From Planctomyces sp. (GTDB lineage: Bacteria; Planctomycetota; Planctomycetia; Planctomycetales; Planctomycetaceae): a stretch of 32,369 nt of DNA. Of the stretch, positions 1-32,369 are shown in pieces. Location of the stretch: assembly GCA_005798445.1 (NCBI GenBank), contig SYJG01000355.1:1-32369 (forward strand), in the 5' to 3' direction. Below the pieces are notes generated by a model. That model saw only the letters and a list, made by a program, of their open reading frames with translations. It did no database searches and had not been told where the DNA came from. Made by a program: the position numbers and the translations under genes. Position 1 is the first letter of the stretch; the number at the start of each line of letters is the position of its first letter.

Positions 1-140
1 AACCTGACGACCGCCCATGCTCTGGCCGTTCAATCCTCTCGCAGGTAAGACCATCAACCGGAGAGCCGGATGCGGGAAACCCGCCCGTCCGGTTCGGAGG
101 GAGGGGCGACTGAACTCAATCAGTCGTTCCTACCCCTATC
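1..140 (+). mobile_element. 3' end of a group II intron (domains V and VI)
   Basis: Positions 63-95 fold as a group II domain V: GAGCCGGA (63-70) pairs with TCCGGTTC (88-95), the AGC catalytic triad lies at 64-66, an upper GCGGG/CCCGC stem carries an AAA-type loop, and a short bulge follows. Positions 101-137 form domain VI: CGACTGA (107-113) pairs with TCAGTCG (120-126), a GGGG/CCCC base closes the stem, and an unpaired A near 131-132 is the candidate branch point. The intron ends with CTATC at about 140, a common bacterial group II 3' end. The reverse transcriptase/maturase gene and domains I-IV would lie left of the window; nothing in 1-60 could be assigned further. The 3' splice site lies only 3-4 bases beyond the stop codon of the DUF1501 gene on the other strand. 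Confidence 0.85.
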
Positions 141-143
141 AAA

Positions 144-1547
144 TCAAAACACCCGCTCCAGCACCCGGCCACGGCTGATTGGATGCGGGCGATTCAGTGG
201 ATCACGAATCTCGCTTTGTGGGTCGATTCCCAGCGAGTGATACAGCGTCGCCAGCAGATCGCCCGGTTCGACGGCGAAGTCTTTGGGGTAAGCTCCATCC
301 TTGTCGCTGGAGCCGAGCACTTGCCCGCCGCGCACGCCCCCGCCGGCCAACGTGATCGAGAAGACATTGCCCCAGTGATTGCGGCCGATTGTCGGATGTG
401 GAGCGACGTACTCCACCTTCGGAGTGCGGCCGAACTCACCCATCCAGATCACGAGCGTTTCGCTGAGCAAACCGCGTTGCTCCAAATCATCGAGCAATAC
501 CGGATACGATTGATCCATCGGTGGCATGAGCTTGCGTTTGAGATTGTCTTCCAACTTCCAGTGCGCGTCCCACATCGGCGTGTCGTCGTCTTTGTCGCGA
601 TGCCAATTGACTTGGACCAGCGGCACTCCCGCTTCGACCAATCGCCGCGCGAGCAAACAACCCTGACCAAACTTGTGCCGACCATATCGCTCGCGCACCT
701 TTGGTGGTTCGCGGCTGAGGTCAAGTGCCTCGCGTGCTCGGCGGCCTACGAGCAAATCGAACGCTTGCTGCGAGTCAGTCAGGTAAGTCTTCCAAGTTGC
801 ATCGCCGCGCAACCCAGCCTCGGGCGAATCAACCAGATTCAGCAAGTCGGTGCGAGCGGACAGACGTACGTCCGAAACGCCGTCCATCAACGACAACTCT
901 GGAATCTTGAAATCACTTGCGGAGGGATCGCAGGTTAGCCGCCACGGATCAAAACGGCTCCCCAAAAAACCGCCATGTTGACCCGGATAAAACGGAACGT
1001 TGAAGATCGGCTCAGGGATCACGACGGCCGCCGGAATACCGGGTGGAGCTTGCCGAAAGCCTTTGACGATCGAACTGAATGTTGGAAAGTCGCTGCGGCG
1101 ATCGACCACGTCATCGCGACCCTTGCCGAGCGGGTGCAGCACACCAGTCAACATTTCGTAGCTGCTACCGGGATGCGACGGATTGTCGGTGTGGACCGCT
1201 CGCAGCACACACAGTTTGTCGAGGATGCGGGCTGTGTTTGGCATCAGCTCGCCGACACGAATTCCCGGAAGGCTGGTTGAGATGGAGCCGAACGGCCCGC
1301 GAATCTCCGCCGGCGCGTCCGGTTTGGGATCCCACGTCTCATGCTGCGGCGGGCCGCCCGTCATCCACAACACGATGCAGGATTTGGCCCGACCAAAACT
1401 CGGCCGTGCATCCGCAGCAACAGTCCGCTTCGCCGCAAGAAGCTGCGGTATTGAAACTCCGAATGCGCTCAAGCCACCCAGCCGCAACATCTCGCGGCGT
1501 GTGTACCCGTCGCACAACCGAGCACTCGACCCCAGCAGACTGAACAT
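144..1547 (-). CDS. DUF1501 family protein with twin-arginine signal
   Basis: This 467-residue protein belongs to the DUF1501 family (alkaline-phosphatase-like fold), which is highly expanded in planctomycetes and usually paired with DUF1549/DUF1553 cytochrome-type proteins; no such partner is visible here. The N-terminus carries a Tat-like motif TRREMLRLGG at residues 16-25 followed by a hydrophobic stretch, so export as a folded protein is likely. Family motifs seen are IVLWMTGGPPQHETWDPKPD (about 58-77), VPLVQVNWH in the middle and LVIWMGEFGRTP near residue 370, followed by GRNHWG. The ATG at 1547 is preceded by CAGGAGT, a good ribosome-binding site, about 8 bases upstream. The enzymatic role is unknown. 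The stop codon lies 3-4 bases from the end of an antisense group II intron, so the gene may have lost its natural terminator. Confidence 0.93.
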   Translation of the reverse strand: MFSLLGSSARLCDGYTRREMLRLGGLSAFGVSIPQLLAAKRTVAADARPSFGRAKSCIVLWMTGGPPQHETWDPKPDAPAEIRGPFGSISTSLPGIRVGELMPNTARILDKLCVLRAVHTDNPSHPGSSYEMLTGVLHPLGKGRDDVVDRRSDFPTFSSIVKGFRQAPPGIPAAVVIPEPIFNVPFYPGQHGGFLGSRFDPWRLTCDPSASDFKIPELSLMDGVSDVRLSARTDLLNLVDSPEAGLRGDATWKTYLTDSQQAFDLLVGRRAREALDLSREPPKVRERYGRHKFGQGCLLARRLVEAGVPLVQVNWHRDKDDDTPMWDAHWKLEDNLKRKLMPPMDQSYPVLLDDLEQRGLLSETLVIWMGEFGRTPKVEYVAPHPTIGRNHWGNVFSITLAGGGVRGGQVLGSSDKDGAYPKDFAVEPGDLLATLYHSLGIDPQSEIRDPLNRPHPISRGRVLERVF

Positions 1548-1639
1548 GCGGGACTCCTGAGGGAATCAAACCAGGATTTCCTGCGGTGCCGTCAGGCGGA
1601 CGGAATTGTAATCATTCTCGATCAAGAGACTCCAGTTCT

Positions 1640-3769
1640 TCAATTTCCATCAACTGCTGACCGAAGTGTTCGTAGCGCCCGCTCCAGAAAATCGTAAGCC
1701 CGCTTCCGTGAGTCTTCCGGGAACGAGTGTCCCACCTCCGGATAATGACTGACGAGGTCGTCCACCTTGCCGTTCAATTCGTAGATCGGCCGCACAGCGG
1801 CAAACACGTCTTTGACTCCGGAGACATCGAAGTCACTGTCCTTCGTGGCGGCGGAGGCAAACAACGGACGTGGGGCGATCGCACCGATCAACTCGTGGAA
1901 GTCGAACGGCAGGCGATTCGCATCGTTCTTAAACTCGCTGGCAATCAGCGGCATGTAGCGCGGGCCGGTCCAGCTCGGCACATCATCTTTTTGCATCGAC
2001 GAAAAGCCGCAACTGGAGACGATCGCTTTCAGACGCGGCTCAAAAACGGCGGTGAAAATCGCGTTGTGGCCGCCGAGCGAATGACCGATGCAGCCGATGC
2101 GCTCCGCGTCCACTTCCGGCAGCGTTTCCAGTAGGTCGACGGCTCGGATGTTGTCCCAGATCGCCTTCATCGTTCCGCTGACGTAGCCGTGCTTCGAATC
2201 GAAGTCATAAACATGCTCGCCGAAGCTTGGATAGTCAGGAGCCAGCGTGACGAAGCCGCGCTCAGCCAATTCGAGGGCGTACTTCAAACCCGGATCGCCG
2301 CGAATGCCTGCCGGCTCATCCTTGCCGGCGTTCGTGGTTTGCTGAAGACACAGCACTGCAGGCCGTGGGGTCGGCTTCCCACCTGCCTCTGTGCTGGTCG
2401 GCAAGCTGGAAGCCTGCCTCACGGGGAGAAACAAATACGCGGTCACGCGGTCGGACGGATCGGATTGAAAACTCAACTTGCGACGGGTCAGCGATCCGAC
2501 TTTGACGTCCTCAACAATCTTCACGTCCAGTGGCACGCGGCGGAGCGGACTTGGCAGAGGGCCGGTCACTCGTTGGAAGTGACGAACGATGTGCTTGCGA
2601 CGCCTGGCCCAATCGGCAGGCGATTTGATGCCCTGCTTCGTACCGTTGCTGTCGAGCACGAACGACAGGTCTTGATGATTCGGGTATTCCGACAGCGGTT
2701 CACTCGCGACGAAGCGGCCCAATGGAACGCCGGCGGAATAGTCAATCTCGAACGCGCCGTTCGAGGTGCGGTAGTGGATCGTCTCGCGTCGCTCAAAATC
2801 ACTCGATTCAGTTCGTTCGCGGCGGTCGGCGTCGCTCGGCGAAAGAAACGTCGCACCGAGTTGCAGGACGATCTCCGTACGATTGCCGAGCGCATGTCCG
2901 GTGGACGTGAAAACTCTGCCGTCGATGCGATCCTTTCCGATGAAGTGCGGCTCAACGTCGAGCTTTGCACGACGCATTCCCTCTGCCATCTCGACGGCAT
3001 CCGGAAACGGGCAGGTCGTGTCGTCGCGACCGTGAACAGTGATGATCTTCGTCCGCGAGCCGAGAGACTTCGTCGTCGCCAGGTGATCTGGATTTCCGAG
3101 AAACCGCAGTTCCTGATGATCCAGCGACAAAAAATACGGACTCGCCGGATCGCGGCTGAACCGAGCGTCGAGGTCGCTGCCACCCGGCATTTTGAACGCG
3201 ATGTCGTCCGACAACTTCTTCATGCCGCACAGGTCAATGACGCACGCGAACGTGCGTGGCGCGAGCTTGTGGCACATCAGCGTCACGTTGCCTCCGCCGG
3301 AGCCGCCGGTCGCGAATACTCGACCGTTTGCGAACTTCACTCCCCTGCCCTGCAATCCCTGATCGAGCCACCACAACGCTCGCAAAGCGTCGAGAGCTTG
3401 CAGATAGCCGAAGTCGTACGGCTCCGGACCCTCGATCGAGTCCTTCGGGCCGCTCTGCAAATAGTTCACGCAGAGTGCGACGACGTTGAGCTTCTCGGCC
3501 AGCACGGTCGGACTCGCCGTGCCGACACAATCGGTGCCGCCCCAGTTGTGCAGCGTCAGCATCAGACCGGTTCGCTCGCCGACGTTTGCCAGCTTGCCGC
3601 CGGGATAATGTACGAGCACTCGGACGCGGCGCGGACCTGGCCGCAGCGGCCATTCCTGAGCCGGAATCTCGACGGCAGCATTCTGCTCCGGCAACGAGGG
3701 CCAATCGTCGGCGATCACGGGTTGAGCCAACAGCAGTCCACACAGAACAATGAGCAGCCGGAGAATCAT
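1640..3769 (-). CDS. secreted tandem alpha/beta hydrolase (esterase-like)
   Basis: About 709 residues starting MILRLLIVLC. This ATG is preceded by GGAGGGG at close spacing, so it is preferred over in-frame TTG/ATG codons 12-15 bases upstream. A signal peptide ends near residue 20 (PVIA-DDW). Two alpha/beta-hydrolase domains follow. Domain 1 (about 45-320) has the nucleophile motif GGSGGG (Ser157), an acid candidate in HGRDD and a His in STGHALG. Domain 2 (about 360-700) resembles the acetyl-xylan-esterase/dienelactone-hydrolase group, with GHSLGG as nucleophile elbow and VGHSFP for the His. The likely role is ester hydrolysis of exported or polysaccharide substrates; the exact substrate cannot be read. 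The strand LFLPV of domain 2 is followed by a Ser/Pro/Gly-rich segment (about 450-469) encoded by an imperfect palindrome, after which the core resumes with RPAVLCLQQT. The segment is unlike family members and looks like an in-frame repeat insertion. Confidence 0.9.
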   Translation of the reverse strand: MILRLLIVLCGLLLAQPVIADDWPSLPEQNAAVEIPAQEWPLRPGPRRVRVLVHYPGGKLANVGERTGLMLTLHNWGGTDCVGTASPTVLAEKLNVVALCVNYLQSGPKDSIEGPEPYDFGYLQALDALRALWWLDQGLQGRGVKFANGRVFATGGSGGGNVTLMCHKLAPRTFACVIDLCGMKKLSDDIAFKMPGGSDLDARFSRDPASPYFLSLDHQELRFLGNPDHLATTKSLGSRTKIITVHGRDDTTCPFPDAVEMAEGMRRAKLDVEPHFIGKDRIDGRVFTSTGHALGNRTEIVLQLGATFLSPSDADRRERTESSDFERRETIHYRTSNGAFEIDYSAGVPLGRFVASEPLSEYPNHQDLSFVLDSNGTKQGIKSPADWARRRKHIVRHFQRVTGPLPSPLRRVPLDVKIVEDVKVGSLTRRKLSFQSDPSDRVTAYLFLPVRQASSLPTSTEAGGKPTPRPAVLCLQQTTNAGKDEPAGIRGDPGLKYALELAERGFVTLAPDYPSFGEHVYDFDSKHGYVSGTMKAIWDNIRAVDLLETLPEVDAERIGCIGHSLGGHNAIFTAVFEPRLKAIVSSCGFSSMQKDDVPSWTGPRYMPLIASEFKNDANRLPFDFHELIGAIAPRPLFASAATKDSDFDVSGVKDVFAAVRPIYELNGKVDDLVSHYPEVGHSFPEDSRKRAYDFLERALRTLRSAVDGN
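2365..2422. repeat. imperfect palindrome inside hydrolase coding region
   Basis: Arms 2365-2387 and 2400-2422 (23 bases each) are reverse complements at roughly 17-18 of 23 positions, separated by 12 bases. The element lies wholly inside the tandem hydrolase gene and stays in frame, encoding a Ser/Pro/Gly-rich stretch between two conserved beta-strand segments. The core AGGCTTCC/GGAAGCCT is typical of dispersed palindromes in planctomycete genomes (general knowledge, not searched here). Confidence 0.6.
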
Positions 3770-3897
3770 TCGCCCCTCCATCAAAACTTCATCGCGATAC
3801 CATCACGAATGGCCGCAGTATAAAGCTCTCACGAATCACCGTCTTGTGCCTGGAGTCAAAACGGGATGCGGTTCAAGCTCGGCAGAGCCCTTTGGCT

Positions 3898-4028
3898 TAT
3901 ACCTCGCACGGCCATTGGTGAGATGTTTCTGAGCGGTACGGCGCTAGCCGCCGGTCCATCAGTTCGGCCGAGACCGGCGGCTAGCGCCTTGCCGCTCAGA
4001 AGTCCCCAATCTGAACGTGCGAGGTATA
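3898..4028. repeat. nested inverted repeat with 13-bp perfect terminal arms
   Basis: Outer arms TATACCTCGCACG (3898-3910) and CGTGCGAGGTATA (4016-4028) are perfect reverse complements. Inside them, 3927-3956 and 3972-4001 form a second hairpin that matches at 28 of 30 positions around a 15-base loop. The whole element lies downstream of the UbiD gene (which ends at 4070) and upstream of the hydrolase gene (which starts at 3769), so it could end UbiD transcription or be a small non-autonomous mobile element. The rest of the 300-base gap 3770-4069 shows no gene. Confidence 0.85.
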
Positions 4029-4069
4029 GTTTCGCGACGCGGAAGAGTCCTAATGGTCGCGGTACGGTT

Positions 4070-6049
4070 TCACCACAAGCCGTGCAGTGGAGCGTTGTTG
4101 GCGAATAGTGCATCGACTCGCCGAGTGGTCTCAGGTTCTTCGGTTAACGGCGGGGCATGATGCGGTTTGCTGCGGGCATCGATGATGAGTGAGCCTCGGC
4201 AGCCCCAATGCTTTTGTTGGACGAACGCGCCGAGACCGGTGATATCGGCGGCAGGGTTCGAGCGAGTAAATGTCGTCCACAGCCAGTTGTTGATCGTTCG
4301 CGCGGCGAACTCGCTGTCATCGACGAGCGTGATGAGCGGAAAGGCGTTGATCGGCGAGTTCGCGGCGAAGTGTCGCAGGAACTGGCCGATCGATCGTTCC
4401 TGCTCGCCATCGCTGGCTCCGAATCGTGTGTCGAACGGTGGAGCGGCGATGACGAGAACGCCCGGCATTGCGACAAACGGGTCGCGGAAGCCGTTCGGCA
4501 ATGACAAGTCGGACGGGACGATGTTCGGCAACTCGCGGCGCGACGAACCCGCCGCTGCGATGACCAGCTTTGAGCCGGCGTTGAATCCTTGGCCGGAGTA
4601 GTCAAGCGTGTCGATCGTCGTCTGCGTTTGGAAATGCAGGTCGGTGCGCCAATCGACTCGCTCCAGAACGTGGCGAAAGAATTCCGGGATGTCGTGAATG
4701 TCGAGTTGTGGGTTGTCCTCGCCTGCGACAATGAAAAGGTACTTCGCGAGCGACAACTGCCCTTGGCCGAGGATTGCATTGGCACACGTCAATAACTCTT
4801 GCGGTTTACGCGGCGACGCATACGGCACATAACGCTCGCTGCCGATCGCGAGTAGCAAAGGATGGACTCCAGCGGCGTCGATGGCGTGAACCGCTTTCAC
4901 TCCGCCAATAACCGTCGGGATAATCGGGCCGGTGATTTCGTGGATGATGGCACCGAAGCTCGTGTCCTCCTGAGGCGGCCGGCCAACGACGGTGAATGGC
5001 CAGATGGCTCCGTCCCGATGGAAGACCTTTTCGACCCGCAACACGGGGAAGTCGTGAGCCAGGCTGTAGTAGCCCAGATGATCTCCAAATGGACCTTCTG
5101 GTTTCAGGCCGCTCGGATCGACCGTCCCAACGATGCAGAAGTCGGCTTCGGCAGCGATGGACAGCGGCGCTCGGCGCGGGTCTCCTGCCCCCGCCGTGAT
5201 CCGTGACCGCAGGTCTCCATGTTCTCGGCCGTGTTCCTGAATTGGGAGACCTACGGTCGCGTCCAGCGGCGGGGTCAGGAGACCCGCGCCGAGCGCAGTC
5301 CCACGAATCATCCGCACTCGTCGTCCGCCAATCGCACCTGCGAACGTGAGCTCGCTCATTCCTTCCGGCAACGGCATGACCGCAGAGAGTGTCATCGCCG
5401 GTGGACCGCCCACAAAAATGTTGACTCGGAATGGTTCGCCTCGGCGAATTGCGGTGGCGTGATGGACACCAATGCTGCGATGAATCTGGTAGTGCAGACC
5501 GATCTCTTGGTTGGGCTGATACCGTCCGCCGGAAATCTGAACGCGATACATGCCAAGATTGGAGTGCTGCCAGCCGGGCCGGTCGGCATCTTCTGTGTAA
5601 ACTTGCGGCAGCGTGATGAACGCTCCGCCGTCCTTCGGCCAGTTGACGATCTGCGGAAGTTGATCGATCGTGGTCTCATTCGCGAGCACTGGCCCGCGCG
5701 AGACAAACTTTGGCAGCATGTGCAGCGCGGTGAATGGTGCTGAGCGATATCGCCAAGGATTCCGCGTCAGGCACATCGGGTCGATCTTCAACTCGACCAA
5801 GCGTCGCACGGCGTCGAGCGTGTCTCGAAACAGAAATCGAGTGCGCTCGATCGTACCAAACAGATTTGCCAGCAACGGGAAGCGGCAGTCCTTCGGTCGC
5901 GTGAAAAGCAGTGCCGGGCCACCAGCCTGGTAGACGCGACGCTGAATTTCGGCGATTTCCAAATGCGGATCGACTTCGGCATCGATGCGAATCAACTGCT
6001 TCGACCGTTCAAGGTCGGCGACACATTCTTGGAGATTGCGATAGCCCAT
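4070..6049 (-). CDS. UbiD family prenyl-FMN-dependent decarboxylase with inserted segment
   Basis: This 659-residue protein is a member of the UbiD family, which decarboxylates aromatic or unsaturated acids with prenylated FMN made by a UbiX partner; in this lineage ubiquinone or menaquinone synthesis is the likely pathway. Visible signatures are HSNLGMYRVQISGG (about 162-175, prFMN/Mn region), HHATAIRRGEPFRV (196-209), and PEGPFGDHLGYY (317-328), where Glu318 and the following Asp match the acidic active-site pair of bacterial UbiD. Between MIRG (ending at 250) and IAAEADF (from 298) lies a Gly/Pro/Arg-rich stretch encoded by a 130-bp palindrome. Typical family members run straight from one strand to the next at this point, so about 44 residues appear inserted. 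The gene starts at an ATG preceded only by a weak ribosome-binding site. No UbiX gene is in the window. Confidence 0.92.
   Translation of the reverse strand: MGYRNLQECVADLERSKQLIRIDAEVDPHLEIAEIQRRVYQAGGPALLFTRPKDCRFPLLANLFGTIERTRFLFRDTLDAVRRLVELKIDPMCLTRNPWRYRSAPFTALHMLPKFVSRGPVLANETTIDQLPQIVNWPKDGGAFITLPQVYTEDADRPGWQHSNLGMYRVQISGGRYQPNQEIGLHYQIHRSIGVHHATAIRRGEPFRVNIFVGGPPAMTLSAVMPLPEGMSELTFAGAIGGRRVRMIRGTALGAGLLTPPLDATVGLPIQEHGREHGDLRSRITAGAGDPRRAPLSIAAEADFCIVGTVDPSGLKPEGPFGDHLGYYSLAHDFPVLRVEKVFHRDGAIWPFTVVGRPPQEDTSFGAIIHEITGPIIPTVIGGVKAVHAIDAAGVHPLLLAIGSERYVPYASPRKPQELLTCANAILGQGQLSLAKYLFIVAGEDNPQLDIHDIPEFFRHVLERVDWRTDLHFQTQTTIDTLDYSGQGFNAGSKLVIAAAGSSRRELPNIVPSDLSLPNGFRDPFVAMPGVLVIAAPPFDTRFGASDGEQERSIGQFLRHFAANSPINAFPLITLVDDSEFAARTINNWLWTTFTRSNPAADITGLGAFVQQKHWGCRGSLIIDARSKPHHAPPLTEEPETTRRVDALFANNAPLHGLW
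5167..5296. repeat. 130-bp near-perfect palindrome inside ubiD-like gene
   Basis: Outer arms 5167-5196 and 5267-5296 are reverse complements at 29 of 30 positions. Inner arms 5205-5218 and 5245-5258 match at 13 of 14 and share the same centre (about 5231.5), so this is one long dyad with an irregular apex. It is translated in frame as residues about 252-295 of the decarboxylase, with no stop codon in the used frame. Its arms are Gly/Cys-rich DNA (CTCGGCGCGGGTCTCC core), unlike the surrounding coding sequence. Confidence 0.92.
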
Positions 6050-6060
6050 GATGGGATTTT

Positions 6061-6136
6061 CGATTTTTGATTTGCGATTGCCACGACTCCAGCGAGACGT
6101 TGGCAGTTCAAATCGAAAATCGCAAATCTCAAATCG
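6061..6136. repeat. AT-rich inverted repeat upstream of ubiD-like gene
   Basis: Arms 6061-6079 and 6118-6136 are reverse complements at 17 of 19 positions and made of GATTT/AAATC units. It lies between the start of the UbiD-type gene (6049) and the terminator of the Cys-rich gene, so it falls in the leader or promoter of the decarboxylase gene. A role as promoter-proximal hairpin is possible, but nothing else supports it. Confidence 0.6.
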
Positions 6137-6170
6137 AAAATAAAAAGACCCCCGGATTGCTCCGGGGGTC
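6137..6170 (-). terminator. intrinsic (rho-independent) terminator
   Basis: Read on the minus strand, a perfect 10-bp GC-rich stem (GACCCCCGGA, loop GCAA, TCCGGGGGTC; 6147-6170) is followed directly by TTTTTATTTTC. It lies about 50 bases past the stop codon of the Cys-rich HEAT-repeat gene and is the clearest classical terminator in the window. Confidence 0.9.
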
Positions 6171-6219
6171 GTGAAAACCGAGTTGTCAGTTGAGCCTGCC
6201 TTGAAGCGGGCTCGTCAGA

Positions 6220-7386
6220 TTAACTACGCAGTCCGAACAGGTTGCCGAGCTTGTTGGTCTTCTTCGTCGTCGGGCTCGTCGAACGGGACGGGAAGTAGGC
6301 CTTGGGTTCGGTCGGAGGAGCCGGGGCCGGAGCCGGAGCCGCCTCAGGAGCAGCAGCCGGAGTCGTTCCGCAGCCAGTCGCACCGCAACCGGCTTTGCAG
6401 CAACCTTTGTCACCACAGCAGCCATCGACCACTTGATAGCCACAAGCACGCAGACCCTCTTCCGCTTGACGACGAACGCCACGGTCGCAATCGCCCAAGG
6501 CAGCCGTCAACGCGGTGACGATTTCGCACGAGCAGCAGCAAGGATTCTTGCGGAGCTGATCGCCAATCTCGTCGGCCGCTTCCCAGCGAACTCGTTCGTC
6601 GCAGTCATTCAGACCGTAGATGAACGCGGACATGATCTCAGGATTGCAGACGCAGCTATACTTGTCGCCCAAGCGATCAAGAGCTTTGCGGCGATCTTTG
6701 GCATAACAAGACGTCTGAGACTTGTAGATCAGGCACGCAATGTCGGCCGAGTGATCTTCGCAGCAGGTGTTGCCGCAGCAGCTATTGGCATCTTTGCCAC
6801 AGCAAGCATTGGCGTTTTTGCAGCAGGCATTGGCTGCCGGAGCCGCACAGCTAGGACCACACGCTGCGGGAGCGCAGCACGCCTTCGGACCGCACGGAGC
6901 CGCACAGGCCGGAGCACAGGCTGCGGGAGCAGCACAGGCCGGAGCGCACTTCGGAGCACAAGGAGCGGCACAGTTCGGAGCACAGTTGTTGGCACAGGCA
7001 GCGGCCGGGGCCGCACACGCTGGAGCACACGCCGCAGGAGCAGCGCACGCCGGAGCGCACTTCGGAGCACATCCGTTGGTGCCACAGGCAGCGCCTGGAG
7101 CAGCACAGTTCGGATCGCACCCCTTCTTGCAGCAACCTGACGCATCGTGGCCGCAGCAGCTGGGCTTGCAGCAGGGATTCGTCAACGTCGAGCAAGCACG
7201 TTGATACGTGTGGACCGTCGGGCAACATGGCCGAGCGATCGTTGGTTTGCAGCACGAGGGCTGACAGGTCGATGTGCAGCAGCTTGATTTCGCTGTTCCA
7301 CAGCAAGAGTCGAACAGGCCGGCTTGCGCCACCCCACCCAACCCCAGAGTTGCGACCACGGCGGTCAAAGTCTTGATCCAGTTCAT
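6220..7386 (-). CDS. exported Cys/Ala/Pro-rich protein with HEAT-like repeats
   Basis: About 388 residues starting MNWIKTLTAVVATLG, with a signal peptide cleaved after GVAQA. The next 180 or so residues are dominated by short repeats of the type CAPACAAP and CAPKCAP interspersed with CC pairs (CCGKDANSCCGNTCC). Two HEAT-like helical repeats follow (RRKALDRLGDKYSC and ERVRWEAADEIGDQL), with a third at RGVRRQAEEGLRACG, and then an Ala/Pro/Glu-rich tail. Such proteins are known from planctomycete cell envelopes, where disulfide-rich proteins are thought to rigidify the wall; that role is inference here. The ATG at 7386 has GGAG about 11 bases upstream. An open frame continues further upstream to 7557, but its translation has no signal peptide or repeat character. 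A strong terminator follows the gene, so it is likely monocistronic and well expressed. Confidence 0.88.
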   Translation of the reverse strand: MNWIKTLTAVVATLGLGGVAQAGLFDSCCGTAKSSCCTSTCQPSCCKPTIARPCCPTVHTYQRACSTLTNPCCKPSCCGHDASGCCKKGCDPNCAAPGAACGTNGCAPKCAPACAAPAACAPACAAPAAACANNCAPNCAAPCAPKCAPACAAPAACAPACAAPCGPKACCAPAACGPSCAAPAANACCKNANACCGKDANSCCGNTCCEDHSADIACLIYKSQTSCYAKDRRKALDRLGDKYSCVCNPEIMSAFIYGLNDCDERVRWEAADEIGDQLRKNPCCCSCEIVTALTAALGDCDRGVRRQAEEGLRACGYQVVDGCCGDKGCCKAGCGATGCGTTPAAAPEAAPAPAPAPPTEPKAYFPSRSTSPTTKKTNKLGNLFGLRS

Positions 7387-7994
7387 AACGCAGCGTCTCC
7401 TTCCCTTGGGACTAATGTCAGACACGGACCGCCGATGGTGCCAGGGGGGCGAACAGGCGGTTTTTCGGACACCGAGGAGAAGCAGGAAACCGCCCGCGAC
7501 GCGCGTCGCGATCTTCTCAGCGGATCCATATTCCCACCGGCCGGGCCGTGGTGACAAAATTCAAAACGCACCACAGACTCAGAGTCCTTGCCAGCTCCGA
7601 AATTACGGGGCCACGCAGAGGCGTTTGCAGGTAGACGCCTCACAATCGGAGATGGCAGGTCTAGTGCTCTGAATCGGCAACGTCGAAACGGCCCCTTGAA
7701 CTTCTCAAGTCTGCAAATTGCAAAAGACTTACGTCAATTTTGCGTCTAGTCGCATCACTCTTGGCGGGTAGTCAATTTGCAGGCGACTTTGACGGCAAAA
7801 GACAGCCGATGGCATCACCAAATGCCTGAAGATAGGCAAACTGCGCTTGTTTTGGAGATTCAACTTGACCGCTTCGGATCATGCGAATCGTGCCACCAAA
7901 GCTCCGCTAGTCAGGTGAGTCGGCGCGAGTGTGTGACGCAGGGGAACCTCTCCTGGAACGCGGGTTCGCCGTTGTGTTCCGGCGAGGACAGCCG
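7387..7994. other. 608-base divergent intergenic region
   Basis: This gap separates the divergently transcribed Cys-rich gene and the small soluble-protein gene, so it should hold both promoters. I could not identify convincing -35/-10 pairs. A small inverted repeat (GAGGCGT ... ACGCCTC, about 7618-7641) is the only structure seen. Open frames crossing the gap do not look coding. Confidence 0.5.
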
Positions 7995-8672
7995 ATGACG
8001 CATTCCGACGAATCGGTTGGCGTCGAGTCTGTCGAAAATGCCTTGCGAAGCGGCGTCATCGTCACGCCTGAATTCGTCTTGTGGCAGCATTCATTGAGGA
8101 CTAGATTCCGCCGCCTTTTCAGGGAGGAAGGGGGCGTGCAAGATTACAACGTCAAATCTGTCAGCCGCACTTGCACCGGGACTGGCAAGGAACTCGTGCC
8201 TGGAAGTCTGTGCCACTCCGTCCTGATCGAGAGAGCTGGCGAGTTGGTGCGTCTCGACTATTCCGAAGCTGGCTGGACACCGCCGCCGCCATCAGGACTG
8301 GTTGCTCACTGGCGCTGCGAAGTTCCCGATTCAACCACCAGTGCGAAGAAGTCGCTGGACGTCGATGACTTGATGCGACAGTTTGAGCAACTCAATGAAG
8401 AGGCGAGTCCATCGCAGGACAAGTTTCGATATGTGCTCGCATTGTTGTTGCTTCAACGGCGGCGTTTGCGGCTCGACGGAACGAAGACCGTCGATGAGCA
8501 GGAATTTCTCGAAGTGACTGGCACACGAGGCGAAGGGACGTTTCTGATTCCCGGCCAGCAATTGGATGACTCGGAAGTTCAAGAGTTGCAAAACGCCGTA
8601 TTTGGCACCTGTTCAACGACAAGCCAACCCAGTGATCCACGAGACGCCTCAAGGACGAGAGTATTGACGTGA
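7995..8672 (+). CDS. hypothetical cytoplasmic protein, coupled to lipoprotein gene
   Basis: About 225 residues beginning MTHSDESVG; this ATG has GAGG about 7 bases upstream, whereas an in-frame ATG at 7929 has poorer context. I do not recognise a family. The protein has no signal peptide or membrane segment. It has a basic segment (RTRFRRLFREEGG), a small central region with TCTGTGKEL, and a helical C-terminal half rich in Leu and Arg (YVLALLLLQRRRLRL) followed by FLEVTGTRGEGTFLIPG. Its stop codon overlaps the start of the next gene as GTGA, implying translational coupling and a shared job with the downstream lipoprotein. It could be an assembly or regulatory partner, but no residue-level evidence shows this. 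Confidence 0.75.
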   Translation: MTHSDESVGVESVENALRSGVIVTPEFVLWQHSLRTRFRRLFREEGGVQDYNVKSVSRTCTGTGKELVPGSLCHSVLIERAGELVRLDYSEAGWTPPPPSGLVAHWRCEVPDSTTSAKKSLDVDDLMRQFEQLNEEASPSQDKFRYVLALLLLQRRRLRLDGTKTVDEQEFLEVTGTRGEGTFLIPGQQLDDSEVQELQNAVFGTCSTTSQPSDPRDASRTRVLT

Positions 8673-9583
8673 CAAACCCCGACCGACCGGTTTTGTTCAT
8701 CACCAGACGGGCACCCTTCTCGGCGCTGTCGCTGAGCGTCTGCTGGTTGGTGACGGCAATGTGCTGTTTGGCATTGGCGGGTTGTTCATCAATGCGGCAT
8801 TGGATGGCGTGCAGTCGGCGAGCCGCTCCTGAACCCTGTGTTCTCGCTCCAGACGCGACGTCCGAAGACATCGTCAACGTTCTCAATGACAACGTCACGA
8901 AGTTATATGCTTGGCGATCGACCGATGTGAGAATCGACTTTCGAAAAGTTGGCATGCCAACGCTCAACGCACGCCTGGCGGTCGAAAGTCCTCGTAAATT
9001 GCGGTTGATCGTGCATTCGTTGGCAACGGACGAAGTGGATCTTGGTTCGAATCCGGAGCGGTTCTGGTTTTGGATGAAACGTGGCGAACCGCACGGAATC
9101 TTGACGGCCTCCTACGACGATATGGCGGAGGGCCGTCCAATGGGACCAATCCCTTTTCAGCCCGATTGGCTGATTGAGACGCTCGGAGTCGTTCCATTCG
9201 CTGCATCGGATTTTCAGATGCACGAGCAGCCGGGAAGTCAACCGCGTCGAGTCCTCTTTGTCGCGAACCAAGTCACTCCGCAAGGCCAGCGTGTTCAGCG
9301 AACAATGCTGGTCGATGCCGGTCACGGCGCGATTTTGGAGCACTCATTGCGGGAACCGTCTGGTCGGTTGATTGCTCGCGCGACGCTTAGCAATTATCAG
9401 CTTGAGCCAGGTGGAGTGCGACTGCCGCATCGCATCGACCTGCAATGGCCTGCCTCAGGCGTTAAGCTGGCACTGCTGATCGGAAATATCGAGGTCAATC
9501 CAGCTTCGATCTCGGAGCAAACTTGGTCGATGCCGTCGTATCCCGACACTCCCGTGATCGATCTGACGCGGTTTCGACCGTGA
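8669..9583 (+). CDS. lipoprotein, possibly LolA/LolB-like fold
   Basis: 304 residues with a type II signal peptide: basic n-region, hydrophobic core and lipobox LALAGC giving Cys39 as the acylated residue. The mature part begins with a segment (about 60-130) reading NDNVTKLYAWRSTDVRIDF, then short beta-strand-like stretches (LNARLAVESPRKLRLIVHS, FWFWMKRGEP, RVLFVANQVTPQGQRVQRTM). This pattern recalls lipoprotein-carrier-like (LolA/LolB) half-barrels, but the match is structural impression only. The start is the GTG that overlaps the previous stop codon. A palindromic hairpin 50 bases downstream may end the transcript. Planctomycetes commonly have such envelope lipoproteins of unknown role. 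Confidence 0.85.
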   Translation: MTNPDRPVLFITRRAPFSALSLSVCWLVTAMCCLALAGCSSMRHWMACSRRAAPEPCVLAPDATSEDIVNVLNDNVTKLYAWRSTDVRIDFRKVGMPTLNARLAVESPRKLRLIVHSLATDEVDLGSNPERFWFWMKRGEPHGILTASYDDMAEGRPMGPIPFQPDWLIETLGVVPFAASDFQMHEQPGSQPRRVLFVANQVTPQGQRVQRTMLVDAGHGAILEHSLREPSGRLIARATLSNYQLEPGGVRLPHRIDLQWPASGVKLALLIGNIEVNPASISEQTWSMPSYPDTPVIDLTRFRP

Positions 9584-9632
9584 CGACAGTCCTCCTCCGC
9601 AAGTTCGATTTACTTTCACCTCGGGCGGGGAG

Positions 9633-9737
9633 TCATGAGAGATTCGGCGAGCGGCAGGGCGTCAGCCCTCCGAGTCAAATCAGATGGAATCGCTCGGAGG
9701 GCTGACGACCTGCCGCTCGCGAAAAACTTCTCATTCG
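9633..9737. repeat. palindromic repeat, copy 1 of a family
   Basis: Arms 9647-9674 and 9693-9720 are reverse complements at 27 of 28 positions (core CAGCCCTCCGAG), flanked by short outer complements ATGAGAGA and TCTCAT. The same sequence, including flanks, recurs at 11525-11633 on the far side of the aminotransferase gene, and a diverged copy lies inside the RND permease gene. It sits about 50 bases downstream of the lipoprotein stop codon and may serve as a terminator, although no T-run follows. Confidence 0.92.
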
Positions 9738-9820
9738 AGGCTGCGGGCGGTATCAAACTCCGGTCCACGCTCAGACATCGCTCGTGAACCAGAAGTGTCT
9801 CGTTCATTGAACAACACACG

Positions 9821-10042
9821 TCAACATTTCGCTTGTCGTCGTTGACATCTCTCGCTGGGAAAAATCTGGCCAAGCCCGCGTTTGAATCGTCGGTTGGAGA
9901 AGAGATCCAATAACGGTCGGTAATAACGACGGGGAATCGGCGTGACTGGATCAATCGGCGTCACCAGCAGGCGACAAGCCATGTGTTGAGTGACGTTCAA
10001 GGCGACGGAATGCGGTTTGCCGTAGCTCAGTCCCTCACGCAT
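9821..10042 (-). CDS. possible small gene (73 residues), uncertain
   Basis: The minus strand of the 9584-10106 gap has an open frame from an ATG at 10042 to a TGA at 9821. The peptide has a balanced composition (GKPHSVALNVTQHMACRLL, then PRRYYRPLLDLFSNRRFKRG) and codon use not unlike the neighbours, which is why it is listed. Against it are the lack of a good ribosome-binding site, no recognised family, and a continuing open frame upstream that is antisense to the aminotransferase gene. It would be divergent from that gene with 64 bases between the starts. The remainder of the gap holds palindromic copy 1 and nothing else I can name. Confidence 0.3.
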   Translation of the reverse strand: MREGLSYGKPHSVALNVTQHMACRLLVTPIDPVTPIPRRYYRPLLDLFSNRRFKRGLGQIFPSERCQRRQAKC

Positions 10043-10106
10043 CGAGGGATCCCCAAGCCTCTCGGTGAGACGTCTGACGTTGATCGGACACCGTAAGGAT
10101 TTTGGA

Positions 10107-11501
10107 ATGCCCCCCGCCCTCTCCTCCCAGGCTGGCTCTTCGGAGTCGAACGCCCCGGCTGGTTCCGCGTCGCGTGAGTCGCGACTACGGCCGGTCGTGC
10201 GCACGGATCGGTTCTTGCCGTTCAGCGCCCCGGACCTGGATGAGTCGGAATTGTCCGAGTTGACCGAAACGCTGCGGTCTGGTTGGCTCTCGGCCGGACC
10301 GAAGACGCGGCAGTTCGAGCAGGAATTCTCGAAGTTCGTGGGGGCGAAGCACGCCATCGCGGTCAACAACGGCACGACCGCGTTTCGATTGACACTGCAA
10401 GCAGTCAATCTGCAACCCGGCGATGAAGTCATCATGAGTCCGTTCGCTCCGGTCGCAGCCGCCGAATTAGTGCGGGCAGCGGGAGCCGTCGCACGGTTTG
10501 TTGATGTCACCGAACGGGGACTGCACCTCAGCCCCGAATTGCTGGCCTCCGCGATCAACGAACACACTCGAGCGGTAATGATCTCTCACGTCGCGGGATT
10601 GCCGGCTGAGATGGATGACTTGCTGGCCATCGCTCGACGACACCGACTGTTGGTCATCGAGGACGCCGGACAAGCTCTGCCTGCAACCTATCGGCATCAC
10701 AAAGTCGGAGCGCTGGGTGATGTGAGTTGCTTCACCTTCTTTGCCCAGAAAGCGCTTTCGCTAGGCGAAGGGGGCTTCATCTGCACGAACGACGCCCGCT
10801 TGGCCGATCGTTGCCGATTGCTGGTGATGAGCCCTTGGGAAATGATGCCGCCGTCATTGGACGACGAACTCGACGATTCGCCAATCGACACCGCCACGAT
10901 CATGTCTGCACGATCGGCGGGCGAAGGGGTGAGTTCAATCTCCGGCAGCGGACGTCTGCGGCGCGGCCGCGGTGCCTCAAAGTCGGCAGCATTCGATGAA
11001 GCTCAACTGTTGGCGCTGTCGTCCGACGGCTATCAAGCGTCGATGTGCGACCTCACTGCGGCGGTTGGCTTGGCGCAACTTCGCAAGGCCACCGTGATGT
11101 GGCAACGCCGCCGCGAGATTGCGGTCACTTACAACGTCTCGTTCAGCCGCAGCGTCGATCTGCAGTGTCCGGCCGACCGCTCCGATTCACAGCATGCTTG
11201 GCATCTGTACCTATTGCGGTTGAATCTTCAGCGACTCCGTTGCTCGCGCAATCAGTTTCTGACGGAACTTCGTGCTCGCGGCATTGGAGCGACGGTCATG
11301 CCGCCGCCATTGCACATGCAGGCGACCTATGCCGCGCTTGGCTATCAACCGGAAAGCTGTCCGGTCGCGACGCAAGAATATGCTCGCGAGATCTCACTTC
11401 CGATCTACAGCCGCATGACCGACGAAGACGTGCAGCTCGTCGTCGATGCCGTCGAGGGGATCGTCAAACGCTTTCGCGCGATTCCGAATCATCCGCGCTG
11501 A
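10107..11501 (+). CDS. DegT/DnrJ/EryC1/StrS-type PLP aminotransferase
   Basis: About 464 residues from the ATG at 10107, which has AAGGA 8 bases upstream; a GTG at 10065 is open but less well placed. The fold type I aminotransferase family acts on keto-sugar nucleotides for surface polysaccharide or antibiotic sugars. Visible are SGWLSAGPKTRQFEQEF (substrate loop start), AVNNGTTAF (PLP phosphate region), VIEDAGQALPA with Asp186 contacting the pyridine nitrogen, and FFAQKALSLGEGGF with Lys215 as the Schiff-base lysine. After LLVMSPWEM there is an unusual Ser/Gly/Arg-rich stretch (about 255-310) before the conserved MCDLTAAVGLAQL helix, longer than in typical members. The N-terminal 35 residues are also extra. 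No sugar-nucleotide partner genes lie nearby. Two copies of the same palindromic repeat flank the gene. Confidence 0.92.
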   Translation: MPPALSSQAGSSESNAPAGSASRESRLRPVVRTDRFLPFSAPDLDESELSELTETLRSGWLSAGPKTRQFEQEFSKFVGAKHAIAVNNGTTAFRLTLQAVNLQPGDEVIMSPFAPVAAAELVRAAGAVARFVDVTERGLHLSPELLASAINEHTRAVMISHVAGLPAEMDDLLAIARRHRLLVIEDAGQALPATYRHHKVGALGDVSCFTFFAQKALSLGEGGFICTNDARLADRCRLLVMSPWEMMPPSLDDELDDSPIDTATIMSARSAGEGVSSISGSGRLRRGRGASKSAAFDEAQLLALSSDGYQASMCDLTAAVGLAQLRKATVMWQRRREIAVTYNVSFSRSVDLQCPADRSDSQHAWHLYLLRLNLQRLRCSRNQFLTELRARGIGATVMPPPLHMQATYAALGYQPESCPVATQEYAREISLPIYSRMTDEDVQLVVDAVEGIVKRFRAIPNHPR

Positions 11502-11524
11502 AGTGCGATACCTCGCGCGAAGTG

Positions 11525-11633
11525 CCATGAGAGATTCCGCGAGCGACAGGGCGTCAGCCCTCCGAGTCAAAACAATTGGAATCACTCGGAGGGCTTACGC
11601 CCTGCCGCACGCCGAAAACTTCTCATTCGAGGC
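11525..11633. repeat. palindromic repeat, copy 2 of the family
   Basis: Arms 11539-11566 and 11585-11612 (28 bases each) form a strong hairpin spanning 74 bases, the same span as copy 1. The flanks CATGAGAGATTC and AACTTCTCATTCGAGGC are shared almost base for base with 9633-9737. It begins about 25 bases after the aminotransferase stop codon and could terminate that transcript. The rest of the gap to the adaptor gene (11634-11815) shows no gene or clear promoter. Confidence 0.92.
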
Positions 11634-11815
11634 CGCGTTGGGACTAGCGGTCGATGGGAGTGCGCCTGTCGTTCACGAGAGTCCACTTTTTCCGCTCGCA
11701 AGCCAGGCTTTGCCTGTCGTTGTGTCCGTGGGCCGCGATACACTGCCCGTCCCCGCGAATTCAACGCTTGCCTGCCCCGCAATCCTGGCTCACCCACCCC
11801 GATTGGAATTCGAAA

Positions 11816-13129
11816 ATGCACTCTTTTTGGATCCGATTCTCGGCTGCCAGTTGCATTTTGACCGCCTCAATGTTGTGGACCGTTTCGACCTTCGCGCAAG
11901 CGGGACCAGCCAAAGTCACGGTCGCAGAGGTCGTCGAACGCGATCTTTCATCCGGCCGATCCTTTGTCGGCACGGTTGAGCCTCGTCGGCAGAGTTCCAT
12001 CGGCAGCGCGGTCTCCGGACGCGTCACCGAGTTTCTGGTCAACGAAGGCGATCGAGTCACCAAGGGACAACCGTTGGCAAGGCTGCTGACGCGAAACCTC
12101 GATCTTCAAATTGCCGCCGCCAAGGCGGAGCATGAACTGCGGAAACACGAGTTGCTCGAACTGAAAAACGGTGCGCGCGTCGAAGAGCGCCGCGAATCGG
12201 AAGCTCGCATGCAGGCGGCCCACGCCGCGATGAAGCTGGCACTGACCAAACTCGCGCGAGTCAAGGGACTGATCGAACGCAACGCTGCCACTCGAGAAGA
12301 AATCGACGAGGTGGCGGCCGTGTCAGAAACAGCCACCGCCATGCACCTCGCCGCGAAGGCGGCGAACGACTTGGTCATTGCCGGGCCTCGCCCGGAACGA
12401 ATCGCACAAGCCGAAACGCGAGTCGAGGCGGCCGAAGCGGAGGTCGATCGGCTGCTCGACATTTTGGAGAAGCACACGATCAAATCCCCCTTCGCTGGCT
12501 ACGTCGTCGCAGAGCACACCGAGGAAGGACAATGGATCGAATCGGGGAAGCTAGTCGCGGAAGTGGTTGAAGTTGATCCGATCGAAGTCCGCGTCAACGT
12601 GCAAGAGTCGTATATCCCCCGGTTGACGATCGGCGCTTCGGCTCGCATCGACATTGAGGCCTTGCCATCTCAAACATTTGTCGGCACCGTGATCGCCATC
12701 GTCCCAAAGGGTGACGTCAAATCACGGACTTTCCCCGTTCGCATCGAATTGAAGAATTCGTGGCAATCCGACGAGACGCCGCTGCTCAAGCCGGGGATGT
12801 TCGCGAAAGTCGAGCTGCCGGTTGATCAGAAGAGAAATGTGCTGCTCGTACCGAAAGACTCGCTCGTCCTCGGCGGCCAGCAGCCGGTAGTTTTCGTCGT
12901 CACGACCGATGAGGAAAACAAGATCACGGTGCGATCGGTGTCCGTACAGCTTGGCATCGCGGTCGATTCCTGGATCGAAGTCCGCGGCGACTTGAAAGCG
13001 AAAGAGAGTGTCGTCGTCGAAGGCAACGAGCGACTCCGAGTTGGCGCGGAAGTGGTCACGGAGGCGGCGAAGATCAAACCGCCGCTAGCAGCTCTGAAAT
13101 CCCAATTACCAAAAACCAATGTCCAATGA
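11816..13129 (+). CDS. RND efflux periplasmic adaptor (membrane fusion protein)
   Basis: About 437 residues starting MHSFWIRFSA with a signal peptide ending near TFAQA. The order of parts is typical of HlyD/AcrA-type adaptors: an N-terminal barrel strand (SFVGTVEPRRQSSIGSAVSG), a lipoyl half (GRVTEFLVNEGDRVTKGQPL), a long helical hairpin from about residue 95 to 215 rich in Ala, Glu and Arg, the second lipoyl half (IKSPFAGYVVAEHTEEGQW), a beta-barrel (VRVNVQESYIPRL, LKPGMFAKVELP) and a membrane-proximal domain (VLLVPKDSLV). It would link the permease at 13625-17128 to an outer-membrane channel not encoded here. The last 11 residues (LKSQLPKTNVQ and stop) are encoded by the left inverted repeat of the four-helix-bundle cassette, so the original C-terminus has been replaced. 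Confidence 0.93.
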   Translation: MHSFWIRFSAASCILTASMLWTVSTFAQAGPAKVTVAEVVERDLSSGRSFVGTVEPRRQSSIGSAVSGRVTEFLVNEGDRVTKGQPLARLLTRNLDLQIAAAKAEHELRKHELLELKNGARVEERRESEARMQAAHAAMKLALTKLARVKGLIERNAATREEIDEVAAVSETATAMHLAAKAANDLVIAGPRPERIAQAETRVEAAEAEVDRLLDILEKHTIKSPFAGYVVAEHTEEGQWIESGKLVAEVVEVDPIEVRVNVQESYIPRLTIGASARIDIEALPSQTFVGTVIAIVPKGDVKSRTFPVRIELKNSWQSDETPLLKPGMFAKVELPVDQKRNVLLVPKDSLVLGGQQPVVFVVTTDEENKITVRSVSVQLGIAVDSWIEVRGDLKAKESVVVEGNERLRVGAEVVTEAAKIKPPLAALKSQLPKTNVQ

Positions 13130-13618
13130 ATGTCCAATGTCCAAATCCAAAAGGCGGTATTTCGGGGCAACCTTGATCTTCTATGAGTACTCCGCGTTAC
13201 GACCTTGAGGAACGAACGTCACTGTTTGGCGAGTCGGTCATTGACTTCGCGAAGACGGTTTCGGTGAATTTGATCACGTCGCCGTTGATTAGTCAGTTGG
13301 TAAGGGCCGCGACAAGCGTCGGTGCGAACTACGGCGAAGCCGACAATGCCAGTTCGAAGAAAGATTTCAAACACCGCATCCGAATTTGCCAGCGTGAATC
13401 AAAGGAAACCAAACACTGGTTGCGGATGATTGTCCGTGCCGAGCCGCAACTTAGAGACGCCGCTCGACCACTTTGGCAGGAAGGCCACGAGCTCTTATTG
13501 ATCTTCAGCGCCATCATTCGCGGTTGCCAAGGGGATTGAATTTGCCCAGTGACGTTTCGGATTTGGACCTTGGGACTTAGACATTCATTGGACATTGGTT
13601 TTTGGTAATTGGGGTTTT
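13097..13618. mobile_element. four-helix-bundle cassette flanked by inverted repeats
   Basis: Left repeat 13097-13147 and right repeat 13561-13618 are reverse complements. A perfect run of about 33 bases contains TTGGACATTGGTTTTTGG, and an outer ATTTGGAC match follows after a small insertion in the right copy. Only one gene, the 118-residue four-helix-bundle protein, lies between them. Such genes are known inside intervening sequences of 23S rRNA, where flanking complementary sequences make an RNase III stem; here the cassette sits at a protein operon junction. The left repeat encodes the end of the adaptor, the right repeat ends 6 bases before the permease start codon. RNA spanning the cassette could fold into a long stem. 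Confidence 0.8.
13183..13539 (+). CDS. four-helix-bundle protein (23S rRNA intervening-sequence type)
   Basis: 118 residues of the four helix bundle / 23S rRNA IVS protein family (PF05635-type). The characteristic stretch YDLEERTSLFGESVIDFAKT at the N-terminus, then LVRAATSVGANYGEADNA and KDFKHRIRICQRESKETKHW, matches the family closely, as does the length. Members are small soluble proteins, related to the accessory Avd protein of diversity-generating retroelements; their function in IVS elements is unknown and nucleic-acid binding is proposed. No reverse transcriptase or variable repeat is visible in the window. The ATG at 13183 lacks a strong ribosome-binding site. The gene is inside an inverted-repeat cassette between the RND adaptor and permease genes and reads in the same direction as them. 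Confidence 0.93.
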   Translation: MSTPRYDLEERTSLFGESVIDFAKTVSVNLITSPLISQLVRAATSVGANYGEADNASSKKDFKHRIRICQRESKETKHWLRMIVRAEPQLRDAARPLWQEGHELLLIFSAIIRGCQGD

Positions 13619-13624
13619 CGTGCC

Positions 13625-16600
13625 ATGCACTTGATCGAGTGGTTTGTTCGCAATCCCGTGAAGGTGTCCGTCGGCGTGATCTTGGTCGCGTTGTTCGGCA
13701 CGATTGCGCTCTACAAAATGCCGATGCAGCTCACGCCGGAAGTCGAAGTGCCGACGATCACCGTCACGACCATGTGGCCGGGGGCAAGTCCGCAGGAGGT
13801 CGAGAGTGAAATCATCCAGGCGCAAGAAGAGCAACTGCAAAGCGTCGAAGGCTTGCAGAAGATGTCCTCCGAAAGCATGGATTCACGCGGACAGATCACG
13901 CTGGAGTTCGCCGTCGGCACACCGACCGGCGATGCATTGCTGAACGTCAGCACGCGGCTGCAACAAGTCCGCGAGTATCCGATCAACGCCGACCAGCCGG
14001 TCGTCGCCACGTCAAACATCTCCGACCGGTTCATCGCGTGGTTCATCCTCACGCCGCAAAAACCGTCATCGGGAAAACTCGACGAAGCCAGCATTCGGCA
14101 TCCCGATCTCAAGGCGGAACTCGAACGGGTGAAACATGCCCACAATCCCGGCTTAGCGATCTTTCGCATGCGTGAGCTGGCGAGGAATCATCCGGAAGTC
14201 AGCGACCTGTTGCCGCCCGACATGGACGTCACGAAGTTGCGGCGGTTCTGCCGAGACTTCATCGAAACTCGCCTCGAACGTGTGGATGGCGTGTCCAATG
14301 CCAATGTGATGGGCGGGCGTGAAGAGGAATTGCAGGTCGTTGTCGATCCGCACTTGCTCGCCGCTCGGCAACTCACGATCGGTGACGTGCGCGAGGCGCT
14401 GCGCAAACAAAACAAAGACACTTCCGGAGGCGACTTCTGGGAAGGCAAGCGGCGGTACGTCATTCGGACGCTCGGCCAATTCAAGACCGAACAGCAAGTC
14501 GCCAACATGATCATCGCCAGCCGCGACGGCAATCCGGTTTACATTCGTGACGTGGCTCATGTCCGTCTCGGCTACAAAAAACCGGACGGGCTCGTTCATC
14601 GTTACGGCACGTCGGTCATTGCAATCAACGCTCAACGAGAGACGGGTAGCAACGTGCTGCAAGTCATGGAGGGACTGCGCAGCACGGTCAGAAAACTCAA
14701 CGAATCGGTGCTCATGCAACGCGGTCTCGAATTGACGCAGGTCTACGACGAGACGGAATACATTCACTCGGCTGTTAACGTCGTCAACGACGACATCCTG
14801 CAAGGAGCCATGCTGACGCTGGTCGTCCTGCTCGTTTTTTTGCGCAGCTTGCGTTCGTCGCTGGTGGTGTTGCTGGCAATCGCGACCAGCGTCATCGGCA
14901 TGTTCTTGATGCTGGGAATCCTGGGCCGCACGCTCAACGTGCTGACGTTGGCGGGCATCTCGTTCGCCGTGGGCATGTTGGTCGACAACTTCATCGTCGT
15001 GATGGAGAGCATCTTTCGGCATCACCGCGAAGGCGAAAATGTCTTGCTGGCAACCGTCAAAGGGACCAAGGAAGTTTGGGGAGCGATCGTCGCCTCGACG
15101 CTGGCCAACTTGGCGGTGTTCTTGCCAGTGTTGTTCGTGCAAGACCAAGTCGGCCAATTGTTCCGCGACTTGGCGTTGGCGGTCAGTTGCTCGCTGTTGT
15201 TGTCGCTGCTCGTGGCGTTGGTCTTGATTCCGACGGCCGCCAGCCGGCTGATCGGAGGGCGAACGAATCGGCGAGCTGAGGACGTCAATCCTCCGAGTGA
15301 GTCGGGTTCACTCTCATTCCTCGGAGGGTTAACACGCTCCGCTCGCCTTTGGAGATCCGCATTCGGACTGTTGCCGTTGCTTGACAGATTTGGCGACGCA
15401 TTCGTCCGCGCAGTTGTGGGACTCAATGCCAAGATGTTGCGCAGCGTGCCGGTGCGGTTGATCGCGATGGTGGTGCTTGTCGGAGTGCCGCTCTATGTCA
15501 GCTACCTGCTGATGCCAAAGGTGGAATACCTGCCCAACGGGAATCGCAACCTCGTGATTGGTATCCTCGTGCCGCCGCCCGGTTACAACCTGGAGCACAT
15601 GGAAACGTTGGGGCATCGCGTCGAAGAATCCGCTCGGCGGTATTGGGACATCGACCTCGATGATCCGCAGAACAAAGACCTGCCGCACCCGATGATCTCA
15701 GACTTCTTTTATGTGGTTCGCGGACGGCAGTTGTTCATGGGAGTGCGGGCCGTCGATCCGTTGCAAGGGCATCGGCTGGTGAAACTCGTGCAAGAAATCG
15801 TGACCGGCATCCCCGGCACGTTTGCCATCGTGAAGCAGTCGAGCCTCTTCGAGCGCGGTCTCACTTCCGGCCGCTCCATCGACGTCGAGATCACCGGCCC
15901 GGACATCAAGCAATTGGTCGGCTTCGGCGGCCGAATCATGGGACAAGTCAGCCAACTCATCCCCAAGGCTCAAGTCTTGCCGATCCCCAGCCTGGATCTC
16001 AGTAGTCCCGAAGTCCACGCCAAACCTCGCTGGGAACAAGCCGCGGAACTTGGCCTCTCCGCCGACGAGATTGGCTACGCCGTCGATGCTCTGGTCGATG
16101 GAGCCTATGCGACCGACTTTTTCATCGGCGGCGACAAGATCGACCTGTCGATCGTCGGCCGCGAAGAGACGGCGCAACGCACCCAGGATTTGGAAAGTCT
16201 TCCGATCTCCACGCGAACCGGCCGAGTGATCTCGCTGGGCGCGGTCGCGGATCTGACGCTCTCCAGCGGCCCCGAACAAATTAACCGCCGCGAACGACAG
16301 CGAGCCATCACGATCCAAGTCAGTCCGCCGGCGGAGATGGCTCTCGAAGACGCAATGCTCAAAATTCAAAATGAAGTCGTCACGCCACTGGAACACGATC
16401 CGGATTTTCGCGGACTGTATCAAGTCAACTTGTCCGGTACCGCCGACAAGCTACGGACGACTTGGCTGGCGATTCGTTGGAATTTGCTGCTGGCGATTCT
16501 CCTCACTTACCTGGTGATGGCCGCGCTGTTTGAGTCGTGGTTGTACCCGTTCATCGTCATGCTCAGTGTGCCGCTGGGAGCGGTGGGTGGCTTCGTTGGA

Positions 16601-17128
16601 CTCGAACTCCTCAACGTCATTTTGCGGCCGGCGGGACACGTTCAGCCGCTCGACATGCTGACGATGGTCGGCTTCATCATTCTGGTCGGCACGGTCGTCA
16701 ACAATCCAATCTTGATCGTCGAGCAAGCCCTCGTTCACATTCGCGAGGATGGCATGGCCCCGCACGCCGCGATTCTGGAAAGCGTGAGAACGCGCATTCG
16801 TCCGATCTTCATGACCGCTTTGATCGGCCTGTTTGGCCTACTGCCGCTCGTCATCTCCCCTGGAGCCGGCAGCGAACTCTACCGCGGTCTCGGCAGCGTG
16901 ACTCTGGGCGGATTGATCGCTTCGACGGTCTTGACGTTGTTCCTGGTGCCGGTTTCATTCAGCTTGGCAATGGAATTGAAGGCGGCCCTTTTCCGTCTCA
17001 TTCAGACGCGGCCCGCCGTTGCCGCGACTCCGTCGCTGTCCGCGGAAACCAAGACATTCGTCAACGAGGATCACACGGACGAGGCGATCTTGGCTCCCAG
17101 AATGCTCCAGCAAGAACCCGCCTCGTGA
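13625..17128 (+). CDS. RND efflux permease (AcrB/HAE1-like)
   Basis: 1167 residues from MHLIEWFVRNPVKVS. An upstream in-frame start would add residues coded by the cassette repeat and is rejected. The protein is an inner-membrane proton-driven exporter working with the adaptor upstream. Features are TM1 near residues 11-31, the porter-domain strand TVTTMWPGASPQEVE, a TM2-TM6 block (about 395-545), a second porter half and a TM7-TM12 block (about 945-1125). The proton-relay motif in TM4 reads GMLVDNFIVV (Asp454, Asn455), where AcrB has two Asp. TM10 reads GTVVNNPILIV, with Asn1026 in the position of AcrB Lys940, so coupling residues deviate from the classical set. Residues about 549-575, in the cytoplasmic link after TM6, are encoded by a palindromic repeat. 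The protein is about 120 residues longer than AcrB. Its own ribosome-binding site is weak and lies in the cassette repeat. Confidence 0.93.
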   Translation: MHLIEWFVRNPVKVSVGVILVALFGTIALYKMPMQLTPEVEVPTITVTTMWPGASPQEVESEIIQAQEEQLQSVEGLQKMSSESMDSRGQITLEFAVGTPTGDALLNVSTRLQQVREYPINADQPVVATSNISDRFIAWFILTPQKPSSGKLDEASIRHPDLKAELERVKHAHNPGLAIFRMRELARNHPEVSDLLPPDMDVTKLRRFCRDFIETRLERVDGVSNANVMGGREEELQVVVDPHLLAARQLTIGDVREALRKQNKDTSGGDFWEGKRRYVIRTLGQFKTEQQVANMIIASRDGNPVYIRDVAHVRLGYKKPDGLVHRYGTSVIAINAQRETGSNVLQVMEGLRSTVRKLNESVLMQRGLELTQVYDETEYIHSAVNVVNDDILQGAMLTLVVLLVFLRSLRSSLVVLLAIATSVIGMFLMLGILGRTLNVLTLAGISFAVGMLVDNFIVVMESIFRHHREGENVLLATVKGTKEVWGAIVASTLANLAVFLPVLFVQDQVGQLFRDLALAVSCSLLLSLLVALVLIPTAASRLIGGRTNRRAEDVNPPSESGSLSFLGGLTRSARLWRSAFGLLPLLDRFGDAFVRAVVGLNAKMLRSVPVRLIAMVVLVGVPLYVSYLLMPKVEYLPNGNRNLVIGILVPPPGYNLEHMETLGHRVEESARRYWDIDLDDPQNKDLPHPMISDFFYVVRGRQLFMGVRAVDPLQGHRLVKLVQEIVTGIPGTFAIVKQSSLFERGLTSGRSIDVEITGPDIKQLVGFGGRIMGQVSQLIPKAQVLPIPSLDLSSPEVHAKPRWEQAAELGLSADEIGYAVDALVDGAYATDFFIGGDKIDLSIVGREETAQRTQDLESLPISTRTGRVISLGAVADLTLSSGPEQINRRERQRAITIQVSPPAEMALEDAMLKIQNEVVTPLEHDPDFRGLYQVNLSGTADKLRTTWLAIRWNLLLAILLTYLVMAALFESWLYPFIVMLSVPLGAVGGFVGLELLNVILRPAGHVQPLDMLTMVGFIILVGTVVNNPILIVEQALVHIREDGMAPHAAILESVRTRIRPIFMTALIGLFGLLPLVISPGAGSELYRGLGSVTLGGLIASTVLTLFLVPVSFSLAMELKAALFRLIQTRPAVAATPSLSAETKTFVNEDHTDEAILAPRMLQQEPAS
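15270..15347. repeat. palindromic repeat copy inside RND permease gene
   Basis: Arms 15270-15297 and 15320-15347 are reverse complements at about 22 of 28 positions. Arm sequence (GGCGAGC ... CCTCCGAG) is clearly related to the extragenic copies at 9633 and 11525. The element spans 78 bases, exactly 26 codons, and keeps the frame open, encoding an Arg/Ser/Pro/Gly-rich link between TM6 and the second half of the pump. Its greater divergence from perfect symmetry fits an older insertion under coding selection. Confidence 0.8.
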
Positions 17129-17242
17129 TGCCTGTCTCTCCGACCAACGCCAGATACACTGGCACCAGTCTGGTTGGCCGGGTTTCGACTTCCGTTGTGG
17201 CCAACGAGTTTTCATTTCTCCTGTGTTGAAAGGGAGACGCTC

Positions 17243-18001
17243 ATGGCTGGCATTGAAGCAACGAGTTCCTATGTCTTGACGCTCGGTTTACTGACAGTCT
17301 TTGTCTTGGTCTGGGTCACTCGGCAGCAAAAGACGAAGCGGGACGCAACCGTCTGGCTGATCTCCGGTCTCGTCGGCATTTTGCTGGGTGCCGCTGGCGC
17401 GATGGCCGGCACCTATGCGTTGGGGTATCAAGTGAAGGAGGCTCCCCCAGAAGAAGCCACAGCCAGTACAGCGTCGGGATCGCCGATGATGGGTGGCGGA
17501 GGCGGCGGTGCATCCGCTGCTGGCGGACCCGGCGGCGGAATGGGCGGTGGATCCGGCGGTGGAATGGGTGGGGGTATGGGCGGAATGATGGGCATGATGG
17601 GTGGTGGTGGCGGCGGTCAAGGCCCACGATTCAAGCAGCAACTCACCACGTTGGTCCGCAAGCTGGAATTGCTCACCGGCGACATCGCTGTCACGTTGGC
17701 CGATGAACAACGCCAGGCACTCGCCAAGCAACTCGACGAGTTCGCCGAACTCAAGACACTGACCGACGACGAAGCGGAAAAAAAATACAACGACCTGCTG
17801 GCTCTGTTCGATGACGCGCAGAAAGCGAAACAAGACGCAATCGGCTTGCCCTTCCGCCGAGGCGGCGGTGGAGGCGGAGGCGGCGGTGGAGGAGGGTTTG
17901 GTGGTGGAGGTGCGCCGCCAGCGCCGGACGCGAATCCGTTTGAAAGCGAAACCAACGCGGGCGCACTGAAATCACTGCGCGAGCGTTTTTCGGCAAAATA
18001 G
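17243..18001 (+). CDS. Gly/Met-rich two-TM membrane protein next to RND genes
   Basis: About 252 residues starting MAGIEATSSYVL; AGGGAG sits about 8 bases before the ATG. Two hydrophobic segments (about 8-26 and 37-60) are followed by a low-complexity tract of Gly with Met (GGGMGGGSGGGMGGG, then GGMMGMMGGGGGG) at about 85-130. A helical region follows (VRKLELLTGDIAVTLADEQR to YNDLLALFDDAQKAKQ, about 135-205), then a second poly-Gly tract and a short charged tail. The helical part with its LADEQRQAL phrase resembles the Gly-rich, LTxEQ-type accessory proteins common in planctomycetes. It starts 114 bases after the permease stop codon on the same strand, so it may belong to the efflux operon. 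A role in metal or drug stress is conceivable but not shown. Confidence 0.87.
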   Translation: MAGIEATSSYVLTLGLLTVFVLVWVTRQQKTKRDATVWLISGLVGILLGAAGAMAGTYALGYQVKEAPPEEATASTASGSPMMGGGGGGASAAGGPGGGMGGGSGGGMGGGMGGMMGMMGGGGGGQGPRFKQQLTTLVRKLELLTGDIAVTLADEQRQALAKQLDEFAELKTLTDDEAEKKYNDLLALFDDAQKAKQDAIGLPFRRGGGGGGGGGGGGFGGGGAPPAPDANPFESETNAGALKSLRERFSAK

Positions 18002-18035
18002 TCTTGGACCTCGAACGGCCTCAGGGAGATCACAC

Positions 18036-18542
18036 TTGGAGATCGTTGACGTCACCGTGTACTACTTGGAGATGCTCAGCCCGTCGCACCGAACAATTCC
18101 GGCTCCGTGCGACGGGCTGAATGTTTTGCACATCCAAGCTCCAACCGTGGACGACTACCGTGGCTTGTACAACGCCGTCGGCCGCGAGTTTCACTGGCTC
18201 AGCCGCCGCAAACTTTCAGACGCGGAACTGGCCGCCGTCATCCAGCATCCGCTCAATGAACTGCATGTGTTGCAAGTCGCGGGCGTCCCCGCTGGATTCG
18301 CGGAACTCGACCGCCGCCAGCCCGACGAAATCGAGTTGGTCCAGTTCGGCCTCACCCGCGAGTTCATCGGCCGCGGACTTGGAAAATGGTTTCTGCAACG
18401 GACCATCGATCAAGCCTGGAGCTACCAGCCGCGTCGCTTCTGGCTACACACTTGCACGCTCGACCATCCCGCCGCGCTGCCCAACTACCTGAAGGCCGGC
18501 TTCGTGTTGTTCAAGCAAGAAGCCGTTCGTCGCGAGCTTTGA
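18036..18542 (+). CDS. GNAT family N-acetyltransferase
   Basis: 168 residues from a TTG at 18036, chosen because CAGGGAGAT lies just upstream; an ATG 36 bases further in lacks such a site. The GNAT acetyl-CoA-binding motif A is seen as VQFGLTREFIGRGLGKWFL (about 101-119), with the pyrophosphate loop R-x-x-G-R-G-L-G. Motif B follows as FWLHTCTLDHPAALPNYLKA, including the usual Asn/Tyr pair. The preceding strand GVPAGFAELDRR is the typical beta-4 start. The substrate (small molecule, peptide N-terminus or antibiotic) cannot be inferred. It lies 34 bases after the Gly-rich protein gene and could be co-transcribed with the efflux genes. Confidence 0.9.
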   Translation: MEIVDVTVYYLEMLSPSHRTIPAPCDGLNVLHIQAPTVDDYRGLYNAVGREFHWLSRRKLSDAELAAVIQHPLNELHVLQVAGVPAGFAELDRRQPDEIELVQFGLTREFIGRGLGKWFLQRTIDQAWSYQPRRFWLHTCTLDHPAALPNYLKAGFVLFKQEAVRREL

Positions 18543-18578
18543 TGCGTTCAGACAAGCCTGTCCCAAGCGAGGAACGGC

Positions 18579-19668
18579 TTACGGAACGCGAAAGAGGTTG
18601 GCCGAAGCATCAAACGGCAGACCGACTTCTTGCTCTGCCCGCTCTCCTTGCAACGCCGACTTGAAGAACGCCTTGACCTTGGGATTCTTCAACGAGTCAC
18701 CTTCAAAGTAGGCATGTGCCGACCCGACGTGTTTGGCATCCGTGAAGTCCACATACACGGCTTCCTGCGCTTTGAGGTTACTGGTCCAATGGCCCAAACG
18801 TGCGAGCTGTTCGTCCCCCCCCTTTCATCCGAGAGGCCCGCAGCGCGTTGTCACTTTCGTTGATCGCCACATAGAGCCGATTGCGGACCTGCAAACGGTC
18901 AACCCATTCTTCATGTCCAAGGTTGTTCACATCGGCGGCGCACAACAGGATGTTCTCGAACAACGGCAAGTGGCCGCGCAGCGCGGTCGATTTCATGGTT
19001 CGTTCGAGCAGGTAATTTCCCATACTGTGGAGCAGCAGAGTGGCTCGAATGGGGCAATGCTTCTGCGCTTCAACAGCGAGCAATTCACGGAACCGCTCGC
19101 TGTTGACGGGAACTTTTTCCGCCAGCTTTTTTGTGATCGATTCGATCACCGACTCGCGCATCTTCTGCAAAAGCTCGCGTGCGCGATCCAAGGCACGGTC
19201 AAACGCCACCACGGACGACTGCGCGTCACGCTTGTCGTCCAGATAACTCGCAGCGCCCGTGATACCACCATTGGCTGGCCACGAAAAGGCCACGACTTCG
19301 ACGCCAAAATTCTTGGCCAATCCATCGCAGCGGACCACGACATCTTCCAACGTGTTGTTGAAGCCATGTACAAAGAACACGATGTGCTTGGGGGACTGCT
19401 GGTCCGCCTTGGCGGAAGCGATGGTCTTCCGAAACAAGTACTCGCTGGCAAAGACGGGGTCGCCGTTCGTTGGCTTGTCGATTCCAGCCTCCGTGAGCAG
19501 ATCCTCCGTCAGTTTGTCCGGGAGCACACGGAGATTCCAGTTCCGTCCTTTCTTGGTGGCCTCCAGCATTCGCAATCGATTCGGCCCTTCGGCATTAAAC
19601 ACGTCGCCGACGACTCCAAAATCCGTGCCGTCTTCATCCACGATATTGCGATTGGTCACGATGAACAT
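18579..19668 (-). pseudogene. DUF900-type alpha/beta hydrolase, frameshifted at a G8 tract
   Basis: The 5' part encodes about 283 residues of a DUF900-like serine hydrolase: HIVFFVHGFNNTLEDV (oxyanion region, about 95-110), VVAFSWPANG, SYLDDKRDAQSSV and the nucleophile motif LLLHSMGNYLL with Ser215. At 18815-18822 the coding strand has eight G. The frame then runs into a stop codon at 18778. With seven G the frame continues as GGDEQLARLGHWTSN to a TAA at 18579, giving about 363 residues with a sensible C-terminus (VYVDFTDAKHVGSAHAYF). The downstream part keeps coding character, so the break is recent, a sequencing error, or a switchable homopolymer. The ATG at 19668 has AAAGGA upstream. Family members are predicted esterases of unknown substrate; no signal peptide is seen. 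Confidence 0.85.
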
Positions 19669-19742
19669 GGTCGTCGTCCTTTGAGGTGAGTTGAGAAATG
19701 GGCTGTTGTCATGACTTCAAAACTGATTCGGTCGCTGCCAAT

Positions 19743-21086
19743 TCAAGGAGCCGCGATACAGTACAGATGCCGTTGGCCGCGCAAAAACAATTGCTGGCCA
19801 ACAATCGCGGGGGAGGCATCGAAGGAATCGTCGAGTTTGTTCGTTGCGAGGACTTCCAGCGTTGCGGCTCGTTTCAGCACGAGCGCTGTGCCGTCGCGGC
19901 CTACCAGATAGATGCGATCGGCGGCTCCGGCGGGAGACGCGTAGATGTTGCTCAAACTCGGCAAGCGAACCGATTCAAGAATTGGCTTTCCGGTCTTCGC
20001 ATCCAGACAAGTCAGAACCGCGTTGTTCAACTTGTTGAAGTACAGCATGTCGCCGTACAGCAACGGCGACGGAACGTAGGGCGTGTCCCGTTCCCAACGC
20101 CAGGTGATCCGGTCGCTGCCGGTGATGTCGCCGCTGGCGTCCAGCGGAAGAGACATCGCGACGCTGCCTCGATATCCGCTCATGCAGACGACTTGGTCGC
20201 CAACGAGCACGGGGGACGGAGTCACGTTGGCAACCTGGCCACCGCATTCCCAGAGGACATCCCCGGTTGCCAGGTCGTAGCTCCGCACACGACGGCTGGC
20301 ATTCGTGATGACCTGCGTGCGACCGTTGTGCTCGACGATCAATGGTGTCGCCCAGGCACTGACTTCCTCACGCTTTGCTTGCCACCGGGTTTCGCCGGTC
20401 TTTGCATCGAGCACCAGGAGATGCGAATCGGTTTCGTTGTCGCGGTTGAGAATCACGACGTCGCCATACACGACCGGCGAGCATGCCTCGCCGAAGCTCA
20501 GACGTGTTTCAACGTTGCCGATCTTTTTCTTCCACTGCAATTGGCCATCCAGGTCGAAGCAATACACGCCGCGTGATCCAAACGAGACGTACAAAAACTT
20601 GCCGTCGGTTGTCGGTGAGGCCGAGGCGTGGCTGTTATCGCCGTGATGTCCTTCGTGAGGCAGTTCTTCGATCGCGGTCTGTTCCCAGAGCGTCTTGCCG
20701 GTCTCGCGATCCAGGCAGAGCACGACGAATTGAAACAGCGTGTTCGGGAATTTGATTCCGAACGTCCGCATCGGCTGATCCTCAGGCTTGATCGCTCCCT
20801 CGACGACTTTGCCGGTGTTGACCGCTGAAATCAGGAACACGCGCGGCCCCCAAATGATCGGCGTTGATTTGCCGTGGCCGGGAATCTCAACCTTCCACTT
20901 CACGTTTCGAGTTTGATCCCACTCGATCGGCGGATCGCCGGCCGGCGCGACACCGTTGGCCTCCGGCCCGCGCCACTGATGCCAGTTGTGCAGCCGTGCC
21001 GCTGCGAAATCTTCAGCGGCCACGCACCAGTTCCAGGAAATCAACGCCGTCACACAGACGCAGGCCAGCCATCCTCGCGACATCAT
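19743..21086 (-). CDS. exported PQQ-like beta-propeller protein
   Basis: 447 residues with a signal peptide (cleavage near WCVAA-ED). The rest is built of PQQ/BamB-type propeller blades with the recurring Asp-x-x-T/D-G-x-x-x-W ending: DRETGKTLWEQ, DLDGQLQWKKK, DAKTGETRWQAK, DLATGDVLWECGG and the weaker DAKTGKPILESV. It begins with WHQWRGPEANGVA, typical of the planctomycete set of outer-membrane-assembly-like propellers that are often annotated as quinoprotein-like. No PQQ ligand set or catalytic calcium site was seen, so a binding or scaffold role is more likely than a dehydrogenase. AAGGGAG precedes the ATG at 21086 by about 8 bases. It is divergent from the Tat-signal protein gene at 21239. 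Confidence 0.92.
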   Translation of the reverse strand: MMSRGWLACVCVTALISWNWCVAAEDFAAARLHNWHQWRGPEANGVAPAGDPPIEWDQTRNVKWKVEIPGHGKSTPIIWGPRVFLISAVNTGKVVEGAIKPEDQPMRTFGIKFPNTLFQFVVLCLDRETGKTLWEQTAIEELPHEGHHGDNSHASASPTTDGKFLYVSFGSRGVYCFDLDGQLQWKKKIGNVETRLSFGEACSPVVYGDVVILNRDNETDSHLLVLDAKTGETRWQAKREEVSAWATPLIVEHNGRTQVITNASRRVRSYDLATGDVLWECGGQVANVTPSPVLVGDQVVCMSGYRGSVAMSLPLDASGDITGSDRITWRWERDTPYVPSPLLYGDMLYFNKLNNAVLTCLDAKTGKPILESVRLPSLSNIYASPAGAADRIYLVGRDGTALVLKRAATLEVLATNKLDDSFDASPAIVGQQLFLRGQRHLYCIAAP

Positions 21087-21137
21087 TCGTTCGTCTCCCT
21101 TGTTGGTCTCGTTACCGCCCGCGATAGAATCGCCGCC

Positions 21138-21219
21138 GTAGGTCAGCCTCTCCAGGCTGACCCGATCAACAATCGACAGGGTTTTGCCAATTCGGGTCAG
21201 GCTGGAAAGCCTGACCTAC
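21138..21219. repeat. palindromic repeat in divergent promoter region
   Basis: Arms 21138-21165 and 21192-21219 are reverse complements at 25 of 28 positions, with core GTCAGGCTTTCCAGCC, around a 26-base centre. It fills most of the 152-base gap between two divergent genes and ends 19 bases before the start codon of the Tat-signal protein, so it lies in that gene's leader. This core is a recurrent palindrome in planctomycete genomes (general knowledge). Confidence 0.9.
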
Positions 21220-21238
21220 ATTTGAAGGAGGGCCGCTC

Positions 21239-22735
21239 ATGTCCGCCATCGACCGCCGCGATTTTTTGAGAGGTTTGGGAGGCAGCGTCGCCACCGGAGC
21301 CACTGCTTGGCAAGCGCTGCACACGCTCGTCCCCGCGCGAGCTGAAGACGCTCAGGTCACCCCCGGCATCGTGCAGTTCCGGCCGGAGATGGAAGAGGTC
21401 GTTCGTTGGATTGAAAAAGCTCCGCGCGAACGCATCCTCGACGAGGCGGTCGAACGGTTGAAAAAGGGACTGCCGTATCGCCAACTGGTCGGCGGACTGT
21501 TTCTCGCCGGCATTCGGAACATCAAGCCACGACCGGTCGGCTTCAAGTTTCACGCGGTGATGGCCATCAGCTCGGCACATCAGCTCGCGCTGGACGCTCC
21601 GCAAGCAGATCGACTGCTGCCGTTCTTCTGGGCGCTCGACAACTTCAAGAACGCACAAACTCAAGACGTGAAGGAAGGGGATTGGACGCTCGCACCGGTC
21701 AAGGAGTCGTCCGTGCCGTCGTCATCGCAAGCTCGACAGCGATTCATTGAGGCGATGGATCGCTGGGACGACGAGGCTGCTGATGCAGCGGTCACCGGCT
21801 TGTGCCGCTCGGTCGGGGCCGCCGAGGTCATGGAGATGCTGTGGCTGTACGGCATCCGCGATCAACAGAACATCGGCCACAAGGCGATCTTCGCCGCGCA
21901 CTCATTCCGCACGCTGGAGTTGATCGGTTGGGAACACGCCGAGCCGGTGTTGCGGTCGCTGGTTTTTGGATTGCTCAACGGCGGCAAGAGCGACTCGGCC
22001 GCGCCGTTCGATCACAACCAAACTCTCGTCGGCCAGATCCGACCGGATTGGACAGCCGGAAAACCTGATCCCGCCGCGACCACCGCGCTGCTGCAAACTC
22101 TGCGGCAAGCCAATACGAAAGAGGCAGCGGCGGCGGTCGTCGAGCAACTCAACAAGGGTGTCGCCGCGAGTTCGCTGTGGGATGCAATCCTGCTCGCCGG
22201 CAGCGAACTCCTGATGCGCAAGACGGCGATCGTCACGCTGCATGCGACGACCGCCTGCAATTCGTTGTTCTACACGTTTCGTCAAAGTGGCCACGACGCG
22301 ACGCGGCTGCTCGCACTGCTGCAAGCGGCCTCGTGGATCACGATGTTCCGAGATGGCGCACGCTCACGCGATGGTCTTCCCGACAAGCCGCACATCGACG
22401 AGTTCGCGGCGGCGGATTCGGCTCCGCAGGATTTGGCCCCGCTCTTCGATGGCCTCAAGCAGAATCGAGCGAACGCGGCCGCTCAGACGTTGGCGTACGC
22501 TCGCGCGGGAGGCAACGCCGCCGCATTCTTGGACGCTGCCCGGCACTTGATCCTCATCAAAGGGACCGACGCGCACGACTACAAGTTCGCAGTCTCGGCC
22601 TTCGAGGACTTCGCGCACGCGAGTCCCAATGTTCGGCCGCAACTCCTGGCGGCCAGCGTGTTCTACTTGAAGGGGAGCCGCGATGCGGATTCGCCGCTGT
22701 TGCAAAAAGCTCGTGCGGCGTTGGCCTCGCTTTGA
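21239..22735 (+). CDS. Tat-signal helical protein of unknown function
   Basis: 498 residues. The N-terminus MSAIDRRDFLRGLGGSVATG is a textbook twin-arginine signal (RRDFLRG), with cleavage likely near VPARA-ED. The start ATG follows AAGGAGG at about 8 bases, the best ribosome-binding site in the window. The mature part is almost wholly helical and rich in Ala and Leu, with conserved-looking phrases PVGFKFHAVMAISSAH, LPFFWALDNFKNAQ, WLYGIRDQQNIGHKAIFAAH and LHATTACNSLFYTFRQSG. The several His and the HAVMAI and GHKAI phrases could bind a metal or cofactor, which would fit Tat export of a folded protein, but no known motif is present. I do not recognise the family; it may be planctomycete-specific. 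It ends in a convergent junction with a strong hairpin. Confidence 0.9.
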   Translation: MSAIDRRDFLRGLGGSVATGATAWQALHTLVPARAEDAQVTPGIVQFRPEMEEVVRWIEKAPRERILDEAVERLKKGLPYRQLVGGLFLAGIRNIKPRPVGFKFHAVMAISSAHQLALDAPQADRLLPFFWALDNFKNAQTQDVKEGDWTLAPVKESSVPSSSQARQRFIEAMDRWDDEAADAAVTGLCRSVGAAEVMEMLWLYGIRDQQNIGHKAIFAAHSFRTLELIGWEHAEPVLRSLVFGLLNGGKSDSAAPFDHNQTLVGQIRPDWTAGKPDPAATTALLQTLRQANTKEAAAAVVEQLNKGVAASSLWDAILLAGSELLMRKTAIVTLHATTACNSLFYTFRQSGHDATRLLALLQAASWITMFRDGARSRDGLPDKPHIDEFAAADSAPQDLAPLFDGLKQNRANAAAQTLAYARAGGNAAAFLDAARHLILIKGTDAHDYKFAVSAFEDFAHASPNVRPQLLAASVFYLKGSRDADSPLLQKARAALASL

Positions 22736-22786
22736 AGTCCTGTCGCCGACGGCCAAACTGGAAAGCTAGAAGCTGTTACAGACCCT

Positions 22787-22850
22787 AGCACGACGCGCGA
22801 GCGAGTGGCCAAATCGTCGGAAAAACAACCACTCGCTTGCGCGTCGTGCT
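22787..22850. terminator. palindromic hairpin between convergent genes
   Basis: Arms 22787-22808 and 22829-22850 are reverse complements at 21 of 22 positions (core GCACGACGCGC), with a 20-base loop. It is placed midway in the 131-base gap between two converging genes (stop codons at 22735 and 22867), where a bidirectional terminator is expected. There is no clear T-run, so it may instead be a dispersed palindrome serving that role. Confidence 0.7.
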
Positions 22851-22866
22851 GGTTTTGAAACGGTCG

Positions 22867-24084
22867 CTACGGTTTGCGACTTTCGCTGGATGACTCCGAC
22901 GAAAGGTATCGTTTGACGAACGTCTCCACGTCGGCCGGACAGTCCAGAGTGATTTTGGCGTTCTCGAATTTTGTCCGCGTATTCCGACTGCGGTGCCATT
23001 CTTCCGTTGTGAGTTTCCCGTCGCTGTTGCGGTCCAAGTTTCGAAAGACCGAGCGTGCGTATTCTTCCGGGGTTTGGGAGCTACGAAAGCCGTTCGTGGT
23101 GCTGGGCAATGGCGGACCAATCTTGGCGTTCCAGGCTTTGAGTTGCGGTTCCGTCAAAACTGCGAGCAACTGTTTGCTGGCTTCAGAATTGATTATTTGG
23201 GTCTCTTGGGCAGACTTCGGGAAGTCCAGCGTGCGGGTGCGCAATTGATCGCCAATGGACATCAACTGCTTTCGCCGGTCGTCCATCAATTTTTGAACGG
23301 TCGCACGCTGTTCGCTGGTCAGCTTCAGATCCTGAGCAACCTCCGGAAGAACCAGCGCGGTCGGCCCTTCACGCTGCAAGAGCACTTGCTGCAACAAAGT
23401 TTGCTGCTCGGCGGTCAACACCTTCTTGATCGCGTCTTCCGTTTGCCGTCGTTGGAAGTCGCGGCCGGTCACTCGAGCGATTTCTTTCTTCTGTTCTGGG
23501 GAAAGCTTCAAATGCTCCTGCACTGTGGACGATTGCATCTCGACCGAGATCGATGGTGCCGGACTCACCGGCAGATACTCAATTGCCCCCCACGGGGTCG
23601 GTCGTCCCGAAGATGTGGTCGAGGGATTGGTGATCGACTTCGCGGAACTGCTCCCGGAGGTGCCGAAACCACGTCGATCCGGCACAATGATCCGACAGTT
23701 GGGCAGCGACTTCTTCAGAGACTCCTGAGCTTGGTCCGAGATCGCTCCCGCCGACAAATTCAACGATTGCAATTGCGTAAGCGACTTCAACGTCTCGACC
23801 GCCGCATCGTTGATCTTCGAGTTATTCAGCGACAGCAATTTGAGTTTCTTGAACACTTTTAAGTGCTCGATGTCGTCATTCGTCAGGTCTCGGCCGCCCA
23901 GGATTTGCGTGACTTGATAATCGCCGTCGATGAAAATCACCGACCCTTTCTCAGCAAACAGCGAGACCGTTTTTTTCTCATACGGGCTGGGATCGCCAGC
24001 GTTCAGGGAGCCGGTCGCGAACGCGACGAGGAGCACACTTGCCGACATCAGTTTCCAGCCAGCCGAGTGGGTTTTGGCAGACAT
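22867..24084 (-). CDS. exported LRR and EF-hand protein
   Basis: About 405 residues from MSAKTHSAGWKL, an ATG with GGAGG about 8 bases upstream; an in-frame start 33 bases earlier lacks this. A signal peptide ends near SLNAG. Residues about 55-135 hold short leucine-rich repeats (LKVFKKLKLLSLNNSKIND and LTQLQSLNLSAGAIS), then a Ser/Thr/Pro linker. A helical region (200-310) follows with three LTxEQ-like phrases (LKLSPEQKKEI, VLTAEQQTLL, LKLTSEQRATV) reminiscent of Spy/CpxP-type helices. Near the C-terminus is a single EF-hand loop, DRNSDGKLTTEE (351-362), with the standard Asp/Asn/Asp/Gly/Glu calcium ligands. Planctomycetes have many such secreted calcium-binding repeat proteins. The function is unknown; binding of peptide or matrix is inference. 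Confidence 0.88.
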   Translation of the reverse strand: MSAKTHSAGWKLMSASVLLVAFATGSLNAGDPSPYEKKTVSLFAEKGSVIFIDGDYQVTQILGGRDLTNDDIEHLKVFKKLKLLSLNNSKINDAAVETLKSLTQLQSLNLSAGAISDQAQESLKKSLPNCRIIVPDRRGFGTSGSSSAKSITNPSTTSSGRPTPWGAIEYLPVSPAPSISVEMQSSTVQEHLKLSPEQKKEIARVTGRDFQRRQTEDAIKKVLTAEQQTLLQQVLLQREGPTALVLPEVAQDLKLTSEQRATVQKLMDDRRKQLMSIGDQLRTRTLDFPKSAQETQIINSEASKQLLAVLTEPQLKAWNAKIGPPLPSTTNGFRSSQTPEEYARSVFRNLDRNSDGKLTTEEWHRSRNTRTKFENAKITLDCPADVETFVKRYLSSESSSESRKP

Positions 24085-24236
24085 GACCAGAACCTCCAAT
24101 GAATGGAAGGCTCGCAAACGGCTTGCGATGCGATCGCTGAACGGACAGAAGAGTTATTCGGCACGGAAGCGATAGAGGAATCACGGCTCGAAGGAGCCGA
24201 TTTTCGGTCAGTTGGCCAGAATGGCGATCGACATCA

Positions 24237-25556
24237 TTACTGTTGAGCAAATGGAAGTTCTAGTCTCTGCGAGCCTCGCAACACGGTCACACTGATCCGA
24301 TCCGCCGGCCGCTTGGTTTGGAGCAACTTGGCGATCAACTCGGATTCGGTGAGCGGCGAATGGTCACCATCGACGGCGATGAGGATATCGTCCTTCAGAA
24401 AACCGGCCCGTTTGGCAACCGCATGGTCTCCGTACTCGCCGACGTGTTTGACTCGCAAGGCGAGTTGATCGTTCGAGAGCTTCCGTTGTCCCCGCACATC
24501 TTTGGGAAGCGACTCCAGTAGCAGGCCTCCCAGAGTCATCCGCCGCAAGTCCCACGAGGTCGCTCGCCACGAGATGTCGTCTCGCTGCCTCCAGCCTTTG
24601 GCCAGCGTCAGTGACAGCGAATGTTTCTGTCCGTCACGCACGACTTCCGCTTTCAGTGTGCCTGTCTCATCTGCGAGCTGCAGCACCCATTGCACGTCGG
24701 CGATCGACAACAGCGGTTGACCGGAGAGGGTCACAAGCTCGTCACCAGCGTGAAAGCCAGCTTGTTCCGCCGCCGACTTGCGCGTGACTTGTTTGACCTT
24801 GGCCATTTCTTTCGGATCGAGAATCAAGCCTAACGCTTTGGGATTCGGGTACGGGTACAAGACACGATCAGAAATCGGTTTCCCGGCCGATCGAGCCACC
24901 AGCCGCAATGCCTCACCGACTTGGTGGCAGTGGATGCAGCTCTGCACCACTTTCCCTTCGTAGTCGAGCTTCGCGCCGTACTTCCCTTTGAACGACGGGA
25001 ACTGCTCCGGCACCTTGACGTCCGAAGTCGGTCCGCGCTTCGCCGTCAGCGCGGCCTTGTTCTTTGGGAACTGAGCGTGCAACTCCAACGCACCACTGAG
25101 TGCTTTGGAAAAACCTTCGAGTGAAACGTCGTCCTTCGATTCGGTCTGATGCGACCGCGTGCCGTACCGGCCGTAGATCGTCATGTCGGCATTCAAGAAA
25201 AACGCGGCCCACGACTGGTCGTAGTCGAATTGAAATTGCGACAGGTCCATCCCGTTCGCATGGACGATCCGTACGCACACGAACTTGTCGAGCAACTCGC
25301 GAACTCCTGGATCGCGTTCGACGACTTGCTCATCGAGCTGCGCACACGCCTCGCAGGGGACGCAGCGAAACACGACCAGCAGTGGCTTCTTCGATTCCTT
25401 CGCTCGATCGATCCCGGTCGGCAAGTCGTTGTAGATCCAGTAGCCATCCCCTTCGACGCGCTTCTTGTCACCACGAACCTTGAGCTCACGCTCCTGCGCG
25501 TCAGAAACCATCGGACACAGATAGAGAATCCCGATGATGGCGATGAGTCGTTTCAT
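24237..25556 (-). CDS. exported thioredoxin-like / CxxCH / double PDZ protein
   Basis: About 439 residues starting MKRLIAIIGI, with signal peptide to about VSDAQ and AAGGG before the ATG. Three parts are visible. First, a thioredoxin-like domain (about 40-165): KKPLLVVFRCVPCEACAQL, with Cys65-Val-Pro-Cys68 in the redox position and another Cys at 71. Second, GKVVQSCIHCHQVGEALRL with a CxxCH motif (Cys207, Cys210, His211), which is the covalent haem-binding signature of c-type cytochromes; a distal Met is not obvious. Third, two PDZ domains (about 240-320, beginning LGLILDPKEMAKVKQV, and 340-437, including AGFLKDDILIAVDG). No protease domain is attached. Redox sensing or substrate presentation in the periplasm is plausible. 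The gene follows the DUF1559 gene by 107 bases on the same strand and may be the last gene of that cluster. Confidence 0.88.
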   Translation of the reverse strand: MKRLIAIIGILYLCPMVSDAQERELKVRGDKKRVEGDGYWIYNDLPTGIDRAKESKKPLLVVFRCVPCEACAQLDEQVVERDPGVRELLDKFVCVRIVHANGMDLSQFQFDYDQSWAAFFLNADMTIYGRYGTRSHQTESKDDVSLEGFSKALSGALELHAQFPKNKAALTAKRGPTSDVKVPEQFPSFKGKYGAKLDYEGKVVQSCIHCHQVGEALRLVARSAGKPISDRVLYPYPNPKALGLILDPKEMAKVKQVTRKSAAEQAGFHAGDELVTLSGQPLLSIADVQWVLQLADETGTLKAEVVRDGQKHSLSLTLAKGWRQRDDISWRATSWDLRRMTLGGLLLESLPKDVRGQRKLSNDQLALRVKHVGEYGDHAVAKRAGFLKDDILIAVDGDHSPLTESELIAKLLQTKRPADRISVTVLRGSQRLELPFAQQ

Positions 25557-25663
25557 AACGAACCCTTTTTGGATTTCGGAAGCCGCTGACATCGCCCGCA
25601 GCATAAAAAGCTCATTTCCCGGCCGGAAGTCGCCTTCGGCGGGGCAATGAAAATGGAGTTCGT

Positions 25664-26755
25664 CTATGGCAGTTCTGCAGCCGGTTCCTTGCCGCCAATG
25701 CTGTGCAGAGCAATCCAGACCGTGTGGTCGATTTGCTGCGAGACAAACCGAGTCGCGCCGCTTCCCAAAACGGCATTCAGGCCGCCCTGATGGTGGCTGC
25801 GAGCGCCCGCGAAGGCCGTCACTTGAGCGGGATCAAAACTGCAAGGCAGCGCATTCGTGGAACGGCACAACCAAGAGAATGGCAATTGATCTCCCGGACG
25901 TCCGGTCGTTGGTGTCGCCAGGCCGTAAACATCCCTCCAGCCATTCGGTGGAAAGCGGCTCATGTAGTGGCTACCTCCGGGAAAAGGAGCCAAATAGCCA
26001 CCTCGAACGTCGGTGCCTTCCCCCTTGATGACCTCGGAAACAAAGACGGTGTGGTCCTGTCCATCGCGGACTTGCGACATTGTCACGGCATTGCGACCAA
26101 ACGGCGATTCGAGGAATCTGACACCAGCGTCGTTCATCCCGTCGCCATCGAGGTCAGCCGTCTGATCCCAATTCGTGTTGCCCCAGTTCACCGCATAATT
26201 CGCGCGTCCACAGGAAAAAGTTGGAAGTCCTAGCGGCGCGGAAAGCAGGATGTTGAGATCCAGTTCAAAGGGAACTTGTTGGATGTCGTCCGGGCATTGC
26301 AACACCGGGAATGTCCGACGCATGACAGACCAATTGGCGTTGACGCCGCTGACGAAATATGGCGGCTGCAAATCGACATAACCAAAGACTCCACGGTCCC
26401 AATTGAATTCCCGATAGGCAGTGACGAGGTCTAATTGGGGAAGGATCAACAGGCTCCAGGGAGTTTCAGGCGTGGCTCGTTTTTGATCGAGGATTCCAGG
26501 TGGTGTGAGGAGCGTGCTCATCGCGTCCGATGCCGAGCGATATCGAGAAACCACGCCGAGCGGCAACACGCGATGAGAGTCGTGATATTGGTGCAGAGCC
26601 AGCCCAATCTGTTTCAAGTGATTCGAACACTCGATCCGACGCACTGCGGCTCGTGATGACTGGACCGCAGGCAGAATGAGCGCGACCAGAATCCCGATGA
26701 TCGAAATGCTGACGAGGATTTCCACCAGTGTGAACGCGCGACGTTCTTGTCTCAT
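25664..26755 (-). CDS. DUF1559 prepilin-like protein
   Basis: 363 residues. The N-terminus [20 protein letters not shown] is a type IV pilin-like class III signal: basic residues, then FTLVE with the Glu at position 5 and a hydrophobic helix. The residue before the cut is Ala instead of the usual Gly. The conserved DUF1559 phrase [20 protein letters not shown] follows. The C-terminal family motif ([14 protein letters not shown]...RFVS) is present, but its usual Asp-Gly-Ser is changed to Gly-Ser-Gly. DUF1559 proteins are the most expanded planctomycete family and are proposed surface or pseudopilus proteins. The start codon overlaps the stop codon of the Lnt-like gene as TGATG, so the two are translationally coupled. 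Confidence 0.94.
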
Positions 26756-28395
26756 CAGATCCTCACCGTTCCCGATTCAATTTCAGACCGAGTTCTTCGA
26801 TTCCGCAAGACGCATCCGATGATCCAGGTCAGGCTGACTGCAAAAATCAAGCAAGGGATATGTCCAATTCGAATGCCAATGCCAATCTCACGAACCAATG
26901 GGATTGGTTCCGTCACAAAGGGGCGGTGGTGATCATCTCGATCAGCAAGTTGCAGCAGTCGCCCATCGGGGCCGATCACACCCGACAGTCCATTTCGCAC
27001 GCACCTGACAACGGTGCGTTGCGTTTCCACCGCCCTTAACCGAGCCATCGCGAGCAACAGCGGTTGAATTCTCCAGGTCCAGTCGTCGGACTCATTCGCA
27101 ATCTGCACGAAAAAGTTCGGCGGGTCAGCCATGTGCATCCAATCCACACCCCATTCGGCAAAGCAAATATCGTGGCAGATGCCGACACCGAAGGTCGCCG
27201 TGGCCACGACATTTTTCGACGTTGTGAAAGTCGGCAGGAGAAGTGCTCCTCTGGGACGCCTGCCTTCCAAATACATGTTGGATTCGTCGAAAGAGTTTCC
27301 GGAATTGATGAACCAGGATTGAAACGGCAGCAACGAGTGTCCTCCCTCAAATCCCGGCATGAGAAATCGTTTGTCGTAGAAGGAGCGTCGACGATCTGGC
27401 CACGTCACACAGACCGCCGAATTGAGAGGCCCAAGTCGATCCGGATCGATTCGCCGTCCACCGACGAGCGCTGAGCACTTGAGTGTGGAGACAATCTCGT
27501 CGAGGGGATCATTCGCAATTGGCGTCGACGTGATGGTCGGAATCGCGAATTCCGGCCAGATTGCGATTTGGAATTGCGGTGCCGACTTTGCCAAGCGGAC
27601 AAGTCCTTTCAGCCCAGTGTGTTCATCGCCCAACGAAACAAATGCGGGAACAATCAGGATTCGTGGCCCTGCGGCAGACGCTGTCGTCCATCCATCTTTG
27701 TTCTGGCAAACGCTCAAGCCAAGCATGAGTAGAAACGCAATTGCGAACGGGATTTGGTGACGTCGGGCTGTCCCTTCGCACCACACCGGCAGACAGCAAA
27801 AGTTGTCAATACCCAAGCCGATCAACGCGGCTGTCAACCAGGAGACTGTCCAGGAGCCACCAGCGGCGGCCTGAAGCAACCAAGGACAGTCCACTTGCCG
27901 CAAGGCGAGTTGGCACGCACCGCCAGAGGTCTTCAGCACGAAACGTGCGAAGCATTCGACCAGCAACTCGACAGTGAGAACTGCGACCGGCAACGCGAAA
28001 AAACAGGGGTAGCCCCGTTCATGCCACAACCATCTGATCGCGATGGAACAGAACTGCCAAACCATCGCTCCGCCGAGGACCAACACCATCCAGAAGAGTG
28101 TCAATGGCCCAAAACCAAGCCAGTTACCGGGGACTTCGATCGTTCGCAGAAAATCAAACTGAATTCCAAAAAAGGACAACCCAAAGAGCATCCCAACTCG
28201 CCGACACTGTGCCCATGTTTTGGAGAGTCGGACTGAAAAAGCGAACGCCGCCATCGCAAACCAACTGAAGGCGAATCCAATCCGGCTGTAGACGGACAGC
28301 GCGTACGCCATTCCCGCGATCGCGGGAACGAGAATCGTGACGAACTCACTCCTGCAATCAAGCAGACCGCGTCTATTTGCTGGAGGCGCTTCCAT
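26755..28395 (-). CDS. Lnt-like CN-hydrolase (apolipoprotein N-acyltransferase family)
   Basis: 546 residues with about six N-terminal membrane segments (to about residue 230), a periplasmic carbon-nitrogen hydrolase domain (245-490) and one C-terminal membrane segment ([23 protein letters not shown]). The Lnt catalytic triad is intact: Glu282 in IAIWPEF, Lys342 in SFYDKRF, and Cys407 in [10 protein letters not shown]. The late Lnt phrase [20 protein letters not shown] is also present, where the acyl-acceptor region sits. It probably N-acylates lipoprotein cysteines using phospholipid; that it is a dedicated paralogue for lipoproteins of this cluster is inference. The ATG lies inside the end of the C39/DUF1573 gene (23-base overlap), and the stop overlaps the DUF1559 start, so expression is tied to both. 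Confidence 0.9.
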
Positions 28396-30079
28396 CGGAT
28401 GGCTTCCGCACGAGGCCAGTCACGGGAATTCGAAGGTCCGGAATCTTTGGGACCGCGAAATGAACAACGATTTCGGCTTCGATCCGTTCTTCGGCTCCCG
28501 GTGACGTGAATTCCAATCGTAGCGCCTCGCGATGCGGGTCGTATTCCACAGTGAGATCGGCCCGGCTTGAGGACACCGAGGCGACTTCAAAACGAGGAAT
28601 ATCGACTTTGCGAAGTGGGACGACGACCTTGGTTTGCGTGTTCGGGGGGATGATCCCCAGGAAAACCCGATCCGGCTCCGAGCGAACTGGCGGCACCACG
28701 CGGACAAAGACGGGAACGTCTTGCCGCGTTCCATCACTCCATTCCAATCGAACCGCAAACCGGTGCTCGCCAAAATCCAATCGATTCTTCAACTGGAGGA
28801 AAATCGAGGTCGTATCCAAGGCGACCGTGGATCCGGTGGTCTCGACGAGTTCACTTTTTCGTTGGACCTTTTCCAAAACGGCGTCTGCGGATTGAAACCG
28901 GTTCTGCAACAGCGTGACAGGAGGATCATTTGGTGCCCGCCAATGAAACGCCTCAAACGGGGGAAGCTCAGGCTGCGAATGACTGGTTTGCAATTTGACC
29001 TCTGTCACAGACAGTTTTGGAACTCCGACAAATTGGTACTGGATTGCAAGCAAGTACGGGGTTTCGCTGCGCGGATTGGTCTGCACCCGCGCAAACACCG
29101 AATGGGGCGCTGGAATAGTGCGGATATCGACGGCCAGCTTCACTGTGTGTTCTGTTCCCGCTGCGAACGACTTTCCGATGACCGTCTTGTCGGCGACTCG
29201 GCATCCACAGCAAGTGGTAATTTCGGTGATCGTGACTGGTTGCTCGCTCAGCACCCGAAACTTGAATTCGATGTCCTGTTCTTCAGACCGCCGAACGAGT
29301 CCCAAATCGCGCGAAGGATTGGTGAATTCCAGCAACGGCTTAGGAGGTGCCACTTCGTTCGGTGAATCGTGACACCCTGCAATGGTCAACAGCAGTGCGA
29401 ACAACAAACCCGCTGCGGGTGCGTTTGACGCGTGACGTTTTCGCTTCCATTTTCGTAAGACACTTCGGACGACTCCGAACGAAATCACGGAAGCCGTGAC
29501 AATCAAGCACCAACCGACGATGACGATCCGCGAAATGGTCTCACGCGGTCCGATCAAGATGCCGTCCCAGTCGCGTTGGAACTCAGTAAAGTTGCGAAGG
29601 ACGATCCAATTCCCGCCCGTCAAATCGACCAGGCTCACTTCTTTCTCGGAGACCTGAGCCACCGTCACAAAGTGCCCGAATTCGGAGCTCGCGCTTTGCT
29701 GGTCGGGATCAACAGGTCTTTTCAAGTGAACGATGCAGGGAGTCGGCAAGGCACGCAGAGCGAACAGGCCCTTCGGCCATCGAACGGCTTTGAAGGTTCG
29801 ACCATGCCGCTGGAGAACAGCCAAGAGGTCGCCGACGGCGACCGCTCCGCGCGGGTTCTCGATACCCGCTTCGCGAAAGGAGTCCTCGACGGTCGAGAGT
29901 AAAACGTCATCCCCGAGCAACGCCAGCAATGACGTGACTGCCGCGGGACCGCAGGCAGGGACCGGGCGCAAATCCTCGTGCGGACGAAATGCGCGATCCG
30001 CGCCGCGTTCGTCGGTTCCGCTCACTGTAGAGATCGCCAACACGAGGAAGACGATTCCGGGCCAAATTGTCGTCGTCAT
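28373..30079 (-). CDS. C39-like peptidase fused to DUF1573 lipoprotein-like domain
   Basis: About 568 residues from the ATG at 30079, which overlaps the previous stop codon as ATGA and has GGAGAAG upstream. Residues 1-20 form a signal or anchor. A papain-like C39 domain follows: PVPACGPAAVTSLL with Cys43, EFGHFVTVAQV with His136, and VSLVDLTGG with Asp152, a complete Cys-His-Asp set. After a membrane helix (about 185-205) comes a basic stretch and then LLFALLLTIAGC, which looks exactly like a lipoprotein signal peptide with its lipobox (Cys236), but internal. The C-terminal part starts with a DUF1573 domain (DLGLVRRSEEQDIEFKF, TTCCGCRV), then further beta-rich repeats. It looks like a fusion of two ancestral proteins. 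The C39 domain may cleave double-Gly-type leaders, but no ABC transporter is attached. Confidence 0.87.
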   Translation of the reverse strand: MTTTIWPGIVFLVLAISTVSGTDERGADRAFRPHEDLRPVPACGPAAVTSLLALLGDDVLLSTVEDSFREAGIENPRGAVAVGDLLAVLQRHGRTFKAVRWPKGLFALRALPTPCIVHLKRPVDPDQQSASSEFGHFVTVAQVSEKEVSLVDLTGGNWIVLRNFTEFQRDWDGILIGPRETISRIVIVGWCLIVTASVISFGVVRSVLRKWKRKRHASNAPAAGLLFALLLTIAGCHDSPNEVAPPKPLLEFTNPSRDLGLVRRSEEQDIEFKFRVLSEQPVTITEITTCCGCRVADKTVIGKSFAAGTEHTVKLAVDIRTIPAPHSVFARVQTNPRSETPYLLAIQYQFVGVPKLSVTEVKLQTSHSQPELPPFEAFHWRAPNDPPVTLLQNRFQSADAVLEKVQRKSELVETTGSTVALDTTSIFLQLKNRLDFGEHRFAVRLEWSDGTRQDVPVFVRVVPPVRSEPDRVFLGIIPPNTQTKVVVPLRKVDIPRFEVASVSSSRADLTVEYDPHREALRLEFTSPGAEERIEAEIVVHFAVPKIPDLRIPVTGLVRKPSDGSASSK

Positions 30080-31425
30080 CGCAGGCTTCTCCGCCACAGC
30101 CAGACCCCAATTCCCAGAGCCAGGACCACACCACTGGTCACCACCCAGATCAGCCGAAAGCCCGAGGAGGACGGCTTGATCACCAACTGCTCGGCTTTCG
30201 CCCGGACCAAGTCACCCCCCGCGTCCTGCACCAGAATCTGCCCGGAGGGGATGTCGTAGACCTGCACATCACTGGGCCAGAGCTTGTCCAGTTGAAACTC
30301 AGTTCGTGCTTGAGCCGTAACGGCTTCTGCAAACCATTCGCACTCGGTCAACGGTGCCATTTCGATTTCCACCGGTGTGCGACCATCGACGATTTCGACA
30401 ACGGCAATTCTCGGAACCGGAGTGACCGCGTACCACTGTCGAATCACCCCGTGAGTGGGGAAGTACCCGCCGTTCGGAGTCTTTTCAATCACGACATCAT
30501 CCACGTCCGGCGGGAATCCCCCCTTGGGCGGTGTGGGATGAGGCACTTCGCGATCGTCCAAAAACCAACGGGCATAGCTCTCGATTCGACGCGGCCAATA
30601 TCCCGCGGACGGATCGATCCAGGCTCGCATGACGACCTCTTGGCGAAGCCGAGAACGGAGTTCTTCCATTCGCTCGGGAGGTATGCAGAACTCGGGTGGC
30701 TGCTTCTCGATCCGCTCGACAATCAACAACGGCGTATTGAACAATTCGTCAAAGCCAACCACCACCAGCGACTCGGGTGGACTGGCGAAGAACCGATCGA
30801 TCAGATGCAGATGAGTCGGCGGCACCACTTCGGTGGGGAGTCCGGGCGGCAAGAAACGAATCAGGTTATCCGCCAATTTGGGTTCAAAACTCCCTAATGA
30901 GCGACTCGCGCTCCCGGCCCAACACAACCACCGACTCGAAGTTGATGGGCGGGACCAGATGATCGTCTTGGAATAGAAACCCGTGAGAGACGTTTGATCC
31001 AATTCCGGTCCGTCAACCACAGGTTCAGGACGACGACCAATCCGAAGTTGAACGTGACCATCAACGGAAAACACTCCGAGCGTTGCCGTCACCAGTCTCG
31101 CCGGGTCAAACGTCTTGGCCGATTCCCGCAACGATTGGGCATATTTCTCCTGGGCGGCCTTTTGTTCGTCTCCCAATGGTTTTGAACTGGCCTCGCGCTC
31201 CACAGCTTGCGCGGATTCGAGGAGAAACTGTCGATAGAGTTTCGTTTGCCGCTCTTGGACCCGCCAGCGGACGTACAAGCCGTCGAAAGACTGGAGATTC
31301 TGGCGGTAACCGCTGAGCACCTCGGACACCGTCGGCAAGTCTTTTGCCAGCGCACCAACTGAGCTGAAGCACCCGCAAAGCAGTACACTCAATCGCAAAA
31401 AGTTCGGCATGTGACGCATTCCCAT
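30076..31425 (-). CDS. exported protein with C-terminal membrane anchor, LolA-like in appearance
   Basis: About 449 residues from MGMRHMPNFLRL, an ATG with AAAGGA 5-6 bases upstream; further upstream in-frame starts are unsupported. A signal peptide ends near GALA-KDL. The segment VLSGYRQNLQSFDGLYVRWRVQE (about 40-60) is the pattern found at the start of many planctomycete LolA-superfamily-like proteins (helix, then curved beta strands). A charged helical region with coiled-coil character (about 65-120) follows, then mixed beta segments. The C-terminus is a single membrane helix, IWVVTSGVVLALGIGVWLW, followed by RRSLR, giving a tail anchor with the basic end in the cytoplasm. No enzyme motif is visible. 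It is the first gene of the four-gene overlapping cluster and ends in an ATGA overlap with the next. Confidence 0.82.
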   Translation of the reverse strand: MGMRHMPNFLRLSVLLCGCFSSVGALAKDLPTVSEVLSGYRQNLQSFDGLYVRWRVQERQTKLYRQFLLESAQAVEREASSKPLGDEQKAAQEKYAQSLRESAKTFDPARLVTATLGVFSVDGHVQLRIGRRPEPVVDGPELDQTSLTGFYSKTIIWSRPSTSSRWLCWAGSASRSLGSFEPKLADNLIRFLPPGLPTEVVPPTHLHLIDRFFASPPESLVVVGFDELFNTPLLIVERIEKQPPEFCIPPERMEELRSRLRQEVVMRAWIDPSAGYWPRRIESYARWFLDDREVPHPTPPKGGFPPDVDDVVIEKTPNGGYFPTHGVIRQWYAVTPVPRIAVVEIVDGRTPVEIEMAPLTECEWFAEAVTAQARTEFQLDKLWPSDVQVYDIPSGQILVQDAGGDLVRAKAEQLVIKPSSSGFRLIWVVTSGVVLALGIGVWLWRRSLR

Positions 31426-31566
31426 CAGTCCTTTCGGAACAGACTGCTCATCCACCACCGTTCTCTGGCTCCGAGTGGGCCGGGCCTGAAGCCCAATCCG
31501 AATGGGCGCGAAAGGACGAAATCGAACCGGACATCTACGAGCCGATCCGAGAAATGGCTTTTCGCC

Positions 31567-31629
31567 GTAGCCTGACTCTCCGAGTCTGACAGTTTTTCGC
31601 AGAATACCCGACTCGGAGAGTCAGGCTAC
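31567..31629. repeat. palindromic repeat with perfect 19-bp arms
   Basis: GTAGCCTGACTCTCCGAGT (31567-31585) and its exact reverse complement (31611-31629) surround a 25-base loop. The repeat lies in the 276-base gap between the Cys-rich gene's stop codon and the start of the four-gene cluster. It may terminate the upstream gene, since the gap otherwise shows nothing recognisable. Confidence 0.88.
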
Positions 31630-31701
31630 AGCTTCTCGGATTGCCTCTAACGCCGTTGAATCGGCAAGTCACCGCATTGAGCCCATTCGGATCGACGAAA
31701 A

Positions 31702-32187
31702 TCAAGGAACAGGACTACACGCACGACAATCCGTCGCACCACCAGGAACGCAGCCTGGGGTTCCTGCTGTGGCAGCAGTACACCCATGCGAAAGCGGATT
31801 GAAAGCGCATGGTATCGGCTGATAGGACGCGCCTCCGCAAAGATCTGCCGTCATGGCACAGGGCGCGCTGGGACCACCGACTACGCCGCAGTGCGGTTTT
31901 GCTAAGCCAAGCGTAACTCCGATTTCGCCACAACCAGGAGTCCCGTCAGTTTGTTGACAGGCACCATTTCCACCAGCACCGGCCACAGAAAGGCAAGTGT
32001 TCGATGTGCATTGTGGGCACGACATGCCCAACACTGTGGTGCACCTAGTCGGTTCGGGCATGGCTCCCCTGATGAAAGCGAGATCGTCGGCCGAGACCGA
32101 CGATGGCAACAGTTCGCTTCCAACAATTGCGGCAATCGCAAACGCGAAGACACAACCAAAGAGATGGGCTGAAATTGATCGTCTCAT
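31702..32187 (-). CDS. small secreted Cys-rich protein
   Basis: About 161 residues. The second of two adjacent in-frame ATGs (32187) is preferred because AAAGG then lies 9-10 bases upstream; the first (32193) is too close. A signal peptide is evident (HLFGCVFAFAIAAIVGSELL, cleavage near SVSA-DD). The mature part has many Cys in CxxC-like and spaced arrangements (SCPQCTSNTC, PGCGEIG, PHCGVV, PCAMTADLCGG, PCVPGG-type ends), with Gly, Ala, Thr and Pro between them and few charged residues. This is a disulfide-rich wall or matrix protein type rather than an enzyme. No family is recognised. A long 8-bp tandem repeat lies about 50 bases upstream, where its promoter should be. Confidence 0.85.
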   Translation of the reverse strand: MRRSISAHLFGCVFAFAIAAIVGSELLPSSVSADDLAFIRGAMPEPTRCTTVLGMSCPQCTSNTCLSVAGAGGNGACQQTDGTPGCGEIGVTLGLAKPHCGVVGGPSAPCAMTADLCGGASYQPIPCAFNPLSHGCTAATAGTPGCVPGGATDCRACSPVP

Positions 32188-32236
32188 GGCCATTCACCTT
32201 TCAATCGAGCGAGGATTGGAATGCTCCAGTCTTTTT

Positions 32237-32369
32237 GGAGGAGCAGAGGAGCAGAGGAGCAGAGGAGCAGAGGAGCAGAGGAGCAGAGGAGCAGAGGAGC
32301 AGAGGAGCAGAGGAGCAGAGGAGCAGAGGAGCAGAGGAGCAGAGGAGCAGAGGAGCAGAGGAGCAGAGG
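32237..32369. repeat. 8-bp tandem repeat (GAGGAGCA)n running off the window
   Basis: From 32238 to the last base the unit GAGGAGCA repeats without any visible change for about 16.5 copies. It is purine-rich on the plus strand and begins about 50 bases upstream of the Cys-rich gene. Eight bases is not a multiple of three, so copy changes would shift any frame crossing it. The true length is unknown because the window stops inside it. Confidence 0.97.

Follow-up and report, generated by a model that had tools for sequence, protein, structure and literature searches.

The window analysed here is a stretch of 32,369 nucleotides, positions 1 to 32,369 of a contig of Planctomyces sp. It carries at 4070–6049, on the reverse strand, a gene for a UbiD-family decarboxylase of 659 amino acids, assigned by Pfam and by fold. 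Within this gene lies a palindromic element (5167–5296), which is a dimer of two inverted units arranged about a 26-nt centre. The left outer 29-bp unit (5167–5195, reverse strand) differs from GGCGGGGTCRGGAGACCCGCGCCGAGCGC at one position, and the right outer unit (5268–5296, forward strand) matches it without a mismatch. Inner hairpin motifs are located at 5205–5218 (reverse strand, GGAGACCTKCGGTC type) on the left and at 5245–5258 (forward strand) on the right, and the central spacer between them (5219–5244) varies in length and sequence among copies of the element. The near-perfect dyad described in a first-pass annotation of this DNA is real: re-measurement gives 29 of 30 matching positions for the outer 30-base arms, 13 of 14 for the inner 14-base arms and 44 of 52 for the full 52-base arms. 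No arm match arose by chance when the window was shuffled 100 times. Compared with shuffled sequences, the palindrome folds strongly both as DNA (z = -12.5) and as RNA (z = -13.1), so that the mRNA is predicted to hold a hairpin of about -108 kcal/mol within the coding sequence. An Rfam search of 4000–6500 returned nothing at the gathering score, and none of its weak matches touches the element. Two other features lie near the end of the window. A GTAG REP dimer of the GTAGCCTGACTCTCCGAGTC type, which counts 42 arms in the own genome and 200 in the sister genome G004, sits between two ORFs at 31567–31629. A run of the 8-base unit GGAGCAGA, recognised by eye, extends from 32239 to the contig end at 32369 and probably caused the assembly break.

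The palindrome is open in the UbiD frame and supplies codons 252–295 (5165–5296, reverse strand). Six of ten UbiD orthologues from the same genus lack this segment and four carry a different insert at the site; the eleventh sister genome (G009) has a distant UbiD paralogue only. In same-genus relatives where the site is empty and the match runs over the full length, the UbiD protein has 616–617 amino acids. Outside the genus, 18 of the 19 orthologue loci fetched are short, and the remaining one (L078) has about 10 extra residues. An AlphaFold2 model of the host protein (45 sequences) has a mean pLDDT of 85.3 and a pTM of 0.84. The pLDDT is 92 for residues 241–250, below 50 for residues 254–292, 77 for residues 291–300 and 97 for residues 301–310, and the low values of the insert may partly stem from the alignment, in which it is present in the query row alone. 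The best Foldseek matches of the model are E. coli UbiD, in which, by sequence, about five residues take the place of the insert (query 249–296). In the model, the insert is without confident structure and stays outside the predicted core, on an intact fold. The ORF matches all three Pfam families (UbiD, UbiD_N and UbiD_C), and the proposal of an in-frame insert in an otherwise intact UbiD is supported. The chance that the segment is instead a long-standing conserved portion of UbiD, or an artefact of assembly, is practically negligible. Nothing was found in favour of this; the genome is a draft (553 contigs, 90.45% complete, 5.34% contamination). Relatives without the segment speak against it, and so does the repeat family described below, which is present with different flanks in numerous independent assemblies and, as the exact 29-mer, in five IMG/VR contigs. 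The UbiD segment is genuine, an in-frame insertion of mobile type.

The 29-bp arm has 145 matches at up to three mismatches in the own genome, and a reversed control has none. A DNA search of this genome found the element in at least about 41 places (40 of 126 candidates scored). Sequence stretches were taken around the places of the DNA search and around 100 listed places of the arm, and 22 of the 145 arms fall outside these stretches. The 59 stretches fetched hold 127 arms at up to five mismatches, 123 of them at up to three, in 75 clusters; 48 clusters have two or more arms and 27 have one detectable arm. Alignment, arm search and structure model together bear out the first-pass view of an inserted, dispersed palindromic element that is read in frame: it is missing in relatives, occurs in high copy in the genome, and receives a pLDDT below 50 outside the predicted UbiD core. 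A unit is built from GGAGACCTKCGGTC, about 8 variable bases and GGCGGGGTCRGGAGACCCGCGCC, followed by GAGCGC, and its outer end is GCGCTC/GAGCGC. A separate inverted repeat (L045, 3036–3134), one arm of which contains GGCTCGGCGGGAGCCTC, begins with GCTCGGCG like the 29-bp family and is possibly a related family.

Among 46 dimers, the base at the variable position of one arm gives no indication of its counterpart in the partner arm of the same copy (p = 0.56). It therefore seems to be the unit that evolves rather than the palindrome as a whole, and matching between arms, sought as support for the long palindrome as the basic unit, was not found. For the same reason, near-perfect symmetry alone gives no date for an insertion and does not suffice as a sign of a recent one. 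What stands of that picture is the dispersed insertion; the single long palindrome gives way to a family of REP-like 29-bp units and two-unit dimers. Dimers are roughly 110–170 bp long with inverted arms, and such a form could also be expected of a classical MITE, in which the inverted arms would be the terminal repeats of a DDE transposon and would be moved by a DDE transposase. However, more than a third of the clusters (27 of 75) have one detectable arm. At several of these places the outer 29 bp stands bare, without the inner motif, and other single arms resemble half-dimers, the partner of which was lost or diverged. No obvious target duplication was seen by eye in the flanks printed, and an unsystematic reading noticed no longer element with the same ends. 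We therefore consider a MITE quite unlikely and treat the family as one of short units and their dimers.

A codon model trained on the genes of the window was used to score the left and right flanks of each cluster over 300 nt. Both flanks are coding on the same strand and in the same phase in 43 of the 75 clusters. Of the others, 4 are on the same strand out of phase and 4 on opposite strands, while 17 are coding on one side only and 7 on neither, and these last 24 may hide decayed host genes. In the four same-strand out-of-phase clusters, the upstream gene ends ahead of the element and is not broken by it, its stop codon beginning at distances of 8, 12, 19 and 30 nt. No frame-shifted gene was found among copies with both flanks coding on one strand. 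The in-phase share (43 of 47) compares with one third by chance (p = 1e-16) if clusters are treated as independent. Clusters within a common ORF violate this assumption: six lie in one ORF of contig C418 and three in one of contig C535. These two long ORFs (loci L109 and L096, respectively) each contain an M56 peptidase domain and may encode related proteins that gathered inserts.

A second, less strict rule counts 49 ORFs that read through a copy. Pfam families were detected at E ≤ 0.001 in 33 of the 40 ORFs scanned, the UbiD ORF of the window being scanned apart from these. The insert splits the Pfam matches of PSD1 (two proteins), FGGY_N and T2SSE; the DUF2079, PSCyt2 and Amidohydro_2 matches span it, and elsewhere it lies beside or between domains. 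One copy (L025 on contig C45, element at 2746–2888) is placed about 113 nt from the contig end in an open frame that has a UvrA domain; uvrA is likewise interrupted by a REP in Opitutus terrae (PMC3733652). More than half of the examined copies lie in frame in protein genes and apparently leave them unbroken, and we infer that the in-frame copies are translated within their host proteins.

The joined flanks of 15 other genes were searched in relatives, and relatives below 75% identity were dropped (the paralogue matches of C4 and one of C208). Seven of the 15 genes have relatives with an empty site, six did not align and two were uninformative. The seven encode DeaD, an amidohydrolase, a PSD1 protein, an FGGY kinase, a T2SSE ATPase, a pyridoxal decarboxylase and ThuA, and the best relative of each shares 81–96% protein identity with its counterpart. 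The length of some empty sites departs from that of the joined flanks by a few codons in either direction, and filled and empty sites differ by further substitutions and indels at the junctions. UbiD and these seven genes thus show what is characteristic of RPEs, a palindrome in frame in a conserved gene and missing in orthologues, with translation being presumed. Two sister genomes carry the single unit in the DeaD gene, which is free of it in two more. At the pyridoxal decarboxylase site, L227 and L228, from two sister genomes, have a single unit and the own genome has a dimer. This difference, together with the presence of several copies within one ORF, would fit a spread mainly by recombination between copies, through gene conversion or unequal exchange, rather than by transposition. 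However, the arms of one copy are unmatched at the variable base, and the many unrelated empty sites demand new insertion, which makes recombination as the main route a slightly poorer prospect than a MITE.

Some of these sites are occupied by other REP families in sister species. The UbiD loop holds a dimer of the GTAG..CGGACG type in G005, G010 and G007, where this type counts 97, 157 and 78 arms, respectively, and a dimer of another type (GTAGCC.CAA; 62 arms in the genome) in G001. The ThuA loop holds a third GTAG type in G002 (187 arms) and a fourth in G007. Three of the four GTAG types from the two loops, those that were checked, are in high copy in the carrier genomes. At least three separate insertions have probably occurred at the UbiD loop and as many at the ThuA loop, which would amount to repeated insertion at tolerant loops in both proteins.

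Such reuse of one loop by several REP families might mean that the inserted peptides are useful as linkers or interaction segments and that the genic location is adaptive. Certain peptide types do recur: ARRGSPDP (19 of 49 ORFs) and ALGAGLLTPP (12 of 49) on the left, and GSGDPRRA (23 of 49), RRGQETRAER (10 of 49) and GVGRPAPSA (4 of 49) on the right. However, the host proteins are unrelated, more than one frame is used, and the UbiD insert has no confident predicted structure. A half-element is open in five to six of six frames, no more than shuffles of its composition; a selected design open in all frames was discarded, as mononucleotide shuffles are equally open. Usefulness of the peptides as the cause of the genic location is improbable, and slightly more so than spread by recombination.

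All 12 genomes searched in the genus hold the core at up to two mismatches, with 5 to 143 matches each. In a phylum-wide sample searched at one mismatch, none of 391 other genomes has it, which hinted at a family restricted to the genus; this idea was dropped after a class-wide sample, also at one mismatch, gave 32 positives among 397 genomes, in 20 of 185 genera. Seven of these positives belong to the own genus, and in some of the others the core is matched just once. Across the class, the family thus has a patchy distribution. No match to it was found in plasmid and phage collections. As to the IMG/VR contigs, a single unit lies in frame in an ORF of a 51-kb contig (L279, 1659–2417) that by eye resembles a tyrosine recombinase gene, and another contig (L276, 24–134) has three tandem unit copies at 41-base spacing.

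The location of the copies was compared in six other genomes by small codon models at 40 places, which were the first or exact-match ones among the matches listed, with further listed places of G542, G495 and G617 being left out. In-phase clusters make up 7 of 10 in G664 (one more lies at an edge and is unscored) and 2 of 2 in G617, and 2 of 8 in G542, 0 of 15 in G633, 0 of 4 in G723 and 0 of 6 in G495. One same-strand out-of-phase cluster is present in G542 and one in G495. The units of G633 and G723 are taken as the same family because the inner motif and the core are kept. The in-phase share of the own genome differs from that of G633, which belongs to another genus (p = 2e-5, a contrast picked after seeing the data). 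The location of one and the same family appears to vary with the genus.

Rickettsia and Wolbachia are the lineages in which translated palindromes are most familiar, and the first-pass annotation named these as the precedent. According to the available text of PMC3733652, in-frame intragenic REPs are known beyond these lineages in several bacteria, including in uvrA of Opitutus terrae (Verrucomicrobia); that text also reports different REPs at about one site in the recB genes of two Xanthomonas and the presence of REPs in Planctomycetes. The planctomycete family resembles the REP/REPIN and RAYT system, as described in the same text, in its short imperfect hairpins of 20–40 bp in high copy (here a 29-bp unit with 145 matches), in its singles and inverted dimers with a short spacer (two or more arms in 48 of 75 clusters), and in having some copies just past stop codons and some within genes (PMC3733652). 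It differs in that base counts outside 116 arms show no conserved GTAG/CGTC tag, in that most arms have a second hairpin, and in its mostly genic location in the own genome (43 of 75 clusters in phase within genes, although 0 of 15 are in G633), since REPs are mostly intergenic in that description (PMC3733652). The likeness to RPEs, set by description from the available text of three sources, lies in palindromes of 105–150 bp that are translated in frame within unrelated proteins and are also present between genes (PMC2229807, PMC3767692, PMC10969869); the lineage is another, and the modular 29-bp units here also occur singly. The genic fraction in the own genome compares with "nearly half" of 44 R. 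conorii RPEs in the available description. The GTAG REPINs of the same genus likewise form dimers, are sometimes in frame in genes and use the same UbiD and ThuA loops, whereas their sequence is different and their ends are GTAG. Seven of 21 GTAG REPIN clusters (20 stretches, the first among the matches listed) are in frame in genes, a share that is lower than that of the 29-bp family but not significantly so (p = 0.08). Among the titles and abstract openings listed in a literature search, which mostly did not extend to subscription journals, there was no planctomycete account of the 29-bp family, and terms for Planctomycetes and intragenic do not occur in PMC12306157.

We propose, with a probability of about 0.85, that the UbiD segment represents one copy of a REP/REPIN-like element of Planctomycetia, dispersed and non-autonomous, of which in-frame copies survive selection. 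Insertion would be roughly blind to the reading frame, and copies that shift the frame or strike the core of a fold would be purged by selection. Surviving copies would then gather in tolerant surface loops, and such loops would therefore be struck again by other REP families, since survivors collect there. The hairpin form and the single and dimer organisation suggest that a REP-associated Y1 (HUH) transposase moves the element in trans, and the chance of this is slightly short of even. Y1_Tnp has 91 matches in 11 of 12 genomes of the genus. Linkage of the family to this transposase was sought at 35 of these 91 loci (8 own, 27 sister), and the 29-bp unit was found beside none of them; the best unit matches nearby have 6–9 mismatches of 23, compared with 6–10 after shuffling. 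GTAG hairpins are present at 11 of the same 35 loci. The draft genome G011 has units and no Y1_Tnp match. Alternatively, REP elements of this genus may be loop-insertion elements, several families of which revisit the same loops, perhaps through a preferred local target, with peptides that diversify enzyme surfaces, another genus being extragenic in the sampled copies. This alternative is unlikely, though less so than a MITE.

RPEs and intragenic REPs are already known; distinctive here are the mostly intragenic copies, the shared loops and the contrast between genera. The R. japonica paper, in its available text, left open whether different RPE types within a gene arose at insertion hotspots or by divergence from a single ancestor (PMC3767692). 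In sister species, one and the same loop is taken by different REP families, and this favours hotspots or tolerance. The 29-bp family, largely genic in the own genome and intergenic in the copies read from another genus, provides a natural experiment on when mobile DNA is admitted into proteins. Annotators and structural biologists should expect such inserts, as about 44 residues of this UbiD are derived from a repeat.
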